DNA of 64,000 nucleotides, taken from contig CANPVS010000004.1 in NCBI GenBank assembly GCA_947581795.1, positions 1 to 64,000 on the forward strand, given 5' to 3'. Below the pieces are notes generated by a model that saw nothing but the letters and a program-made list of their open reading frames with translations, made no database searches and had not been told where the DNA came from. Position 1 is the stretch's first letter; every line of letters starts with the position of its first letter. Source of the DNA: an uncultured Oscillospiraceae bacterium. GTDB taxonomy: Bacteria > Bacillota > Clostridia > Oscillospirales > Oscillospiraceae. The translations under genes were made by a program, and so were the position numbers. Shown one piece after another: positions 1-64,000 of the stretch.

Positions 1-27
1 CGCCTGTATTCGGCCACACAACAGCCG

Positions 28-55
28 TTGTATGCTTGAGACGATATTCTATATT
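28..55 (+). promoter_or_regulatory. Possible promoter of the 38-aa ORF
   Basis: TTGTAT at 28-33 and TATATT at 50-55 are separated by 16 bp. The -10 is good and the -35 only fair. It sits about 50 bp upstream of the small ORF at 108. Confidence 0.35.
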
Positions 56-107
56 ACCTTCTCTTTTGCATTCAACGTAGCCACAACGACAAAGGAGGCG
101 TCTTACG

Positions 108-224
108 ATGCGGGGATATTTCACAGCGTCCGGGTTTTACGGTCTGGTGGACGGCCGGTACATGCTCTTCGCCTGCGAGGCGGAATACTACGAATATCTG
201 GAAAATGAGGGCGAAGACTCTTGA
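108..224 (+). CDS. Small 38-aa protein, unknown function
   Basis: ATG at 108 is preceded by a clear AAAGGAGG at 91-98 and the frame closes with TGA at 222-224. The peptide is rich in Tyr and Phe in the middle (residues 10-31), with an acidic C-terminal tail (ENEGEDS). It has no signal peptide or membrane segment. The ribosome site and the evenly coding-like codons support a real gene, but I recognise no family. Its stop codon overlaps the -35 box of the next promoter, so the downstream transporter can be transcribed separately. Confidence 0.55.
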   Translation: MRGYFTASGFYGLVDGRYMLFACEAEYYEYLENEGEDS

Positions 225-249
225 CAACCGCACTTTCGTCATGTATATT
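221..249 (+). promoter_or_regulatory. Sigma-A promoter of the queuosine-precursor transporter gene
   Basis: TTGACA at 221-226 and TATATT at 244-249 with the ideal 17-bp spacer. The predicted start of transcription is near 256, which leaves a 150-nt leader before the ATG at 407. Confidence 0.8.
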
Positions 250-255
250 GTGAAA

Positions 256-406
256 CAGCAAAATTCATATCGGCAAACTGGGCAGTTCGTGACCATCCTG
301 CCCTACATCCAATGTGATGTTAAATCAAAACTACGGCGAGGAGACCTGTAATATAGGGGGAGCGCGGTAGCGCTCCCCTTGCTGTGTCTCCGGGAAGGAA
401 AATTGA
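256..406 (+). promoter_or_regulatory. Structured 5' leader of the queuosine-precursor transporter mRNA
   Basis: The leader can form three hairpins: GGGCAG 280-285 with CTGCCC 298-303, ACATC 305-309 with GATGT 316-320, and a strong 9-bp stem GGGGAGCGC 357-365 with GCGCTCCCC 370-378 (loop GGTA). The last stem lacks a T-run, so it is not a simple terminator. It ends shortly before the ribosome site (GGAAGGAA about 392-399). preQ1 riboswitches often precede genes of this transporter class, but I cannot match this leader to a preQ1 consensus. The riboswitch idea is inference. Confidence 0.4.
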
Positions 407-1120
407 ATGAATGAACTCATCCTGGCCGCCTCCGTGGTGTTCATCTTCGGGGCGGTGCTGCTGGCCTACCGGCTGGCGGGCGACGCGGGCCTGTACTGCA
501 TGACGGTGACGGTGACCATCCTGTCCAACATCGAGGTGCTCATCCTGGTCAACGCCTTTGGCATGGAGCAGACCCTGGGCAACGTGCTCTTCGCGGCCAC
601 GTTCCTCATCACGGACATCCTCAGCGAGAACTCCGGGAAAAAGGCGGCCAACCGGGCGGTATTTCTGGGCATCGGCGCTTCGGCGTTTTTCGCGCTTTTG
701 ACCTGCAGCTGGATGCTCTACAAGCCGGCGGAGAGCGACTGGGCCATGCCCTCCATCCGGGCCATCTTCTCCACCACCCCCCGGATGGTCCTGGCCAGCA
801 TGAGCGTATACGCCGTGAGCCAATTTCTGGACGTGTGGCTGTACCACAAGTGGTGGGACTTCACGGACCAGAGATTCGGCCAGCACCGGAAATTCCTGTG
901 GCTGCGCAACAACGGCTCCACCCTGGTGAGCCAGCTGGTGAACACCATCCTCTTCAATCTGGCGGCCTTCGCGGGCATGGAGGGCTACACCCCCGCCCTG
1001 CTGACCCACATCATCCTGGCCGGCTACGTCATCTACGTGGCCACCAGCCTTCTGGACACTCCGGCGGTATACATCGCCCGAAAGATACACGACAAAAAAG
1101 CCACGCTCGGGGGAGCGTGA
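407..1120 (+). CDS. yhhQ: Queuosine precursor transporter, YhhQ/VUT family
   Basis: This 237-aa integral membrane protein has about six hydrophobic segments. It carries the family landmarks of the YhhQ (Vut_1) transporters: a first membrane block, an ATFLITDILSENSGKKAANR stretch (residues about 64-83) and a late HKWWDF block followed by NNGSTLVSQLVNT. The length is normal for the family. Members import preQ0/preQ1 or queuine for tRNA modification. The start at 407 follows GGAAGGAA. The gene has its own promoter and leader and ends at a strong terminator shared with the convergent channel gene. The exact queuosine-pathway substrate cannot be read from sequence. Confidence 0.88.
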   Translation: MNELILAASVVFIFGAVLLAYRLAGDAGLYCMTVTVTILSNIEVLILVNAFGMEQTLGNVLFAATFLITDILSENSGKKAANRAVFLGIGASAFFALLTCSWMLYKPAESDWAMPSIRAIFSTTPRMVLASMSVYAVSQFLDVWLYHKWWDFTDQRFGQHRKFLWLRNNGSTLVSQLVNTILFNLAAFAGMEGYTPALLTHIILAGYVIYVATSLLDTPAVYIARKIHDKKATLGGA

Positions 1121-1130
1121 CCGGCGGACA

Positions 1131-1172
1131 GGCCGGGCGGGAGATATTCTCCCGTCCGGCCATTTGTTTTTG
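1131..1172. terminator. Bidirectional terminator between convergent genes
   Basis: The stem GGCCGGGCGGGAG (1131-1143) pairs with CTCCCGTCCGGCC (1149-1161), followed by a T-rich run at 1163-1172 on the plus strand. Confidence 0.85.
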
Positions 1173-1180
1173 TTGTTCAT

Positions 1181-1942
1181 TTACTTCGTCCCCTTCGGCA
1201 TGTGGGCCTTCCACAGCGCCAGGCCCAGGCCCGCGCCGCCCAGGATGTTGCCCGCCGTGACGGGCAGCAGGTTCTTCAGAAACACGGCCCCCCAGGTGAG
1301 CTCCGGCGCCGCGGCGCCGTAGCGTCCAGCGGCGAAGAGCCCCGCGGGCAGGAAGAACATGTTGGCCACGGAGTGCTCGAACCCGCACAGCACGAACACC
1401 ATCACCGGGAAGTAGAGGCTCAGCACCTTGCCCCCGGCGTCCCTGGCGGCCATGGCCATCCACACCGCCGCGCAGACCAGGATGTTGCACAGCGCGCCCC
1501 GCAGCACCGCCTCGGCCACAGGCATGGACACCTTGCTCACAGCCGTGGCCACAAGGGACTCATACCAGGCCCCGAAGGTCCCGCCCCAGACGGTCATGGC
1601 CGCCACCAGCAGAGACCCGGCGAAGTTGCCTATGTACACGACGGCCCAGGCCAGGAGCATTTGACCGATGGTGATGCGCTTTTCCAGCAGGGAGATGACC
1701 ATCAGGTTGTTGCCGGTGAAAAGCTCGCTGCCCGCGATCACCACCATGGCGAGCCCCGCCGGGAACACGCAGGCCCCCGCCAGCTTCCCCGCCGCGGCAG
1801 AGCCGATCACCGAGCCCGTCCCGGCGAAGGCGATGAACATCCCCGCGAGGACGGCCAGCAGGAACATCCTCCCCTTTGGCATGGCGGCTTTATTGCGCCC
1901 GACCTCCACATAGGCCGCGGCGATCTCCCCGGGCGTATTCAT
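1181..1942 (-). CDS. Formate/nitrite transporter family channel (FocA/NirC type)
   Basis: This 253-aa protein has six hydrophobic segments, the expected size and fold for FNT pentameric channels. Two diagnostic motifs are visible: AGSELFTGN near residues 71-79 (the omega loop after helix 2) and CGFEHSVANMF near 186-196, which carries the conserved central histidine. Members move formate, nitrite or hydrosulfide across the membrane. Nothing nearby (no formate lyase, nitrite reductase or sulfite reductase) fixes the substrate, though a fermentative anaerobe suggests formate. It has its own divergent promoter and an AAGGAGAGAG ribosome site. Confidence 0.9.
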   Translation of the reverse strand: MNTPGEIAAAYVEVGRNKAAMPKGRMFLLAVLAGMFIAFAGTGSVIGSAAAGKLAGACVFPAGLAMVVIAGSELFTGNNLMVISLLEKRITIGQMLLAWAVVYIGNFAGSLLVAAMTVWGGTFGAWYESLVATAVSKVSMPVAEAVLRGALCNILVCAAVWMAMAARDAGGKVLSLYFPVMVFVLCGFEHSVANMFFLPAGLFAAGRYGAAAPELTWGAVFLKNLLPVTAGNILGGAGLGLALWKAHMPKGTK

Positions 1943-2024
1943 ATCTCTCTCCTTCCCGCGCCGGAAAAGGCTTGCATCGGCGGCGCGTTCGCTGTAATAT
2001 ATTGGTAACGATGGACGTCAATTG

Positions 2025-2053
2025 ATTATAGCATTTTTCGCCCTGTCCGTCCA
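2025..2053 (-). promoter_or_regulatory. Promoter of the formate/nitrite channel gene
   Basis: On the minus strand, TGGACG (2053-2048), 17 bp, then TATAAT (2030-2025) with a TGC extension immediately upstream (extended -10). Transcription would start near 2018. Confidence 0.5.
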
Positions 2054-2084
2054 GACGGGGCGCATACGATATGTGAGGCGCACT

Positions 2085-3383
2085 ATGCTGAAACAGCCGA
2101 ATCTGACCATAAATGAACAGGGCCACCTGTGTCTGGGCGGTGTGGACGTCCTCACGCTGGCGAAGAAATATGGCACGCCCCTCTACCTGCTGGACGAGGA
2201 CATGGTCCGGGAGCGGATGGGGCTTTATGTCTCCGCCATGAAGGAGAATTTCCCCGCGGGCAGCAAGCCCTATTACGCCTCCAAGGCCCTGTGCTGCAGG
2301 GAGCTGTGCCGCTGGGCGAAGGAGGAGGGCATGGGCCTGGACGTGGTGTCCTCCGGCGAGCTGTACACCGCTCTCGCGGCGGGCTTCCCGGCGGCGGACA
2401 TCTGCTTCCACGGCAACGCCAAGACGGAGGCGGACATCCGCTATGCCATCGAGAGCGGCGTGGGTCTCATCGCCGCGGACGGCGAGGAGGAGCTTCGCCG
2501 CATCGACCGCCTGGCCGGCGAGACCGGCGTGCGTCAGGACGTGCTGCTGCGTGTGACCCCGGGCATTGACCCCCACACCTTCGCCGCCGTGAACACCGGC
2601 GTCATCGACGTGAAGTTCGGCGTGCCCATCCCCACGGGTCAGGCCCTGGACGTGACGAAAACGGCCCTGGCCCTGCCCCACATCGCCCTCCGGGGCTTCC
2701 ACTGCCACGTGGGCTCCCAGATCTTCGACGCGGACCCCTTCTGTCTGGAGGCGGACGTGATGACCGCGTTTCTGGACGCCGTCCGCCGGGAGACGGGCTA
2801 CACCGCCCCTGTCCTGGATCTGGGCGGCGGCTTCGCCGTGGCCTACGAGGAGGACCAGCGGGCCCCCGACTGCGCCGCCATGATCAAGAAGGTCGCCGCC
2901 CGGCTGCGGGAGCAGTGCGCCCGTTACGAATACCCCCTGCCCACGGTCACTCTGGAACCGGGCCGGGGCGTCGTGGCCGCCGCGGGTATCACCCTCTACA
3001 CCGTGCAGAACGTGAAATCCGTCCCCGGCGGGGCCTGTTACGTGGCCGTGGACGGGGGCATGGGCGATAACCCCCGCTACGCCCTTTACGGTGCCCGCCA
3101 CAGCGCGGTGATCGCCGACCGGGCGGGTGAGCCCCAGACGGAGCGGGTGACCCTGGCGGGCCGCTGCTGCGAGAGCGGCGACCTTCTGGGCGAGGATGTG
3201 CCCCTGCAGGAGGCGAAAGCCGGCGACACTCTGGCCGTGCTGGTCACCGGGGCCTACAACTATTCCATGGCCTCCCACTATAACCGGGTCCCCCGGCCGC
3301 CCATGGCAGCCCTCCGGGGCGGCGTGGACCGGCTCATCGTCCGGGGGGAGACATTGGCGGACGTGGCCGCTTACGACCTATGA
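2085..3383 (+). CDS. lysA: Diaminopimelate decarboxylase
   Basis: PLP enzyme of fold type III that makes L-lysine from meso-diaminopimelate in the cytoplasm. Visible signatures are YYASKALCC (Schiff-base lysine, early), GCH-type HCHVGSQI, DLGGGFAV (phosphate loop), EPGRGVVAAAG and CESGDLLGED near the C-terminus (the substrate cysteine region). The protein is 432 aa from the ATG at 2085. That start is preferred over an upstream TTG at 2022 because it has GTGAGG 7 nt upstream and matches the usual family N-terminus. Its stop overlaps the next start by 4 nt, so both genes are co-translated. Confidence 0.93.
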   Translation: MLKQPNLTINEQGHLCLGGVDVLTLAKKYGTPLYLLDEDMVRERMGLYVSAMKENFPAGSKPYYASKALCCRELCRWAKEEGMGLDVVSSGELYTALAAGFPAADICFHGNAKTEADIRYAIESGVGLIAADGEEELRRIDRLAGETGVRQDVLLRVTPGIDPHTFAAVNTGVIDVKFGVPIPTGQALDVTKTALALPHIALRGFHCHVGSQIFDADPFCLEADVMTAFLDAVRRETGYTAPVLDLGGGFAVAYEEDQRAPDCAAMIKKVAARLREQCARYEYPLPTVTLEPGRGVVAAAGITLYTVQNVKSVPGGACYVAVDGGMGDNPRYALYGARHSAVIADRAGEPQTERVTLAGRCCESGDLLGEDVPLQEAKAGDTLAVLVTGAYNYSMASHYNRVPRPPMAALRGGVDRLIVRGETLADVAAYDL

Positions 3384-4036
3384 GCGGGCCCGTGAAAAAA
3401 GTTGCCATCCTTGGCTACGCCGACCGGGTGGGCAACTATATCGCCGCGTTGGAGGCCATGGGTCTGGAGCCCGTGGTGACCCTCTCTCCCGCCGGGGCCG
3501 CCCCCTGCGCGGGGCTGCTGCTCCCCGGCGGCGGGGACATCCACCCCAGCCGGTTCGGCCAGGAGGACAGGGGCTCCCGGGACATCGACCCGCCCCTGGA
3601 CGAGGCCCAGCTCACCGCCCTGGACCTGTTTGTGAAGGCGGGAAAACCGGTGCTGGGCATCTGCCGGGGTCACCAGGTATTGAACGTGTACTTCGGCGGG
3701 GACCTTATACAGGACCTGCCCACGGCGGCGGCCCACATGGCCCATGACCACGACGACAGCGTCCACCCCGCCGCCATAGAGACCGGGAGCCTCCTGCACC
3801 GGCTGTACGGCCCGGAGGCGTCCGTCAACAGCGCCCACCACCAGGGCCTTGGCCGGATAGGAGCGGGCCTTCGCGTCACCGCCGCGGCCCCGGACGGGGT
3901 CGTCGAGGCGGTGGAGCACGAGAGCCTCCCCGTCCTGGGGGTCCAGTTCCATCCCGAGCGCATGGCCTTCGCCCACGCCCGCCCCGACACCGCGGACGGC
4001 GGGGCGATATTTGAATGGTTTCGTAAACAGTTATAA
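3380..4036 (+). CDS. Gamma-glutamyl-gamma-aminobutyrate hydrolase-like class I amidotransferase
   Basis: 218 aa, peptidase C26 / class I glutamine amidotransferase fold. The nucleophile Cys lies in GICRGHQVLN, and the catalytic His and Glu in GVQFHPE near the C-terminus. HHQGL and a PGGGDIHP loop are also typical. Members hydrolyse gamma-glutamyl amides such as gamma-glutamyl-GABA. The ATGA overlap with lysA means the pair is translationally coupled, and a perfect terminator follows. Why an amidohydrolase is tied to lysine synthesis is not evident. The true substrate may be another gamma-glutamyl compound. Confidence 0.85.
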   Translation: MSGPVKKVAILGYADRVGNYIAALEAMGLEPVVTLSPAGAAPCAGLLLPGGGDIHPSRFGQEDRGSRDIDPPLDEAQLTALDLFVKAGKPVLGICRGHQVLNVYFGGDLIQDLPTAAAHMAHDHDDSVHPAAIETGSLLHRLYGPEASVNSAHHQGLGRIGAGLRVTAAAPDGVVEAVEHESLPVLGVQFHPERMAFAHARPDTADGGAIFEWFRKQL

Positions 4037-4040
4037 AAGA

Positions 4041-4076
4041 CGGACCTGCCGCGTCTTTTGCGGCAGGTCCGTTTTT
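4041..4076 (+). terminator. Rho-independent terminator of lysA operon
   Basis: A 12-bp perfect stem CGGACCTGCCGC (4041-4052) / GCGGCAGGTCCG (4060-4071) is followed by TTTTT. It lies against the stop of the convergent XRE gene and may serve both. Confidence 0.93.
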
Positions 4077-4077
4077 C

Positions 4078-4422
4078 TCAGCGCAGCTCCCAAAACGAGG
4101 CGGCCATGGTCTGGATGACGTCGCGGATGAAACATTTCTCTCCCGGAGAACAGTCCGCAAGTATCTTGGCAACGTCCTGCTCCAGATAGTTAGAAGCCAC
4201 CGGCAGGCTGTCACAGACCAGTTGGTCCAGGGACACGCCAAGCACGTTGGCGATTTTCACCAGAGAGGGTAGGCTCACCTGTGTGGTCGCCCGCTCGATA
4301 TGGCTGATATTCGAGGTAGCCATATCGATCCGTTCGGCCAATTGTTCCTGCGTCAGTCCTGCCTCCCGGCGAAACCGGCGGATCCGCTGGCCCAGCTGCA
4401 CATAGTTCAACTCAATGGCCAT
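4078..4422 (-). CDS. XRE-family transcriptional regulator
   Basis: 114 aa. Residues about 9-63 form a Cro/cI-type helix-turn-helix (LGQRIRRFRREAGLTQEQLA followed by TSNISHIERATTQVSLPSL). The remaining 50 residues are a short helical tail of unknown role. The start has AGGAGAAG upstream. The 122-bp divergent gap to the 99-aa gene contains a long inverted repeat that is a good candidate for its own operator. It may therefore repress itself and its neighbour. The target gene set is unknown, but the peptide cassette at 4.9-6.4 kb is close. Confidence 0.85.
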   Translation of the reverse strand: MAIELNYVQLGQRIRRFRREAGLTQEQLAERIDMATSNISHIERATTQVSLPSLVKIANVLGVSLDQLVCDSLPVASNYLEQDVAKILADCSPGEKCFIRDVIQTMAASFWELR

Positions 4423-4457
4423 CTTTCTTCTCCTGTGAAAAAATCTGGAAACCTATT

Positions 4458-4522
4458 GTTATTTTAGGCCAACATATGGTAAGATATAATAACTCAAAAG
4501 CCATATTATGTTATAAAATAAC
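4458..4522. promoter_or_regulatory. Operator-like 22-bp inverted repeat in divergent intergenic region
   Basis: Arm 1 (4458-4479) begins GTTATTTTA and ends CATATGG. Arm 2 (4501-4522) begins CCATAT and ends TAAAATAAC. Seventeen of 22 positions are complementary, with outer blocks of 9 bp and 6 bp perfect, and the arms are 21 bp apart. A TATAAT (4485-4490) lies between them. The layout suits a dimeric XRE repressor controlling both flanking genes. Confidence 0.6.
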
Positions 4523-4544
4523 ATTTGGAGTTAGGCCACCACCG

Positions 4545-4844
4545 ATGAGAAAACTTATAATTGCCAGCGGGTTATATACACATACCGGAGCGGTCAGCAC
4601 GCCCCGCCGTCCTTTGAGACTGGGGCAGATCATCTGCGACGGCGAATTGATCGGCTCGCTGCGGGAGCGGCAGGCAGTCACGCTGACCATCGACAACGAT
4701 CAGCATATCATACAGTGCGTCGAGGAACAGCCGCGCGATCCCGGTCGGACCGTCAGTGACGTCGTTCGCATCCCGCCGGGCCAGGAGGACGTCCGCCTGC
4801 GCCTGCAATGGGGCGAGCAGACGCTGTATCTGACCGTCGACTGA
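4545..4844 (+). CDS. Hypothetical protein, 99 aa
   Basis: I do not recognise this family. The protein is soluble by appearance, with many short alternating hydrophobic stretches (LTLTIDNDQHIIQCV, VRLRLQWGEQTLYLTV) that suggest a small beta-sheet domain. The ATG at 4545 is preferred over 4476 because TTTGGAG lies upstream (4524-4530) and 4476 falls inside the operator. It is divergent from the XRE gene and ends at a short palindromic repeat. Lower GC at its 5' end fits an accessory island. Confidence 0.6.
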   Translation: MRKLIIASGLYTHTGAVSTPRRPLRLGQIICDGELIGSLRERQAVTLTIDNDQHIIQCVEEQPRDPGRTVSDVVRIPPGQEDVRLRLQWGEQTLYLTVD

Positions 4845-4852
4845 CACAAAAA

Positions 4853-4875
4853 GCCTCCCCTTGCACAGGGGAGGC
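4853..4875. repeat. Short palindromic repeat (CTCCCCTTGCACAGGGGAG type)
   Basis: The 8-bp stem GCCTCCCC / GGGGAGGC with loop TTGCACA. The same palindrome recurs at 17443-17462 as one end of the DUF559 element, so it belongs to a dispersed family. Here it can also act as a terminator for the 99-aa gene. Confidence 0.7.
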
Positions 4876-4888
4876 AGTATTATATAAC

Positions 4889-4918
4889 AAGGAGCTGCCG
4901 CAGGTGTGGCAGCTCCTT
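4889..4918. terminator. Hairpin after the precursor remnant
   Basis: AAGGAGCTGCC (4889-4899) pairs with GGCAGCTCCTT (4908-4918). An equivalent hairpin sits in the same position after the intact-looking precursor (5965-5990). The two hairpins share their flanks (CCAAAC then GTGAAAAGG or GCGAAAAGG), so they belong to duplicated units. Only four T follow on the plus strand, so terminator strength is uncertain. Confidence 0.5.
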
Positions 4919-4932
4919 TTCACCGTTTGGGA

Positions 4933-5058
4933 TCATTCGCCGAACAGGCTGCCGATCCAAACCCTGAAATCGTCGGTGTAGGTTTGGCCGCCGGCGACGA
5001 TGTCCAGCAGGCCGTCGGACAGCTCTCCGGCCGCGGCCGTCTTCAGCGCGCCGGCCCG
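4933..5058 (-). pseudogene. Remnant of a second Nif11-type peptide precursor
   Basis: Read on the minus strand, this 41-codon frame has no start codon and is preceded at once by TAA (5061-5059). It encodes GELSDGLLDIVAGG followed by a 17-residue tail ending WIGSLFGE. The precursor at 6007-6245 has GELPDDLLEGVAGG and a tail ending FMGSLFGK. The N-terminal half of the leader is missing. Its 5' end overlaps the last 16 nt of the 295-aa gene. Most likely a deletion joined the enzyme gene to the tail of a second precursor. Translational coupling from the overlapping stop is possible but unsupported. Confidence 0.6.
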
Positions 5059-5930
5059 TTATCTCTTTTGTAATGGTAATAAAAATTGAGGGACAGCCTG
5101 TCCTGTTCGTCCAGGGCCAGCCCGAAACCCATGCACATAAACTCCGGATGCCCGACGCTCCACAGCATCAGGCGCCCGATCTGCTCCGCCATGAGCGGGG
5201 CCTCTTTTTCAAACAGCTCTATCAGCCCCTGGTACAGGAAAAATGAGAGCTGAACGTATATCTTGTACTTCTTCTCACCCGTCAGCCAATAGTCCGCGCC
5301 CGCGCCCCAGAGATATCCTCCGCAGTGCCCCAGCGCGGCGCGGGTCATCTGGGAGAGCCGGGCGAAGGCGGGGATGCCGCAGTCCCGCAGATAGTCCAGA
5401 TAGTACTCGTCCGTAAAGTGGTATTTACAGCTCCCGATCCCGGTAGAATAATGGCACTTCAGCACTGTGACGGTATCCCCCGCGGACATACACCCCAGAA
5501 AGTTGAGCGCGCTCAGGTCCTCCGTCTGGCCGTCGGTCACCTTCATGGCGGCCAGATTTCTGATCTCATCGCCGCACAGAGGGAATATCCCGGTGTTCTC
5601 CTGCAGCCAGCGGAACACGTCCTCCATATTCTCCCTTGTCTCATGGGCGAGCCGTACGTCATAGCGAAGCCTCTCCGGGTCTCCCTTGTCCTCCACCATG
5701 GAAACGCTGCGGACCATGTCCTTTTGACGCAGGAACTCGATCATGGGATGGGTCCTCCCCCCACCAGCCTTGTCCGCGTAATAGATCTTGAACGCCGGTC
5801 CATGCCCGCCGTCCGCGGCAAGGTTGACGCCCAGCATGTCCACCCGTCCCTCGACAAAGTCCTCCCTGTGCCGCGCCACGAATTCGTCCAGCGTTTCCAT
5901 CCGTTCCGCCGCTCCTGTCCCACCGGCCAT
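5043..5930 (-). CDS. Putative ABBA-fold peptide prenyltransferase-like protein
   Basis: 295 aa with no signal or membrane segment. No catalytic motif is certain. The pattern of alternating strands with paired basic/aromatic residues (FKIYYADK near residue 48, VTVLKCHY, SCKYHF, YKIYVQLSFF, LSLNFYYHYK at the C-terminus) and the opening LDEFVARHREDFV resemble, from memory, the LynF/TruF/PatF peptide prenyltransferases (about 300 aa, ABBA barrel). It lies just downstream of a Nif11-type precursor on the same strand, the context expected of a peptide-modifying enzyme. The ATG has GGGAGG 7 nt upstream. The family call is inference, and the protein could be an unrelated beta-rich enzyme. Confidence 0.4.
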   Translation of the reverse strand: MAGGTGAAERMETLDEFVARHREDFVEGRVDMLGVNLAADGGHGPAFKIYYADKAGGGRTHPMIEFLRQKDMVRSVSMVEDKGDPERLRYDVRLAHETRENMEDVFRWLQENTGIFPLCGDEIRNLAAMKVTDGQTEDLSALNFLGCMSAGDTVTVLKCHYSTGIGSCKYHFTDEYYLDYLRDCGIPAFARLSQMTRAALGHCGGYLWGAGADYWLTGEKKYKIYVQLSFFLYQGLIELFEKEAPLMAEQIGRLMLWSVGHPEFMCMGFGLALDEQDRLSLNFYYHYKRDNGPAR

Positions 5931-5964
5931 GATATATCCTCCCTATCCTTATGGAATATGACGA

Positions 5965-5990
5965 GGGGCTGCCGAAGATGTGACAGCCCC
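5965..5990. terminator. Hairpin between precursor and the 295-aa gene
   Basis: GGGGCTG (5965-5971) pairs with CAGCCCC (5984-5990). It lies in the 76-nt gap between precursor and enzyme on the minus strand. It may set precursor-to-enzyme mRNA ratio, as hairpins often do after peptide precursor genes. A twin hairpin follows the precursor remnant. Confidence 0.5.
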
Positions 5991-6006
5991 TTTTCGCGGT
6001 TTGGCG

Positions 6007-6245
6007 TTACTTGCCGAACAGACTGCCCATAAACTCTCTCGTCTCCCTAATCCATTGCAAGTTGCCGCCGGCGACACCTTCCAGCAGGTCGTCGGGCAGC
6101 TCGCCGGTCGCGACCGCCTTCACCCGGTCGAATATCTCCTTGGCCTGCTCCAGGGTCAGCTCCTTGCCATACTCCTTGGCAATGGTCAGGACCTCTTCAG
6201 GGGACTTAACCCCCCCCCCAGCTTTTTCAGCATTTCCTCGTTCAT
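6007..6245 (-). CDS. Nif11-like leader peptide precursor, frame interrupted at a G10 tract
   Basis: The ATG (6245-6243) has AGAAGGAGA upstream and starts MNEEMLKKLGGG. A run of ten G (plus-strand C at 6210-6219) then shifts the frame, and translation stops after about 19 codons. With 8 or 11 G it would continue into SPEEVLTIAKEYGKELTLEQ and then GELPDDLLEGVAGG, a leader ending in the double-glycine site used by Nif11/NHLP-type peptides. An 18-residue core NLQWIRETREFMGSLFGK follows. The only uninterrupted frame opens at a GTG (6282) with no ribosome site. The tract is either a phase-variation switch now OFF or an assembly error. Confidence 0.65.
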
Positions 6246-6383
6246 CGGTGTTTCTCCTTCTGAAAATGTATTTGAAACGCACACGCGTCGTTTCCCAACT
6301 TTGTGTTCCGCCTCTTTATACGTCCCCTCCGCCCAAAAGGGCCGGCGCGGAGCAAAATTCTTTCTTTCCTTTTTCTTTTTTAA

Positions 6384-6413
6384 ATTTTACCATGGCCAGA
6401 CCGGCGCTTTCAA
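6384..6413 (-). promoter_or_regulatory. Promoter of the peptide cassette
   Basis: On the minus strand, TTGAAA (6413-6408), 18 bp, TAAAAT (6389-6384). Transcription would start near 6377, about 130 nt before the precursor ATG. This separates the cassette from the ABC operon upstream. Confidence 0.55.
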
Positions 6414-6494
6414 CGCGCCGGCCCTGACGTTTTCGGTGTCAAACCTGACTTTTACGAAATCCCGCCTTGCACCAGGCGAACACATAAGAATAGA

Positions 6495-6559
6495 GCCCCC
6501 TCGCCAGAGGGGGCCTTCACAAAGGTAAGGACCTGCTTTTCAGCAGGTCCTTGTTTTTT
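6495..6559. terminator. Two hairpins ending the ABC-transporter operon
   Basis: AAGGACCTGCT (6527-6537) pairs with AGCAGGTCCTT (6542-6552) and a T-run follows on the plus strand (6554-6559). A second palindrome GCCCCCTC / GAGGGGGC (6495-6502 / 6507-6514) is close to the end palindrome of the dispersed CTCGTCAGAGGGGG repeats. On the minus strand they follow the permease stop. Confidence 0.65.
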
Positions 6560-7826
6560 ATTCTCTTCTCAGCGCGTCGATGGGGTTCAGATTCGCCGCC
6601 TTCACGGCGGGGATCATGCCGAATATCACGCCGATGAACATGGAGAAGAGCACCGCCACGGCGATGGCCGGATAGCTCACGGCGGTGGGCGTGCCCATGG
6701 CCGAGGCGATGAACCGGCTCAGGCCCAGACCCGCGCCCACGCCCAGCATCCCGCCGATGCTGGTCAGGGCCGCCGCCTCCGTCAGAAACTGCCAGAGGAT
6801 GCGCCGCTTCCGGGCGCCGATGGCTTTCTTGAGGCCGATCTCCCGGGTCCGCTCCGTGACCGTCACCAGCATGATGTTCATCACGCCGATGCCGCCCACC
6901 AGAAGGGAGATGCCCGCGATCCACAAAAGCTGGTTGTTGGTGGCGTTGGAGAACTCCTGCAGCTGGGCCGCCTGGCCCATCAGGTCGTCGCTCTTGTAGG
7001 AGAAATTCCCGGTGGAGGCGGTGATCTGGGCCTTGGTGAGGATGTCCTCCGCCTTCTGGCCGATGGTGGTCATGTCGTCGGTGCTGGCGGCCTTCAGTAT
7101 CACCGCCTGGGGCTCGTCGAAGTTGTAGGCGATGGGCCAGGCCGTCCCGGGGATGAACACCTTCCCGCCGCTGGAGTTCTGGGCGTACATCACATAGTCC
7201 CGGTAGGACTCGATGGCGTAGCCGGATTGGGCCTTCTTGTCCACCACGCCCACCACCGTGAAGGGCTCCCCTTTGATCTCCAATATCTCGCCCACAGGGT
7301 CCTTGTTGACGAAGAGGCTGTCCACCGCCCCGGCGTCCAGGATGGCCACCTTCCGGAAGCTGGCGAAGTCCTCCTCCAGGAAGTTCCGGCCGTGGCTGAG
7401 CCGGTACCCGGCCACGGCAAAATAGCTGTCGTCCACGCCGTATATCTCGCCGGAAAAGCCCTTGTTCTGGTAGCACACGTCGCTCTCGTAGCTGTCCACC
7501 CGGCGGGTGTTGTAGCAGCTCACGTCCACCACGCTGTCCAGCTCCTCCAGCTCCTGGCGGGTCTCCTCCGACACGGGGAGGACGCCCTCCGGGGCGGGGT
7601 TCCACTGGGAGATGGTGTAGGGGTAGGTGTCCTGGTAGAGCTGCACGGTGACCGCGTTGGTGCCGGAGCCGATGAGGCTCTCCTTGATCTGGTCGTTGGT
7701 GCCCTTGATGGTGGACACGATGGTGATGATGGCGGCGATGCCGATGATGATGCCCAGCATGGTCAAAAACGACCGCATCTTGTGGCCCCATATACCCTGG
7801 AAGGCCAGGGAGATATTCTCAAACAC
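6558..7826 (-). CDS. MacB-type ABC transporter permease (FtsX family)
   Basis: 422 aa: one N-terminal membrane helix, a large extracellular domain (about residues 45-270, MacB core), then three C-terminal membrane helices with the FtsX signature (VGGIGVMNIMLVTVTERTRE near 310-330). It lacks a fused ATPase, which is encoded upstream at 10004-10699. Such permeases work by mechanotransmission, driving export of peptides, lipoproteins or antibiotics. It is the last gene of a four-gene operon, 19 nt after the adaptor. The cargo is unknown. Confidence 0.88.
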   Translation of the reverse strand: MFENISLAFQGIWGHKMRSFLTMLGIIIGIAAIITIVSTIKGTNDQIKESLIGSGTNAVTVQLYQDTYPYTISQWNPAPEGVLPVSEETRQELEELDSVVDVSCYNTRRVDSYESDVCYQNKGFSGEIYGVDDSYFAVAGYRLSHGRNFLEEDFASFRKVAILDAGAVDSLFVNKDPVGEILEIKGEPFTVVGVVDKKAQSGYAIESYRDYVMYAQNSSGGKVFIPGTAWPIAYNFDEPQAVILKAASTDDMTTIGQKAEDILTKAQITASTGNFSYKSDDLMGQAAQLQEFSNATNNQLLWIAGISLLVGGIGVMNIMLVTVTERTREIGLKKAIGARKRRILWQFLTEAAALTSIGGMLGVGAGLGLSRFIASAMGTPTAVSYPAIAVAVLFSMFIGVIFGMIPAVKAANLNPIDALRRE

Positions 7827-7845
7827 GGTACCGCCTCCTCAGTTA

Positions 7846-10014
7846 TCAGTAGCCGTCATAGAGGACACTTATGTCCTCCTGGACCACGGCCTTGGCTCCC
7901 GCCTTCACGGCGCGGCCATAGGGGAAGGCCACGTAGTCCGTCTCCATATCCAGACCGTCCACCACACGGGTGCTGTAGCCGTCCCCGCCCATGGTGGTGA
8001 GGAATCGCTGCTCCAGCCGGCCGTCGGCGCCCATGGCGTACACGTAAGCCCGGCCATTCTCCCGGCGGATGAACATGTCGTTCAGCTCAAAGTAGGACCC
8101 GTCCCCGCCGCTCTGCTGGAGCTTCTCCGCGGGGGAGTAGTACACGCTCACGCTGTAGCCCTCCCGCAGGTCCGCGTCCTCGCCGATCTCAATGGTGAAG
8201 GGGTAGGTGGTCACGTTGCTGTTGCCGCTGTCGTAGTAGTAATAGCTGCTGCTGTTGCCGCCCTCGCCCGCCGGGTACTGGGACACCTGGGTGATGGTGC
8301 CCTCCAGGGTGCTGCCGCTGCGGTAATCCTCCACGGTCACCGTGTCGCCCACGCCCATGTACTCCAGGTCGAACTCGCTCATATAGCAGTCCACATAGTA
8401 TCCGCCGCCGCCGGAGATCATCACCACCGGCTGGTCGCTGGCCAGGGCCTCCTCGGGGGTGAGCACGCTCTTGACCACGCCCGCCGTGGTGCAAAGCACC
8501 TCGCCGTTGGACAGCTCGAACTGCTTTTCTTTCAGTTCCTGCTCCGCCACCCGCAGGGACAGGTTCAGGTCCAAAAGCCGCTGCTTGGCGTCGTCCCGCA
8601 TCTTGGCGATCTCCTCCGCGGAGTAGTACTGGCCGGAGAAGCCGCCCACGAAGCCGCCGAAGTCCTCCTCCGGCTCGTTCGTCTCCGGGATATAGGGCAC
8701 GTACGCCGGCTGGACCACCTCGAAGGCCCAGTCGCCGTTCACCAGCGCGAAGCGTATCTCAAATACCCGGGTCACCTCGCCCTGCATGGAATTGCTCTCC
8801 CGCATCTCGAAGACCAGGTAATACTCCGCGCCCGTGGGTCCGCGGGTGGGCTCGGGAGAGGCGGAGGCGTCCGGGTCGGGGCTCTCACTGGGCTCTGGGC
8901 TCTCGCTGGGTTCGGGGCTCTCGCTGGGCTCCGGCGTTTCCGTGGGCTCGGGAGTGGAGGACTCCTCATCCTCTGCAGGGGGGTCCGTCTCCTCGGGGGG
9001 GATGGTGTCCTGGGCCCAGGGCTCATCCTCCACCGGCGCCACAGGGGTCTCCAGGGGCTCGAAGGGCTCCTCCGTGGGGGCCGGGGCATCTGTTGGGGCG
9101 GGCGCCTCCGTCTCCGCGGGGGGCTCCGTAGCGGCCTCGCCGTCGGCAGGCTCTCCCTCTGCCGCCCGCAGCAGGCCCCGGGCCGGGGCCAGCAGAGCCC
9201 GGACCGAATAGAGCTGTCCGCTGCCCACAGGGGTGGGCCGGGCCTCCATGGCCGTCTCAGGGGCCATGGGCGCGCCTTCAGAGGGCTCGCTGCTGATAAG
9301 GGGTATCCCCTCCGACCAGTCCGGAGTGTTCATGGGCGCGAAGGTGGGCTCCGGCGACGGGGTGGGCAGGGCCATGGTGAGCAATGCCCGGATGGTCACG
9401 TCGTCGATGAGCCGTCCCTCCTCCCACAGGAACACGTAGGGGTCCATCACATTGCCGCTGCCCCCCTGGAAGTAGGGCACAGCCGTGGGCTGCAGCACCA
9501 GGGGCTCCGAGGTCACGGGGGGCACGTAGGAATAGCCCCCGCCGGGGGTGCCGATCTTGTAGGTGTCTATCTCGGCCAGTTCCTTCTTCACGTCCTGGAT
9601 ATCCAGCTTCTTCTTCTCTATCTCGATGCGGGCCCGCTCCAGCTCCACCTCGCTGAGGGTGGTGTCGAAGGCCAGGATGGGGTCGCCCACCTCTACGGTC
9701 TGGCCCTCCTCCACGAAGATGTCCGTCACGGTCTGGGTGGTGCTGAGGCGCACGGCCTGCATCTTGTCCGCGGTGACGATGCCGCCGGTCTGGACCCGCT
9801 CGGCCCAGTCGTTCACGTAGCCCAGCTGGTTCACGGGATAGACGTTGACCTCCGTGGAATTGGCGCGCTTTTGCAGAAGGTAGTATCCGCCGCCGCCCGC
9901 CGCGCCCAGCAATATCAGGCACACCAGGACGATGGCCACCGCCTTCCGTCCGCTCTTCTTCCCGCTCTTTTTCTTTTTCGGGGGTCCCTCCGGGGCCGCG
10001 TGTTTACCAGGCAT
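7846..10014 (-). CDS. HlyD/MacA-like adaptor with a long low-complexity insertion
   Basis: 722 aa, far longer than usual MacA-type adaptors (350-450). Lys-rich N-terminus, one membrane helix (about 25-45), a lipoyl half with GQTVEVGDPILAFD, and the first coiled-coil helix (about 108-140). An insertion of roughly 300 residues rich in Pro, Glu, Ser and Thr follows, including tandem EPSESP repeats and a small globular piece. The return helix (about 470-510), second lipoyl half and beta-barrel complete the adaptor. The insertion therefore sits at the tip of the helical hairpin. It overlaps the ATPase gene by 11 nt. Without an outer membrane, the tip may contact the cell wall. That role is inference. 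Confidence 0.8.
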   Translation of the reverse strand: MPGKHAAPEGPPKKKKSGKKSGRKAVAIVLVCLILLGAAGGGGYYLLQKRANSTEVNVYPVNQLGYVNDWAERVQTGGIVTADKMQAVRLSTTQTVTDIFVEEGQTVEVGDPILAFDTTLSEVELERARIEIEKKKLDIQDVKKELAEIDTYKIGTPGGGYSYVPPVTSEPLVLQPTAVPYFQGGSGNVMDPYVFLWEEGRLIDDVTIRALLTMALPTPSPEPTFAPMNTPDWSEGIPLISSEPSEGAPMAPETAMEARPTPVGSGQLYSVRALLAPARGLLRAAEGEPADGEAATEPPAETEAPAPTDAPAPTEEPFEPLETPVAPVEDEPWAQDTIPPEETDPPAEDEESSTPEPTETPEPSESPEPSESPEPSESPDPDASASPEPTRGPTGAEYYLVFEMRESNSMQGEVTRVFEIRFALVNGDWAFEVVQPAYVPYIPETNEPEEDFGGFVGGFSGQYYSAEEIAKMRDDAKQRLLDLNLSLRVAEQELKEKQFELSNGEVLCTTAGVVKSVLTPEEALASDQPVVMISGGGGYYVDCYMSEFDLEYMGVGDTVTVEDYRSGSTLEGTITQVSQYPAGEGGNSSSYYYYDSGNSNVTTYPFTIEIGEDADLREGYSVSVYYSPAEKLQQSGGDGSYFELNDMFIRRENGRAYVYAMGADGRLEQRFLTTMGGDGYSTRVVDGLDMETDYVAFPYGRAVKAGAKAVVQEDISVLYDGY

Positions 10015-10699
10015 CGCCTACTCCTCCTTCTCCCTCCGCCAGCAGCCGGCCGTCCAAAATGCGCCGCACGCGCTTTGCCCGCTGGCCCACCGCGGGCTCA
10101 TGGGTGATGAGCACGATAGTGGTGCCGGCGGCGTTCAGTTGGTCGAACAGGTCCATGACCTGATGGCCGGAGGTGCTGTCCAGCGCGCCCGTGGGCTCGT
10201 CGGCCAGCAGTATTTTCGGTTCGTTGATCATAGCGCGGGCGATGGCCACCCGCTGTTGCTGGCCGCCGGAGAGCTGGTTGGGCATGAAGTCCACCCGGTC
10301 TCCCAGCCCCACCATCTCCAGAGCCGCCACGGCCCGGCGGGACCGCTCCCTCTTCTTCACCCCCGCGTACAGCAGGGGCAGGGCCACGTTGTCCCGGGCG
10401 GACAGCTTCGGCAGCAGGTAGAAGCTCTGGAACACGAAGCCCAGCGTGGAGTTGCGCACGTCCGCCAAGTGGTTCTCCGAGGCCCGGGAGATGTCCTCCC
10501 CGTTGAGGGAATAGCTCCCCGAGGTGGGCACGTCCAGGCACCCGATGATGTTCATAAGCGTGGTCTTTCCCGAGCCGGAGGGGCCCATAATGGCAAGGTA
10601 GTCTCCCTCCTCCACGGTCAGGTCCACGTTTTTCAGAATCTTCACGACCTCTTTGCCCTGGGGGTAGTCCTTGCATATGTCCTTCATCTCAAGAAGCAT
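10004..10699 (-). CDS. MacB-type ABC transporter ATP-binding protein
   Basis: 231 aa, single nucleotide-binding domain of the LolD/MacB class. Walker [10 protein letters not shown] (about 40-48), Q-loop in [10 protein letters not shown], signature LSGGQQQR, Walker [13 protein letters not shown] and the H-loop in ITHEP are all present. The protein has standard length. It lies 12 nt downstream of the lipoprotein adaptor gene and overlaps the second adaptor gene, so it powers the permease at 6558-7826 in one complex. Confidence 0.93.
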
Positions 10700-10711
10700 G
10701 GCGTACCCCCG

Positions 10712-11983
10712 TCAGAAGCCCGCTTCGCCGGCCGCCATCATATCGCCGTCCATCATGGGCTCCTCGGTCATGGCCTCCGGGTCGAACCGCTCCGTGGGCT
10801 GGCCCTCCTCCAGGCCTTCCTCGGGGAAGGCGATGTAGTCGTCCTCGGTGAGGCCTTCGGTGATCTCATAGGCCCCGGTCATCTCGTCCATGGTCCCCAG
10901 GGTCACGGTCCGCTTCTCCAGCTTTTCGCCGCTGCCCTCCGCCCAGACGTAGGCCGTGCCGTCCTCCTCATAGGCGATGTAGTACATGGGCACCATGGGC
11001 CCGGCGGGCGCCGCGTCCTCTTCCTCGCCGGTGTCCGGCTCGATGTACACATGCTGGCCCAGGATGAGCCCGTCGGTGTTGTCCAGCTCTATGTAGAAGG
11101 GGTACTTGCTGGACTGGGTCATCTCGTCGGAGCCGGAGGAGGAGACATACACCATGCCGTTGTTGTCGTTCTTCACCGGGTTCTCCCAGTCTATCCCGGA
11201 CAGGCTCCCGGTCCACGTCCGCTCCGAGTCCACCCGGGAGCGGATGCGCATGGCCATGCCCTCGGTGAGGGCGTAGGCGTTCATCTCGTTGATGTTGCCC
11301 TGGACCCGCAGGCGGGTCACGTCGGTGACGGTGATGTAGCCGATGCTGCTGTTGCCGGAGGTGTCGCCCCCGCCGTAATAGTTATAGGGATCGGAGTAGC
11401 TGCTGCCCGACTCGTCCACGGTCATGACCCGGCCGGAGATGGGGGCGTAGACCACCGCGTCCTCCATGGATGCCTCCATGGAGGCGATCTCCCGCTCCTT
11501 GGTGGAGATGTTGTACTGGGCCTCCCGTATCTCGTTGCGGCGGGAGTCTATCTCCAGGGTGTAGCTGAGCTTGTCGCCCTCCTTGGCCTTGTCCCGCTCC
11601 TTTTCCAGTTCCGCGATGGTGCTGTTGGCCGCGGCGATGGTGTTCTCGTAGCCCTCCTTGTCCAGGTTGAGCTTCTCCAGGTCCAGTTCCATCTTCTCCA
11701 TGTCATAGGCGAACAGGGGGTCGCCCTCCCGGACCATATCGCCCACCTTCACGTAGGTCTCCTGGACGGTCTTGTTGCTGTCCCGCTGCACGTCCGCCGT
11801 CTGGCCGGCCACCACCTTGCCCGCGTACCGGTCGGCCAGGCCCACGGCCCCCGTGCCGGCGATCTGGGCCACCTGCTGCACGCTCACGGCGTCGCCGCTG
11901 GCCTTGGAGCCGCCCAGCTCGCAGCCCGTCAGGGCCGATATAAGAAGGCAGCCAATCAAGGCCGCCGCTGTCGCTCGCTTCAT
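10712..11983 (-). CDS. Lipoprotein HlyD/MacA-like adaptor subunit
   Basis: 423 aa. The signal peptide ends in a lipobox (LTGC, Cys about residue 21), so it is membrane-anchored by lipid rather than a helix. The VGDMVREGDPLFAYD lipoyl half, a two-helix coiled coil (about 95-165), YAPISGRVMTV closing the lipoyl domain, and a beta-barrel follow. The C-terminal 40 residues are very acidic. First gene of the operon, with its own promoter. With the 722-aa protein, the operon encodes two different adaptors for one transporter, an unusual arrangement that suggests a mixed adaptor ring. Confidence 0.85.
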   Translation of the reverse strand: MKRATAAALIGCLLISALTGCELGGSKASGDAVSVQQVAQIAGTGAVGLADRYAGKVVAGQTADVQRDSNKTVQETYVKVGDMVREGDPLFAYDMEKMELDLEKLNLDKEGYENTIAAANSTIAELEKERDKAKEGDKLSYTLEIDSRRNEIREAQYNISTKEREIASMEASMEDAVVYAPISGRVMTVDESGSSYSDPYNYYGGGDTSGNSSIGYITVTDVTRLRVQGNINEMNAYALTEGMAMRIRSRVDSERTWTGSLSGIDWENPVKNDNNGMVYVSSSGSDEMTQSSKYPFYIELDNTDGLILGQHVYIEPDTGEEEDAAPAGPMVPMYYIAYEEDGTAYVWAEGSGEKLEKRTVTLGTMDEMTGAYEITEGLTEDDYIAFPEEGLEEGQPTERFDPEAMTEEPMMDGDMMAAGEAGF

Positions 11984-12051
11984 AGGTCCCTCCTGAGATG
12001 TTCCGCCGCCTGCTTCCCATGCCTCGGTCCCCTACGGGGACCGGCACGCCT

Positions 12052-12080
12052 ATCATATAACTTTTCCGGGGGATTGTAAA
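12052..12080 (-). promoter_or_regulatory. Promoter of the MacAB-type operon
   Basis: On the minus strand, TTTACA (12080-12075), 17 bp, TATGAT (12057-12052). Upstream on that strand lies GTTTAACCAAATCTTAAG (12108-12091), an AT-rich stretch with TTAA half-sites that could bind a response regulator. No adjacent two-component genes are seen. Confidence 0.65.
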
Positions 12081-12125
12081 CGGTAGATTTCTTAAGATTT
12101 GGTTAAACCCAGCCCCATTCCTTCA

Positions 12126-12155
12126 TTGACAACTGACCCCCTCAGGGGATATACT
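12126..12155 (+). promoter_or_regulatory. Promoter of the EamA transporter gene
   Basis: TTGACA at 12126-12131, 18 bp, TATACT at 12150-12155. Transcription would start near 12162, ruling out the upstream in-frame ATG at 12099 as the start codon. Confidence 0.75.
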
Positions 12156-12203
12156 CTTCCCCAAACGCGCAAGCGGCTCTCCGCCGCCGGAAAGAGGTAT
12201 CCC

Positions 12204-13136
12204 GTGAAGCTCCGTGACCTGAAAAATCCCGCTCTCCTTTTCGTGACCGCCTTTGTATGGGGCGTGGCCTTCGTGGCCCAGAAGGACGGCATGAAGTATA
12301 TCGGCCCATTCACCTACGACGCCGTCCGTTTCACCCTGGGCGGGCTGTTTCTGGCGGCGCTGCTGCCTCTGCTGGATAAGGTGCGCAGCCGGGACGGTAC
12401 CTTTGAAAAGGGCAGCCGCCGGGACATCCTCCTGGGCGGGCTTTGCTGCGGGCTGGCCCTGTGGTTCTCCGCCAACGTCCAGCAGATCGGCGTCGCCCTC
12501 CAGGACGAGACCACCAACGTGGGCAAGGCCGGGTTCATCACCACCGCCTACTGTGCCCTGGTGCCCGTGGCGGGCCTTTTCTTCAAGCGCAAGTCCCCGC
12601 CCCTGGTGTGGCTGGGGGTGGCCGGCGCGGTGGCGGGGCTGTTCTGCCTGTGCATGATGGACGGCCTTGTCTCCGGTCAGGGCATCCATTTTGATAAGAG
12701 CGACCCATGGCTGCTGCTCTCCGCCCTGGGCTTCACCGCCCACATCCTCATCATCGACCACTGGTCCCCCAGGGCGGACGGGGTGCGCCTCAGCTGCATT
12801 CAATTCCTCGTTACGGGTATTCTCAGCGCGCCCTTCATGTTCCTGGTGGAAAAGCCCCAGGCGAGCGCCATTCTGGACTGCTGGCTCCCCATCTGCTACG
12901 CCGCGTTCATCAGCTCCGGCGTGGGCTACACCCTGCAGGTGGTGGCCCAGAAGGGTGTCCACCCGGCGGTGGCCTCCCTGATCTTGAGCCTGGAAAGCGT
13001 GTTCTCCGTGCTGGCGGGGGCCCTGCTCATGCCCGGTTCCACTCTCACCGGCTGGGAGATCGTGGGCTGCGCGCTGGTGTTCGCCTCCGTGGTGATGGTC
13101 CAGCTGGCCCCCCACAGCCGGGTGAAGGAACACTGA
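12204..13136 (+). CDS. EamA/DMT-family transporter
   Basis: About 310 aa with ten hydrophobic segments arranged as two EamA repeats (first repeat ending near FCLCMMDGL, second from about GFTAHILIIDHW). This drug/metabolite transporter family moves small molecules, often amino acids or nucleosides, through the plasma membrane. The substrate is not predictable. The GTG at 12204 is chosen because AAAGAGGT lies just upstream and the promoter -35 and -10 are at 12126-12155. It is monocistronic with a clear terminator. Confidence 0.88.
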   Translation: MKLRDLKNPALLFVTAFVWGVAFVAQKDGMKYIGPFTYDAVRFTLGGLFLAALLPLLDKVRSRDGTFEKGSRRDILLGGLCCGLALWFSANVQQIGVALQDETTNVGKAGFITTAYCALVPVAGLFFKRKSPPLVWLGVAGAVAGLFCLCMMDGLVSGQGIHFDKSDPWLLLSALGFTAHILIIDHWSPRADGVRLSCIQFLVTGILSAPFMFLVEKPQASAILDCWLPICYAAFISSGVGYTLQVVAQKGVHPAVASLILSLESVFSVLAGALLMPGSTLTGWEIVGCALVFASVVMVQLAPHSRVKEH

Positions 13137-13153
13137 CATTCAAAACAGGATAA

Positions 13154-13180
13154 GGCCCCGGAGCGGTTCGCTCCGGGGCC
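13154..13180. terminator. Bidirectional terminator
   Basis: A 12-bp perfect stem GGCCCCGGAGCG (13154-13165) / CGCTCCGGGGCC (13169-13180) between convergent genes. Confidence 0.85.
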
Positions 13181-13199
13181 CTATTATATGCGGTTTCTG

Positions 13200-13928
13200 T
13201 CAGTCGGTATACACGAAGTCGGACGCGGTGATGTCCGAGATGCTGGTGCCGCTGTACTCGCCGTTGTAGTTCCAGGTGACCGTCATGGTACCGGAGGTGC
13301 CGCTGGACACGTCCATGGAGGTGGAGAACAGCGTGGAGGAGTGGAGCCCGCTGCCCACGTCGATGCCGTTGCCGGTGAGGGACGCGGAGTAGCCGCTGAA
13401 GCTGATGGACACAGGCAGGCGCGTCACGTGCAGCTCATAGGAGTTGACGGTGCCGGTGATGGTGAGGCGGGTGGTGCCGTTGCCTAGGTCCGTGGCCGTC
13501 CAGCCTACGTTCATGTTGAGGCCCACGCCCGTAGAGGAGCTGAAGCTGTTGGAGGCCGTCACCTGTCCCGCGGGAGGCGGCTCAGTGGGAGGCGCCGTAG
13601 GAGGCGCGGTGGGAGCCGGCGCCTGGGTCCGGGCGGGCGGCTCGGTGGCCGAGGGCGCGCGGGTGGGGCTGGTGTTGTTGCTGCTCCCGCCGCCGGCGCT
13701 GTCGGGTGGGCTTGTAAAGCCGGGCAGAGGCGTACCCACGTTCATGGGAGAGGGCAGCGGCGTGGCGTTGGCCGCGTCGTCGCCCGTCGCCTCGGGTGAG
13801 GGCTCCGGCGTGGCCGTGGCCCGCGGGGCAGAGGAAGGCGTCCCCGTGCAGCGGGTCATCATCACCGCCTCCAGGCCCACGATCAGAGCCAGCACGAGCA
13901 GAAGGATCGCAATCCGCTGGGTCTTCAT
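13200..13928 (-). CDS. Membrane-anchored surface protein with Thr/Pro-rich linker, unknown
   Basis: 242 aa. An N-terminal hydrophobic helix (residues 6-24, uncleaved anchor or signal) leads to a roughly 90-residue linker rich in Pro, Thr, Ala and Ser (TPEPSPEATG, PPTAPPTEPPPAG). A C-terminal domain of about 115 residues follows, rich in Ser, Thr and Gly with alternating hydrophobics, typical of an extracellular beta-sandwich. I recognise no family. The architecture suggests display outside the membrane through the cell wall. Downstream of it is the shared terminator. Confidence 0.65.
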   Translation of the reverse strand: MKTQRIAILLLVLALIVGLEAVMMTRCTGTPSSAPRATATPEPSPEATGDDAANATPLPSPMNVGTPLPGFTSPPDSAGGGSSNNTSPTRAPSATEPPARTQAPAPTAPPTAPPTEPPPAGQVTASNSFSSSTGVGLNMNVGWTATDLGNGTTRLTITGTVNSYELHVTRLPVSISFSGYSASLTGNGIDVGSGLHSSTLFSTSMDVSSGTSGTMTVTWNYNGEYSGTSISDITASDFVYTD

Positions 13929-14034
13929 ATATCTTCATCCCTCCCTGATCTTCCGTAAGGCGTCAAGGCCAGATCAATCCATACTCAGCATTATTATACG
14001 ACGGTTTTCCCGCAAACGCAACCGTCTTTCTTCA

Positions 14035-15195
14035 TCAGCCTACCGCCCGGAAGTGGTCGGTCTCCAGCACCCGCCGGGCGAAGACGTACCGGTCGTACAC
14101 CTCCGCCCGCACCCGGGCCGCGTACCGGGCCCGCTCCGAGGCCCCCAGGTCTGTTCCCGCCGCCGGGGTGAAGACGTCGGCGGCGGCGTCATAGGTCCCC
14201 ATATCCGTCACCCAGTCGGAAAAGGCGCTGCCGGTAAGACTTACCAGGGGGCCCGCGTCTCCCTCCGCCGGGGCGAATATATCCCGGCCGAAAAAATAGC
14301 GGGAATCCATCTCCACCCCCAGCAGGTTCAGCAGCGTGGGCGCCAGGTCCAGCTCCGAGCAGGGCCCGTCCGCCCGCCGGCCGGCCAGGCCCTCCCCCCA
14401 TAGGAAGATGTGCCCCCGCAGGGGGTCGGAGGCGCCCGTCACCAGACATATCGCCGTGTCCCGGTCCAGCCCCAGCCCGTCCAGGGCCCCCATCAGCGCC
14501 TCCAGGGCCGTCTCCCCGTCCCCGGCCGGCAGCACCCAGTAGGCGAGGTAAGGCCGCCCCGACCCCATCTCCTCCAGCCGGGCGGCCAGGCTCTGCCCCG
14601 GGGTCTCCACTTGCGCGAAGCCCAGGGCCTCATAGGCCGCCTCGTTCCCCGCCCGGTCCGGGAAGGCCCGGCAGTCGTATCCCGCCCCGGTCAGGGCCCA
14701 CGCCAGGGCAAAGGGCAGGCTTGTTCCCTCCCGTCCCGTCCATGCCAGAGCGGTCTCCGCCTGGACAGTGGTGGGGGTCATGCCCGCCAGGAGGGCGAAC
14801 TCCCGGCCGTCCCGGCCCTGATACCAGTCCGGGGCGTATACCCTTGTGAGCTGCGCCCCCTCCGACCAGAGGCGGTACAGCGCCGGCTGATCCGGCCCCG
14901 CCTGGACCGGCAGGGCCCAGTCCTCCGCCAGGATGAGGATCAGGTCCTTGCCCGCCAGAAGGCCGGTGCAGTCGTTTTTCGCCGTGGGGGGCCGGGACAG
15001 AAACCAGTTTTCGATCTCCGCGAGAGCGCCGCTGCCCGCGGTCTCTTCCCCGGACAGGGGCCTGTCCGCCACGTTATATCCGCTCCCGTTCCACACCGCG
15101 GCCGCCAGGCCCGCCGGCGCCGCCGGACCCTCCGCCCGCAGAGATATGATGACCGCCAGCACCGCCGCCAGCGCCGCCAATACCGCCCGTTTCAC
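14035..15195 (-). CDS. Degenerate sulfatase/LtaS-like extracellular protein
   Basis: About 386 aa with one N-terminal membrane helix and an extracellular domain. ELDLAPTLLNLLGVEMDSRYFFGRDIF near the C-terminus (quoted in parts: LAPTLLNLLG, FFGRDIF) is typical of phosphoglycerol transferases of the LtaS type. LILILAEDW resembles the first metal-binding strand. The region expected to hold the nucleophilic Thr reads GRDGREFALL, and the expected GDH metal motif reads TGASDP, so both appear lost. The multi-helix N-terminus of LtaS is also missing. Probably not a synthase, perhaps a binding or regulatory relative. The GTG start (15195) has GAGAGGGGG upstream. An upstream TTG at 15240 is less likely. 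Confidence 0.6.
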   Translation of the reverse strand: MKRAVLAALAAVLAVIISLRAEGPAAPAGLAAAVWNGSGYNVADRPLSGEETAGSGALAEIENWFLSRPPTAKNDCTGLLAGKDLILILAEDWALPVQAGPDQPALYRLWSEGAQLTRVYAPDWYQGRDGREFALLAGMTPTTVQAETALAWTGREGTSLPFALAWALTGAGYDCRAFPDRAGNEAAYEALGFAQVETPGQSLAARLEEMGSGRPYLAYWVLPAGDGETALEALMGALDGLGLDRDTAICLVTGASDPLRGHIFLWGEGLAGRRADGPCSELDLAPTLLNLLGVEMDSRYFFGRDIFAPAEGDAGPLVSLTGSAFSDWVTDMGTYDAAADVFTPAAGTDLGASERARYAARVRAEVYDRYVFARRVLETDHFRAVG

Positions 15196-15282
15196 CCCGA
15201 TGCGCCCCCTCTCCCGTTCATCCCCTATAGCATGGCCCAAAGGGCCTGTCGAAGGGGGGCGAGGACCGTCGCGAAAGCAAAA

Positions 15283-15311
15283 AATTCCCGGACCGGACCG
15301 GTCTGGGAATT
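15283..15311. terminator. Hairpin upstream of prfC
   Basis: AATTCCC (15283-15289) pairs with GGGAATT (15305-15311), with further pairing inside (GGACCG / CGGTCT). A weak T-run follows on the plus strand. It could be an attenuator in the prfC leader or a simple terminator. Confidence 0.5.
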
Positions 15312-15379
15312 GATTTTCCTTTCAGGGGATGATAATATTACAAATTACTGAGCAAATAGGACTACAGGCAGGTAACATC

Positions 15380-16972
15380 ATGGCAGACCTACAAAACGAG
15401 ATCCGCCGCCGGCGGACCTTCGCCATCATCTCCCACCCGGACGCGGGCAAGACCACCCTCACGGAAAAGCTCCTCCTCTACGGAGGCGCCATCCAGCTGG
15501 CCGGCGCGGTAAAGGGTAAGGCGTCGGCACGCCACGCGGTGTCCGACTGGATGGAGCTGGAGAAGCAGAGAGGCATCTCCATTACCTCCTCCGTCATGCA
15601 GTTCGAGTATGACGGCTGCTGCATCAACATCCTGGACACCCCGGGCCACCAGGACTTCTCCGAGGACACCTATCGCACCCTCATGGCGGCGGACAGCGCC
15701 GTCATGGTCATCGACGCGGCCAAGGGCATCGAGCCCCAGACCCGGAAGCTGTTCAAAGTCTGCGCCATGCGCCACATCCCCATCTTCACCTTCATCAACA
15801 AGCTGGACCGGGAGGCCCGCAGCCCCTACGACCTGATGGAGGAGCTGGAGCAGGAGTTCGGCATCGGCACCTACCCCATGAACTGGCCCATCGGCTGCGG
15901 CCGGGACTTCAAGGGGGTCTATGACCGCGCGTCCGGCAAGGTCCTGGCCTTCGGCGACCTGCACCGGGGCTCCAGCCGCATCCAGGCGGAGGAGGTTGGT
16001 CTGGACGACACCGCCGAGCTGGACGCCCTTCTGGGGACCACCCTGCGCGAGACTTTGGAGGCGGACGTGGAGCTGCTGGACGGGGCGGGCTATGAGTTCG
16101 ACCTGGACCAGGTCCACAAGGGGCAGCTGAGTCCGGTGTTCTTCGGCTCCGCTCTCACCAACTTCGGCGTGGAGCCCTTCCTCAAAAGCTTTCTGGAACT
16201 GACGCCTCCGCCCCTGCCCCGGCAGGCCGCCGAGGGCCTTGTAGACCCCTTCGACGACCGGTTCTCCGCCTTCGTCTTTAAGATCCAGGCCAACATGAAC
16301 AAGGCCCACCGGGACCGAATTGCCTTCATGCGCGTCGTGTCCGGCAAGTTCGAGCGGGATAAAGAATACCTGCACGTCCAGGGCGGCAAGGTCCTGCGCC
16401 TGGCCCAGCCCCAGCAGATGATGGCCGACAGCCGGCAGGTCATCGACGAGGCCTACGCCGGGGACATCATCGGCATTTTCGATCCCGGCATCTTCGCCAT
16501 CGGCGACACGGTCTGCGACAAGGGCCAGAAGGTCACCTTCGAGGGCATTCCCACCTTCGCCCCGGAGATTTTCGCTGCCGTGGAGCGCATCGACACCATG
16601 AAGCGCAAGCAGTTTGAAAAGGGCATGATGGAGATCGCCCAGGAGGGCGCGATACAGATCTTCCACGCCCCCGGCTCCGGTCTGGAGGAGGTCATCGTGG
16701 GCGTGGTGGGCGTACTGCAGCTGGAGGTATTGGAGTACCGCCTCAAGACCGAGTACGGCGTGGAGGTGCGCCGCCGGGGCCTGCCCTACCAGTTCGTCCG
16801 CTGGGTGGACAACAAGGACATGGACCTGAGCCGCCTCAATCTGGGCACCGACAGCCGCTGGGTCCAGGACTTCAAGGGCAACGACCTGCTGGTCTTCGGC
16901 GGTCAGTGGTCCATCCGCTGGGCGGAGGAGAAAAATCCCGGACTGATACTGCGGGAGTTCAAACAGAATTAA
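15380..16972 (+). CDS. prfC: Peptide chain release factor 3
   Basis: About 530 aa translational GTPase that recycles RF1/RF2 from the ribosome. Visible G motifs: SHPDAGKTTL (P-loop), DTPGHQDF (G3) and NKLDRE (G4). RF3-type RGISITSSVMQF switch I and the characteristic CMRHIP block are present. Length is normal for RF3 and excludes EF-G. The ATG at 15380 with an upstream AGG site is chosen over 15329, matching the family N-terminus (MADLQNEIRRRRTFAIISHP). Monocistronic, ending at a GC-rich palindrome. Confidence 0.95.
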   Translation: MADLQNEIRRRRTFAIISHPDAGKTTLTEKLLLYGGAIQLAGAVKGKASARHAVSDWMELEKQRGISITSSVMQFEYDGCCINILDTPGHQDFSEDTYRTLMAADSAVMVIDAAKGIEPQTRKLFKVCAMRHIPIFTFINKLDREARSPYDLMEELEQEFGIGTYPMNWPIGCGRDFKGVYDRASGKVLAFGDLHRGSSRIQAEEVGLDDTAELDALLGTTLRETLEADVELLDGAGYEFDLDQVHKGQLSPVFFGSALTNFGVEPFLKSFLELTPPPLPRQAAEGLVDPFDDRFSAFVFKIQANMNKAHRDRIAFMRVVSGKFERDKEYLHVQGGKVLRLAQPQQMMADSRQVIDEAYAGDIIGIFDPGIFAIGDTVCDKGQKVTFEGIPTFAPEIFAAVERIDTMKRKQFEKGMMEIAQEGAIQIFHAPGSGLEEVIVGVVGVLQLEVLEYRLKTEYGVEVRRRGLPYQFVRWVDNKDMDLSRLNLGTDSRWVQDFKGNDLLVFGGQWSIRWAEEKNPGLILREFKQN

Positions 16973-16977
16973 AGGAT

Positions 16978-17003
16978 GCGCCCCGGGGATGATCCCGGGG
17001 CGC
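16978..17003. terminator. prfC terminator palindrome, copy 1 of 2
   Basis: GCGCCCCGGG and CCCGGGGCGC form a near-perfect 10-bp stem. A copy differing at only two of 26 positions lies at 17466-17490, on the other side of the DUF559 element. Confidence 0.75.
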
Positions 17004-17016
17004 TCTCTATGGAAAG

Positions 17017-17462
17017 GCCCCCTTGTGCAAAGGGGGCTGTCAGCGAAGCTGACTGAGGGATTGTTTTACAGCTTGATCTATGTATTCGCATACACCGGCA
17101 AAGTTCTGACTGATTTCATTGTTTGGTATCCTTACGACCTTCAATTCATAACTAGCTAAAAAACTTGTTCTATCCGCATCTTTTGCCATAGCCTCTGGCT
17201 CAAAATGCTGTGAGCCGTCCAATTCGATGACCAGTTTCGCTTGCGCGCAATAAAAGTCAACAATGTATCTTCCCAAAACCTTCTGCTTTGAAAAAGGAAC
17301 AGGATACTCCCGAAGGAACTCATACCAGAGACGCCGCTCCTCTTTTGTCATGTTTTTACGCAGCTCTCTGGCTCTTGACGTGAGTTCCTTGTTGTGCTTT
17401 CGCTCCATAACAACCCCTCCGCCTCACTTCGTTCGGCACCTCCCCTTGCACAGGGGAGGCTT
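17017..17462. mobile_element. DUF559 gene framed by REP-like inverted repeats
   Basis: Left end (from about 17017) reads CCCCCTTGTGCAAAGGGGG, then CTGTCAGCGAAGCTGACTGA and GGGATTGTT. The reverse complement of the right end (to 17462) reads CCTCCCCTGTGCAAGGGGAGG, then GAACGAAGTGAGGCGGAGG and GGTTGTT. The two ends are therefore related imperfect inverted repeats, each with an outer hairpin. Between them lies only the DUF559 gene. The right repeat supplies its ribosome site and the left repeat encodes its last residues (SLSQLR). Copies of the terminator palindrome flank the unit. A REP/nuclease mobile unit is inference. Confidence 0.55.
17040..17408 (-). CDS. DUF559 endonuclease-domain protein
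   Basis: 122 aa, a small nuclease-fold protein of the DUF559 family, related to very-short-patch repair and MutH-like endonucleases. Core motif residues are visible: IVDFYCAQAKLVIELDGSQH (about 47-66), holding the Asp, Glu and Asp-Gly of the active site. Helices precede (RARELRKNMTKEERRLWY). The gene is embedded in inverted repeats. GGAGGGGTTGTT directly before the ATG and the C-terminal SLSQLR both come from repeat sequence. Lower GC than neighbours suggests transfer. Its role is unknown. Helping the repeats move would parallel REP-associated transposases. Confidence 0.85.
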   Translation of the reverse strand: MERKHNKELTSRARELRKNMTKEERRLWYEFLREYPVPFSKQKVLGRYIVDFYCAQAKLVIELDGSQHFEPEAMAKDADRTSFLASYELKVVRIPNNEISQNFAGVCEYIDQAVKQSLSQLR

Positions 17463-17465
17463 TTT

Positions 17466-17490
17466 GCGCCCCGGGATGACCCCGGGGCGC
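17466..17490. repeat. Copy 2 of the prfC terminator palindrome
   Basis: GCGCCCCGGG / CCCCGGGGCGC, 24 of 26 positions identical to 16978-17003 in direct orientation. The two copies bracket the DUF559 element. Confidence 0.7.
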
Positions 17491-17576
17491 TAAATCATTT
17501 TTTTGCACCTATATAAGAGCAACCGGCCTCATTCGTTCTGATAGAATACTTTCAGCCATTAAATGGAGGGACAGGA

Positions 17577-17789
17577 ATGGACGACAGCCTTAAAAACTTC
17601 ATGCGAAATATCACGGACCTTCGCGAACAAAACGGTCTGTCCAAAAGGCAGATGGCCAAACTTCTTGGCGTAAGCGTCAGGACCGTTACTCGATTAGAGC
17701 AAGGAGATTTTCCATCAAATCTGAGCGTAAGGATAGTTTTTCAAATTCAGAAGCACTTCGGAGTAGCGGCGAAAGACCAGTGGAAATGA
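17577..17789 (+). CDS. Small XRE helix-turn-helix protein
   Basis: 70 aa, essentially one Cro/cI-type helix-turn-helix (ITDLREQNGLSKRQMAKLLG, SVRTVTRLEQGDFPSNLS). The ribosome site AATGGAGGGACAGGA lies just before the ATG. No partner gene is attached: upstream is the DUF559 element and downstream a gene remnant on the other strand. It may be an orphan regulator left from an accessory module. Confidence 0.8.
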   Translation: MDDSLKNFMRNITDLREQNGLSKRQMAKLLGVSVRTVTRLEQGDFPSNLSVRIVFQIQKHFGVAAKDQWK

Positions 17790-17803
17790 TACTTTAGTCA
17801 TTT

Positions 17804-17898
17804 TCTATCTCCCCGTAATACCAGCCGGAGACGCCGTCCTTTTTGCACATGACGCCCCCGGGGCGTGACACGCACCATGGATATCTCGTCCCCCGCGT
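17804..17898 (-). pseudogene. Truncated duplicate of the 3' end of the metallophosphatase gene
   Basis: About 95 bp closely match the last codons of the phosphatase gene (18767-18857), including the region coding for VRVTPRG and GWYDGEIE and the stop area. A one-base length difference after CGGGGG breaks the frame. Only the 3' end is present, so it is a non-functional remnant. It lies just downstream of the nucleotidyltransferase gene, suggesting that gene was inserted by, or rearranged with, a duplication. Confidence 0.7.
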
Positions 17899-17936
17899 TC
17901 AGTGGATATGCAGCAGCCTCTGCCAATCACCGCGGG

Positions 17937-18254
17937 TCATATCAACCGTATCCTTTCCGCTTGCACGTTCCGGACAAACAGCGGCGTCCGCCGAAGGGTG
18001 CTGGATTGTTCCAGGGTCTGGGTGGTCACAAGGTCCACTTCCTTGCCAACGCTGGCGCGGAGGTCCTCGTACAGCCCGCCCATCTCAAACATTCCGCGTA
18101 CCTTGGAACCTGCGCGGTCAACAAGAATATCCACGTCGCTCTGCTCCGTTGCCTCGCTGCGGGCGTAGGAACCGAACAGATAGACCTCCCGCAGGCCGTA
18201 TTTCTCGGCCACGGGCGCTATCCGCCGCTTCAGTTCTTCCACAGAGTAGACCAT
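17937..18254 (-). CDS. Minimal nucleotidyltransferase (MNT domain)
   Basis: 105 aa. Carries the polymerase-beta nucleotidyltransferase motif GSYARSEATEQSDVDILVD (about residues 28-46), with the two catalytic Asp, and a third Asp in KEVDLVTT. Such proteins often act as the AMPylating antitoxin of HEPN/MNT pairs, but no HEPN gene is adjacent. It follows the GyrI-like gene by 17 nt with a GCGAGGTG ribosome site, so it is probably the last gene of that operon. It may be an orphan. Confidence 0.82.
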   Translation of the reverse strand: MVYSVEELKRRIAPVAEKYGLREVYLFGSYARSEATEQSDVDILVDRAGSKVRGMFEMGGLYEDLRASVGKEVDLVTTQTLEQSSTLRRTPLFVRNVQAERIRLI

Positions 18255-18271
18255 GTTGACACCTCGCTAAG

Positions 18272-18757
18272 TTAAGTATACCGTAAGTCCGGCGAATTTA
18301 CAAGCTCCCTTATCGGAACGTATATATACCCTTTTCCCGTGCGGGGATCCGTAAAGTCATGTACGGCGCCGGCCACGGAAAAGCCGTTTTCCTTCACATA
18401 GTCTATCGCCTGGGAAAACGTGAACTCTTCGCAGGCAAAGCGGAGATACTCAAAAGAGGGCACCACCCATTTCGTCCACCCATCCGGGGGCTCCGCATCA
18501 TTTTCACACTCCGCGCCGGCGAGGTACAGTCCGTGGGAGAAGTTCTCCCAGGGCCGGAAGCTCCGGGAAAAGTCCGTCATCGCGCCCCAGAACCCGGCAA
18601 AGGTCCCGTCGCTGTCTCGCTTGCAAAGGGACTCTATCTCCGAAAAGCGGGCGTTGGCCTCGCTCCACAGTTTTTGGATGAATCCGTCGCCGTCGTCCGT
18701 GCTGCCCTCTATCCCTATCACTGTGAAGCTGGGCTTCATAACACGCAAAACTGGCAT
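18272..18757 (-). CDS. GyrI-like / effector-binding domain protein
   Basis: 161 aa with no DNA-binding domain. The N-terminal FTVIGIEGS strand, the helix IQKLWSEANARFSEIE, and the C-terminal AIDYVKENGFSVAG to YIYVPI pattern match stand-alone GyrI-like small-molecule-binding domains related to AraC effector modules. Its ATG follows the phosphatase stop by two nucleotides (TAG-AT-ATG) and uses a ribosome site inside the upstream gene, so translation is coupled. Ligand unknown. Confidence 0.72.
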   Translation of the reverse strand: MPVLRVMKPSFTVIGIEGSTDDGDGFIQKLWSEANARFSEIESLCKRDSDGTFAGFWGAMTDFSRSFRPWENFSHGLYLAGAECENDAEPPDGWTKWVVPSFEYLRFACEEFTFSQAIDYVKENGFSVAGAVHDFTDPRTGKGYIYVPIRELVNSPDLRYT

Positions 18758-18759
18758 AT

Positions 18760-19869
18760 CTATCCCTCTATCTCCCCGTCGTACCAGCCGGAGACACCGT
18801 CCTTTTTGCACATGATCCCCCGGGGCGTGACGCGCACCACGCTGATCTCGTCCCCCGCGCGGAGCGGCAGGCGGTAGTCGGTGATGTCGTTGACGGTGGC
18901 CCGGTTTCCCTCCCGGGTCAGGATGTGGTCCGCGGGCACGTTCTCCATGACATACTCTGTGCGGATATGCCGGACCCGGCAGAAGCCGTCGGCTTCGTCC
19001 AAAATCTCCACGGCGTTGTCCCCGTAGCGGATGTAGTAATGCCGCCGGCTCTCGCTCTGGGCCGTTTTTACCCGGGCGATGGGGAAACCGTCGTAGCTTA
19101 ACCACGTCATGTCCGGCAGGAAGAAGGCGTTCAGCTGCCCGTCGTCCTTCAGAACGCACCCGCCGTCAATGCTGATGAGCTTTAAGTCCTCGTCCACGAT
19201 GGGCCGGGCGTCCACCACGTCCTCATGGTACAGCACCAGGGGCCAGTGGCCCACCACGGTCCACTTTTCATGGGGCTTCGCCGTGGCCCGGTAAGCGTCC
19301 AGCTTCATGCAGGCGAAGGCGCCCTTTTCCGGCACCAGCCCGCCGTGGACGAAGGTATAGTCCTCCGTCTCGATGATGTGAGGAAGGCGGCGGAGAAAGT
19401 CCAGCTCCGGCTCATAGTTCTCCCGGACGGCGGCCTTGGCGGCGGCCAGGTCCATGTCCCAGCCGATGGCTATCCTCTGCTCGTGGAGCATCTGGGCGAT
19501 GAGCCCGTCGCCCCAGCCCCGGTTGCGGCCCACCAAGTATTGCAGATAAAAAGCGTTCTGGCCCGGGTCCTCCGGGTAGTCGCAGAAGTTCTGCCAGAAG
19601 TCGCAGTTGCCGCACACGGCGTACAGTTCCCGCTCCTTGGCAAGCTCCATCACGTACCGCAGGGTACCCAGGGAGTCAGGCCCCTTTTCCAGGATGTCCC
19701 CCACCAGCATGAGCACGTCCCGGTCCGTGAGAGCGCACTTCGCCAGCAGGCCTTTCAAATAGTCCAGGTTCCCGTGGATGTCCGAGATACACACGATGCG
19801 CCTGTCTTTTCCGATGTGGACATGCTCCACCCGGGGCGGGGCGTCCAGATACAGCGGCGCGGCCCTCAT
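18760..19869 (-). CDS. Calcineurin-like metallophosphatase with C-terminal SH3-like domain
   Basis: 369 aa. The N-terminal domain shows the metallophosphatase motifs in order: CISDIHGNLDYL, VGDILEKGPDS, GNCDFW, VHGG and VVGHWP. This is the arrangement of PrpE/serine-threonine-type phosphatases. The last 80 residues (from about DADGFCRV) look like a small beta domain of SH3 type. The start at 19869 overlaps the stop of the upstream gene (ATGA) and is preferred over 19881. It is likely a cytoplasmic protein or nucleotide phosphatase. A degenerate copy of its 3' end lies 900 bp downstream. Confidence 0.85.
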   Translation of the reverse strand: MRAAPLYLDAPPRVEHVHIGKDRRIVCISDIHGNLDYLKGLLAKCALTDRDVLMLVGDILEKGPDSLGTLRYVMELAKERELYAVCGNCDFWQNFCDYPEDPGQNAFYLQYLVGRNRGWGDGLIAQMLHEQRIAIGWDMDLAAAKAAVRENYEPELDFLRRLPHIIETEDYTFVHGGLVPEKGAFACMKLDAYRATAKPHEKWTVVGHWPLVLYHEDVVDARPIVDEDLKLISIDGGCVLKDDGQLNAFFLPDMTWLSYDGFPIARVKTAQSESRRHYYIRYGDNAVEILDEADGFCRVRHIRTEYVMENVPADHILTREGNRATVNDITDYRLPLRAGDEISVVRVTPRGIMCKKDGVSGWYDGEIEG

Positions 19870-21017
19870 GGCAGCCGCCACACCTTTGGGGCGATGTCCA
19901 TCTCCATCAGGTACAGGGGCCCTCCTACGCCCTGGGCCACCCCGGCCTTGCGAAAGCCCATGGCCTCGTAAAAGCGCAGCGCCGTGTCGTTTGTCTGGGA
20001 CACATGCAGCCGCAGCTTATCCCGTCCCCGGTGGCGGAAATAGCTCACCGCGTGGCCCAGCAATTGGGCGCCGAAGCGGCGGCCCCGCATGGGCTCCTCC
20101 ACCCAGATGAGACTGATCCAGCCCGCGCCGTCGTCCGCGCCCCGGTCCGGGTCCAGTTCGATGATGCCCGCCAGGGCCCCGCCGTAGAGCAGCTTCGCGA
20201 GGCACCAGGGATCCTGTTGGACCCGCCGCTCCGCCTCGTGCAGATACAGCGCCGGGGCAAAGCCTTTCAGGTCCCCGTGGCTGGCCATCCAGGTCTCCCC
20301 GTAGGCGCGGGTGTAGAGCGCCCCCTCCCGGGGCAGCTCCATGGGCACGGGCAGGCCGTCCGCTTTTTCCCCCCTGTGGTCCCCCGCGAGGCCCTGGTGG
20401 GCGAAGGTGCTGAGGGCCCCCAGATGGGACCCGTCGCCGTAGGTGACGAGCTTCAGTTTTCCGTCCTCCGCCTCGATGGTGGTGACGGCGGTGTTGTCCC
20501 CGAAGGGCATCTCCCCGAAGGGGGTGCCGGACAGGTCCGAGGCCACCGCCCGGATGGCGAAGGCGTGGCTCACCACCGCCACGGTCTTGCCGGGATAGGC
20601 GGCCGCCAGGCCCAGCAGGGCCCCCTCCACCCGCTCCAGCAGGGCGCGGTAGTCCTCCGAGCCGGGCACATGCCACTTTTCCGGGTCGTGGGTGAAGCGC
20701 CAGTGCTGCTCGCCGAAGTCCCGGTCGATCTCCGCCCAGGTCCTGTCCTCCCAGCAGCCCACGTCCACCTCCCGCAGGGCGGTATCCGTGTGCAGGGTCA
20801 GGTCCGGGTGATACTTCAATATGGCGCTGGCGGTGGACTGGGTGCGGATGAGGTCGCTGGCCCACAGGGCGTCGATGGGCACGTCCCTGAACCGCTCCGC
20901 GAGAGCGGCCACCTGCCGGCGGCCCAGCATGGTGATGTTGGAGTTATACTGTCCCTGGGGCCGGCGGTAGAGGTTGCCCTCCGCCTCCGCGTGGCGTATG
21001 AGATAGAACCTGGTCAT
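19866..21017 (-). CDS. Fused histidine phosphatase and GNAT acetyltransferase
   Basis: 383 aa in two domains. Residues 1-200 are a phosphoglycerate-mutase-like histidine phosphatase (FYLIRHAEAEGN with the catalytic His, second His in VVSHAFAIRAV). Residues about 240-375 are a GNAT N-acetyltransferase (EEPMRGRRFGAQLLG acetyl-CoA loop, NDTALRFYEAMGFRKAG). It leads a compact minus-strand operon, with the phosphatase, GyrI-like and nucleotidyltransferase genes following. Substrates of both domains are unknown, and the fusion suggests sequential or coupled use. Confidence 0.88.
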   Translation of the reverse strand: MTRFYLIRHAEAEGNLYRRPQGQYNSNITMLGRRQVAALAERFRDVPIDALWASDLIRTQSTASAILKYHPDLTLHTDTALREVDVGCWEDRTWAEIDRDFGEQHWRFTHDPEKWHVPGSEDYRALLERVEGALLGLAAAYPGKTVAVVSHAFAIRAVASDLSGTPFGEMPFGDNTAVTTIEAEDGKLKLVTYGDGSHLGALSTFAHQGLAGDHRGEKADGLPVPMELPREGALYTRAYGETWMASHGDLKGFAPALYLHEAERRVQQDPWCLAKLLYGGALAGIIELDPDRGADDGAGWISLIWVEEPMRGRRFGAQLLGHAVSYFRHRGRDKLRLHVSQTNDTALRFYEAMGFRKAGVAQGVGGPLYLMEMDIAPKVWRLP

Positions 21018-21062
21018 CCGCTTCTCTTCTCCCGGTGATAATATTATGTAAATAAAATTATG

Positions 21063-21413
21063 TTAACTTACGAAGTCCTCCCGCATGGGCGCGAACACGT
21101 CCAGCAGGACACCCTCCTCCAGGCACACGCACCCGTGCTCCACCCCGTCCTCTTTGAGGAGGGTGTCGCCGGTGCGCACGACGCGCTTTTCGCCGCCGAT
21201 GGTGAACTCAAAGGCCCCGCTGACCACGTAGGTGATCTGGGTGTGGGGGTGGCTGTGCAGGGAGCCCACGGCGCCCTTTTCAAACCGGTTCTCCACGCAC
21301 ATGACGCTGTCGGTGAAGGCCAGGACCCGGCGGGTCACGCCCTCGCCCCCGGGGCCGGGGACGCACTTGGCGTATTCCACCCAGCGCTGTTTCTTTTCCG
21401 GATAGCTCAGCAT
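21063..21413 (-). CDS. Cupin-domain protein
   Basis: 116 aa, single cupin barrel. Motif 1 HSHPHTQITYVVSGAFEF supplies the His/Glu-type metal ligands and motif 2 lies around DTLLKEDGVEHGCVC. The ATG at 21413 has AGAAAGGAGTATAATACT upstream, so the longer open frame to 21989 is not used. It lies downstream of the TRAP genes on the same strand. Similar cupins near uronate genes (KdgF-like) linearise unsaturated uronates, so a role in hexuronate use is plausible but not shown. Confidence 0.82.
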   Translation of the reverse strand: MLSYPEKKQRWVEYAKCVPGPGGEGVTRRVLAFTDSVMCVENRFEKGAVGSLHSHPHTQITYVVSGAFEFTIGGEKRVVRTGDTLLKEDGVEHGCVCLEEGVLLDVFAPMREDFVS

Positions 21414-21499
21414 AGTATTATACTCCTTTCTGCAAGAGGAGGCAAATACCCGCGAAGGTATTTGCCTCCATTTGGATGTGTTTCCTTTCCCGCCGGGGC

Positions 21500-22795
21500 T
21501 CAGCTGCCCAGCAGGTTGGGGATGAGCAGGCTGATCTGGGGCACGAAGGTGATAAGAAGCAGGGCGATCAGCATACACAGGTAGAAGGGCAAAGTGGCCT
21601 TGACCACCTTTTCCATGGGCGTCTTGCCCACGGCGGAGCCGATGAACAGCACCGCGCCCACAGGCGGCGTCAGCAGGCCGATGCCGCAGTTGAGGATGAC
21701 CATGATGCCGAACTGGATGGGGTCGATGCCGATACTGGTGGCGATAGGCAGGAGGATGGGCGTGGCGATCAGGATGATGGGGGCCATGTCCATGATGCAG
21801 CCCAGCACCAGCAGGATCACGTTCAGCAGCAGGGCTATCACGATGGGGTTGTCGGACACGCCGGTGATGAGCCGGGCGGCCGTGTCGGGCACGTGCAGCA
21901 GGGTCAGGCAGAAGCCGAAGGCGGAGGACGTGGCGATGAGGATCAGCACGATGGCCAGGGTGTCGATGCACTGCTCCAGGCTCTGCCACACGCCCTTCCA
22001 GTTCAGGCCCTTGTAGATGAACACGCTCACGATCAGCGAGTAGATGACCGCGATAGCGGCGGACTCGGTGGCGGTGAACACGCCGCCGACCACGCCCACC
22101 ACCACGATGATGATGGCGGCCAGGGCCCAGAAGGAGGTGGCCAGCTGCTTGAGGAAGCGCTTGATGCTGAACCGGTCCCCCTTGGGGTAGTTACGCTTGA
22201 CGGAGATGATGTAGGAGCCGATCATCAGGCTCACGGCCAGCAGCGCGCCGGGCAGGTAGCCTGCCAAAAACAGGCTGCCCACGGAGATGCCGCCGGCGGT
22301 GGTGGCGTAGATGACCATGTTGTGGCTGGGGGGCACCAGCAGGCCCTCGCAGGAGGAGGTGATGGTGACCGCCGTGGAGAAATCCGCGTCATAGCCCTCG
22401 TTGACCATCATGGGGATGAGCAGGGAGCCCAGGGAGGCGGTGTCGGCGGAGGCGGAGCCGGAGATGCCGCCGAAGAAATAGGAGGCCACGATGTTCACCA
22501 TGGCGAGGCCGCCGCGCATCCAGCCCACCAGGGAGTTTGCCAATGCTATGAGCTTTTCCGATATGCCGCCGGTGCCCATGAGTACGCCCATGGTGATGAA
22601 GAAGGGCACGGCCATGAGGCTGTAGCTCCACACGCCCCGGACCATCTGCTGGGGCAGGGTGACCAGCTGCTGGCCCTGACTCAAAAGGCAGAACACGGCG
22701 GACAGGCCCACCGCGTAGGCGATAGGGAAGCGGAGGAAGATCATGACCAGGAAGCTTCCCAGAAGAATGACAGTACCTAAGGTCTCAGGACTCAT
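21500..22795 (-). CDS. dctM: TRAP transporter large permease subunit (DctM)
   Basis: 431 aa with about 12 hydrophobic segments, full length for TRAP-T large subunits. Recognisable stretches include FLRFPIAYAVGLSAV at the N-terminus, GGISGSASADTASLGSLLIP and PPSHNMVIYA. It overlaps dctQ by 4 nt (ATGA). With DctP and DctQ it forms a sodium-driven importer. Position opposite uxaCBA points to glucuronate or galacturonate as substrate. Confidence 0.93.
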   Translation of the reverse strand: MSPETLGTVILLGSFLVMIFLRFPIAYAVGLSAVFCLLSQGQQLVTLPQQMVRGVWSYSLMAVPFFITMGVLMGTGGISEKLIALANSLVGWMRGGLAMVNIVASYFFGGISGSASADTASLGSLLIPMMVNEGYDADFSTAVTITSSCEGLLVPPSHNMVIYATTAGGISVGSLFLAGYLPGALLAVSLMIGSYIISVKRNYPKGDRFSIKRFLKQLATSFWALAAIIIVVVGVVGGVFTATESAAIAVIYSLIVSVFIYKGLNWKGVWQSLEQCIDTLAIVLILIATSSAFGFCLTLLHVPDTAARLITGVSDNPIVIALLLNVILLVLGCIMDMAPIILIATPILLPIATSIGIDPIQFGIMVILNCGIGLLTPPVGAVLFIGSAVGKTPMEKVVKATLPFYLCMLIALLLITFVPQISLLIPNLLGS

Positions 22796-23331
22796 GCTTT
22801 CTCCCCCTCCTTTTTCTCCGGCACGAAGAATGCCTTGATGTGGTTATAGACGGCTTCCAGCTCGAAGATGATCATGCCCACGCCCGCCACAGGGATGGGG
22901 AAGTACATCCAGAACCGGCTGAGCCAGGGCATGGACTCGTACTTGCCGAACTTGGCCAGGGGGGACTGGCACACCTGCCAGCCGTAGTACAGGAAGATGA
23001 TGCCCAGGGCCATCACGGCGATGTCCGCCAGCACGTCCAGGACCATGATCAGCTTGTCGGGCAGATAGCGGTCCAGGGCCGTCATGCGGATGTGGGCCCC
23101 CTTGCGGATGGCAAGGGTGGCGGAGAGCACGGCCATATAGACCATGCAGGTGAGCACGACCTGCTCCGTCCAGGCCGGGTCAGGGATGAATGGCACATAC
23201 CGGCCCAGCACGGCGAAAGACGTGACCAGGATGTCGATGGTCAGCAGCAGCTTGCAGATGACCATGATCACCTTGTAGGCCACGTCATAGACCGGACGGA
23301 TCTTGTCGAGCGTAACGAAGAATTTCGGCAT
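22792..23331 (-). CDS. dctQ: TRAP transporter small permease subunit (DctQ)
   Basis: 179 aa with four hydrophobic segments. VVLTCMVYMAVLSATLAIRKGAHIRM matches the DctQ family (conserved R-x-G-x-H-I, here RKGAHI). AAAGGAG lies upstream of the ATG. Overlaps dctM by 4 nt. A hairpin at 23369-23401 separates it from dctP, which usually allows more binding protein than permease. Confidence 0.9.
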   Translation of the reverse strand: MPKFFVTLDKIRPVYDVAYKVIMVICKLLLTIDILVTSFAVLGRYVPFIPDPAWTEQVVLTCMVYMAVLSATLAIRKGAHIRMTALDRYLPDKLIMVLDVLADIAVMALGIIFLYYGWQVCQSPLAKFGKYESMPWLSRFWMYFPIPVAGVGMIIFELEAVYNHIKAFFVPEKKEGEKA

Positions 23332-23368
23332 ATGTAACGCCCGCTCCTTTCCTCTTTATGAAACGAAC

Positions 23369-23401
23369 GGCGGGAGCACAGGAGGACCCTGCGCTCCCGC
23401 C
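23369..23401 (-). terminator. Intra-operon hairpin between dctP and dctQ
   Basis: GGCGGGAGC (23369-23377) pairs with GCTCCCGCC (23393-23401), with further pairing inside. No strong T-run follows, so it likely stabilises the dctP message or partly terminates. Confidence 0.65.
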
Positions 23402-23435
23402 GCGGAGTTATGTTTTAGCTTTCAGAGGCAATGAC

Positions 23436-24431
23436 TCAGGGAGCCATGTCCAGGATCTGCTGATAGAGCTCGTCGTTTCCGTTCATGTTGGCGGTGATGA
23501 CGTCGGCGCAGGCGTCGGCCCAAACGCTCTTGTCCTCGACCTCGACAACATTGATGCCCTCGTCCTTCAGCTCCTGCAGGACCTCGTCCTCAGCAGCCTG
23601 GGAGTTCTCAGCGTTCTTATTGGAAGCGTAGTCGGCAGCCTCCATGATCCAGCCCTGCTGCTCCTCGGTCAACTTGTTCCAGGCGGTGTCGGTGATGACC
23701 AGCTGCACGGCGCCCAGAGTGTGGCCGTCGAGGATCAGGTTGGGGGCCACTTCCTGGAAGGCGTTGGACTTGTAGTTGGCGATAGGCTGCTCAGCGCCGT
23801 CGCAGACGCCGGTCTGCAGGGCGGAGTACAGCTCATTGAAGTTCACCACGGTGGGGCTGGCGCCCAGGCCCTTGACCAGACCGGTCATAACGGGGTCCTC
23901 GGACACGCGCAGCTTCATGCCGGCCAGGTCCTCGATCTTCTCAACGGGGTCCTTGGTGAAGAAGTGCCGGAAGCCCTCCTCGCCGTAGCAGATGCCCCGC
24001 AGGGGCAGGCCGATCTCCTGGGGCTCCATCAGGAACTCGTCAGCCAGATCGCTGTTGGCGAAGGCCCAGAAGTGGTCGCGGGAGACGAAGGTGTAGGGCA
24101 GGCTCAGCAGGGTGGCCTTGGTGCAGCCGTAAGCGTTCAGCGCGAAAGCGGAGATACGGCAGATGTCAACGGACGTGCTGCCGCCCAGGATGCCGTCCAG
24201 GATCTGGGCCTCGTTGCCCAGAACGCCGTTGGGCTGCAGATCGATGGCAATCTGGCCGCCGGAGATCTCTTCCACCTTGTCCTTGAAGTCCTGGGCCAGG
24301 GTGCCCACGATGGAATCCAGGGGGTTCAGCTCGGCGTAGACCAGGGTCACCTCGGGCTCGGCCGCGAAGGCGGTGGCACTCAGGCTGGCGATCATCAGCA
24401 CAGCCAGGAGCATGCAGAGAAGTTTCTTCAT
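23436..24431 (-). CDS. dctP: TRAP transporter solute-binding protein (DctP)
   Basis: 331 aa. Signal peptide of about 23 residues (MKKLLCMLLAVLMIA to AFAA). The mature protein shows DctP-family features: IDLQPNGVLGNEAQILDGI, the substrate-Arg region MKLRVSEDPVMTGLVKGLGA and NEVYSAL-like NFNELYSALQTGVCDG. The start at 24431 has TAGGAGGACC upstream and yields the signal peptide, so the longer frame to 24491 is rejected. First gene of the TRAP operon. Hexuronate is the likely ligand from context. Confidence 0.92.
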   Translation of the reverse strand: MKKLLCMLLAVLMIASLSATAFAAEPEVTLVYAELNPLDSIVGTLAQDFKDKVEEISGGQIAIDLQPNGVLGNEAQILDGILGGSTSVDICRISAFALNAYGCTKATLLSLPYTFVSRDHFWAFANSDLADEFLMEPQEIGLPLRGICYGEEGFRHFFTKDPVEKIEDLAGMKLRVSEDPVMTGLVKGLGASPTVVNFNELYSALQTGVCDGAEQPIANYKSNAFQEVAPNLILDGHTLGAVQLVITDTAWNKLTEEQQGWIMEAADYASNKNAENSQAAEDEVLQELKDEGINVVEVEDKSVWADACADVITANMNGNDELYQQILDMAP

Positions 24432-24495
24432 TTCAGGTCCTCCTAAAATTTTTTTGACATATGTATCCGCCCGGAGACATGCTCCGAACACAAAA

Positions 24496-24501
24496 AATAT
24501 A
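24496..24501 (-). promoter_or_regulatory. Extended -10 promoter of the TRAP operon
   Basis: TATATT (24501-24496) preceded by TGC on the minus strand. No good -35 at the proper distance, so activation by a regulator is plausible. The 150 bp between dctP and the divergent 24650 gene is AT-rich. Confidence 0.45.
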
Positions 24502-24649
24502 GCACAAATTCACAATATGGTCCATTCGCAGATTGAAGAAAATTTGGCAGTTTTTTTGTTTAAAGCGACAAAAATGGCTGGGGAGACTTGCAAAAAACTG
24601 TTGGGTGTGCAAATATGACCATGGATGATTATATGGGGGGGATAGGCCC

Positions 24650-25189
24650 ATGGACAAGCGCGAATACCATATTGAGGGCCGGATCACCCCGGCCGTGTTC
24701 CGGGAATTCTCCGTCTACGACATTCTGGTCCGCCGCCGGCGGTGGAAGGGCCCGGCGCTGTTCGCCCTCATCATGTGCGCCTTCGCGGCGCTGTGCTACC
24801 TGATGCGCACCATCCGCCAGGGGGCGGTCCTTTTGGGCACGGTGCTGCTGGTGATAGGCCTCGTCCTGCCCATATGGTACATTCTGGCCTTCTTCCTCTC
24901 CATCCGGGCCCAGTCCAAGCAGCTGAAGCTGTCCACGGCCCCCCTGGCCTACACCATCGGCCTGAGCGACGAAAAGGTGACGGTCACCATCCGGGAGGAG
25001 CGGCTGGACTACGGCTGGGACAGCCTCTATCTGGCCGTGCGGCTGAAACGGTGCGCGGCCCTCTATGTGGGCGAGAACCAGGCCTATCTTCTCCCCTCCC
25101 CGGCGGAGGGCAGCGGACCCTTATGGGCCTTCATATGCAGTCACGTCCCCGAGGCCAAGCGCGAGGACCGGCGGGGCGATAATACATGA
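24650..25189 (+). CDS. YcxB-like membrane protein
   Basis: 179 aa. Two adjacent hydrophobic segments (about residues 37-52 and 58-83) follow a short N-terminal strand, and a C-terminal YcxB-like soluble part contains YTIGLSDEKVTVTI and DYGWDSLYLAVRL. Family members are of unknown function. A GGGGGG stretch lies upstream of the ATG. It stands directly before uxaC (16 nt), so it shares the uronate operon, possibly by chance. Confidence 0.7.
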   Translation: MDKREYHIEGRITPAVFREFSVYDILVRRRRWKGPALFALIMCAFAALCYLMRTIRQGAVLLGTVLLVIGLVLPIWYILAFFLSIRAQSKQLKLSTAPLAYTIGLSDEKVTVTIREERLDYGWDSLYLAVRLKRCAALYVGENQAYLLPSPAEGSGPLWAFICSHVPEAKREDRRGDNT

Positions 25190-25205
25190 AAAGGAGTTAA
25201 GCATC

Positions 25206-26642
25206 ATGGCAAAAGCATTTATGGACAAGGACTTCCTTCTGGAGACCGAGACGGCAAAGCATCTGTTCCACGATTACGCCGAGCCCCTGCCCCTGGTGGA
25301 CTACCACTGCCACATCCCGCCCCAGGAGATCTACGAGGACCGGAAGTTCGAGGACCTGACCCAGGTGTGGCTGGGCGGCGAGAACCCGGACGGCACCTTC
25401 TTCGGCGACCATTACAAGTGGCGCCTGATGCGCTCCAACGGCGTGAACGAGGACTATGTCTCCGGCCACAAGCCCAACAAGGAGCGGCTGGAGAAGTTCG
25501 CCGAGACCCTGGTCATGGCTATCGGCAACCCCATGTACCACTGGTGCAATCTGGAGCTGCACAAGTTCTTCGGCTATGAGAAATACCTCTGCCCCGAGAC
25601 CGTGGACGAGGTCTGGGACATGACGAAGGATAAGCTCCAGCACGACCCCAAGATGACCGTCCGGGGTCTGATCGAGCAGTCCAACGTGGCCTTCATCGGC
25701 ACCACCGACGACCCCATCGACACCCTGGAGTGGCATGAGAAGATCGCCGCGGACCCCACCATCCAGTTCAAGGTCTGCCCCTCCTTCCGCCCCGACAAGG
25801 CCATCAACATCAACAAGCCCGGCTTCGCCGAGTATATCGGCAAGCTGGCCGCCAGCGTGGGCAAGCGGTCCCTGGGCTCCGTGGAGGAGGTCTGCCAGGC
25901 CCTGACCGAGCGGCTGGAGTTCTTCAAGAAGATGGGCTGCCGGGCCAGTGACCACGGCCTGGACTACATCCCCTTCCGGCCCGTGAGCGCCACGGCGGCG
26001 GACATGGCCTTCAAGAAGGTCATGGACGGCGGCGAGGTCACGGTGGAGCAGGCGGAGGGCTACCAAACCGCCATCCTCATGCACCTGGGCCGGGAATATC
26101 ACCGCCTGGGCATCGCCATGCAGCTGCACTACTCCTGCCTGCGGAACATGAACGAGCGGATGTACGCCAGGATGGGCCCCGACACCGGCTTTGACATGAT
26201 CGCCCAGAACACCTGCGGCGGCGACATCGCCCGGTTCCTGTCCGCCCTGGACATGGAGGGCCAGTGCCCCAAGACCATCCTCTACTCCCTGAACCCCGCC
26301 GACAATGAGCAGCTGGGCACCATGCTGGGCTGCTTCCAGTCCGACGAGATCCCCGGCAAGATCCAGCACGGCTCCGCCTGGTGGTTCAACGACACCAAGA
26401 GCGGCATGGAGGCACAGATGAAGTCCCTGGCAAACCTCGGCCTGCTGGGCAACTTCGTGGGCATGCTCACCGACTCCCGCTCCTTCCTCAGCTATGCCCG
26501 CCACGACTACTTCCGCCGCATCCTGTGCAACCTCATCGGCAATTGGGTGGAGAACGGCGAGTATCCCGCGGACGAGGCGGCCCTGAAGATGATTGTGGAA
26601 GGCATCTGCTACAAGAACGCCGCGCGTTATTTCGACCTCTGA
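25206..26642 (+). CDS. uxaC: Glucuronate isomerase
   Basis: 478 aa. Amidohydrolase-fold isomerase converting D-glucuronate to fructuronate and D-galacturonate to tagaturonate. The N-terminal VDYHCHIPP gives the two metal His. GTTDDP, FRPDKA, QLHYSCLRN, LTDSRSFLSYARHDYFRR at the C-terminus are typical of UxaC. The ATG at 25206 has AAAAGGAGTTAAG upstream and is chosen over an in-frame start inside the previous gene. First step of the uronate pathway encoded here. Confidence 0.95.
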   Translation: MAKAFMDKDFLLETETAKHLFHDYAEPLPLVDYHCHIPPQEIYEDRKFEDLTQVWLGGENPDGTFFGDHYKWRLMRSNGVNEDYVSGHKPNKERLEKFAETLVMAIGNPMYHWCNLELHKFFGYEKYLCPETVDEVWDMTKDKLQHDPKMTVRGLIEQSNVAFIGTTDDPIDTLEWHEKIAADPTIQFKVCPSFRPDKAININKPGFAEYIGKLAASVGKRSLGSVEEVCQALTERLEFFKKMGCRASDHGLDYIPFRPVSATAADMAFKKVMDGGEVTVEQAEGYQTAILMHLGREYHRLGIAMQLHYSCLRNMNERMYARMGPDTGFDMIAQNTCGGDIARFLSALDMEGQCPKTILYSLNPADNEQLGTMLGCFQSDEIPGKIQHGSAWWFNDTKSGMEAQMKSLANLGLLGNFVGMLTDSRSFLSYARHDYFRRILCNLIGNWVENGEYPADEAALKMIVEGICYKNAARYFDL

Positions 26643-26677
26643 TCTCGCTCATCTCCCAGCTAAAGGAAGCACTCAAC

Positions 26678-27859
26678 TTGGAAGAAAAACAGCAAAACCG
26701 TCTTCTGCGCTGCGTCCTGTTCGCCTTTTTTGCCAGCGGCGCGGCCAGTCAGCCCCTGGGCTCCTTTATCCCCTTTCTCCGGGAGACCTATGGGTTCAGC
26801 TATGACCTTTCCGGCATCCTTTTGAGCTGCCAGAGCGTGGGCAACATGCTGGCCACCATCGTGGCGGGCGTGCTGCCCGCCCTCCTGGGCCGGCGCAGGA
26901 GCATCCTGTCTCTCGCCGTGTGGATGGCGGTGGCCTACCTCATTTTCGTGAGCGGCCTGGGCGCCCCCGTCTTCATGATCGCCGCCTTCTTCATGACCGG
27001 CGTCGCCCGGGGCGGCAACTCCAACTTCTCCAACACCATGATATCCACCCTGCCCGGGGAGAAGGCGGCCAGGGGCTACAACCTGCTCCACGGCTGCTTC
27101 GCCGTGGGGGCCCTTTTGAGCCCCCTGGTGCTGGTGGCCTGCTCCCGGCGCTGGCCCGCCATGGGCTGGCGGCTGGTGGCGGGGATGCTCATGGCGCTGT
27201 GTCTCGCGCAGCTGGCCGTCTACGCCAAAATGCCCCTGCCCCCGGAGGACCGGACCAAGGGCGTGCGCAGCGTGGACAGGAGCTTTTTGAAGATCAAACA
27301 GTTCTGGCTGGGCAGCGCCATGCTCTTCTTCTACATCTCCGCGGAGTACGCCATCGTGGGGTGGCTGGTGACCTACTTCCAGGACGCGGGCATCCTGAGC
27401 GCCGACATGTCCCAGATGATGAACAGCCTCCTGTGGCTGGTGATCTTCTTCGGCCGGATGATCGGCGCGGCCATCACGGGGAAGGTCCCCCGCTCCGCCA
27501 TGCTCCTGGCGGACGGTCTGGGCCTGTTCGCCTGCTTCCTGGTATTGATCATGAGCCGCACCACCGGGGCGGTGGTGGCAGCCCTCATGGGCACGGGCCT
27601 TTTCATGGCCACCATCTACCCCAGCGCCTTTGCCTTCGGCTCCGACTGTGTCCGGGGCAACGACTTCGGCTGCTCCGTGCTCATCCTCACCGGCTCCATC
27701 GGGGGCGTCATCACCCCCGCCCTGGTGGGCTTCGCCGCCGAGCGGGCCGGCATCCGGGCCGGCATGGTCCTGGTGGCGGTGTTCACCGGTCTTCTTCTCG
27801 TATCCATCCTCCTGAGCGTCGGGAGTTCCAAATTCGATTCTAAAAAAGGAAGGGAATAA
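26678..27859 (+). CDS. MFS transporter, probable hexuronate-related
   Basis: 393 aa with 12 predicted membrane segments in two halves. GVLPALLGRRRSIL is the loop 2-3 motif of the major facilitator family and GRMIGAAITGKVPRS its second-half counterpart. The start is a TTG at 26678 with AAAGGAAG 8 nt upstream. No ATG fits before the first helix. Sits between uxaC and uxaB, so uronate or a derived sugar acid is the likely cargo, in addition to the divergent TRAP system. Confidence 0.85.
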   Translation: MEEKQQNRLLRCVLFAFFASGAASQPLGSFIPFLRETYGFSYDLSGILLSCQSVGNMLATIVAGVLPALLGRRRSILSLAVWMAVAYLIFVSGLGAPVFMIAAFFMTGVARGGNSNFSNTMISTLPGEKAARGYNLLHGCFAVGALLSPLVLVACSRRWPAMGWRLVAGMLMALCLAQLAVYAKMPLPPEDRTKGVRSVDRSFLKIKQFWLGSAMLFFYISAEYAIVGWLVTYFQDAGILSADMSQMMNSLLWLVIFFGRMIGAAITGKVPRSAMLLADGLGLFACFLVLIMSRTTGAVVAALMGTGLFMATIYPSAFAFGSDCVRGNDFGCSVLILTGSIGGVITPALVGFAAERAGIRAGMVLVAVFTGLLLVSILLSVGSSKFDSKKGRE

Positions 27860-27862
27860 ATT

Positions 27863-29341
27863 ATGGAAAAGCTATGCTACAAGACTCTTGCGGATCAGGG
27901 CTATGACGGCTATCTTCTGAAGGACGCCCCCGAGCGGGTGCTCCAGTTCGGCGAGGGCAACTTCCTTCGGGCCTTCGTGGACTACTTCATCGACGAGATG
28001 AACGAGAAGGCCGGCTTCAACAGCAAGGTGGTCCTGACCCAGCCCATCGCGCCGGGCCTGGCCCCCATGATCAACGCCCAGGAGGGGCTCTACACCCTGT
28101 TCCTCCGGGGCCGGGAGAACGGCCAGCAGGTCAACCGCAAGCGGGTCATCTCCTGCGTCAGCCGGTGCCTGAACCCCTACGAGGACTTCCAGGCCCTTCT
28201 GGACTGCGCCAAGAACCCCGACCTGCGCTTTTTGGTGTCCAACACCACCGAGGCCGGCATCGTCTTCGACCCGGCCTGCAAGTTCGAGGATAAGCCCGCC
28301 TCCAGCTTCCCCGGCAAGCTCACCCAGTTCCTCTTCGAGCGCCATAAGCAGGGCCTGCCCGGGTTCATCATCCTCTCCTGCGAGCTCATCGACCACAACG
28401 GCGACGAGCTGAAAAAGTGCGTGGGCCAGTACATCGACATGTGGGGCCTGGGCGAGGAGTTCAAGACCTGGGCCATGGGCGAGAACATCTTCTGCTCCAC
28501 CCTGGTGGACCGGATCGTCACCGGCTATCCCAAAAAGGAGGCAGAGGCCATCTGCCAGGAGTTGGGCTATCAGGACAACATCATCGACACCGGCGAGGTG
28601 TTCGGCTTCTGGGTCATCGAGGGCCCCCAGTCCATCAAGGACGAGTTCCCCTTTGAGAAGGCCGGCCTTCCCATCATCGTGGTGGACGACCACACCCCCT
28701 ACAAGCAGCGGAAGGTCCGCATCCTGAACGGCGCCCACACCACCATGGTCCTGGGGGCGTATCTGGCCGGGCAGAACATCGTCCGTAACTGCATGGAGGA
28801 CGAGGTCATCCACGGGTTCATGAACAAGACCATCTACGACGAGATCATCCCCACCCTGGACCTGCCCAAGGAGGACCTTCTGGACTTCGCCGCGGCGGTG
28901 AGCCAGCGGTTCAATAACCCCTACATCGACCACGCCCTGCTGGACATTTCCCTGAACTCCACCGCCAAGTGGAAGGCCCGGGTCATGCCCAGCCTCACGG
29001 AGTACGTCAAGCGCGTGGGCAAGCTGCCCCCCTGCATCACCTTCTCCTTCGCCGCCTACATCGCCTTCTACCACAACGCCAAGGAAAAGGGCGAGCACTG
29101 CCTCACCGGCATCCGCGGCGCGGATACCTACGCAGTGAAGGACGACCAGTGGGTCCTGGACTTCTACTACGACCACAGGGACGACGACGCCAAGACCATC
29201 GTCCACGCCGTTGTGAACAACGACAAGATGTGGGACGGCGTTCTCGCCGCCATCCCCGGCTTCGAGGAGGCCGTCACGAAGGCCCTGGAGCGCATCGAGG
29301 CCGTAGGCCCCTATGAGGCCATGAAGGAGGTCCAGGGATGA
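27863..29341 (+). CDS. uxaB: Tagaturonate reductase
   Basis: 492 aa, mannitol dehydrogenase-like long-chain oxidoreductase. LQFGEGNFLRAFVDYFID is the N-terminal NAD-binding region typical of UxaB, and RKVRILNGAHTTMVLGAYLAG contains the conserved catalytic Lys/Asn block. Reduces tagaturonate to altronate. Starts 3 nt after the MFS stop and overlaps uxaA by 4 nt. A UxuB-type fructuronate role is less likely because uxaA follows. Confidence 0.93.
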   Translation: MEKLCYKTLADQGYDGYLLKDAPERVLQFGEGNFLRAFVDYFIDEMNEKAGFNSKVVLTQPIAPGLAPMINAQEGLYTLFLRGRENGQQVNRKRVISCVSRCLNPYEDFQALLDCAKNPDLRFLVSNTTEAGIVFDPACKFEDKPASSFPGKLTQFLFERHKQGLPGFIILSCELIDHNGDELKKCVGQYIDMWGLGEEFKTWAMGENIFCSTLVDRIVTGYPKKEAEAICQELGYQDNIIDTGEVFGFWVIEGPQSIKDEFPFEKAGLPIIVVDDHTPYKQRKVRILNGAHTTMVLGAYLAGQNIVRNCMEDEVIHGFMNKTIYDEIIPTLDLPKEDLLDFAAAVSQRFNNPYIDHALLDISLNSTAKWKARVMPSLTEYVKRVGKLPPCITFSFAAYIAFYHNAKEKGEHCLTGIRGADTYAVKDDQWVLDFYYDHRDDDAKTIVHAVVNNDKMWDGVLAAIPGFEEAVTKALERIEAVGPYEAMKEVQG

Positions 29342-30816
29342 AGCTCATCCGCATCCATCCCGCGGACAACGTGGCGGTGGCCCTGGAGGATATAGCGAAA
29401 GGCGAAACTCTTGAGGTCCAAGGTATATCCGTCACCGCCGCGGAGGACGTGAAGCGGGGCCACAAGCTGGCCCTGGCCCCCATCGCCGAGGGCGGCCAGA
29501 TCGTGAAATACGGCTGCGTCATCGGCCTGGCCAAGGCCCCCATCGCGCCGGGGCAGTGGGTCCACACCCACAACGTGCGCACGGGCCTTTCCGAGGATGG
29601 GGCGTACGCCTACGACCACAAGGTGCTGCCCATGCCCCCCAAGGCCCAGTACACCTTTAAGGGCTACCGCCGGCCCGACGGCCGGGCAGCGGTGCGCAAC
29701 GAGATATGGATCATCCCCACCGTGGGCTGCGTCAATATGGTAGCAAAGCAGCTGGTGGAGCAGAATCAGCACCTGGTGACTGGCTCCATCGACGGGCTTT
29801 ATACCTTCCCCCACCCCTTCGGCTGCAGCCAGATGGGGGACGACCACGCCCAGACGAGGAAGCTCCTGGCCGCCTTGGTCCGCCACCCCAACGCGGGGGG
29901 CGTGCTGGTGCTGGGCCTGGGGTGCGAGAACCTGACCATGGACCAGTTCAAACAGGAGCTGGGCTCCTGGGACGATGAGCGGGTGAAGTTCCTGGTCTGC
30001 CAGGACGAGCCGGACGAGATCGCCGCGGGCTCCGCCCTCCTGAAGGAGCTGGCTGACTATGTTGGAACGTTCCAGCGGGAGGACATCCCCGCCTCGGAGC
30101 TGGTGATCGGCATGAAGTGCGGCGGCTCGGACGGCCTGTCCGGCATCACCGCGAACCCCGCCGTGGGCCGGTTTTCGGACCTTCTCATCGCCGCCGGCGG
30201 TTCCACCGTGCTCACCGAGGTGCCGGAGATGTTCGGCGCGGAGAGCATCCTCTTCAACCGCTGCCAGAACGAGGAAGTGTTCAACAAGGCCGTGAAGATG
30301 GTGGAGGACTTCAAGCACTACTTCGTGAGCCACGGCCAAGTGGTCTATGAAAACCCCAGCCCCGGCAACAAGGCCGGCGGCATCACCACATTGGAGGACA
30401 AGTCCTGCGGCTGTGTGCAGAAGGGCGGCAACGCCCAGGTGGTGGACGTGCTGGGATACGGCGAGGCCGTCACCAAGAAGGGCCTCAATATGCTCTCCGG
30501 CCCGGGCAACGATCTCGTCAGCGCCACGGCCCTCACCGCCGCCGGGGCTCACATCATCCTCTTCACCACCGGCCGGGGCACCCCCTTCGGCGCCCCCGCC
30601 CCCACGGTGAAGATATCCACCAACACCGCCCTTTACGAGAAGAAGAGCAACTGGATCGACTTCAACGCCGGTACCGCCGCCCAGGGCGAGGACCTGGACG
30701 ACACGGGCAAGCGGCTTCTGGACTTCGTGCTGGCCGTGGCCAGCGGCGAGAAGACCAAGACCGAGCAGCACGGCGCGCGGGAGATCTCCATCTTCAAGGA
30801 CGGCGTCGTCCTGTAA
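29338..30816 (+). CDS. uxaA: Altronate dehydratase
   Basis: 492 aa. N-terminal SAF-type domain (about 1-95) fused to the large catalytic domain, as in full-length UxaA. GVLVLGLGCENL, MKCGGSDGLSGITANPAVG and CGCVQKGG carry the conserved Cys ligands. Dehydrates altronate to 2-keto-3-deoxygluconate, the substrate of KdgK at 46513-47541. Overlaps uxaB (GGATGA). Confidence 0.94.
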   Translation: MKLIRIHPADNVAVALEDIAKGETLEVQGISVTAAEDVKRGHKLALAPIAEGGQIVKYGCVIGLAKAPIAPGQWVHTHNVRTGLSEDGAYAYDHKVLPMPPKAQYTFKGYRRPDGRAAVRNEIWIIPTVGCVNMVAKQLVEQNQHLVTGSIDGLYTFPHPFGCSQMGDDHAQTRKLLAALVRHPNAGGVLVLGLGCENLTMDQFKQELGSWDDERVKFLVCQDEPDEIAAGSALLKELADYVGTFQREDIPASELVIGMKCGGSDGLSGITANPAVGRFSDLLIAAGGSTVLTEVPEMFGAESILFNRCQNEEVFNKAVKMVEDFKHYFVSHGQVVYENPSPGNKAGGITTLEDKSCGCVQKGGNAQVVDVLGYGEAVTKKGLNMLSGPGNDLVSATALTAAGAHIILFTTGRGTPFGAPAPTVKISTNTALYEKKSNWIDFNAGTAAQGEDLDDTGKRLLDFVLAVASGEKTKTEQHGAREISIFKDGVVL

Positions 30817-30832
30817 CAAGGAGGAACGATCA

Positions 30833-31258
30833 ATGCCTCAAAAGGATAAAAACTGCGGCTACTGCATGCGGGGCGAGCTGCTGGACGCCTTCGGCATCTA
30901 CATCTGCGACCTGAGCGTCAGCACCCTCATCCTCTTTAAGGAGCAGAGCCACCCCGGCCGCTGCATCGTGGCCTACAGGGACCACGTGAGCGAGCTCATT
31001 GACATCTCCGACGAGGAGCGCACCGCCTTCTTCGCCGACGTGGCAAGGGCCTCCCGGGCCATCCACGCCGCTTTCCATCCCGACAAGGTGAACTACGGCG
31101 CTTACGGCGACGGAGGCTGCCACCTCCACTTCCACCTGGTCCCCAAGTACAGGGACCAGTTCGAGTGGGGCGGCGTGTTCCAGATGAACCCCGGCCAGAC
31201 CCATCTCACCGAGGAGCAGTACGCCGAGATGATCGAGAAGATCAAGGCCAATCTCTGA
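30833..31258 (+). CDS. HIT-family protein
   Basis: 141 aa. The histidine triad HLHFHLVPK near residues 98-106 is the nucleotidyl hydrolase/transferase active site. A CGYC pair near the N-terminus may bind zinc, as in many HIT proteins. AACAAGGAGGAACG lies upstream of the ATG, and it trails uxaA by 16 nt. It is probably a general AMP-lysine or dinucleotide hydrolase. A link to uronates is not evident. Confidence 0.9.
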   Translation: MPQKDKNCGYCMRGELLDAFGIYICDLSVSTLILFKEQSHPGRCIVAYRDHVSELIDISDEERTAFFADVARASRAIHAAFHPDKVNYGAYGDGGCHLHFHLVPKYRDQFEWGGVFQMNPGQTHLTEEQYAEMIEKIKANL

Positions 31259-31279
31259 GCAGATATACCTAACTTCCAC

Positions 31280-31303
31280 GGGACGCGCTCTCGGGCGCGT
31301 CCC
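31280..31303. terminator. Terminator of the uxa operon
   Basis: GGGACGCGC (31280-31288) / GCGCGTCCC (31295-31303) stem; a short T-poor tail follows. Confidence 0.65.
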
Positions 31304-31326
31304 GTTCCCATGCAGGAGGAACCACC

Positions 31327-32385
31327 ATGAACTGGCTGAAAAAGCCCCCGGAAGCCCGCCGCGGCGCGGTGATCGCCGGCGCCTATGGCATGTCCAACGC
31401 CGGGGACGACGCAAGCCTCGCCGCCGTGGCCGCCGCGCTGCGGCGGCTGGAGCGGGATATGCCCCTCACGGTCATCGCCAAAGGCGGGAAAAAGGCCGCC
31501 CGGCCGGTGCGGGCCGCGGGGGTGGGCCGGCTGAACGTTATAGGCTGGCTCCGGGCCATGGGAAAGGCGAAGCTGTTCCTCTTCGGCGGCGGGAGCCTTC
31601 TCCAGGACGTAACCAGCCGCCGGAGTTTGTGGTACTACCTGCTGCTTTTGCGGGCCGCCAAGGCCATGGGCTGCGCCACTATGCTCTATGGGGCCGGGGC
31701 GGGCCCCATCCGGGAGGACAAGGCCCGGGACCGGGCCGCCCGGTATCTGAACGACTACGCAGACCTCATCACCGCCCGGGACCAGGATACCCTGGACACG
31801 CTGGCGGCCTGGGGCGTCACCAGGCCCCGGATGCTCCTGGGGGCGGACCCGGTCCTGAGCCTGGACCCGGTCCCCGCCGAGCGGGAGCGAAAGGCGGGCT
31901 TTGTCCTCCGGTCCTGGCCGGGGCTGTGGTCCCATGTGCCGGACTTCGCCCAGGCCGCCCGGTACGTCTGGGAGCGGTACAAGCTCTCCCCGGTGTTCAT
32001 ATGCCTGTCCCCCGACGACCGGAAGGCGGCCAAGTCCGTGGCCGCCGCCCTGGGGGATGGCGTTCCCTGCCAGGTGTCCCCCGACCCCCGGCGGGTGGGC
32101 CGGATGGGGCTGGTGCTGTCCATGCGCCTGCATGGGCTGGTGTTCGCCCTGCGGGACGGGGTCCCCGCCGCCGGGGTCAGCTACGACCCCAAGGTGGATG
32201 CCTTCTGCGACGAGGCGGGCCTGCCCATGGTGGCCCTGGTGGACGCGACGGCGGACAATTTAAAGGAGCTCATCGACTTCGCCATGCACCTGGACGGGGA
32301 GCACCTCTCCGCCTCCCTGAATACCCTCCGCGCCCGGGAGCAGGTGAACCTCTCCGCCGCCGCGGAATTGCTGGCGGAAGAATAA
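31327..32385 (+). CDS. csaB: Polysaccharide pyruvyl transferase CsaB
   Basis: 352 aa. IAGAYGMSNAGDDASLAAV at the N-terminus, LFGGGSLLQDVTS, YGAGAGPI and SMRLHGLVFAL near the C-terminus are the standard CsaB features. It adds pyruvate ketals to secondary cell-wall polysaccharide, the anchor for SLH-domain surface proteins. A GCAGGAGGAACCACC ribosome site precedes the ATG. No SLH protein gene is in the window. Confidence 0.9.
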   Translation: MNWLKKPPEARRGAVIAGAYGMSNAGDDASLAAVAAALRRLERDMPLTVIAKGGKKAARPVRAAGVGRLNVIGWLRAMGKAKLFLFGGGSLLQDVTSRRSLWYYLLLLRAAKAMGCATMLYGAGAGPIREDKARDRAARYLNDYADLITARDQDTLDTLAAWGVTRPRMLLGADPVLSLDPVPAERERKAGFVLRSWPGLWSHVPDFAQAARYVWERYKLSPVFICLSPDDRKAAKSVAAALGDGVPCQVSPDPRRVGRMGLVLSMRLHGLVFALRDGVPAAGVSYDPKVDAFCDEAGLPMVALVDATADNLKELIDFAMHLDGEHLSASLNTLRAREQVNLSAAAELLAEE

Positions 32386-32399
32386 TAAATAATATATTA

Positions 32400-32430
32400 G
32401 GGCGGGAGCATATTACCGATGCTCCCGCCC
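32400..32430. terminator. csaB terminator
   Basis: Perfect 12-bp stem GGGCGGGAGCAT (32400-32411) / ATGCTCCCGCCC (32419-32430). Confidence 0.8.
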
Positions 32431-32478
32431 TGTTCATGCCCCCGCCAAACGGGAATTTGGCCGTGCAGAATAGAGTGC

Positions 32479-32994
32479 TCACTCCAAGTTCAGCTTATAA
32501 TAATGGGCGTCAAACCAGGTCTCTTCTCCCCATTTCTTATAGCGCGTTTTCCTGTCCTCTGAAAACCCGAATTTGCGAAGAAGCGCGACCGACGCAAGAT
32601 TGTTATCCGCCACTTCTCCCGTGACGGACCTGCCGCCCTCCGCCTTGACCCATCGAATGATCGCATCAACCACTTCGGTTCCGAGACCTTCTTTCCAATG
32701 GTCTTTCGAGATGCAATACCCGATATCGTAATTCCCGTTTTCAGGGAATATGCAGCAGGTACCCACAGGCGTACCATCCTCTTTCCATTCAGCGATCAGA
32801 TAATATCCCTCCGGATTGTCCTCCATCCCATCCACATATTTGAGATACGCTTCATCCATGTTCTCACGGACAGGGTCGCTCATATACTTTCCGTTTTCTC
32901 TGTCTCCCCATAGAGACAGCGTAAAGTCTTTATCGGACTTCCGCCAGGAACGGATCGTCAATCTTGGCGTTTCTATGTTCTTGGTAAAAAGCAT
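32479..32994 (-). CDS. GNAT N-acetyltransferase, RimJ/RimL type
   Basis: 171 aa. Opening IETPRLTIRSW and the acetyl-CoA region YDIGYCISKDHWKEGLGTEV followed by NLASVALLRKFGF are characteristic of RimJ/RimL-like protein or small-molecule acetyltransferases. A GAGGAGAAAA site precedes the ATG. The gene and the next one form a patch of clearly lower GC than their surroundings, suggesting horizontal transfer. Substrate unknown. Confidence 0.88.
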   Translation of the reverse strand: MLFTKNIETPRLTIRSWRKSDKDFTLSLWGDRENGKYMSDPVRENMDEAYLKYVDGMEDNPEGYYLIAEWKEDGTPVGTCCIFPENGNYDIGYCISKDHWKEGLGTEVVDAIIRWVKAEGGRSVTGEVADNNLASVALLRKFGFSEDRKTRYKKWGEETWFDAHYYKLNLE

Positions 32995-33054
32995 TGTGTG
33001 GTTTTCTCCTCAAATCCCGATCTGCTGAGCCGGCATCTCCCGATAAACAGGAAT

Positions 33055-33288
33055 TTATTGTTTCTTTATCTTCTTTCGGATAATCAGCTTTATGATAATA
33101 GCTACAGTCAAAACGACAACCGTTACTATACCATAAAATATAATGCTTGTGTACCATGGTGCGGACTGCATGGCATATAAATCGGGGTGTGCCTTAAAAT
33201 CCCAGAGTACATATATTCCGTGTCCGATTAACACTCCAATGAATGAACCTATGATGGTATTCAAAATCAGATTGAGTTTTTTCAGCAT
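33055..33288 (-). CDS. Small two-helix membrane protein, unknown
   Basis: 77 aa with two hydrophobic segments (about 5-29 and 45-68), a short polar loop with DFKAHPDLYAMQ between them and a basic tail. A good ribosome site (GGAGGTACTATT) precedes the ATG. It is AT-rich in composition and placed 60 bp upstream of the GNAT gene on the same strand. I recognise the pattern as a common clostridial hypothetical but know no function. Confidence 0.7.
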   Translation of the reverse strand: MLKKLNLILNTIIGSFIGVLIGHGIYVLWDFKAHPDLYAMQSAPWYTSIIFYGIVTVVVLTVAIIIKLIIRKKIKKQ

Positions 33289-33405
33289 AATAGTACCTCC
33301 AGCTAAATCCCGATTTGTTGCGCTGATGCCATGATTGTACCATATCGCCCTTTAAAGCACAAGGATACGCCCCCGCCGACGGTTCCATTTTAGCGGAGGA
33401 TATGC

Positions 33406-33411
33406 TACAAT
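33406..33411 (+). promoter_or_regulatory. Extended -10 promoter before the endonuclease IV gene
   Basis: TACAAT preceded by TGC (extended -10), with TTCCAT 17 bp upstream. The ATG is at 33446. Confidence 0.55.
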
Positions 33412-33445
33412 GAAAGCAATATGACACACAAGAGAGGTACCACAT

Positions 33446-34276
33446 ATGTTTCGTATCGGATGCCATATCTCCGCCTCCGGCGGGTATCTGGCCATGGGCC
33501 ACCGCATCGACGCTCTTGGCGGCAACACCTTCGCCTTTTTCACCCGCAACCCCCGGGGCGGCGCGGCCAAGGAGATAGACCCCGCCGATGTGGAGGCGTT
33601 TCTCGCCTTCTGCCGGGAAAAGGACATCGACCGCCTGGTGGCCCACGCGCCCTACACCCTGAACCCCTGCGCGGAGAAGGAGAACGTGCGCCAGTTCGCC
33701 CTTACCGCCTTCGCCGACGATCTCAAGCGCATGGAGCACACCCCCGGCCAGTACTACAACTTCCACCCCGGCAGCCATGTGGGTCAGGGCGTGGACGTGG
33801 GCATCGAGAAAATAGCGGAAGTCCTGAACACCGTTCTCTTCCCCGACATGACCACCACGGTCCTTTTGGAGACCATGGCCGGGAAAGGCAGCGAGGTGGG
33901 CGGAAAGTTCGAGGAGCTGCGGGCCATCATCGACCGGGTGGAGCTTAAGGACAAGGTGGGCGTGTGCTTCGACACCTGCCACACTTGGGACGGGGGCTAC
34001 GACGTGGTGAACGACCTGGACGGAGTGCTCACGGAGTTTGACAAGATCGTGGGCCTGGACCGGATCAAGGCGGTACACCTCAACAACAGCCTCAACGACA
34101 ACGACTCCCACAAGGACCGCCACGCCAAGCTCATGGAGGGCCGCATGCCCCTGGAGGCTATCCGGCGCTTCGTCACCCATCCGGTGCTGGAAAAGCTCCC
34201 CTTCATCCTGGAGACGCCCAACGACGACGCGGGCTATGCCGCCGAGATCGCCCTGGTGCGGGAACTGCACGGCTGA
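33446..34276 (+). CDS. nfo: Endonuclease IV-type AP endonuclease
   Basis: 276 aa TIM-barrel phosphodiesterase acting on abasic sites. The zinc ligands typical of the family are spread along the barrel: HAPYTLN, NFHPGSHVG, LLETMAG, CFDTCH, HLNNSLN with KDRH, and ILETP near the C-terminus. Length and motif spacing match Nfo. AGAGAGGTACCACAT lies upstream. Together with uvrB and addAB the window holds several DNA-repair genes, though not in one operon. Confidence 0.93.
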   Translation: MFRIGCHISASGGYLAMGHRIDALGGNTFAFFTRNPRGGAAKEIDPADVEAFLAFCREKDIDRLVAHAPYTLNPCAEKENVRQFALTAFADDLKRMEHTPGQYYNFHPGSHVGQGVDVGIEKIAEVLNTVLFPDMTTTVLLETMAGKGSEVGGKFEELRAIIDRVELKDKVGVCFDTCHTWDGGYDVVNDLDGVLTEFDKIVGLDRIKAVHLNNSLNDNDSHKDRHAKLMEGRMPLEAIRRFVTHPVLEKLPFILETPNDDAGYAAEIALVRELHG

Positions 34277-34324
34277 GCACATATTTTCCCCCAACTCTGG
34301 AAAGACTAACGCCGGTGATAGGAT

Positions 34325-34534
34325 TTGAAGGAAAACTTCCTGGACGGTCCCGGCGTGCCCCTGGGCTTCGGCATGGCCCTGGCCCAAAACCCGAACGCCA
34401 TGGACGTGTTCTCCTCCCTGACGGAGGACCAGCGGCGGCAGGTCCTGAACAAGGCCCATCGCATCGGCTCCCGGGCCGAAATGAAGGCCTACGTGAACTC
34501 CCTGGTAGGCCTGGACCCGAATCAGCTGGGCTGA
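34325..34534 (+). CDS. Small conserved 69-aa protein, unknown
   Basis: Starts with TTG (34325), preceded by GGTGATAGGA. The sequence contains LGFGMALAQNPNAMDVFSSL, then EDQRRQVLNKAHRIGSRAEM and YVNSL, predicted all-helical. Similar short proteins are common in clostridia, but I know no function. A strong hairpin terminator follows. Confidence 0.65.
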   Translation: MKENFLDGPGVPLGFGMALAQNPNAMDVFSSLTEDQRRQVLNKAHRIGSRAEMKAYVNSLVGLDPNQLG

Positions 34535-34541
34535 CGGCAGC

Positions 34542-34569
34542 GGCCGGACGTGGATATCCGCGTCCGGCC
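34542..34569 (+). terminator. Terminator after the 69-aa gene
   Basis: GGCCGGACG (34542-34550) / CGTCCGGCC (34561-34569), then ACTTCTT. Confidence 0.75.
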
Positions 34570-34665
34570 ACTTCTTATGCCCGCAAACCATTGAAAACAG
34601 GGACTTTCTACGAATCGTAGAGTCCTCTCCCGAACGAACGGGAGAGCCCGCCCCCGGTCCGTGGA

Positions 34666-34694
34666 TTGCTCCACCGCCCCCGCGCGTGTATGAT
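34666..34694 (+). promoter_or_regulatory. Promoter of the DegV gene
   Basis: TTGCTC (34666-34671), 17 bp, TATGAT (34689-34694). Two palindromes lie just upstream: GGACTTTCTACGA / TCGTAGAGTCC and CTCTCCCG / CGGGAGAG. Confidence 0.6.
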
Positions 34695-34724
34695 ACGTTA
34701 TGTTAAACGCGGGAGGGATCGCAC

Positions 34725-35579
34725 ATGTATCGGATATTTACGGACCTGGCCGCCAATCTGCCCCAGGAGACCGTGGACCAATATGATATCGGCATCGTCG
34801 TCATATCCTGCTCGGTGAACGGCCAGGTGCTGGACGTGTCCAAGGGCTTTGACGGCCCGGCCTTTTACGCGGCCATGCGGGCCGGGGCCCAGACCCGGAC
34901 CAGTATGCCCGCACCGGCGGTGTTCCTGGACGCCTTCCGCCCGGTGCTGGAGAAGGGCGAGGACATCATTTACATCGGCATGTCCAGCGGCATCAGCGGC
35001 ACGGTGGGCCTGGCCAGGACCGTGGCGGCGGACCTTCTGGAGGAGTTCCCCGGCCGGAAGATCACCGTGGTGGACACAAGGGCTGCCTCCCTGGGCGAGG
35101 GGCTGGAGGTCATCGAGGCCGCCAAACTCCGGGCCCAGGGCGCGGACTATGACGCGGCGGTGGCCGCGGCCCGGGACGGCCGGGACCACGTCTACCAGGT
35201 CTTTACCGTGGAGGACCTCCAATATCTCCGCCGGGGCGGACGGCTCCACGGGGCCGTGGCAACGGTGGGCAACATGCTCAGCGTCAAGCCCATCCTCTGG
35301 GGCAACGCCGACGGCCAGATCGTGATGAAGAATATGGTGGTGGGCCGACGCCGCAGCCTGGACGCCCTGGCTGCCAAATATAAGGAATTCTGCATCGACA
35401 AGGCCGCGCCCGTGGGTCTGGCCCACTGCGACAGCCCCGCCGACACCGCTTTGGTTGTGGAAAAGCTCCGGGCTGCCGGCTGCACCGGGGAGATTCTGAC
35501 GGTCTGCTATGAGCCCGTCACCGGCTCCCACGTGGGCCCCGGCACCGTGGCCCTCTTCTTCCGGGGTCCGGAGCGGTAA
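34725..35579 (+). CDS. DegV-family fatty-acid-binding protein
   Basis: 284 aa. Typical DegV pattern: an N-terminal strand with TDLAANLP, TSMPAPAVF, YIGMSSGISGT (fatty-acid carboxylate Ser), VVDTRAASLGEG, and LQYLRRGGRLHGAVATVG followed by VKPIL. Such proteins (FakB class) present fatty acids to the kinase FakA for phospholipid synthesis. No kinase gene is nearby. The ATG follows GGGAGGGATCGCAC. Confidence 0.92.
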   Translation: MYRIFTDLAANLPQETVDQYDIGIVVISCSVNGQVLDVSKGFDGPAFYAAMRAGAQTRTSMPAPAVFLDAFRPVLEKGEDIIYIGMSSGISGTVGLARTVAADLLEEFPGRKITVVDTRAASLGEGLEVIEAAKLRAQGADYDAAVAAARDGRDHVYQVFTVEDLQYLRRGGRLHGAVATVGNMLSVKPILWGNADGQIVMKNMVVGRRRSLDALAAKYKEFCIDKAAPVGLAHCDSPADTALVVEKLRAAGCTGEILTVCYEPVTGSHVGPGTVALFFRGPER

Positions 35580-35596
35580 CAAGTCAATATACACCG

Positions 35597-35623
35597 CGCC
35601 CCCGTCCGGCATGGACGGGGGCG
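35597..35623. terminator. Bidirectional terminator, DegV gene and uvrB
   Basis: Perfect 11-bp stem CGCCCCCGTCC (35597-35607) / GGACGGGGGCG (35613-35623). Confidence 0.82.
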
Positions 35624-35636
35624 TGCTTTGCTGTCT

Positions 35637-37613
<1,977 letters not shown>

Positions 37614-37692
37614 GGCGGCCTCCTTGGGTTTGTGATTGCTGAAAGAATATTATAACATAATTTTATCCAAACACAAGGATTTCGGCCGCGCC

Positions 37693-37722
37693 TTGACGGA
37701 AAGGGGGCGCTCCGTGTACAAT
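37693..37722 (+). promoter_or_regulatory. Promoter of the rRNA methyltransferase gene
   Basis: TTGACG (37693-37698), 18 bp, TACAAT (37717-37722). Places the start codon at 37747, not at the upstream in-frame ATG at 37636. Confidence 0.7.
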
Positions 37723-37746
37723 ACCGGCAGAAAGAAGGTATCGCCC

Positions 37747-38949
37747 ATGAACACCGCCACCGTCACCTTAAAAGAGGGGGAGGGCCGGGCATTGAAGGCC
37801 GGCGGCCCCTGGATATACGATAACGAGGTATCCTCCATCGAGGGTCCAGTTGTTGACGGGGACATGGTCACCGTCCGGGACTGCAAGGGCCGTTTCCTCT
37901 GCCAGGGGTTCATCAACCGGAAGTCGAAGCTGCTGGTCCGGGTCATGAGCCGGAATGAGAGCGCCGCCATAGACCGGGACTTCCTCAAAATGCGGGTACA
38001 AAACGCCTGGGACTATCGCAAGCGCACCGTGGATACCTCCTCCTGCCGGGTCATCTTCGGGGAGGCGGACTTCCTGCCCGGGCTGGTGGTGGACAAGTTC
38101 TCCGACGTGCTGGTGGTCCAGTCATTGGCCCTGGGCATCGATAAGCTGAAAGGGACCATATTGGACCTCCTGCTGGAGACCCTGGCCGCCGACGGCGTGG
38201 CCATCCGGGGAATTTACGAGCGCAGCGACGCCCTGGTCCGGGAGCGGGAGGGCCTGCCCCGCGTGAAGGGCTTCATCGGCCAGCCCTTCGACACCAAGGT
38301 CCAAATCGTGGAAAACGGCGTAAAGTACCTGGTGGACGTGGCCGAGGGACAGAAGACTGGCTTTTTCCTGGACCAGAAGTATAACCGGAAGGCCATCTGG
38401 CCCCTGTGCAGGGGGGCGAAGGTCCTGGACTGCTTCACCCACACCGGTTCCTTCGCCCTGAACGCGGGCCTGGCCGGGGCGGAGAGCGTACTGGGGGTGG
38501 ACGCCTCGGAGCTGGGCGTGGCCCAGGCCCGGGAAAACGCGGCCCTGAACGGCCTGTCCGACCGGGTGCGGTTTGAATGCGCGGATGTGTTTGAATTTCT
38601 GCCCGCCCTCATCAAAAAGAAGGAGCAATACGATCTGGTCATCCTGGACCCGCCCGCCTTCGCCAAGAGCCGTGGCTCGGTGAAAAACGCGGTGAAGGGC
38701 TACCGGGAGATCAACCTGCGGGCCCTGCAGCTCATCAAGGACGGCGGGTACCTGGCCACATGCTCCTGCTCCCACTTCGTGGACGCGGCCCTGTTCGCCC
38801 AGACCGTGGGCCAGGCGGCCAACAACGTGCGCAAACGCCTGCGGCAGGTGGAGTTCCGCACCCAGGCCCCGGACCACCCCATCCTCTGGGGCGCGGCGGA
38901 CTCGGACTATTTGAAGTTTTTCATCTTCCAGGTGTGCAAAGAGAAATAG
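37747..38949 (+). CDS. 23S rRNA (cytosine) methyltransferase, RlmI-like
   Basis: 400 aa. N-terminal PUA-type RNA-binding domain (about 1-75, GRALKAGGPWIYDNEV), central linker EEHFGADFLPG-type GEADFLPGLVVDKFSD, and a class I SAM methyltransferase domain with DCFTHTGSFALNAGLAGA (motif I), ILDPPAFAKS (motif IV) and CSCSHFVD (motif VI). Matches the RlmI/COG1092 family that methylates 23S rRNA cytosine. Promoter just upstream, AAGAAGG ribosome site. Confidence 0.92.
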   Translation: MNTATVTLKEGEGRALKAGGPWIYDNEVSSIEGPVVDGDMVTVRDCKGRFLCQGFINRKSKLLVRVMSRNESAAIDRDFLKMRVQNAWDYRKRTVDTSSCRVIFGEADFLPGLVVDKFSDVLVVQSLALGIDKLKGTILDLLLETLAADGVAIRGIYERSDALVREREGLPRVKGFIGQPFDTKVQIVENGVKYLVDVAEGQKTGFFLDQKYNRKAIWPLCRGAKVLDCFTHTGSFALNAGLAGAESVLGVDASELGVAQARENAALNGLSDRVRFECADVFEFLPALIKKKEQYDLVILDPPAFAKSRGSVKNAVKGYREINLRALQLIKDGGYLATCSCSHFVDAALFAQTVGQAANNVRKRLRQVEFRTQAPDHPILWGAADSDYLKFFIFQVCKEK

Positions 38950-38956
38950 TTAAAAA

Positions 38957-39092
38957 CGCCTCCCTCTGACGAGGGAGGTGGCGCGGCGCAAGCCGCGACA
39001 GAGGGAGAGACAGTTATCTGCCAATATATCATTGGGATTCTCTCCCCCAGTCTCGCTTCGCTCGACAACCCCCTCGTCAGAGAGGGCCTTTA
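38957..39092. repeat. Dispersed repeat family A, copy 1
   Basis: Begins CGCCTCCCTCTGACGAGGGAGG, an end palindrome, continues through GGCGCGGCGCAAGCCGCG and GAGGGAGAGA, and ends with TCTCTCCCCC and CCCCCTCGTCAGAGAGGG, the other end. The two halves are inverted, so the unit is a long imperfect palindrome of about 135 nt. Related copies lie at 53656-53893 and, in part, at 47563-47585 and 6495-6514. No coding capacity. Confidence 0.75.
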
Positions 39093-39103
39093 TTCTTTTT
39101 CTC

Positions 39104-40342
39104 TCATCCCACCCGATGTCCCGGTTTGTCCTCCGTGCGGCGCCTGCGCAGGATGGACAGGGGCGGAGCCTGACAGGGCAGGGTCATATGAAGCTCCATC
39201 TTGGGATGACTGGCCGCCGCCACGCTCGCGCCCTCGCCGTCGAATATCTCCCCTGCTGTGAAGGTCAGGGGCGCCTGGCCGGGCATGAGAAGCTCCAGCT
39301 CCTCCCCGGGGCAGAACCGGTTGCGCTGGGTGAGCACAGCCGCGCCCTTTTCGTCGCAGGCCTCCACCACCGCCATCACGTCGTATCGGGAGAAGTAGCA
39401 GGCGTCGCCGGCATACTGCCCCGGCTGGCCGAAATAGAACCCGGTGGAATAGGGCCGGTGGCTCACCGCCATCACCTCGTCCCGCCATACCGGGTCCAGG
39501 GGCTTCCCCGCGAGGGCCGCGTCCACGGCATGGCGGTAGGCGCCGGTCACCGCAGCGGCGTAGTAGGCGGACTTTGTCCGGCCCTCTATTTTCAGGCTGG
39601 ACACCCCCGCCGCCAGCAGTTCCGGCACGTGGTCGATCATGCACATGTCCCGGGCGTTATAAAGGTACGTCCCCCCGTCCTCCGTGATCTCCATGTACTC
39701 CCCGGGGCGCTTTTCTTCCACCACATGGTACTTCCAGCGGCAGGGCTGGGCGCAGGCGCCCTGGTTGGCGTCCCGGCCGGTCAGGTAGTTGGAGAGCACA
39801 CACCGGCCGGAGAAGGACACGCACATGGCCCCGTGGCAGAAGGCCTCCAGTTCCAGCTCTTTCGGCGTTCTCGTCCGCAGTTCGGCGATCTGCGCCAGGC
39901 TCATCTCCCGGGCCAGCACCACCCGGGCCGCGCCCAGATCGTGGAACATCCGGGCGGTCTCGGCGTTCAGGACCCCCGCCTGGGTGCTGATATGGACGGC
40001 GGCGTGGGGCGCGTACCGTTTCGCCAGGGCCAGCACTCCCAGATCGGAGACGATCAAGCCGTCGGTGTCAGCACTTTCCAGGCTTTCCAGGTACTCCGGC
40101 AGGGCGTCCATCTGCTCATCCGTGGGGATGGTGTTCACGGTCACATAGACCTTCACGTCCCGGTCATGGCAGTACCTCACGGCCCAGGCCATATCCTCCG
40201 GTCCGAAGGTCCCCGCCCCGGCCCGCATGCCGTAGCCGGGCCCGGCCAGATACACCGCGTCCGCCCCGTAGGCCGCCGCCATACGGAGCTTTTCCCTGTC
40301 CCCCGCGGGGGACAGCACCTCCGGCCGCTTTTTCCCGTCCAT
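39104..40342 (-). CDS. Peptidase U32 family protein (YdcP/RlhA-like)
   Basis: 412 aa. PEVLSPAGDREKLRMAAAYGADAVYLAGP at the N-terminus and ELEAFCHGAMCVSFSGRCVLSNYLTGRDANQGACAQPCRW (quoted as FCHGAMCVSFSGRCVLSNY) form the U32 signature with conserved Cys. Related proteins hydroxylate tRNA or rRNA (TrhP, RlhA) rather than act as proteases. The start at 40342 is used because the longer ATG at 40423 falls before the terminator and promoter of this gene. An extended -10 (TGTTACAAT, -10 at 40370-40365) lies 20 nt upstream. Confidence 0.9.
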   Translation of the reverse strand: MDGKKRPEVLSPAGDREKLRMAAAYGADAVYLAGPGYGMRAGAGTFGPEDMAWAVRYCHDRDVKVYVTVNTIPTDEQMDALPEYLESLESADTDGLIVSDLGVLALAKRYAPHAAVHISTQAGVLNAETARMFHDLGAARVVLAREMSLAQIAELRTRTPKELELEAFCHGAMCVSFSGRCVLSNYLTGRDANQGACAQPCRWKYHVVEEKRPGEYMEITEDGGTYLYNARDMCMIDHVPELLAAGVSSLKIEGRTKSAYYAAAVTGAYRHAVDAALAGKPLDPVWRDEVMAVSHRPYSTGFYFGQPGQYAGDACYFSRYDVMAVVEACDEKGAAVLTQRNRFCPGEELELLMPGQAPLTFTAGEIFDGEGASVAAASHPKMELHMTLPCQAPPLSILRRRRTEDKPGHRVG

Positions 40343-40378
40343 ACCTCTCACCGTCCTTTCCTCCATTGTAACACAAAA

Positions 40379-40403
40379 CGCCCGGCCCTTGAAGGGCCGG
40401 ACG
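40379..40403 (-). terminator. Terminator of the SH3/NlpC-P60 gene
   Basis: CGCCCGGCCCTT (40379-40390) / AAGGGCCGGACG (40392-40403). On the minus strand GTTTTGTG follows. The U32 promoter lies directly after it. Confidence 0.75.
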
Positions 40404-40419
40404 CTGTTTTCTTTTTCCC

Positions 40420-41760
40420 TCACGCCACGCGCCGGGCGCTGTAGAAACGGGTGTTGTAGTAGCTCTCGTTCAGGCCGGAGATCATGACCTTCCCGCCGCC
40501 GGAGGAGGCGTGGATGAACTTGCCGTCGCCGATGTAGATGCCGGAGTGACCGATGGCTGTCTTGCCGGCGTTGTAGAAGATGATGATGTCGCCGGGCTGC
40601 AGGTTTGACCTAGATACATAGGCGCCCACGGAGTTCTGGGCCGAGGCGGTGCGGGTGATGGAATAGCCGCACTGCTTGTACACGTAGTACACGAACCCGG
40701 AGCAGTCGAAGCCGGAGGGGCTCGTCCCGCCGTACACATAGCGCACGCCCATGTACTTCTTGGCCTCCGCCACGATCTTCTCCCCCGCGGAGGAGTTGGC
40801 GGCGGGCGCGGACGCCACATTGGTGGACAGGTAATCCTGATAGATATAGCCGCTGGTGCCGCTCCAGCTGACCTTATACCACTGGCCGGACTTGCCGGTG
40901 ATGGTCACGGCAGTGCCCCGGGACAGCACGCCCTTGCTGGTATAGGCGGTGGAGGGGCCCTCCCGCAGGTTCACGCCCGCGGTGGTTACAGCGGGGGTCT
41001 CGGTCATGGACTGGACCTCGGCCGTGACGCCGGACTGGGACAGGTACTGCTTGTACACATACCCGCTGACGCCGTTATAGCTCACGGCGTACCAGTCCCC
41101 GGATTGGCCGGTGATGGTCATCTTGGTGCCGCTGTTGTATGTACCCAGGACGGTATAGCCCGTGCCGGGGCCGGAGCGCATATTTACATAGTCGCCGGTG
41201 ATGACGCCGGTGCCGGACACGCTGCCCGTGGAGGACGCGGGGGCGGACTGGCCGCCGGCCGAGCCGGACCCCAGGGACACATAGGCGCTGTAGACATAGG
41301 CCGTGCGGCCGTTATAGTTTATCTGATAGAACGCGCCGTTCACGCCGGTGACGGAGAAGGTGTCGCCCTTGTTGGCCTGGCCGATGGCCTCATAGGCCGT
41401 GGTGGGGCCGGAGCGCACGTTCACGTAGGTGCCCGTCACCGTGCCGGTGCCGAAGTCGCCGGTGCCGCTGACGCCGTAGGTAACATAGTCCTTGCTCATA
41501 TAGCCGGACTGGCCCTTGTAGCTCACCTGATACCAGCCGTCGGCGGAGCCGGTGATGGCCACCACCGTGCCCCGGGGCAGGCAGGTGACCACGGAGCTGG
41601 CCGTGGAGGGCTGGCTGCGCATATTCAGCGCCGAGGCCGTCACGGTGCCCGCGCCCTCGCTGTCCGCGTGGGCCACGGCGGCCGTGACCGTGGCGAGGCA
41701 GATAAGGATGCCGAACACCACCGCCAGGCGCAGGAGCGCGTTTTTATTCCGTCTTCTCAT
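40420..41760 (-). CDS. Secreted SH3b/NlpC-P60 cell-wall hydrolase
   Basis: 446 aa. Signal peptide of about 32 residues (ends AVAHA). Four bacterial SH3 domains in tandem (each with the pattern NMRSGPGTGYTVLG to VSYNGVSGYVYKQYL) span about 35-310. A C-terminal NlpC/P60 endopeptidase follows with Cys in FDCSGFVYYVYKQ, His in IGHSGIYIGDGKFIHASS. It probably cleaves peptidoglycan stem peptides outside the cell. Gene order with the small 96-aa gene and the PBP suggests a cell-envelope cluster. Confidence 0.92.
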   Translation of the reverse strand: MRRRNKNALLRLAVVFGILICLATVTAAVAHADSEGAGTVTASALNMRSQPSTASSVVTCLPRGTVVAITGSADGWYQVSYKGQSGYMSKDYVTYGVSGTGDFGTGTVTGTYVNVRSGPTTAYEAIGQANKGDTFSVTGVNGAFYQINYNGRTAYVYSAYVSLGSGSAGGQSAPASSTGSVSGTGVITGDYVNMRSGPGTGYTVLGTYNSGTKMTITGQSGDWYAVSYNGVSGYVYKQYLSQSGVTAEVQSMTETPAVTTAGVNLREGPSTAYTSKGVLSRGTAVTITGKSGQWYKVSWSGTSGYIYQDYLSTNVASAPAANSSAGEKIVAEAKKYMGVRYVYGGTSPSGFDCSGFVYYVYKQCGYSITRTASAQNSVGAYVSRSNLQPGDIIIFYNAGKTAIGHSGIYIGDGKFIHASSGGGKVMISGLNESYYNTRFYSARRVA

Positions 41761-41763
41761 AGC

Positions 41764-42054
41764 TCACCGGGTGGCGAGGGCACGGTCCAGCCACACGCTG
41801 GCCACGTCCATGGCCGCGTAAAGGCTGTCCTTCTCGCTCTTTTTCACCACGCGGTCCCGGCTCTTCAGGTCCGGGTCGGTCAGCTGCAGCTGCACAGACA
41901 CGCGGGTGGCCACGTCCAGGTCCTTGATCTTCTTGGTGTCCAGGATCTGGAGCATGATGATATATTTGTCCGCCATGCTGCCGAAATAGATGAGATTGTC
42001 CTTCCGGCGCAGGGGATGGCCCTTGTACTGCAGGGCCGCCGTCTTTTCAGCCAT
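41764..42054 (-). CDS. Conserved hypothetical protein, 96 aa
   Basis: I do not recognise the function. The protein starts with an EKTAALQYKGHPLRRKDNLI strand pattern and has NLIYFGSMADKYIIMLQILD and RVSVQLQLTDPDLKSRDRVV. It looks like a small beta-rich cytoplasmic protein with a C-terminal helix. Such 90-95 aa proteins are common and single-copy in clostridia. A GAGGGAGGCATAACC site precedes the ATG at 42054, and the longer frame to 42156 is rejected because it includes the promoter. It lies 3 nt before the hydrolase gene's start, so both are co-transcribed. Confidence 0.75.
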   Translation of the reverse strand: MAEKTAALQYKGHPLRRKDNLIYFGSMADKYIIMLQILDTKKIKDLDVATRVSVQLQLTDPDLKSRDRVVKKSEKDSLYAAMDVASVWLDRALATR

Positions 42055-42084
42055 GGTTATGCCTCCCTCGACGTTTGTTACTGA

Positions 42085-42114
42085 ATTGTAACATATTGTT
42101 TCTTCCTTGTCAAC
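42085..42114 (-). promoter_or_regulatory. Promoter of the 96-aa gene and hydrolase
   Basis: On the minus strand, TTGACA (42114-42109), 18 bp, TACAAT (42090-42085) with a TGT extension. Near-consensus. Confidence 0.82.
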
Positions 42115-42130
42115 ATAAAATTGCGTTTTT

Positions 42131-42187
42131 GGAAAAAATGACCCGCTCTCCCCCATCCGGAAAAGTTGGACGGGGAAAAAGCGGGTC
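42131..42187 (-). terminator. Terminator of the PBP gene
   Basis: On the minus strand GACCCGC (42186-42180) pairs with GCGGGTC (42145-42139), with inner pairing, and ATTTTTTCC follows. Confidence 0.8.
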
Positions 42188-42200
42188 CTGCGTTTTGTCT

Positions 42201-44687
42201 CTATGCCGCCGGCTGTTCGGTGGCCGGAGGCGCCTCGCCGCCGGTGTCAGGCTGCTGCTGTTCCGGCGCGTTGGTAGGTACCGCCGGCGCTTCGGTGGGC
42301 GGCGGAGGCGGCGCGTCGGTGGGTTCCGCCGGCACATCGGTGGGCGGCGTGGTCTCCTGGACCGGCGGGTCGGTAGCCACCGGCACGTCCGTGGGCGGCG
42401 TGGTCTCCTGCGCCGGCGGGGCCGTGTAATCCGGCGGCGTAGTGATGGTAGTGCCGCCGGGATCGCTGGTGGGCGGCGCCTCGCCGGTGGGAGGCGGCTC
42501 CTGGGAGTTGTTCGGCGTGGGCGGCGCCTCCTGGGTGGGGCTCACGCTGGGGCTGGGACTGTTCTTGCCATTGCCGAAGGCGTTGATCGCCTGGCCGATG
42601 GTGGGCGTGGGGAAGGCCCAGTAGCTCAGCCCCTCATGGATGCGGCTCATGACCTTCTGCCATATCTGGGCGGCGGGGTTGCCGTAGAAGTCCATGACGG
42701 CGTTATACTCGTAGCCCGTCCAGCAGGCGGCCACATAGTAGCGGGTGAAGCCCGTGAAATAACGGTCATACCTGTTGCTGGTGGTGCCCGTCTTGCCGGC
42801 CACGGCCTGGCCGTAGATCCGGGCCTCGGTACCGGTACCGCCCTCCACTGCGGCCTGCAGGACGTTGGCGATGTTCCAGGCGGTGTTCTCCTTCACGGCC
42901 ACGTGCCGCTCCGGCGCGTTCTCCAGGACGATGTTGCCGTCGCTGTCCCACACATAGGCGTACAGCCGTCCCTCCACCATAATGCCATCGTTGGCAAAAG
43001 CGGTGTAAGCCTGGGCCATCTCCAGGGGCGTGATGCCATAGGAGAGCTGCCCCAGAGCCAGGGGGGCGTAGGCGTAGTCGGTCAAGGTCCTCTGCGTGTC
43101 CGGGTCATAGTAATCCCGGACCAGGTTCTTGAAGCGGAACCGGTTGGTCAGGTAGTCCCAGGAGGCCGCAAGGCCCATCTTGTTCAGGGTCTGTGCCGCC
43201 ACGGTGTTCAAAGACGAGATGATGCCCTGACGGATGGTGGTCCAGCCCCGATAGGTGCCGCTGTCGTTGCGGGGGTACCAGTTGGGGCTGTTGGACAGCA
43301 CGATGTTGGGCGAGTCGTTGATGGGGGTGGTCTGGGTGATGAGGCCCAGGTCGAAGGCCGGCCCGTACACGGCCACAGGCTTGAAGGAGGATCCCGGCGG
43401 CCGGCGCAGTCTGGTGGCGAAGTTGTTGGTAAAGCTGCCCGTCTTGACGCCGGTGTCGCCCGCCAGGCCCAGAACGGAGCCGTCCTGGGGGTCCATGACC
43501 ACGATGGCGGAGCTCAGCTTTTGGCCGCTGGTGTTACGCCAGGGCTGGGGCAAATTTCCGGTGTTCTGGTAGATGTCGTCGATGATGCCCTGGACGCGCT
43601 TGTCCATGCAGCAGTAGATGTCGTAACCGCGGTTATAGATGAGGAATTCCGCCGCGTTCTCGGTGATGCCCTTTGCCGCGGCCAGGTCCTCGGTGAGCTG
43701 CCAGATCAGCGAGTCGATATAGTACGTGTTGGGAACGGTCTCCCGCTCCTCGCCCACGGCCCGCTTGAACACCAGCTGCTCGTTCTTGGCGGCCACATAC
43801 TCGTCGTTGGAGATATAGCCCTGCCGGTACATCTCCCAGAGGATGGTCTCCTGGCGCTGCTTGTTGCGGGCCTCGCTCTTGGGACCGATATAGGGGTCGT
43901 ACAGGGAGGGGTTGTTGGTGATGCCGATGAGGCTGGCGCACTCGGCCAGGTCCAGCTGCCAGACCTCCTTGCCGAAATACTCCCGGGCCGCGGCGCCTAC
44001 GCCGTAACAGCCCTCGCTCAGGTAGATCTCGTTGAGATACCAGGCGATGATCTCTTCCTTTGTATATCGCTTTTCAAATTCCAGGGCCCGGAACATCTCC
44101 AGCAGTTTTCGCTGGACGGTGACCTCGTCCTTGCCCGTCAGGTTCTTGATGAGCTGCTGGGTGATGGTGGAGCCGCCGAAGGTGTCGTTCATACTGAGGA
44201 ACATGTTGCCAAAGGCGCCCAGAGTACGCCACCAGTCCACGCCCTTGTGCTTATAGAACCGCTGGTCCTCGATGGCCACGGCGGCGTGCTCCAGGTCCTC
44301 GGGGATCTGGTCGTACTCCACCCAGAGGCGGTTCTCCGTGTAGTAGAGGGTGGCCAGCTCCTCCCACTGGTTGCTGCCGGCGCTGGTCTCCACCAGGATG
44401 CGGCTGGACATGTTGGAGGCCATCTCCTCCGGGGTCAGGTCCAGGCTGTCGGACAGGCAGGTCTTCACGTATACGGCGAAGATGCACGCGAACAAAAGCC
44501 CCGTGGTGATGAATACCAGAAACACGGTGAGGATGACCTTCATGGCGGTGCGCAGCACGAGGCCGGTCCCGGCGGCGGCGGTATCCACCACCGCCCCCGC
44601 GGCCCGGCGGACGCGGCGCATCTTCCGGCTGGTGTGCCAGGACCAGAAGGCCTGTATTTTTTCTTTGATCTTGCGGAATATATTCAC
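42201..44687 (-). CDS. Class A penicillin-binding protein (PBP1A type)
   Basis: 828 aa bifunctional peptidoglycan synthase. A basic cytoplasmic head, one membrane helix (about 48-72), a glycosyltransferase GT51 domain with VAIEDQRFYKHKGVDW (catalytic Glu) and GGSTITQQLIKNL, then a transpeptidase with SSFK (in PPGSSFKPV), SLN (in SSLNTVAAQ) and KTG (in AGKTGTT). The last 140 residues are Pro/Thr-rich and disordered. Start is GTG at 44687 with TTCGGAGGAACAGCT upstream. An extended -10 TGTTATACT lies about 90 bp upstream. Confidence 0.94.
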   Translation of the reverse strand: MNIFRKIKEKIQAFWSWHTSRKMRRVRRAAGAVVDTAAAGTGLVLRTAMKVILTVFLVFITTGLLFACIFAVYVKTCLSDSLDLTPEEMASNMSSRILVETSAGSNQWEELATLYYTENRLWVEYDQIPEDLEHAAVAIEDQRFYKHKGVDWWRTLGAFGNMFLSMNDTFGGSTITQQLIKNLTGKDEVTVQRKLLEMFRALEFEKRYTKEEIIAWYLNEIYLSEGCYGVGAAAREYFGKEVWQLDLAECASLIGITNNPSLYDPYIGPKSEARNKQRQETILWEMYRQGYISNDEYVAAKNEQLVFKRAVGEERETVPNTYYIDSLIWQLTEDLAAAKGITENAAEFLIYNRGYDIYCCMDKRVQGIIDDIYQNTGNLPQPWRNTSGQKLSSAIVVMDPQDGSVLGLAGDTGVKTGSFTNNFATRLRRPPGSSFKPVAVYGPAFDLGLITQTTPINDSPNIVLSNSPNWYPRNDSGTYRGWTTIRQGIISSLNTVAAQTLNKMGLAASWDYLTNRFRFKNLVRDYYDPDTQRTLTDYAYAPLALGQLSYGITPLEMAQAYTAFANDGIMVEGRLYAYVWDSDGNIVLENAPERHVAVKENTAWNIANVLQAAVEGGTGTEARIYGQAVAGKTGTTSNRYDRYFTGFTRYYVAACWTGYEYNAVMDFYGNPAAQIWQKVMSRIHEGLSYWAFPTPTIGQAINAFGNGKNSPSPSVSPTQEAPPTPNNSQEPPPTGEAPPTSDPGGTTITTPPDYTAPPAQETTPPTDVPVATDPPVQETTPPTDVPAEPTDAPPPPPTEAPAVPTNAPEQQQPDTGGEAPPATEQPAA

Positions 44688-44889
44688 AGCTGTTCCTCCG
44701 AACGCTCCCGGCTGTCAGTGATATGAGAGAGGGTCTGACATCTTTTGACACATTGATGTACAGACATGGTTAGTATAACACATTTTTCCCTGATTGTATA
44801 TCCTATTTGCAAAGAAAAGATGAACGCCTCCTTAAATCGGCGCATGTCCATACCCACGCCGGGGCATACTGTGGGCGGGAGGGATGGAC

Positions 44890-44994
44890 GTGGGACTGAA
44901 GAAGAGGCTCCTGCTGGGGGCGGCGCTTGTGCTGGCCGCCGCCTTGAGCGTACTGGCGGTGCTCCACGAGCTGGGACTGCTGCCCGGGGCGTGA
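44890..44994 (+). CDS. 34-aa single-helix membrane peptide
   Basis: GTG at 44890 sits 7 nt after GGGAGGG. The peptide has a basic start (MGLKKR), one hydrophobic helix (about 20 Leu/Ala/Val residues) and HELGLLPGA at the end. An ATG at 44884 is in frame but too close to the ribosome site. The helix and ribosome site are good evidence, but no homologue comes to mind. Function unknown, possibly a small membrane regulator. It lies between the PBP promoter and the DUF1292 gene. Confidence 0.45.
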   Translation: MGLKKRLLLGAALVLAAALSVLAVLHELGLLPGA

Positions 44995-45020
44995 AAGACG
45001 GTTTATCCCTATTTTCCCTC

Positions 45021-45049
45021 TTGCAATCTCCCGTCCCAGGCCTTATGAT
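45021..45049 (+). promoter_or_regulatory. Promoter of the DUF1292 gene
   Basis: TTGCAA (45021-45026), 17 bp, TATGAT (45044-45049). May also supply the 6S RNA by read-through. Confidence 0.65.
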
Positions 45050-45077
45050 AGAGGCAGGAAACAACAGGAGGAACAAC

Positions 45078-45377
45078 ATGGAGAGCGATTTTGGCGCCGA
45101 TTACGTCACCATCGAGGACGACGACGGCAACGAGTTCGAGCTGGAACACCTGAGCACCCTCCAATTCGAGGGCGACGAGTACATGGTCTTCCTCCCCGCC
45201 GACATGGACGAGGACGACCCGGATTACGGCTTCATCATCCTCCGGGTGGAGGAGGTGGACGGCGAGGAGCAGTTCGCGTCCGTGGACGACGACGAAAAAC
45301 TCCAGCGCATCTACGACTACTACATGGAACAAGTGTTCGCCGAGGAGGAGGACGCCTCCCTCCCCGACGAGGAGTGA
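45078..45377 (+). CDS. DUF1292 family protein
   Basis: 99 aa, very acidic. The family pattern YVTIEDDDGNEFELEHL, then FEGDEYMVFLPAD and ILRVEEVDGEEQFASVDDDEK matches DUF1292 (YrzB-like). ATG at 45078 has CAGGAGGAACAAC upstream, and the longer in-frame start at 44766 is unlikely. DUF1292 genes often sit beside alaS/ruvX clusters, but here the neighbour is a probable 6S RNA. Function unknown. Confidence 0.9.
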   Translation: MESDFGADYVTIEDDDGNEFELEHLSTLQFEGDEYMVFLPADMDEDDPDYGFIILRVEEVDGEEQFASVDDDEKLQRIYDYYMEQVFAEEEDASLPDEE

Positions 45378-45385
45378 CCTGAAAA

Positions 45386-45547
45386 GAAACCTGCCCTGTT
45401 CGTGGTCTCAAGGGCCCGATTGGACCCACATCTCTCATAAGGGACGCCATATACGGCGGCGGAGCGCAGGCCTCCCGGCCAAAAGCCGGACGTTGGAAGC
45501 ACAGAAACCGCCATGAGGCGACCCACCTGCCAAGCTGTGCAGGTTAC
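45386..45547 (+). ncRNA. ssrS: Probable 6S RNA
   Basis: A 162-nt region without an ORF that folds as one long rod. Closing stem AACCTGC (45388-45394) / GCAGGTT (45539-45545), next CCCTGTTCG and GGGCCC blocks like the 5' arm of 6S RNAs, an inner stem GGCGG / CCGCC, and an apical hairpin CCGGC CAAAA GCCGG. Size and rod shape fit 6S RNA, which binds RNA polymerase and mimics an open promoter. No own promoter is clear, and it may be processed from the DUF1292 transcript. The identification is by eye. Confidence 0.55.
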
Positions 45548-45575
45548 AAATCGGCCCCCACGGCAGGGCGGGCCC

Positions 45576-45652
45576 CGTCGGAGCAAAGGCGACTTTGCTC
45601 CGACGTTCGTATATATCCCACCCTATGGCGCGCCGGACCGGCGCGCCTTTTT
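45576..45652 (+). terminator. Two tandem hairpins, second a strong terminator
   Basis: CGTCGGAGCAAAG (45576-45588) / CTTTGCTCCGACG (45593-45605) is a perfect 13-bp stem. GGCGCGCCGG / CCGGCGCGCC (45627-45647) is a perfect 10-bp stem followed by TTTTT (45648-45652). Confidence 0.9.
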
Positions 45653-45661
45653 CATCCCTTT

Positions 45662-45675
45662 AAATGCGCGCATTT
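45662..45675. promoter_or_regulatory. Palindrome upstream of eda-kdgK, candidate operator
   Basis: AAATGCGCGCATTT is a perfect 14-bp palindrome, 56 bp before the -35 of the eda promoter. It could bind a dimeric regulator of uronate genes. I did not find the same sequence upstream of uxaC. Confidence 0.35.
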
Positions 45676-45730
45676 CCCACAAAACGGGCCGGTCCGATTT
45701 GACTAAAATGCCAAATGCGGCCGCGAGCCG

Positions 45731-45759
45731 TTGCTTTTTGCAATTTCTATAATTATAAT
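45731..45759 (+). promoter_or_regulatory. Promoter of eda-kdgK
   Basis: TTGCTT (45731-45736), 17 bp, TATAAT (45754-45759). Transcription starts near 45766, so the in-frame ATG at 45731 cannot be used. Confidence 0.75.
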
Positions 45760-45874
45760 ATTCGTGATCAACGCGTTCTTGGTGATTTTTCACCCCAGAA
45801 CGGACGCACATCCCGCTGAGAGAGCGCTTTCAGCATCCTACATACGACAATTCTTTGAAGGGAGAGAAGCAACC

Positions 45875-46513
45875 ATGAATGAAGTCCTCAACAAGCTCCA
45901 TGAGCTCGGCATCGTTCCCGTGGTCGTCATCGACGACGCGAAGGACGCCGTCCCCCTGGCCAAGGCCCTGATCGAGGGCGGTCTGCCCTGCGCGGAGGTC
46001 ACCTTCCGCACCGCCGCCGCCGCGGACGCCATCAAGGCCATCGCCGACAACTTCCCCGAGATGCTGGTGGGCGCCGGCACCGTGCTCACCACGGAGCAGG
46101 TGGACCGGGCCGTGGCGGCGGGCGCCAAGTTCATCGTCAGCCCCGGCACCAACCCCAAGGTCGTGAAATACTGCGTGGAGAAGAACATCCCCATCACCCC
46201 CGGCACCTGCAACCCCAGCGACGTGGAGCAGGCCCTGGAGTGCGGCGTGAACATCGTCAAGTTCTTCCCCGCTGAGCCCGCCGGCGGCCTGAAGTACATC
46301 AAGGCCATCGCCGCCCCCTATGTGGACGTGAAGTTCATGCCCACCGGCGGCATCAACGCCGCCAACGTCCGGGATTACCTGGCCTACAACAAGATCTGGG
46401 CCTGCGGCGGCAGCTGGATGGTGAAGGGCGACCTCATCAAAGCCGGCGATTTCGATAAGATCAAAGAGCTGACGGCCGAGGCCGTGCAGATCGTGAAGGA
46501 GGTACGTGGGTAA
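45875..46513 (+). CDS. eda: KDPG aldolase (2-keto-3-deoxy-6-phosphogluconate aldolase)
   Basis: 212 aa TIM barrel class I aldolase. The catalytic Lys lies in NIVKFFPAEP, Glu in CAEVTFRT, and the phosphate loop is FMPTGGIN. Splits KDPG into pyruvate and glyceraldehyde-3-phosphate. AAGGGAGAGAAGCAACC precedes the ATG. The stop overlaps the next start (TAATG), so it is coupled with kdgK. Completes the uronate pathway of the uxaCBA genes. Confidence 0.94.
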   Translation: MNEVLNKLHELGIVPVVVIDDAKDAVPLAKALIEGGLPCAEVTFRTAAAADAIKAIADNFPEMLVGAGTVLTTEQVDRAVAAGAKFIVSPGTNPKVVKYCVEKNIPITPGTCNPSDVEQALECGVNIVKFFPAEPAGGLKYIKAIAAPYVDVKFMPTGGINAANVRDYLAYNKIWACGGSWMVKGDLIKAGDFDKIKELTAEAVQIVKEVRG

Positions 46514-47541
46514 TGGCAAGAGTAGTCACTTTCGGCGAGCTGATGATCCGGCTCCAGCCCTACAACTATGAGCGCTTCGTCCAGGCGGACCACCTGGAGT
46601 TCTCCTTCGGCGGCGGCGAGGCCAACGTGGCCGTGTCCCTGGCCAACTACGGCATGGACGCGGTGTACGTGACCAAGCTCCCCGCCCACGCCATCGGCCA
46701 GGCCGCCGTGAACAGCCTGCGCCGGTACGGCGTGGACACCTCCATGATCACCCGGGGCGGCGACCGCGTGGGCATCTACTTCAACGAGAAGGGCGCCTCC
46801 CAGCGGGGCAGCGTGTGCATCTATGACCGCGCCCACTCCGCCATCCAGGAGGCCACTACCGCCGACTTCGACTGGGATAAGATCTTCGAGGGCGCCGACT
46901 GGTTCCACTTCACCGGCATCACCCCGGCCCTGGGCCCCAACGTGGTGGACATCTGCCGGGAGGCCTGCAAGGCCGCCAAGGCCAAGGGTGTGAAGATCTC
47001 CTGCGACCTGAACTACCGGGGCAAGCTGTGGACCCGGGAGCAGGCCCGGGCGGCCATGACCGACCTGTGCCAGTACGTGGACGTGTGCATCTCCAACGAA
47101 GAGGACGCCAAGGACGTGTTCGGTATCGAGGCAGAGAAGACCGACATCTACGCCGGCGAGATCAACCGGGAGGGCTACAAGTCCGTGGCCAAGCAGCTGG
47201 CGGACAAGTTCCACTTCGAGAAGGTGGCCATCACCCTGCGTGAGAGCCACTCCGCCTTCGACAACGGCTGGAGCGCCATGCTCTACGACGTGGCCAGCGG
47301 CGAGTACGCCTTCAGCAAGAAGTACGAGCTGCACATCATCGACCGCGTGGGCGGCGGCGACAGCTTCGGCGGCGGCCTCATCTACGCCCTGCTGTCGGGC
47401 AAGAGCACCCAGGCGGCGGTGGAGTTTGCCGTGGCGGCCTCCGCGCTGAAGCACTCCATCGAGGGCGACTACAACATGATGACCATCGCCGAGGTGGAGA
47501 AGCTGGCCGGCGGCGACGGCTCCGGCCGTATCCAGCGGTAA
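46513..47541 (+). CDS. kdgK: 2-keto-3-deoxygluconate kinase (PfkB family)
   Basis: 342 aa. PfkB signatures: SFGGGEANVAVSLANYGMD (residues about 35-53) and DRVGGGDSFGGGLIYALL (about 276-293) with the catalytic Asp. Gene order with eda strongly favours KDG as substrate. Phosphorylates KDG made by UxaA. Coupled to eda by the TAATG overlap. Confidence 0.92.
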   Translation: MARVVTFGELMIRLQPYNYERFVQADHLEFSFGGGEANVAVSLANYGMDAVYVTKLPAHAIGQAAVNSLRRYGVDTSMITRGGDRVGIYFNEKGASQRGSVCIYDRAHSAIQEATTADFDWDKIFEGADWFHFTGITPALGPNVVDICREACKAAKAKGVKISCDLNYRGKLWTREQARAAMTDLCQYVDVCISNEEDAKDVFGIEAEKTDIYAGEINREGYKSVAKQLADKFHFEKVAITLRESHSAFDNGWSAMLYDVASGEYAFSKKYELHIIDRVGGGDSFGGGLIYALLSGKSTQAAVEFAVAASALKHSIEGDYNMMTIAEVEKLAGGDGSGRIQR

Positions 47542-47562
47542 GAGATTTCCCTTATTTGGAAT

Positions 47563-47712
47563 GGCCCCCTCGTCAGAGGGGGTCATCTGCATCTCTGGGG
47601 CCTCCATGAAAGCCCAGCGCAGCGGGTTTCATGGGGAAAAGGAGAAGCCGCAGGCCACTCGAGCTTTGCCGCTTGCGGCGAAGGGAGACCTGGCCTGCGT
47701 GCTTCGACGCTT
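47563..47712. repeat. Half of repeat A joined to repeat B, copy 1
   Basis: GGCCCCCTCGTCAGAGGGGG (47563-47582) is the end palindrome of family A. From about 47598 to 47708 follows family B: CCATGAAA...TTTCATGG hairpin, TCGAGCTTTGCCGCTTGC and GGGAGACCTGG and TGCGTGCT. A second copy of B is nested in repeat A at 53692-53805. No ORF of its own. The promoter of the lipoprotein gene starts at its end. Confidence 0.7.
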
Positions 47713-47740
47713 TGACAGTCAGCAGATGGCGTGATATACT
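47712..47740 (+). promoter_or_regulatory. Promoter of the lipoprotein gene
   Basis: TTGACA (47712-47717), 17 bp, TATACT (47735-47740); near-perfect. It abuts the repeat. Confidence 0.85.
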
Positions 47741-47783
47741 GTGGAAAAATGTGATCGGCCCCACGGGAAGGGAGAAGCGCGAT

Positions 47784-49100
47784 ATGAAGAAAACTCTGGC
47801 GATACTGCTGGCGCTGGCGCTGTGCGCCGGTCTGTCCGGCTGCGGCCATTTCGTGTCCATCATGCCCGGCACGGAACCGGTGGCCGCGGACGCCACCCCC
47901 ACGCCGGAGGACGCCGGCGCTGGGGACGAGGCCGGATTCCGGGAGACGCCCCTTCTGGACTTCATGGGCTGGATCGGCTTCGCCGGCAGCTACTATGACG
48001 ACACCCCCGTGGCCCTCAGCATCCAGGTGGGCGACAGCTTCGCCTCCCCCATCTTCGACCGCGCCAGCATCATCACCGCCTGCGACACCCTGCGGGCCAT
48101 GACCGTCACCGGCCGGGCCGCCGACCCTGACCCCACCGCCGCGAGGACCGTGTTCACCCTCACCATGGAAAACGGCGACCAGCGGACCGTCACCTTCCTG
48201 GGCAGCGACGTGTCCCTCACCGGGGGCACCTATACCGTCACCGGCGGCGACGCCCTCTGGCGGCTCTCTTTCCCCGGCTATGGCGGCAGCTTCGATATCT
48301 TCGACCTCCACTACAGCGACGCCATCCGCTCCTTTGCCGACCAGTTTTACGAGAACACCCCCGTGTCCGTGGGCCGGCGGCAGAACGGCGGCGCCACCCT
48401 GACCAGCAAGGACCCGGCGGTGGTCCAGCAGGTTTTCTCCATCCTGGACAACGCCACCATCCAGCGGGTAGAGATGAACCCCGATCAGAACATCGACCTC
48501 ACCCAGACCACGGATTACGTCTTCACCATGCCCGACGCCTCCACCAGAACCATCTCCTTCGCGGGGCCATGTCTCGCCGTGACGGCGTCGGAGGCCTACG
48601 GCCCGGTGTACTACTGGCTCCAGGGCACGGAGAACCTGCCCTACGTGACGGTCCTGCCTGAAACCACCATCCCCACCTTCGACGGCGGTCAGCTGACCGC
48701 CCTGCGGGAGGACATCGCCCAGGCCCAGCAGGCCGCGGCCGGCACGCTGGACGGCGTCACCGTGCTGGGCGTGTACGTGGACTACAACATCAGCGGCCAT
48801 GATCCCGGATACCTCACCCTGAGCGGCAGCGTGGCCAACAGCTTCATCCAGCAGGTGACCTCTATCAACGCCTCCAGCGAGACCGTCCCGGCCGCCGGAG
48901 ACAGCATCACCGTGTTCGTCACCCTCTCCGACGAGCAGTCGGTGCCCATCATGGTTTTCGCCGGCGACTCCATCCAGCAGGTGGTGGGCGTCAACTACGC
49001 CTGCGACGCCAACGCCATGGCCAATCTGCGCAGCACCATCCTCCAGCTGGCCCAGGACTCCAGCAACGTGGGCCTCGTGGAGGGCAGCGGCACCAACTGA
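47784..49100 (+). CDS. Lipoprotein, unknown function
   Basis: 438 aa. Signal peptide with lipobox LSGC (Cys about residue 20). A short Pro/Thr/Glu linker precedes a large extracellular part of about 400 residues with repeated strand patterns. I recognise no domain with certainty. Sequences such as ITACDTLRAMTVTGRA and RTVTFLGSDV, repeated as two related halves, suggest two similar beta-rich domains. GGGAAGGGAGAAG lies before the ATG at 47784. Monocistronic. Confidence 0.75.
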   Translation: MKKTLAILLALALCAGLSGCGHFVSIMPGTEPVAADATPTPEDAGAGDEAGFRETPLLDFMGWIGFAGSYYDDTPVALSIQVGDSFASPIFDRASIITACDTLRAMTVTGRAADPDPTAARTVFTLTMENGDQRTVTFLGSDVSLTGGTYTVTGGDALWRLSFPGYGGSFDIFDLHYSDAIRSFADQFYENTPVSVGRRQNGGATLTSKDPAVVQQVFSILDNATIQRVEMNPDQNIDLTQTTDYVFTMPDASTRTISFAGPCLAVTASEAYGPVYYWLQGTENLPYVTVLPETTIPTFDGGQLTALREDIAQAQQAAAGTLDGVTVLGVYVDYNISGHDPGYLTLSGSVANSFIQQVTSINASSETVPAAGDSITVFVTLSDEQSVPIMVFAGDSIQQVVGVNYACDANAMANLRSTILQLAQDSSNVGLVEGSGTN

Positions 49101-49114
49101 CAAGTATAAAAACC

Positions 49115-49141
49115 GCCCGCACCGGTCTCCCGGAACGGACT
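49115..49141 (+). repeat. Direct repeat, left of toxin locus
   Basis: GCCCGCACCGGTCTCCCGGA and following CGGACT; 24 of 27 positions match the copy at 49469-49495, in the same orientation. Confidence 0.75.
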
Positions 49142-49169
49142 TGACAATTCCCGATAGGATGATTATACT
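49141..49169 (+). promoter_or_regulatory. Promoter of the antisense antitoxin RNA
   Basis: TTGACA (49141-49146), 17 bp, TATACT (49164-49169). No ORF follows. It drives a short RNA ending near 49263, against the toxin gene. Confidence 0.75.
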
Positions 49170-49175
49170 ATAAGC

Positions 49176-49263
49176 ACAAAAGCGCTGCCGGTTCCGGTCA
49201 GCCCTTAAAGGTCTTTGAAGTGATCGCCGAACTTGTCAGGGTTACCGGCGGTCACTTCTTTTT
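49176..49263 (+). ncRNA. Antisense RNA antitoxin candidate
   Basis: About 88 nt from the predicted start to a terminator: GAAGTGATCGCCG (49217-49229) / CGGCGGTCACTTC (49246-49258), then TTTTT. Its 3' end is complementary to the last codons and 3' untranslated region of the toxin mRNA, the RatA/TxpA-like layout. Inferred from promoter and terminator only. Confidence 0.6.
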
Positions 49264-49332
49264 GGCCTGAATGAACAGGCTGCAAATACCGATGATGACC
49301 AAACAAAGCTCAAGAACTTCGGATGTACTCAT
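49252..49332 (-). CDS. Holin-like type I toxin peptide
   Basis: 26 aa: MSTSEVLELCLVIIGICSLF then a basic tail IQAKKK. A single hydrophobic helix with an acidic-start and KKK tail matches the putative holin-like toxin family (TxpA/BsrG class), which depolarise the membrane. GGAAAGGGGGGCTGCCC precedes the ATG. The ribosome site and start can pair with leader GGGGGCAGC / CCCCCT (about 49350-49382), so translation is probably blocked in the full-length mRNA. An antisense RNA reads in from the other side. Confidence 0.65.
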   Translation of the reverse strand: MSTSEVLELCLVIIGICSLFIQAKKK

Positions 49333-49432
49333 GGGCAGCCCCCCTTTCCAGAGATCAGGGGGCAAGAAGCTGCCCCCTGCAGTAGAGGGCTGACCTTCGC
49401 CGACAGCGCGGGCCACATAGTGGCTTGCCTGC

Positions 49433-49461
49433 ATAGTATCACAGGAATCTCCATAAATCAA
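49433..49461 (-). promoter_or_regulatory. Promoter of the toxin mRNA
   Basis: On the minus strand, TTGATT (49461-49456), 17 bp, TACTAT (49438-49433), with a TGA extension. The leader of about 95 nt contains a GGGGGCA / TGCCCCC hairpin. Confidence 0.65.
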
Positions 49462-49468
49462 CATAAAT

Positions 49469-49495
49469 GCCCACACCGGTCTCCCGGAGCGGGCT
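49469..49495 (+). repeat. Direct repeat, right of toxin locus
   Basis: GCCCACACCGGTCTCCCGGA and following GCGGGCT, the partner of 49115-49141. The two copies start 354 bp apart and bracket the toxin-antitoxin locus. Confidence 0.75.
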
Positions 49496-49565
49496 GCAAA
49501 ATCGGCCAACATTCTTCGTCTGAGGGAGGCAAAAAACTGGCGGACACCGAAGTGTCCGCCATCTC

Positions 49566-50714
49566 TTATTTAAAAATAAAAAACCTCTCTATCTCTTCTC
49601 TTGCCGCGCCGCTGCGGCCGGAGATCATCTGGCTCTGGCCGCCGCCCCGGGCCTGGAGGGCCGGGCCGTTTTCCTTGATGAAGGCCCGCATGTCCTGAGA
49701 CTTGCTTGACATGACGAAGCGGTAAGCCCCATCCTCTCCGGAGAACACCGCGCACACGCCGCCGCATTTTTCCATCCCGGCGTTGGCCAGGATACGCAGG
49801 ACCTCCTCGTCCCCGTCGGCGAAGAGGACCATGTTCCCCGCCGTTGGGGCCAGGGCCGCGGCCCGGGCCTCAGCGGCCGATTTGCGCAGGCCCGCCAGCT
49901 CCCGCTTCAGTTCATCCCGCTGGGCCGCGAGCCGTTCCACGCCCCCGGCGATACCCGCCTGGGGCACGTTCAGCGCCGCCGAGATGGCCGCATCCGCGGC
50001 GTACCGGGCGCCGTAGTCCGCCAGGGCGTCGGATCCGGCCTTCATCCAGATGCGCACGCCGCCCCGGTGGCGCATGAAGTCCAAAAGCTTTATCATGCCG
50101 ACTTGGCCCGTGGAGCTCACATGGGGCGCACAGCAGGCGCACATGTCCACCCCATCGATGAACACGATGCGCACGTTTTCGGTCAGGTCCAGCTTGCTGC
50201 GGTAGTCCAGCTCCTTCAGTTCTCCCATCGAGGGGAACCGGGCCCGGACCGTCTGGTCCCGCCAGACCACCTGGTTGGCCCGCCGCTCCAGGTCGTTCAG
50301 CTGCTCCCGGGTGAGCTCCCCGTTAAAATCGATGGTACATCCGTCCTGGCCCAGGTGGAAGCCCACGTTGTCGTAACCGTAGAGGCTGTGGGCCAGGCCC
50401 GAGACGATGTGCTCCCCGGAGTGGGTCTGCATCTTCCGGAACCGCTCCGGCCAGTCTATGCGGCCCCGGACCGTCCCGCCCACGGGCAGGGGCCCGTCGG
50501 TCAGGTGGGTGATCAGGCCGCCCTTCTCGTGCACGTCCAGCACCCGCACGCCGCCCAGCTCGCCGGTGTCCGCCGTCTGGCCCCCCTCCTCGGGGAAAAA
50601 GGCGGTGGCCCGCAGGATAACGGCCCAGCCGTTTTTTGTCTCCTCACAGGACAGGACCTCCGCCTGGAAATCCTGGATATAGGCGTCCTCATAGTAGAGC
50701 TTTCTCGTCTGCAT
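49566..50714 (-). CDS. Alanyl-tRNA editing protein AlaX-L
   Basis: 382 aa. N-terminal AlaRS-like second additional domain with the editing site HxxxH (MQTHSGEHIVSG, about 95-106) and the second metal pair CACCAPH. The C-terminal DHHA1 domain contains ARGGGQSQMISG. This freestanding relative of AlaRS removes Ser or Gly wrongly attached to tRNA-Ala. Full-length AlaX-L size. Divergent from the DUF1294 gene, whose -35 abuts its start. Confidence 0.92.
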   Translation of the reverse strand: MQTRKLYYEDAYIQDFQAEVLSCEETKNGWAVILRATAFFPEEGGQTADTGELGGVRVLDVHEKGGLITHLTDGPLPVGGTVRGRIDWPERFRKMQTHSGEHIVSGLAHSLYGYDNVGFHLGQDGCTIDFNGELTREQLNDLERRANQVVWRDQTVRARFPSMGELKELDYRSKLDLTENVRIVFIDGVDMCACCAPHVSSTGQVGMIKLLDFMRHRGGVRIWMKAGSDALADYGARYAADAAISAALNVPQAGIAGGVERLAAQRDELKRELAGLRKSAAEARAAALAPTAGNMVLFADGDEEVLRILANAGMEKCGGVCAVFSGEDGAYRFVMSSKSQDMRAFIKENGPALQARGGGQSQMISGRSGAAREEIERFFIFK

Positions 50715-50717
50715 CGG

Positions 50718-50746
50718 TTGACCTCCCAGGGAAAAAAGTGTATACT
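50718..50746 (+). promoter_or_regulatory. Promoter giving a leaderless DUF1294 mRNA
   Basis: TTGACC (50718-50723), 17 bp, TATACT (50741-50746). Standard spacing puts +1 at 50753, the A of the start codon. Confidence 0.75.
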
Positions 50747-50752
50747 TCGGCC

Positions 50753-51034
50753 ATGGATATCTATAAGATAGGGTTCCTATATCTGGAAGCGGTGAATCTG
50801 CTGACGCTGGTGGTGTTCGGTCTGGACAAGCACCGGGCGAAGGTCCACCGGGAGCGTATCCCGGAGGCGGCCCTGCTGGGGCTCGCCGCCCTGGGGGGCA
50901 GCATCGGGGCTCTGGCCGGGATGTACCTCTTCCGCCACAAGACCCAAAAGCGGAAGTTCACCGTGGGCGTCCCCCTCATCCTTCTGGGGGAGGTGGGTTT
51001 CTTCCTGCTGCTGTTCTTCGCGGTGTCCCACTGA
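50753..51034 (+). CDS. DUF1294 family membrane protein
   Basis: 93 aa with three hydrophobic segments. VNLLTLVVFGLDKHRAK (DxxxA), RIPEAALLGLAALGGSIGALAGMYLFRHKT and KRKFTVGVPLIL match DUF1294. No ribosome site lies upstream of the ATG at 50753. The -10 box is 6 bp away, so the mRNA is probably leaderless. No other start in frame fits the family N-terminus. Next gene psuG follows at 43 nt with its own ribosome site. Function unknown. Confidence 0.85.
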   Translation: MDIYKIGFLYLEAVNLLTLVVFGLDKHRAKVHRERIPEAALLGLAALGGSIGALAGMYLFRHKTQKRKFTVGVPLILLGEVGFFLLLFFAVSH

Positions 51035-51076
51035 GGATATCCTACATTGTAGAGTTTTTTCGGAGGTGCGTCAAGC

Positions 51077-51991
51077 ATGAATCGATACCTTGATATAAAA
51101 CCTGAGGTGGCCCAGGCTCTGGCCGCGGGCAAGCCTGTGGTGGCCCTGGAGAGCACCATCATCTCCCACGGCATGCCCTGGCCCCAGAACGCCGAGACAG
51201 CCTTCGCCGTGGAGGACGTGATCCGCGCTCACGGGGCCGTGCCCGCCACCGTCGCCGTCATCGGCGGCCGTCTGAAGGCGGGGCTTGAAAAGTCCGAGAT
51301 CGAATATCTGGCCAAGAAGGGCCAGGCCGTCACCAAGGCCAGCCGCCGGGATCTTCCCGTTCTGTGCGCCCGGGGCGAGGATGGGGCCACCACCGTGGCC
51401 GCCACTATGATCGTGGCGGCGCTGGCCGGCATCAGGGTCTTCGCCACCGGCGGCATCGGCGGCGTCCACCGGGGCGCCGAGACCACCATGGACATCTCCG
51501 CCGATCTGGAGGAGCTGGCCCGGACGCCGGTGCTGGTGGTCTGCGCCGGAGCCAAGTCCATCCTGGACCTGGGGCTGACCCTGGAGTACCTGGAGACCAA
51601 GGGCGTGGCTGTGTGCGGCTATCGGACCGACGAACTGCCCGCCTTCTACACCCGCACCAGCGGCTTCGGCGTGGATTTCCGGGCCGACAGCCCCAAAGAG
51701 CTGGCCGCCGCCTTCGCCGCCCAGCAGGCCCTGGGCTATCCCGGCGGCATGCTGTGCACCAACCCCATCCCGGAGAAGTGGTCCATGGACCCGGCGGTCA
51801 TCAACGCCGCCATCGACCAGGCCATCGCCGAGAGCGTCCAGCAGGGCGTGAAGGGAAAGAAGGTCACCCCCTTCCTCCTGGCCCGGGTCAAGGACATCAC
51901 CGGGGGCGACAGCCTGGAGTCCAACATCCAGCTGGTGCTCAATAATGCCGCCCTGGCCGCCGACACCGCCGCGGAGCTGTGCCGGATGTAA
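51077..51991 (+). CDS. psuG: Pseudouridine-5'-phosphate glycosidase
   Basis: 304 aa. Signatures: VALESTIISHGMPWPQNAETA at the N-terminus, ITKASRRDL (catalytic Lys region, here VTKASRRD), GATTVAATM, ATGGIGGVHRGAE and GVPVCGY-type GVAVCGYRTDELPAFYTR. Splits pseudouridine-5'-phosphate into uracil and ribose-5-phosphate. GGAGGTGCG precedes the ATG. No psuK kinase is adjacent. Confidence 0.93.
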   Translation: MNRYLDIKPEVAQALAAGKPVVALESTIISHGMPWPQNAETAFAVEDVIRAHGAVPATVAVIGGRLKAGLEKSEIEYLAKKGQAVTKASRRDLPVLCARGEDGATTVAATMIVAALAGIRVFATGGIGGVHRGAETTMDISADLEELARTPVLVVCAGAKSILDLGLTLEYLETKGVAVCGYRTDELPAFYTRTSGFGVDFRADSPKELAAAFAAQQALGYPGGMLCTNPIPEKWSMDPAVINAAIDQAIAESVQQGVKGKKVTPFLLARVKDITGGDSLESNIQLVLNNAALAADTAAELCRM

Positions 51992-52019
51992 CTTACCAAA
52001 AAATACCTGCAAAAAGGTG

Positions 52020-52048
52020 TTGACAAACGCTTTTCCCCGCGTTATAAT
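52020..52048 (+). promoter_or_regulatory. Consensus promoter of the Trp T-box transcript
   Basis: TTGACA (52020-52025), 17 bp, TATAAT (52043-52048): a perfect sigma-A promoter. +1 near 52055. Confidence 0.92.
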
Positions 52049-52054
52049 GCAGCC

Positions 52055-52345
52055 AAATTCAATACAGTAAACCGTTGATGAAGAGTAAGTAACCTTTCCT
52101 GAGCGTGTCACAGAGAGCCGCGGGTGCTGGAAGCGCGGTACAGGCCGGAATGTGCGAATGGACTTCGGAGGGCGATCGGAAGGCGGCTGTAAGCTGCCCT
52201 ATGTGAGACGGAGAGAGGCGCTCCGTGAACAACGCCGCCGCGTGACAGCGCGGAGCAAAGCGGGCGCGTGAGCGCCAAGCCGGGTGGCACCGCAGGACGT
52301 ATACCACATCCTGTCCCAGCAGAAATGCAGGGACAGGATGTTTTT
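52055..52345 (+). promoter_or_regulatory. T-box riboswitch, tryptophan specific
   Basis: Stem I begins with GATGAAGAGTAAGTAACC. The specifier loop GAATGGACTTCGGAG holds TGG (52159-52161), the Trp codon. The antiterminator contains GGGTGGCACCGC (52282-52293), whose TGGC matches tRNA-Trp ending GCCA. Terminator stem ACATCCTGTCCC (52306-52317) / GGGACAGGATGT (52330-52341) then TTTTT. Uncharged tRNA-Trp allows read-through into trpXYZ. Confidence 0.95.
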
Positions 52346-52410
52346 CGTCAAAAAACAAGTTTTTGACTTCATGTTTTAAACTGCTCGGCGGAAGTGAATC
52401 CCGCCGGCAG

Positions 52411-52440
52411 AAATTCAAAATTCAAATGAATTTTGAATTT
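52411..52440. repeat. Perfect AT-rich palindrome in the trpX leader
   Basis: AAATTCAAAATTCA (52411-52424), 2-nt loop, TGAATTTTGAATTT (52427-52440): 14 bp without mismatch. A GC hairpin CGCGCGG / CCGCGCG follows. Confidence 0.6.
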
Positions 52441-52508
52441 ACGCGCGGCCCACCGCGCGGCTCGCCCTGACCGGGCTTCGCAAACTAATCCATGAGGAGG
52501 TACAGCAA

Positions 52509-52541
52509 ATGTTCATATTGTCCAGACGATGGCGGGCGTAA
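52509..52541 (+). CDS. Ten-codon leader ORF with one Trp codon
   Basis: ATG at 52509 is 8 nt after AGGAGG. It encodes MFILSRRWRA and ends with TAA. The Trp codon (52530-52532) is the only one. It lies between the T-box and trpX. Could be a translated leader coupling Trp supply to trpX, or chance. The strong ribosome site is the only support. Confidence 0.35.
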   Translation: MFILSRRWRA

Positions 52542-52617
52542 GGACACACCCACGAAACATGAACATATCCAACACCAAAAATCTAAAATGAGAAAGTATG
52601 AAAAGGAGATAACGAAA

Positions 52618-53634
52618 ATGAAGAAGCTCATCTGCACTGTAATGGCCCTTGTTATGGTCCTGGCTCTGGCGGCCCCCGCCATGGCCGAAGGCGAGACCTA
52701 TAAAGTCGGCATCTGCAACTACGTGGATGACGCGTCCCTGAACCAGATCGTGGAGAACATCCAGTCCCAGCTGGAGGCCATCGGCGAGGAGAAGGGCGTG
52801 ACCTTCGAGGTCAGCTACGACAACCCCAACGGCGACGCCGCCGTCATGGACCAGATCATCCAGAACTTCATCGCCGACGGCGTGGACCTGATGGTGGGCG
52901 TGGCCACCCCCGTGGCTATGGCCATGCAGGCCGCCACCGAGGACAACCAGATCCCCGTGATCTTCTCCGCCGTGTCCGACCCCGAGGCCGCCGGCCTTGT
53001 GGAGAGCAATGAAGCCCCCGGCGCCAACATCACCGGCACCTCCGACTTCCTGGACACCAACGCCGTTATGAACCTGATCTTCGCCGCCGACCCCGAGGCG
53101 GACCTGATCGGCCTTCTGTATGACCTGGGGCAGGATTCCTCCGCCACCCCCATCGCCGCCGCCAAGGAGTTCCTGGACGAGAAGGGCATCGAGTACAAGG
53201 AGTACAACGGCACCACCATCCCCGAGGTCCAGCTGGCTGTGGAATCCATGATCGCCGACGGTGTGGACGCGGTGTTCACCCCCTCCGACAACACCATCAT
53301 GACCGCCGAGCTCAGCATCTATGAGGAGCTGGCCGAGGCCGGCATCCCCCACTACACCGGCGCCGACTCCTTCGCCCTGAACGGCGCGTTCCTGGGCTAC
53401 GGCGTGGACTACGCCAACCTGGGCGTGGAGACCGCCAACATGATCGCCCAGGTCCTGATCGACGGCGAGGACCCCGCTGAACTGCCCGTCATGACCTTCG
53501 ACAATGGCACCGCCACCATCAACACCGACGTGTGCGAGCAGATCACCGGCAAGACCTTCGACGAACTGGCCGAGCTCTTCGCCGACCTGTGCACCGCCGT
53601 GAAGCCCATTGAGACCGCTGAAGAGTTTGAGTAA
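52618..53634 (+). CDS. trpX: Tryptophan ABC transporter substrate-binding protein
   Basis: 338 aa. Signal peptide MKKLICTVMALVMVLALAAP then AMA-E; no lipobox. ABC_sub_bind (PF04392-type) periplasmic fold: NYVDDASLNQIVENIQSQLE, DGVDLMVGVATPVAMAMQAA, FSAVSDPEAAGLV and GYGVDYANLGVETANMIAQV. Its family, the Trp T-box and the trpY/trpZ neighbours identify TrpX. AAAAGGAGATAACGAAA precedes the ATG at 52618. Confidence 0.92.
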   Translation: MKKLICTVMALVMVLALAAPAMAEGETYKVGICNYVDDASLNQIVENIQSQLEAIGEEKGVTFEVSYDNPNGDAAVMDQIIQNFIADGVDLMVGVATPVAMAMQAATEDNQIPVIFSAVSDPEAAGLVESNEAPGANITGTSDFLDTNAVMNLIFAADPEADLIGLLYDLGQDSSATPIAAAKEFLDEKGIEYKEYNGTTIPEVQLAVESMIADGVDAVFTPSDNTIMTAELSIYEELAEAGIPHYTGADSFALNGAFLGYGVDYANLGVETANMIAQVLIDGEDPAELPVMTFDNGTATINTDVCEQITGKTFDELAELFADLCTAVKPIETAEEFE

Positions 53635-53655
53635 AATTAAAGGGAGAGCCGAGCC

Positions 53656-53893
53656 AAAGCCTCCCTCTGACGAGGGAGGTAGCACGGCGAGGTAGGGTCC
53701 CCGCGCGAGCCCAGCGAAGCGGGTCGCGTGGGGAGAGGAGGAGCCGCGAGTCATTCGAGCTTTGCCGCTTGCTGCAAAGGGAGACCTGGCTTGCGTGCTC
53801 CGACGATGACGGAGGGAGAGAATTCAAAATCTCTCCCCCAGTCACCGCCAAAGGCGGCGACAGCCCCCTCGTCAGAGGGGGCCTTCCATAATG
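53656..53893. repeat. Repeat A interrupted by nested repeat B, copy 2
   Basis: Repeat A starts GCCTCCCTCTGACGAGGGAGG, continues to GGCGA, resumes at TGACGGAGGGAGAGAATTC and ends CCCCCTCGTCAGAGGGGGCC. Inside, repeat B (about 53692-53808) shows the hairpin CCGCGCGA / TCGCGTGG, then TTCGAGCTTTGCCGCTTGC and GGGAGACCTGGCTTGCGTGC. Short CGA on both sides of B may be a target duplication. The unit lies between trpX and trpY without stopping the operon's gene order. Confidence 0.75.
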
Positions 53894-53922
53894 TAACTAT
53901 CCTTTCCCCTGGAGGAAAAACC

Positions 53923-54849
53923 ATGTCATTAACCGCGATCTTGTCCCTGGTGCAGACGGCCCTGGAGCTGGGCGTCATCTGCTCGCTGACCGTGCTGGCC
54001 CTGTTTTTGAGCTACTCCATGCTGAACGTGTGCGACCTCTCCACCGACGGCTGCTTCACCCTGGGCGCCGCCGTGGGGGCCGTGGTGGCCATTGCCGGCC
54101 ACCCGTGGCTGTCCATCCCCGCCGCCATGGGCGCGGGGGTGCTCTCCGGCTTCATCACCGCCGTGCTGCAGACCCGCATGGGCATTGACAGCCTGCTGGC
54201 CGGCATCATTGTGAACACCGGCCTGTACTCCATCAACATCGCCGTCATGGGCAAGTCGTCGCTGCTCAACATGAACAAGACCGTGACGGTCTTCACCAAA
54301 CTCAAGGACGCCCTCGCGGACACGCCCCTGGCCAAGTACTATGAGCTCATCATCGCCCTGGCCGCGGCGGCGCTGGTTATCCTTTTCCTGGCCCTGTTCC
54401 TCCGGACCCGCCTGGGTCTGGCCATCCGGGCCACCGGCAACAACCCCGACATGGTCCGCTCCTCCTCCATCAATCCCGTCTTCACCACCACGGTGGGTCT
54501 GTGCGTGGCCAACGCCTTCACGGGCCTTTCCGGGTGTCTGCTGGCCCAGAGCCAGAAATCCGTGAACATCGACATAGGCTCCGGCATGGTGACCATCGCC
54601 CTGGCCAGCCTCCTGATCGGCCAGACCTTCATGGGCAAGGGCTCCATCGCCAAGCGGGCGGTGGGCATGGTCCTGGGCTCCATCATCTTCCGGCTGGTGT
54701 ACACCATTGCCCTGCGGCTCAATATGCCCGCGTTCATGCTGAAGCTGGTGAGCTCCGTGATCGTGGTGCTGGCCATCGCGGGGCCCTATCTGAAGACCCA
54801 GCTGCCCATGCTCCGCAAGCGGCTGGCCGCCGGAAAGGGGGCCAAGTAA
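53923..54849 (+). CDS. trpY: Tryptophan ABC transporter permease
   Basis: 308 aa with about eight to nine hydrophobic segments, BPD_transp_2-type permease. FLSYSMLNVCDLSTDGCFTLGAA at the N-terminus and GLAIRATGNNPDMVRSSSIN in the middle are typical of the YtrF/TrpY group. CCTGGAGGAAAAACC precedes the ATG at 53923; the longer frame to 53728 runs through repeat sequence and is rejected. Ends directly before trpZ. Confidence 0.9.
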   Translation: MSLTAILSLVQTALELGVICSLTVLALFLSYSMLNVCDLSTDGCFTLGAAVGAVVAIAGHPWLSIPAAMGAGVLSGFITAVLQTRMGIDSLLAGIIVNTGLYSINIAVMGKSSLLNMNKTVTVFTKLKDALADTPLAKYYELIIALAAAALVILFLALFLRTRLGLAIRATGNNPDMVRSSSINPVFTTTVGLCVANAFTGLSGCLLAQSQKSVNIDIGSGMVTIALASLLIGQTFMGKGSIAKRAVGMVLGSIIFRLVYTIALRLNMPAFMLKLVSSVIVVLAIAGPYLKTQLPMLRKRLAAGKGAK

Positions 54850-55635
54850 ATGCTCACCCTTTCCAACATCTCCAAGACCTTCAACCCCGGCACCGTCAAC
54901 GAGAAGACAGCCATCTCCGGCCTCAGCCTCCATTTGGACCCCGGCGACTTCGTCACCATCATCGGCGCCAACGGCGCGGGCAAGTCCACCCTCTTCAACG
55001 CCATCGCCGGCAGCTTCTACCCCGACACCGGCTCCATCACCCTGGACGGCAGGGATATCACCTTCATGCCCGAGTTCAAGCGGGCCAAGGACATCGGCCG
55101 CTTGTTCCAGGACCCCATGCGGGGCAGCGCCCCCGGCATGACCATCGAGGAGAACCTGGCCCTGGCCGCGGGGGGCGGCGGCTGGCTGAGCCACGTGTCC
55201 AAAGCCGAGATCAATAAGTTCCGGGATCGGCTGGCCCTGCTGGACATGGGTCTTGAAAACCGGATGCGCCAGCCCGTGGGTCTCCTCTCCGGCGGCCAGC
55301 GCCAGGCCCTGACCCTGCTCATGGCCACCATGGTGCCCCCCAAGCTGCTTCTGCTGGACGAACACACCGCCGCCCTGGACCCGGGCACGGCGGAGAAGGT
55401 CCTGGCCCTCACCGAGAGCATCGTCCGGGAGGGGCGCCTCACCTGCATGATGATCACCCACAACATGTCCTCCGCGCTGGCGCTGGGCAACCGGACGCTG
55501 ATGATGGATTCCGGGCGGATCATCCTGGACCTGAAGGGCGGCGAGCGCAACGGTCTCACCGTGGACGATCTGCTTCGCATGTTCAAGGAGAACGTGGGCA
55601 AAGCCCTTGATAATGACCGCATGCTCCTATCATAG
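54850..55635 (+). CDS. trpZ: Tryptophan ABC transporter ATP-binding protein
   Basis: 261 aa. Walker A GANGAGKSTLFNA, Q-loop GRLFQDPMRG, signature LLSGGQRQALTL, Walker B LLLLDEHTAALDP, H-loop MITHNM. Starts one nucleotide after the trpY stop. Completes the TrpXYZ importer. Confidence 0.93.
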   Translation: MLTLSNISKTFNPGTVNEKTAISGLSLHLDPGDFVTIIGANGAGKSTLFNAIAGSFYPDTGSITLDGRDITFMPEFKRAKDIGRLFQDPMRGSAPGMTIEENLALAAGGGGWLSHVSKAEINKFRDRLALLDMGLENRMRQPVGLLSGGQRQALTLLMATMVPPKLLLLDEHTAALDPGTAEKVLALTESIVREGRLTCMMITHNMSSALALGNRTLMMDSGRIILDLKGGERNGLTVDDLLRMFKENVGKALDNDRMLLS

Positions 55636-55636
55636 T

Positions 55637-55804
55637 CGTTTGAAAGGGAGACCCTTTCAAACGAGAAGACTGCGGCCCGCTGCAGCGCAAAGCGCCCCCA
55701 TCCGATGGATGGGGGCGTTCACGTTTGCGGGCCGTAAAGAATGATTTCCGAGGCGCATGTCCTCGGAAATCATATCCCACTTCATTCGGCTCTGCGGAGC
55801 CGAA
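55637..55804. terminator. Cluster of four hairpins between trpZ and rpmE
   Basis: CGTTTGAAAGGG / CCCTTTCAAACG (55637-55663), GCGCCCCCATCC / GGATGGGGGCG (about 55689-55716), ATGATTTCCGAGG / CCTCGGAAATCAT (55741-55773) and TTCGGCTC / GAGCCGAA (55785-55804). All perfect or nearly so, without T-runs. They end both convergent transcripts. Confidence 0.65.
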
Positions 55805-55832
55805 CTCTGCGAGGCAGATATAGCATCGTAGC

Positions 55833-56036
55833 TTACTTGCCCAGGCCGTACTTGCGGTTGAACTTATCCACGCGGCCGCTGGTGTCCACCAGCTTCTGCT
55901 TGCCGGTGAAGAACGGGTGGCACTTGGAGCAGATCTCAACGGTGATGTTCTCCCGGGTGGAGCCGGTCTCGATCACGTTGCCGCAGGCGCAGCGGATGGT
56001 AGTGTGGTAGTACTTGGGATGGATGCCTTCCTTCAT
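55833..56036 (-). CDS. rpmE: 50S ribosomal protein L31
   Basis: 67 aa, zinc-binding (C+) form. Cys pairs in RCACGN and CSKCHPF bind zinc. [13 protein letters not shown] and [23 protein letters not shown] are diagnostic. The ATG at 56036 has GAGGTGACTATC upstream, and a start three codons earlier lacks support. Confidence 0.97.
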
Positions 56037-56103
56037 GATAGTCACCTCAGTTCAGGCTGTCTTGAGTGCGGATACATGCCCGCCGTTACAAGACGCAAAT
56101 GGT

Positions 56104-56132
56104 ATATTAACATACCTTTTCAAAAAGCGCAA
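56104..56132 (-). promoter_or_regulatory. Promoter of rpmE
   Basis: On the minus strand, TTGCGC (56132-56127), 17 bp, TAATAT (56109-56104) with TGT extension. The -10 lies in the palindrome GGTAT / ATACC (56101-56116), a possible operator (zinc control of L31 is known elsewhere). Confidence 0.55.
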
Positions 56133-56160
56133 CGTTTTTTTGTGTCAAACCGCCCTTTTT

Positions 56161-59100
56161 TCACTTGCTGTTCCCGGGAAGGGGGCAGTCCGCCGCCTCC
56201 CGCCGGCGCAGATACCACAGAGCCGCCTGCTTCACGGGCAGTTTGTATATCCGCTCCATGGCGGCGGCGTAGGCCTGGAGCTGGCCGGTGTACCGCTCGG
56301 GGTGGACCTCCCCGTCGGTCTTGAAGTCTATCACCGTGAGGGCGCCCGCCTCCTGGATGCAGCAGTCCACCACGCCCTGCAGGAGGATCTCCTCCTCCGC
56401 CGGGGCCTGGGGATACCACAGGGACGCCGGGCAGAGCAGGGAGAACTTGAATTCCCGTATCACCCGGTCCGCCTTTAAAAGCCTCTGCCCCAGCTCCGAG
56501 CGGAAGAAGGCCAGGATGTCCCCCGGGTCCACGGCCCGGGCCTGGCGCGCGTCCAGAAAGCCCATGGCCTCCAGCCGGGCGATCTCGGCGGATATCTCCT
56601 CCTCCGAACCGGTCTTTTTAAAGTCGATGTGCTGCATGACCAGGTGGGCCGCCACGCCCCGCTCCGGGCCGGTCAGGTCCCGCGACTGGCGGCCGAAGTC
56701 CGGCTTCCGAAGCCGGGCCGTCATGGCCGGGGCCTTCACCAGCTCCGCCGCCTCCGGGTCCGCTGTGTCCGGGGCCAGTTCCCGGGCCGCTGTGGCCGTC
56801 ATCTTGGAGGGCAGGGCCACCGCCGCCTCATAGGGATATGTCCAGGCCAGCCGCTCCGCGAGCGTGTCCGTCAGGGCCGGATCCGCCGGGGACAGGGGCT
56901 TTTCCCCCTCCGCTGCCGGGACCGCCGCCGTCTCCTCCGGAGAGAGCAGCTTGATCTGGATGGTCTCGCCGCCGTCCGCCGCCGCGGCCTCCATAAGCCA
57001 GGGCAGGGCGCTGCCCGCCCGCATCAGCTCCCGGGGGGTTATGACCGCCCCACCGGTGCCGCAGGCGGCCAGCTTTTCCGCCGCCTTGCCGGTCATGCCC
57101 GTCATGATGAGCCGCTCCTTCGCCCGGGTCATGGACACATAGAGGACACGCTCCTGCTCAGACAGCTCCTCCCGCTTTTCCGCGAGGTCGATGGCCCGCC
57201 AGCACAGGGTGGGCCAGCTCACGCCCCGGACCGCGTCCGTCACCTTCATGCCCAGGCCCAGCTTTTCATGGCACAGCACCTGTCTGGCCCCCTGGCGGTT
57301 CCAGCCGTGGCCCAGGCCCGCCAGGAACACCACGGGGAACTCCAGGCCCTTGGACTTGTGTATGCTGGTGATCTGCACCGCGTCGTTCAAAGCGGGGGCC
57401 GGGGGCTCCTGGCCCCGGCGCTCCAGGTCCCGCAGCCACGCCACGAACCGGAAAAGCCCGTGGCTGCCGCTCTCTTCAAACTGGCGGGCATACTCATAAA
57501 GCTGCATGAGCTCCGCCGTCCGCCGTCCGCCGTCCGCCATGGCGCCGCATATGGTCATAAGCTCTGTCTTATCGTAGAGCCTTCGCAGAAGGCTGTCCGC
57601 CGGCTCCTCCCGGGCGAAGCTGCGCAGGTCCTGCACGGTATCCACGAACCGGCGGCAGCGCTCATCCTCCCGGGCGCGGAGGCACAGCGCGTCCCACAGG
57701 TCGCCCTTTCCCGCCGTCCGGACGGCGGACAGCTCGTCGGGAGTAAAGCCGAAGGGCAGGCCCCGCAGCGCCGCGATGAGGGGTACGTCCTGGCGGGGAT
57801 TGTCCGCCACGGCCAGCATGCTGATGGCAAAGCTGATCTCCGGCTGGGAGAAGAAGGCTCCTCCCTCCCTGGCGCTCACGGGCACGCCCGCCTCCTCCAG
57901 CGCCCGGCGGTAGACCCCGCCGGTGGTGCCCGGCGTACGAAGGAGCAGGGCGATGTCCCCGTACCGCACGGGACGCTGTCCGCCCAGGCCGTCGGAGACA
58001 AGAGGCCGCTCCCGTTCCACCATCTCCCGGATGCGCCGGGCCACATAGGCCGCCTCCATGGCGTTCTTGTCCGGGGCGTCCTCGTCCGCGTCCCGGCTGT
58101 CCAAAAGGCACAACTCCGGCTTTGCCTCCCCCTCGGGGGGATAGTCCGCCCCGGGGATCAGCCGGGCGGCGTCATCGTAAGCCACATCCCCCAGCTCCGG
58201 GGACATGATGCGGGAGAACACCGCGTTACAGGCGTCCAGAACGCATTTCCGGCTGCGGAAATTCTCCTGCAGGAGCACCAGCTCCCCCGGACCGCCGGCG
58301 CGAAAATCCGCGTATTTTTCGTTGAATATGCCCGGCTCGGCCATGCGGAAGCGGTACACGGACTGCTTCACATCGCCCACCATAAAGAGGTTTTTCCCCT
58401 CGCCGGACACCCGCCGGAAGATGGTCTCCTGCACCCGGTTCACGTCCTGGTACTCGTCCACCATCACCTCGGCGAACCGGGCGGACACCGTCCACGCCAA
58501 GGCCGTGGGGCCGTTCTCCCCGTCGCACAGAAGCGCCACGCACATGTGCTCCAGGTCCGCGAAGTCCAGGCTCTCCGCCCGTTTTTTCCGCTGGGCGTAC
58601 TCGCTGTCCAGGTCCCGCACAAGCCCCACCAGGGCCGTCAGGGGCGCTTTGGACGCCGCCGCTCCGGCCAGAAGCGCCCGGCTGTCCCCGGCCAGAGCCG
58701 TGCGCAGACGGCCGGACGCCGCCTTGGCCTCCTTCCACACCGCCTTCACCGCGTCTGTGTCTCCCGTATAGTTCCGGAGGGAGCCCAGCCGGGGGTCCGG
58801 CTCCGCCGCCGCGGTCCGGGCCTTTTCCCAGCTCTCGCCGCAGGCCCGGGCGATGTCCCGGAAGTGCAGGGCCATATCCGCGAAGGAGGGGCCGTAGCTC
58901 TTTCGGACCGGCTCGGCCTCCGCGCTTTGCATATACCACTCCACCGCCTGGTCCAGTTTCGACCCCTGATAGGCGGCCTCCGCCGCCGCGTCGTCCAGGA
59001 TGGCCCGGCCCCAGGGAGTCTGGGCCGCGTCCGTGAGGTCCGCGGCGTCCAGCCTGGACAGGGTCCCCTCCGCCCAGGCCCAGGGGAAGGGGTAGCTTCG

Positions 59101-59646
59101 CATCTTCTGGTACAGCGCCAGCACCGTCTGGCCAAGGGCGGCGTCGTCCCGGCCCGCGCCCACACTGTCCACCAGCGTGCGCAGGCCCGCGTCCGTCTCT
59201 ATGCGCTCATAGGCCCGGTCCAGCACGTCCTCCAAAGCCCGTTCCAGGAGGCTTTGCGCCCGCTCCGTGTCCAGCACCGCGAACCCGGAGGACACCCCCA
59301 GCACATGGGCGTTCTCCCGCACCAGGGCGGTGCAGAAGCTGTCGATGGTGCCGATCTGGGCCCGGTACAGGAGGGCGCTCTGCCGCCGCAGGCGGACGTT
59401 GGCCGGGTCCGCCCCGATGCGCTCGTTCAGCTCCGAGAGGATGCGCCCCCGCAGTTCCGCCGCCGCGGCCCTGGTGAACGTGATGACCAGAAACCGGTCG
59501 ATGTCCTCTCCCTCCAGGACCCGGGCCATGAGCCGCTCGGTGAGCACTCTCGTCTTGCCGCTGCCCGCCGCGGCGCTCACCAGCGCCGCGTGGCCCCGCA
59601 AATTTACCGCCCTGGCCTGGGAGGGCGTCAGTTTTATATCGCTCAT
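56161..59646 (-). CDS. addA: ATP-dependent helicase/nuclease subunit A
   Basis: 1161 aa UvrD-type helicase with C-terminal nuclease. Walker A AAAGSGKTRVLTERL (about 27-41), VMVDEYQDVN (Walker B), QITSIHKSKGLEFPVVFLAG and VLYVSMTRAKERL (late helicase motifs), and C-terminal EILLQGVVDCC with ALTVIDFKTD (nuclease motif). Works with AddB to resect double-strand breaks up to Chi. The start at 59646 overlaps the addB stop (ATGA). Confidence 0.96.
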   Translation of the reverse strand: MSDIKLTPSQARAVNLRGHAALVSAAAGSGKTRVLTERLMARVLEGEDIDRFLVITFTRAAAAELRGRILSELNERIGADPANVRLRRQSALLYRAQIGTIDSFCTALVRENAHVLGVSSGFAVLDTERAQSLLERALEDVLDRAYERIETDAGLRTLVDSVGAGRDDAALGQTVLALYQKMRSYPFPWAWAEGTLSRLDAADLTDAAQTPWGRAILDDAAAEAAYQGSKLDQAVEWYMQSAEAEPVRKSYGPSFADMALHFRDIARACGESWEKARTAAAEPDPRLGSLRNYTGDTDAVKAVWKEAKAASGRLRTALAGDSRALLAGAAASKAPLTALVGLVRDLDSEYAQRKKRAESLDFADLEHMCVALLCDGENGPTALAWTVSARFAEVMVDEYQDVNRVQETIFRRVSGEGKNLFMVGDVKQSVYRFRMAEPGIFNEKYADFRAGGPGELVLLQENFRSRKCVLDACNAVFSRIMSPELGDVAYDDAARLIPGADYPPEGEAKPELCLLDSRDADEDAPDKNAMEAAYVARRIREMVERERPLVSDGLGGQRPVRYGDIALLLRTPGTTGGVYRRALEEAGVPVSAREGGAFFSQPEISFAISMLAVADNPRQDVPLIAALRGLPFGFTPDELSAVRTAGKGDLWDALCLRAREDERCRRFVDTVQDLRSFAREEPADSLLRRLYDKTELMTICGAMADGGRRTAELMQLYEYARQFEESGSHGLFRFVAWLRDLERRGQEPPAPALNDAVQITSIHKSKGLEFPVVFLAGLGHGWNRQGARQVLCHEKLGLGMKVTDAVRGVSWPTLCWRAIDLAEKREELSEQERVLYVSMTRAKERLIMTGMTGKAAEKLAACGTGGAVITPRELMRAGSALPWLMEAAAADGGETIQIKLLSPEETAAVPAAEGEKPLSPADPALTDTLAERLAWTYPYEAAVALPSKMTATAARELAPDTADPEAAELVKAPAMTARLRKPDFGRQSRDLTGPERGVAAHLVMQHIDFKKTGSEEEISAEIARLEAMGFLDARQARAVDPGDILAFFRSELGQRLLKADRVIREFKFSLLCPASLWYPQAPAEEEILLQGVVDCCIQEAGALTVIDFKTDGEVHPERYTGQLQAYAAAMERIYKLPVKQAALWYLRRREAADCPLPGNSK

Positions 59647-62600
59647 GCCTTGATCCTCTCCCATGCCTCGTCGGTGGTCAGCTTCGTGCGCATGCGCCAG
59701 CCATTGCCCGTCCCGTCAAAGAGACAGACCTCCTTGAAGTCGCAGAAGGTGCAGGCGGTCTCCCGGCTGGACTTGTACCAGGGGTCGCAGGTCACGCTGC
59801 CGGCTTTGAGCTCCCCGGCCAGGTCCGCCAACGTCTTGTCTATGAACCGGCTCAGGGCGCCGAACTGCTCCAGGGAGGCCAGCGTCCCCCCGGCCGCGGC
59901 GGCGTGCTCTCCACTGCCCGTGATCTTCACGGGCAAAAACCGCTTGTCCTTCCCCGGCTCCATGGCCTCCAGCACCTCGCCGTCCGCCAGGACCAGACCG
60001 CTGCGGCGGGCGGCGGCGCGCCGGAGCCTGGCCAGCTCCTCGTCCGTCACATCCCCGGGGGCGTTCACCACGTCGAACCGGGCCATGGAGTAGAGCACCC
60101 CCGCGGGCTTGATCTTCTTCGCGCCGAAGTAGTCCCCGCCCCGCTCCGTCAGCGCGAAGAGATAGAGGAGCATCTGCATGTTGAGCCCCTGGCACACGTC
60201 GGCCAGGTCGAACTTCTTCACGCCGGTCTTGTAGTCCGTGATACGCAGATACAGGGTATCCCCCTGCACCCAGCCGTCCACCCGGTCCGCCCGGCCGGTG
60301 ACCGCCGGGCCGTCCCCCTCTGCCGGGGCCAGCACGCCCTCCCCGGCCAGGTCCAGCTCCAGGTCCAGGGGCTGGAATTTGGATACCCGCAGCTCCTCCC
60401 ACATGTCCTTCACCACCCGGCGCACCGTGGTGCGCAGCCGACGGAACAGGTAGGCGAAGCGGGCGGTCTTGTCGGCGAAGCCCCGCAGTTCTTCCTCGAT
60501 ATACTTGTCCACATACTTGTCCGCGAGAGCGGCGATCTGTCCCTCGTCCACCGCGGCGAAGCCCCCCGCGGCCATGGCGTCCCGGGCCACGTTCTCCAGC
60601 ACATAGTGCATGAACGTGCCATAGTCCCGGGGGGCGAAAGCCGCCGGGACCCGGGGCCTGGCCCGCAGGCCGTACTGGAGAAAGTAGGAGAACCGGCACC
60701 CGGCAAATTTCTCCGCCCGGCTGGGGGACATTTTGGGCTCCGGGCCGTACAGCGCCCGGACCGACCCGGCCCCCAGAGAGCCCAGCGCCGCCTGGGCCGC
60801 GCTGGCCAGGCGCTCCAGCTCCGGCCCGTGGCCCGCGGCGGCGAAATAGTCCCGTGCCGCGAGGCACAGGTCCTCCGCCTCCCCCCGCTGGCCCCGGAGG
60901 GCCAGGGCAAAGGCCGGACGGACCGCGAAGGTCCGGGCCCGGAGGATATCCCCCTGCACGGGGGTCACGCCCAGCAGGTCTTTCGCCCGGCCGATGAGCA
61001 GGCTGGGCCGGGCCTCGCCGCCCTCGCCGTCCACCGCGGACCAGCTCATATACAGGCTCTCCGAGGGCAGGGAAAGGCAGCTGTAAATGCGCCCCAGCTC
61101 CCGGCTCAGGTCCTCCTCCGCCCCGCCCAGCTCCAGGCCCAGGGCGGTGAGCTCCTCCCGTTCGTCGGCGGTGAACACGCCCCCCGCCTCCTCCGGGGCC
61201 GGGATGCGCCCGTCCGCCGCGCCCAGAAGCAGCAGATGCCGGGTGTGCCGCCGGCGCATGGCGTCGATCTCTCCGGCGCTGACCCGGTCCAGGGACACGG
61301 GTATCACGTTCACGTCGTACTTGGACAGCATGAGGGTGAAAAGCCCCTGGAACCGCTGGGCGTCCATGGCCGTATCCCCCAGCACAGCGGCGAACTGCTC
61401 CAGCGCCGAGCACAGGATGTCCCACAGCCGGGCGTGCTCCGCCGCCGCCTCGGGCCGTCCTTCGGCGGTGAGCTCCGCCGTCCGCTGCTCTATCTTTTCG
61501 GCCAGGGAGGTGTCCTCCAGAAACGCCGCCAGGGCCACGGCTTGCTCCCTGGCGGTGACGGCTTGTCCCGTCCGCCGCTCCAGGGCCTTCAGGGGGCCGA
61601 TGACCGCCCGGCGCAGGCCGTTCAGCTTCTCCAGAGCCTTTTGGGCCCGCTCGTCCATCTCCTGGTTATACCCCTCCGGGTGCATGGTCCAGGGCCTGTC
61701 CCACAGACCGCCCCGGATGCCCCACAGAAGGGCGTAGTTTTCCAGTTCGTCCGTCTCCTCCAGGGAGACGGGACCCAAGCCGGTCTTCAGCCAGCCGAAC
61801 ACCGCCTCGTATTCATAGCCCCGGCACACTGCCTCCAGGGCGGAGGAGATGGCCAGGGGCAGGCTCTTTTGCAGGGTGTCCCCCCGGCCGGACAGGAACA
61901 GAGGCACCCCGTACCGGGCGCAGGCGCTCTCCAGGGCCGTGCGGTAGTCGCCAAAGCCCCGGACCGCCACGGCCATGTCCCGCCACCGGCAGCCTGCACG
62001 GGCCAGCTCCGCCATCCGGGCCGCCGCCAATTCGCATTCCTCGGAGATGTCCCCCGCCCGGACGCAGGTCACCGCATCCGTCCCGCCCTCCCAGGCGGGC
62101 GCGCCGAAGTCATAGAGGTGGTCGCAGTAATACCGGATGGGCGGCGTCTGGCCTGACCGCTCCACCCACTGCTCCACATATTCCGCGCCGTACTCCGCCG
62201 CGAGGTTTTTCAGCCACCGGGCGGTGGCCAGGGGCAGAGAAAAGGCCCCCTCGTCCCGCTCGCCGCAGGTGAGGCACACGGTCAGGTCCGCGCCGGAGCG
62301 GACGATCTGGCGCAGGACCTCCTTTTCCAGGCGGGTGAAGTCGGAAAAGCCGTCGGCGTAGTACCGGCCGTAGATATGGCTGTCCCCCAGCAGGGCCGCC
62401 AGGGCCTGGAGCCGGTCGGCGCTGTCCGCGCCGGAGCGGCTCTGCACGGCGGTATATCCCTCCGCCAGCAGGCTCAGATCCCGCAGCTTGTCGGAGAGGG
62501 CCCCCGCGGTCTTTTCCGCCGCGGCCGCCAGATCGGCCGCCGAGACCCCGGCGTTTCGCAGCTCCTCCATGGCCCGGGTGAGACTGTCCAGGGTCCGGGG

Positions 62601-62936
62601 CTCCCGGCGGCCCCGGTGGTAGACCCGAAGCTGCCCCTCCAGGCCCTCCGCCGCCACAGCCATGCAGAGGAGCCGGCCGCCCCCGTCCATGGCGGGCTTT
62701 CCGCCGCCCACCTCCGAAAACACCTTTCGCGCCAGCCCCGTGAAGGACAGCACCTCCCCGTACCGGCTCAGCGTGTCCCCCGCCGCGGCGCAGAGCTCCC
62801 GCTCCGCCTCGTGGCTGTACTGCTCCGGCACCAGAAGGACCGTCTTCCCGTCGCCCTGGCGCACATATTCTGCTATCTCGCCGAACACCAGCGCCGTCTT
62901 GCCCGCGCCGGCCCGGCCCAATATCGTCTGTACCAT
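59643..62936 (-). CDS. addB: ATP-dependent helicase/nuclease subunit B
   Basis: 1097 aa. Walker A GRAGAGKTALVFGEI at the N-terminus, ADGRIP-type LLGAADGRIPAPEE, C-terminal nuclease ITDYKTGVKKFD, and Fe-S cysteines: one in FAGCRFSYFLQYGL and three in ACTFCDFKEVC near the end. The ATG at 62936 is only 6 bp after a TATAAT, so the mRNA is probably leaderless. The longer frame to 63008 covers the mntP terminator and is rejected. AddA follows by a 4-nt overlap. Confidence 0.96.
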   Translation of the reverse strand: MVQTILGRAGAGKTALVFGEIAEYVRQGDGKTVLLVPEQYSHEAERELCAAAGDTLSRYGEVLSFTGLARKVFSEVGGGKPAMDGGGRLLCMAVAAEGLEGQLRVYHRGRREPRTLDSLTRAMEELRNAGVSAADLAAAAEKTAGALSDKLRDLSLLAEGYTAVQSRSGADSADRLQALAALLGDSHIYGRYYADGFSDFTRLEKEVLRQIVRSGADLTVCLTCGERDEGAFSLPLATARWLKNLAAEYGAEYVEQWVERSGQTPPIRYYCDHLYDFGAPAWEGGTDAVTCVRAGDISEECELAAARMAELARAGCRWRDMAVAVRGFGDYRTALESACARYGVPLFLSGRGDTLQKSLPLAISSALEAVCRGYEYEAVFGWLKTGLGPVSLEETDELENYALLWGIRGGLWDRPWTMHPEGYNQEMDERAQKALEKLNGLRRAVIGPLKALERRTGQAVTAREQAVALAAFLEDTSLAEKIEQRTAELTAEGRPEAAAEHARLWDILCSALEQFAAVLGDTAMDAQRFQGLFTLMLSKYDVNVIPVSLDRVSAGEIDAMRRRHTRHLLLLGAADGRIPAPEEAGGVFTADEREELTALGLELGGAEEDLSRELGRIYSCLSLPSESLYMSWSAVDGEGGEARPSLLIGRAKDLLGVTPVQGDILRARTFAVRPAFALALRGQRGEAEDLCLAARDYFAAAGHGPELERLASAAQAALGSLGAGSVRALYGPEPKMSPSRAEKFAGCRFSYFLQYGLRARPRVPAAFAPRDYGTFMHYVLENVARDAMAAGGFAAVDEGQIAALADKYVDKYIEEELRGFADKTARFAYLFRRLRTTVRRVVKDMWEELRVSKFQPLDLELDLAGEGVLAPAEGDGPAVTGRADRVDGWVQGDTLYLRITDYKTGVKKFDLADVCQGLNMQMLLYLFALTERGGDYFGAKKIKPAGVLYSMARFDVVNAPGDVTDEELARLRRAAARRSGLVLADGEVLEAMEPGKDKRFLPVKITGSGEHAAAAGGTLASLEQFGALSRFIDKTLADLAGELKAGSVTCDPWYKSSRETACTFCDFKEVCLFDGTGNGWRMRTKLTTDEAWERIKA

Positions 62937-62942
62937 ACCTCG

Positions 62943-62948
62943 ATTATA
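62943..62948 (-). promoter_or_regulatory. Extended -10 promoter of addBA
   Basis: TATAAT (62948-62943) with TGC upstream on the minus strand. +1 would fall on the A of the addB start codon at 62936. Confidence 0.65.
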
Positions 62949-62981
62949 GCATAGTTCGCGCTTATCGCACAGATATTTTAA

Positions 62982-63002
62982 CGCCTCCCGGCAAGGGAGG
63001 CG
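62982..63002 (-). terminator. Terminator of mntP
   Basis: CGCCTCCC (62982-62989) / GGGAGGCG (62995-63002). On the minus strand a TTAAAATAT follows. Confidence 0.75.
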
Positions 63003-63012
63003 CTTCATGTAT

Positions 63013-63567
63013 TCAGAACGAGATGAGGTCCAGCGCCTCCAGCAGCATTTTGAGCCCCAGCAGGCATAAGATCGCTCCGCCGGCGGTCCGGGCCGCCCGC
63101 CGCCGGTTCTGGCCCACCCGGCTTCCGAAGGACGCCCCCGCTGTGGAGAGACAGCCCATCACAACCGCCACCATAGCCCCCGCCCGCGGGGCGGGCACCT
63201 CCATCATGGCGAAGGCCACACCCACGGTCATGGCGTCTATGCTGGTGGCCAGGGACAGGGCCGCGATGGATCCGGCCGTCTGGCCGCCCTGGGGCGCCTC
63301 CTCCGGCTGCCGGGCCTGGCGCAGCATCCGCACGCCCATGGCCGCCAGCAGCAGCCCCGCCACCCAGGGATACATGGCCGCGAGGGAGTCGGGCAGTCCC
63401 GCCCCCACCGCGTAGCCCAGCAGGAGCATCCCCACGTGAAAGCCGCTCATGATGGCCACGATGGGCCCGATGCGCCGCGGCCCGGCGGCCATGCCCATGC
63501 ACACCGACGCGGCGAACCCGTCCATGCTCAGACCGAATACCAGCAGCAGCTGTTCCAATATATGCAA
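63013..63567 (-). CDS. mntP: Manganese efflux pump MntP
   Basis: 184 aa with six hydrophobic segments and two related halves: GLSMDGFAASVCMGMA and ATSIDAMTVGVAFAMM, each with the conserved Asp that binds metal. Exports manganese. The start is a TTG at 63567 with GGGAGGATAGGAATT upstream, matching the usual short N-terminus; the open frame to 63729 is not supported. No mntP (yybP-ykoY) riboswitch is visible in the 80 bp upstream. Confidence 0.88.
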   Translation of the reverse strand: MHILEQLLLVFGLSMDGFAASVCMGMAAGPRRIGPIVAIMSGFHVGMLLLGYAVGAGLPDSLAAMYPWVAGLLLAAMGVRMLRQARQPEEAPQGGQTAGSIAALSLATSIDAMTVGVAFAMMEVPAPRAGAMVAVVMGCLSTAGASFGSRVGQNRRRAARTAGGAILCLLGLKMLLEALDLISF

Positions 63568-63645
63568 AATTCCTATCCTCCCAATCCCGGACGTTCCCGC
63601 CCGTATATTGCAGGATATGCCCGACCGGCCCGGGCGGTGAAGGCA

Positions 63646-63674
63646 TTGACCGGCTTGAAAACGAGTGTTATAAT
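63646..63674 (+). promoter_or_regulatory. Promoter of the gene at 63713
   Basis: TTGACC (63646-63651), 17 bp, TATAAT (63669-63674). Confidence 0.8.
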
Positions 63675-63712
63675 ACAGTGTCAAATTGTAATTTGGGGGT
63701 TTAGGAGCTTCT

Positions 63713-64000
63713 ATGTGGGTATCGGACAAGTGGCGGGACTATGAGCTCATCGACGCCTCCGGCGGGGAAAAGCTGGAGCGCTGGGGCAGCCATATCCTTC
63801 TGCGCCCGGACCCCCAGGCCATATGGGCCACGGAGCGCTCCGATCCCCGCTGGCGGCGGCCCGACGCCCGCTACCGCCGGTCCGCCTCCGGCGGCGGCGC
63901 CTGGGAGAAGAACGACCTGCCCGCCTCCTGGAAGATACGCTACGGCGCGCTCACCTTCCAGGTCAAGCCCATGAGCTTCAAGCACACCGGCCTCTTCCCC
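63713..64000 (+). CDS. Class I SAM-dependent rRNA methyltransferase, N-terminal part
   Basis: 96 codons, cut by the window end. WVSDKWRDYELIDASGGEKLERWG, LLRPDPQAIW and KHTGLFP resemble the start of COG1092-type methyltransferases that lack a PUA domain. TTAGGAGCTTCT precedes the ATG. The catalytic domain lies outside the window, so the family call is provisional. Confidence 0.65.
   Translation, partial: MWVSDKWRDYELIDASGGEKLERWGSHILLRPDPQAIWATERSDPRWRRPDARYRRSASGGGAWEKNDLPASWKIRYGALTFQVKPMSFKHTGLFP

Follow-up and report, generated by a model that had tools for sequence, protein, structure and literature searches.

Could a gut-type member of the Bacillota prenylate its own ribosomal peptides with an enzyme of the ABBA type? 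A 64-kb stretch of an uncultured Oscillospiraceae genome (the window, in what follows) raises this question. An earlier reading of its letters (the original prediction) had described a Nif11-type precursor gene, a 295-aa protein likened to cyanobacterial LynF, TruF and PatF, and, behind it, the end of another precursor. Open-licence literature, covered by titles and abstract starts, yielded no gut-Bacillota prenylated peptide and no phase-variable RiPP precursor; PalQ, MppC and napR came nearest. In the available text of a 2026 review of peptide prenylation (PMC13290415), the terms Firmicutes, Bacillota, Clostridi-, lanthipeptide, Nif11 and gut are all absent. We conclude that the locus is probably a RiPP cassette, in which a Nif11-type precursor would be prenylated by the adjacent ABBA enzyme and poly-G slippage would set its production.

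Results

The cassette reads on the minus strand as precursor A, a 295-codon ORF and the tail of precursor B (Table 1). The unit was expected to have its own promoter, and a promoter-like site does precede precursor A; two sites of this type occur in the window versus 0.8 in shuffles, and several other cassette copies carry a resembling sequence upstream. Terminator-like hairpins, including upstream of the cassette, number nine versus 1.5 in shuffles. Hairpins follow both precursors, and the one between precursor A and the enzyme gene is a possible attenuator or partial terminator. The second precursor tail is there as described, a frame lacking any ATG, GTG or TTG start in the window and ending VAGG-QTYTDDFRVWIGSLFGE. 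The ends of precursors A and B repeat each other (59 nt at 83% and 75 nt at 79% identity), and both cores close with the GSLFG noticed earlier. Within its own genome (2.29 Mb), the three enzyme copies adjoin three of the five leader matches, more than chance would give. A conserved 5'-UTR block (GAAACGACGC..GCGTTTC, window 6274-6294) occupies the same place in other cassettes; in many precursor genes it can fold as a hairpin just 5' of the ribosome-binding site, and both arms vary.

Table 1. Cassette features in the window, and isomerase genes beside precursors in other stretches.
Feature	Location	Strand	Remarks
Precursor A gene, Nif11-type	6245..6007	-	ATG 6245; leader through VAGG (end 6064); core NLQWIRETREFMGSLFGK; stop 6009-6007; out of frame here
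G run, n = 10, leader codons 9-12	6210..6219	-	Candidate phase-variation switch, OFF in window copy
Predicted ABBA-barrel peptide prenyltransferase, 295 aa, new sequence family	5930..5043	-	Fold prediction; no Pfam/NCBIfam match
Precursor B, 5'-truncated	5045..4933	-	Leader end (L-x4-L, VAGG) and core QTYTDDFRVWIGSLFGE; overlaps enzyme stop codon
Promoter-like site TTGAAA-18-TAAAAT	6413..6384	-	Ahead of precursor A
Hairpin between precursor A and enzyme gene	5991..5964	-	z -3.1
Terminator-like hairpin after precursor B	4923..4885	-	z -4.2; repeat of hairpin after precursor A
Isomerase gene	L020:11193-11759		Directly before precursor, same strand
Isomerase gene	L024:8742-9308		Directly before precursor, same strand
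Isomerase gene	L025:1-480		Directly before precursor, same strand
Isomerase gene	L071:665-1225		Directly before precursor, same strand
Isomerase gene	L065:6867-7430		After a precursor

Upstream genes on the same strand match MacB/FtsX, HlyD-like and ABC ATPase models, in agreement with the MacAB-type exporter proposed earlier; hairpins and a promoter-like site intervene, and these genes may be unrelated to the cassette. An HTH regulator and an ORF that matched no model lie on the other side. The HTH regulator and a 122-aa ORF (window 4051-4879) have no counterpart at the matching L022 site, where the alignment has a gap. Positions 3380-4036 of the opposite strand match Peptidase_C26/GATase, a glutamine-amidotransferase-class domain. 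The reported lack of a neighbouring cyclase or protease gene was borne out: a scan of 10 flanking proteins gave no match to families of RiPP cyclases or leader peptidases. A C39-peptidase gene scored above cut-off in four of the six enzyme genomes, and in the window's own genome it shares a contig with the L017 enzyme, ~13 kb away; none was found in the other two, one of them 93% complete.

By sequence, the precursors appear to be of the Nif11-leader RiPP type, with leaders ending in GG. In a scan with Nif11 models, PF07862 scored above cut-off in 5/8 intact relatives and TIGR03798 in 2/8, the latter with E ≤ 1.5e-5 in all eight; the window copy itself fell below the cut-offs. The predicted leader, VAGG site and core are present in the window, but the frame is broken from ATG 6245. 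This ATG stands behind a ribosome-binding site, and reading from it gives only 19 residues before a stop because the 10-G run breaks the frame; the frame 6282-6007 (-) is open only from a GTG upstream of the ATG.

AF2 models led by each of two enzyme clades, both built from the same ten sequences of one genus in different order and hence not independent, predict a ten-stranded alpha/beta barrel of ABBA type. A structure prediction had been named as the check for such a barrel, and among the matches listed for each model 50/50 are ABBA prenyltransferases, with modest Foldseek TM-scores (about 0.3-0.6). ABBA (PT-barrel) prenyltransferases line their barrel with basic residues and tyrosines for the prenyl diphosphate. 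Candidates for such a lining here are the charged and aromatic motifs K-x-Y, K-x-K-x-Y and N-x-YY, which the models place on predicted second barrel strands and which are invariant down to 25% identity. Tryptophan prenyltransferases of the ComQ/PalQ type have an all-helical isoprenoid synthase fold, to which the predicted ten-stranded barrel does not conform. Once the fold had been predicted, the possibility that the protein is a homing endonuclease was dropped.

The likeness to LynF, TruF and PatF stands for the predicted fold but not for the sequence, and a shared fold would not by itself establish the reaction. In the window's own genome, TIGR04445, the LynF/TruF model, gave no match even with E values as high as 10, and the cyanobactin enzymes (LynF, TruF, PatF, PagF, KgpF and LimF) are 8-12% identical to ours in alignments. 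These systems also differ from ours in that our precursors carry a Nif11 leader and no cyanobactin protease occurs among the 10 neighbours scanned. Searches against Pfam, NCBIfam, PHROGs and PDB sequences returned chance-level matches and no prenyltransferase. Neither tblastn in phages and plasmids nor two viral-contig scans found a relative; against a library of viral folds, one match fell below E 0.001. The enzyme is under purifying selection (dN/dS 0.19-0.37 in the ten pairs computed).

Is the enzyme consistently paired with a precursor? The original prediction had proposed searching genomes for this adjacency, and in 10/10 intact genus copies a leader match lies ≤377 nt away. One of these ten, in L023, lacks the usual stop and reads on to 330 aa. 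Besides them there are two broken copies, one in L025 and one left as fragments in L024. Enzyme and precursor share a strand in clade A (window, L022, L024), whereas in clade B they are convergent and not co-transcribed; the clades are 46-50% identical. Distinct sites number at least four: window/L022; L017; L018/L019/L021/L023; and a group with an isomerase neighbour (L020, L024, L025). We write "four or more" because these last three share an isomerase neighbourhood, and they may represent more than one site.

The enzyme is narrowly distributed. It was matched in 6/35 genus genomes; of 300 family genomes drawn evenly, three matched, all within the genus and including the window's own genome. 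A close-relative search of an 84,980-genome collection with six peptide patterns found two loci, both in rabbit-gut (Lapin) Oscillospiraceae MAGs. Profile searches returned, from 394 order genomes, the own genome and a weak match in G369 (E 0.0085) and, from 393 class genomes, G1117 (E 4.9e-6) and a weak match with internal stops in G1115 (E 9.4e-4). A second class draw (381 genomes) produced one new match, G1180, which was false, a frame we take to be FolD-like.

The G1117 locus (L094:6490-9046), in a member of the Clostridia, was found without precursor bait. Its 280-aa ORF aligns with the enzyme (hhalign 97.1%, with 24% identity over 243 columns; single-pair BLASTP 6e-12) and begins ~70 nt after a gene for a 70-aa peptide with SRPEI-D repeats and a C-terminal GCGVSCCYAQGSDW. 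On its 3' side come a 107-aa protein, whose weak similarity to PqqD (E 0.015) falls short of the cut-off, and then a radical SAM protein (E 8.9e-25). The locus looks like a RiPP cluster, whose product is possibly both prenylated and radical-SAM-modified.

Gene neighbours at related loci may bear on donor supply. In 5/25 stretches a gene for a type-1 isopentenyl-diphosphate isomerase adjoins precursors (Table 1), at gaps of ~47-78 nt in L020, L024, L025 and L071. TIGR02150 (NCBIfam) scored above cut-off in two of the five isomerases; the other three fell just below it or are cut by a contig end. The isomerase adjoins two of the ten intact enzyme copies (L020, L024) and one broken copy (L025), two of the five isomerase stretches have no enzyme, and the 64-kb window holds no isomerase gene. 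Such an enzyme would supply DMAPP as donor, and its position beside precursors nudged our confidence in a prenylated RiPP upward, from likely to slightly more so.

To describe the cores, we took 35 leader matches and kept 34, dropping L025:1732, which has no VAGG-like site; 16 of these have an enzyme gene no more than 1.5 kb away, the other 18 none. Tryptophan occurs in all 16 enzyme-adjacent cores and in 15/18 of the others, and in none of the leader residues (0/719 and 0/847; background 0.9%). Adjacent cores contain Tyr in 9/16, Phe in 13/16 and Cys in 1/16. Tryptophan is the likely acceptor, which is only suggestive because unlinked precursors have it too. With Cys in a single adjacent core and no lanthionine synthetase among the 10 flanking window proteins, the cassette does not resemble a lanthipeptide locus. 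Giant Sel1-repeat proteins were considered as partners and set aside, being present in 3/10 enzyme regions (L017, L020, L024). Those near precursors include L017:14301-19652 (1782 aa, 32 matched repeats) and L020:12705-18305 (1866 aa, 34).

L017 and L069 are 96% identical on both flanks, L069 has no enzyme, and the difference starts ≤7 nt from the leader end; L018 and L023 differ from the leader end to the end of the enzyme gene. Because both differences begin at the leader end, cores seem to have been exchanged between loci at the conserved leader. The compared sites (L017:9635-10913 with L069:6276-7054, and L018 with L023) are otherwise 94-96% identical.

Near its start, the leader gene carries a candidate switch. 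The pattern of leader start plus G run occurs at 11 sites in 6/35 genus genomes, and a draw of 400 family genomes gave no site beyond the genus. Tract lengths, taken from assembled draft genomes without reads, are 7, 8, 9 or 10 G, with four copies in frame and seven out. Nine G/C runs of ≥8 occur in the 368,195 bases of the 25 stretches, a biased sample, and seven of them lie in these leaders. These 11 tracts differ among strains and change the frame, the pattern of a phase-variable contingency locus. Because tracts range over 7-10 G, copies fall both in and out of frame, and downstream codons are still open, phase variation is probable on sequence grounds, with poly-G slippage as an on/off device the simplest reading.

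Discussion

Computation supports the fold, the pairing, the purifying selection on the enzyme and the variation in tract length. We hypothesize that, once the precursor is made, its Nif11-type leader would bind the divergent ABBA-fold prenyltransferase encoded next door, which would move an isoprenyl group, probably C5 or C10, onto the tryptophan of a short linear core. The leader would next be removed by cleavage behind the double glycine, a step that would probably take place on export, in a C39-peptidase ABC transporter whose gene lies in another part of the genome. Slippage of the poly-G tract near the start of the leader gene would decide whether a cell makes a given precursor, and in the window's own genome the precursor beside the enzyme would be switched off. 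We infer prenyl transfer, the Trp acceptor, donor length, export route and reversibility of the switch.

A quite unlikely alternative is that the enzyme, like many of the DMATS type, prenylates some small aromatic compound, and that its adjacency to precursors is incidental or due to shared mobility. The top structural matches are indeed small-molecule indole enzymes (NotF, FgaPT2, CdpNPT, CymD), with Z above the peptide enzymes PatF, PagF, LimF and KgpF, and cassettes come and go, the enzyme being absent from L069, L071 and L073 at sites where L017 and L025 carry one. However, the pairing is kept at no fewer than four sites, in two orientations and across both clades, and the distant G1117 homologue also sits among peptide, PqqD-like and radical SAM genes. 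We consider it very unlikely that the precursors go unmodified, as bacteriocins or signals of the double-glycine kind, beside a protein that keeps a non-catalytic ABBA barrel for an immunity or accessory role. The short, linear, nearly Cys-free cores, the many paralogous precursors without an enzyme and the C39 transporter in the genome would suit such peptides, yet a non-catalytic barrel has no obvious need of the invariant motifs on its predicted strands, and an isomerase gene adjoins a precursor at some loci.

The switch has competing explanations of its own. The frameshifts could be assembly errors or dead alleles, the window precursor then being a pseudogene, which we regard as unlikely but deserving real weight: the assemblies are drafts without reads, most tract copies (7/11) are out of frame, precursor B is 5'-truncated, and out-of-frame L018 against in-frame L019 and L020 gives ratios of 0.81 and 0.74, values that include the fast-changing cores and indicate little constraint. 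Against this, only 2/9 long G/C runs fall outside these leaders, the codons downstream of the tract are open to the core end in 7/7 out-of-frame copies, the tract occupies the same codons in 11/11 copies (paralogues have QEAKS-like codons there), and the window and L022 precursors, both out of frame through different tracts, differ by five synonymous and no non-synonymous changes. Two other out-of-frame pairs are less clear, with ratios of 0.24 (L061/L064) and 0.63 (L071/L073). Runs of 9-10 G can slip, and polymerase or ribosome slippage might restore the frame so that both products are constantly made. The conserved downstream codons of some out-of-frame pairs would agree with this, but 4/7 out-of-frame copies have only 7 G, short for slippage, and we think it improbable. 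On/off switching by changes in tract length remains our preferred reading.

Besides the cyanobactin enzymes, three known systems are closest. The available text on MppE/MppC of Moorena producens (PMC12715784) describes the pairing of a Nif11 leader and an ABBA enzyme; the latter geranylates Trp after LanM cyclisation and requires the leader. Going by that text, our cassette shares the Nif11-type leader with L-x4-L and, by prediction, a soluble ABBA-type prenyltransferase with Trp of a short core as acceptor, and leader-dependent recognition is plausible here too. MppE, however, is first cyclised by LanM, whereas 15/16 adjacent cores here have no Cys and the 10 flanking proteins include no synthetase; its host is a cyanobacterium rather than a member of the Bacillota, and that text mentions no G-run switch. 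The pairing had been called unknown in this phylum: the phylum does look new, as do the divergent enzyme family and the switch, but a Nif11 leader paired with an ABBA enzyme was already known. Within Bacillota, the available text of PMC10853753 describes ComQ/ComX and PalQ/PalX, in which Trp of ribosomal peptides is prenylated by isoprene-synthase superfamily enzymes; phylum and modification agree with our proposal, but the fold differs from the predicted barrel. For the switch, the available text on napR of Neisseria gonorrhoeae (PMC11798529) describes a phase-variable GG-leader peptide gene with a 5' poly-G tract of several lengths among strains. Some of our GG-leader precursor genes likewise have a poly-G tract of varying length near their 5' end, whereas napR, from another phylum, is one gene rather than a dispersed family, and that text mentions neither a prenyltransferase nor a Nif11 leader.

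Tentatively, and as a near-even proposition, these loci could represent a new class of prenylated RiPPs of gut Bacillota, in which divergent ABBA enzymes prenylate the Trp residues of linear peptides with a Nif11 leader, poly-G slippage within the leader turns some precursors on and off, and cores move between loci by recombination at the conserved leader, giving a population a changing mixture of lipidated peptides. If true, peptide prenylation of the ABBA type would extend to the gut microbiota of mammals, through an additional enzyme family invisible to the sequence models tried, and a slippery tract in the precursor gene may be what governs production of such a RiPP. The genus also holds another Nif11-like precursor type (start like MEQKKIEEFVEKAKQ; L060, L068, L072, L074), which in L074 adjoins two ABC transporter genes and a Sel1-repeat-like gene.
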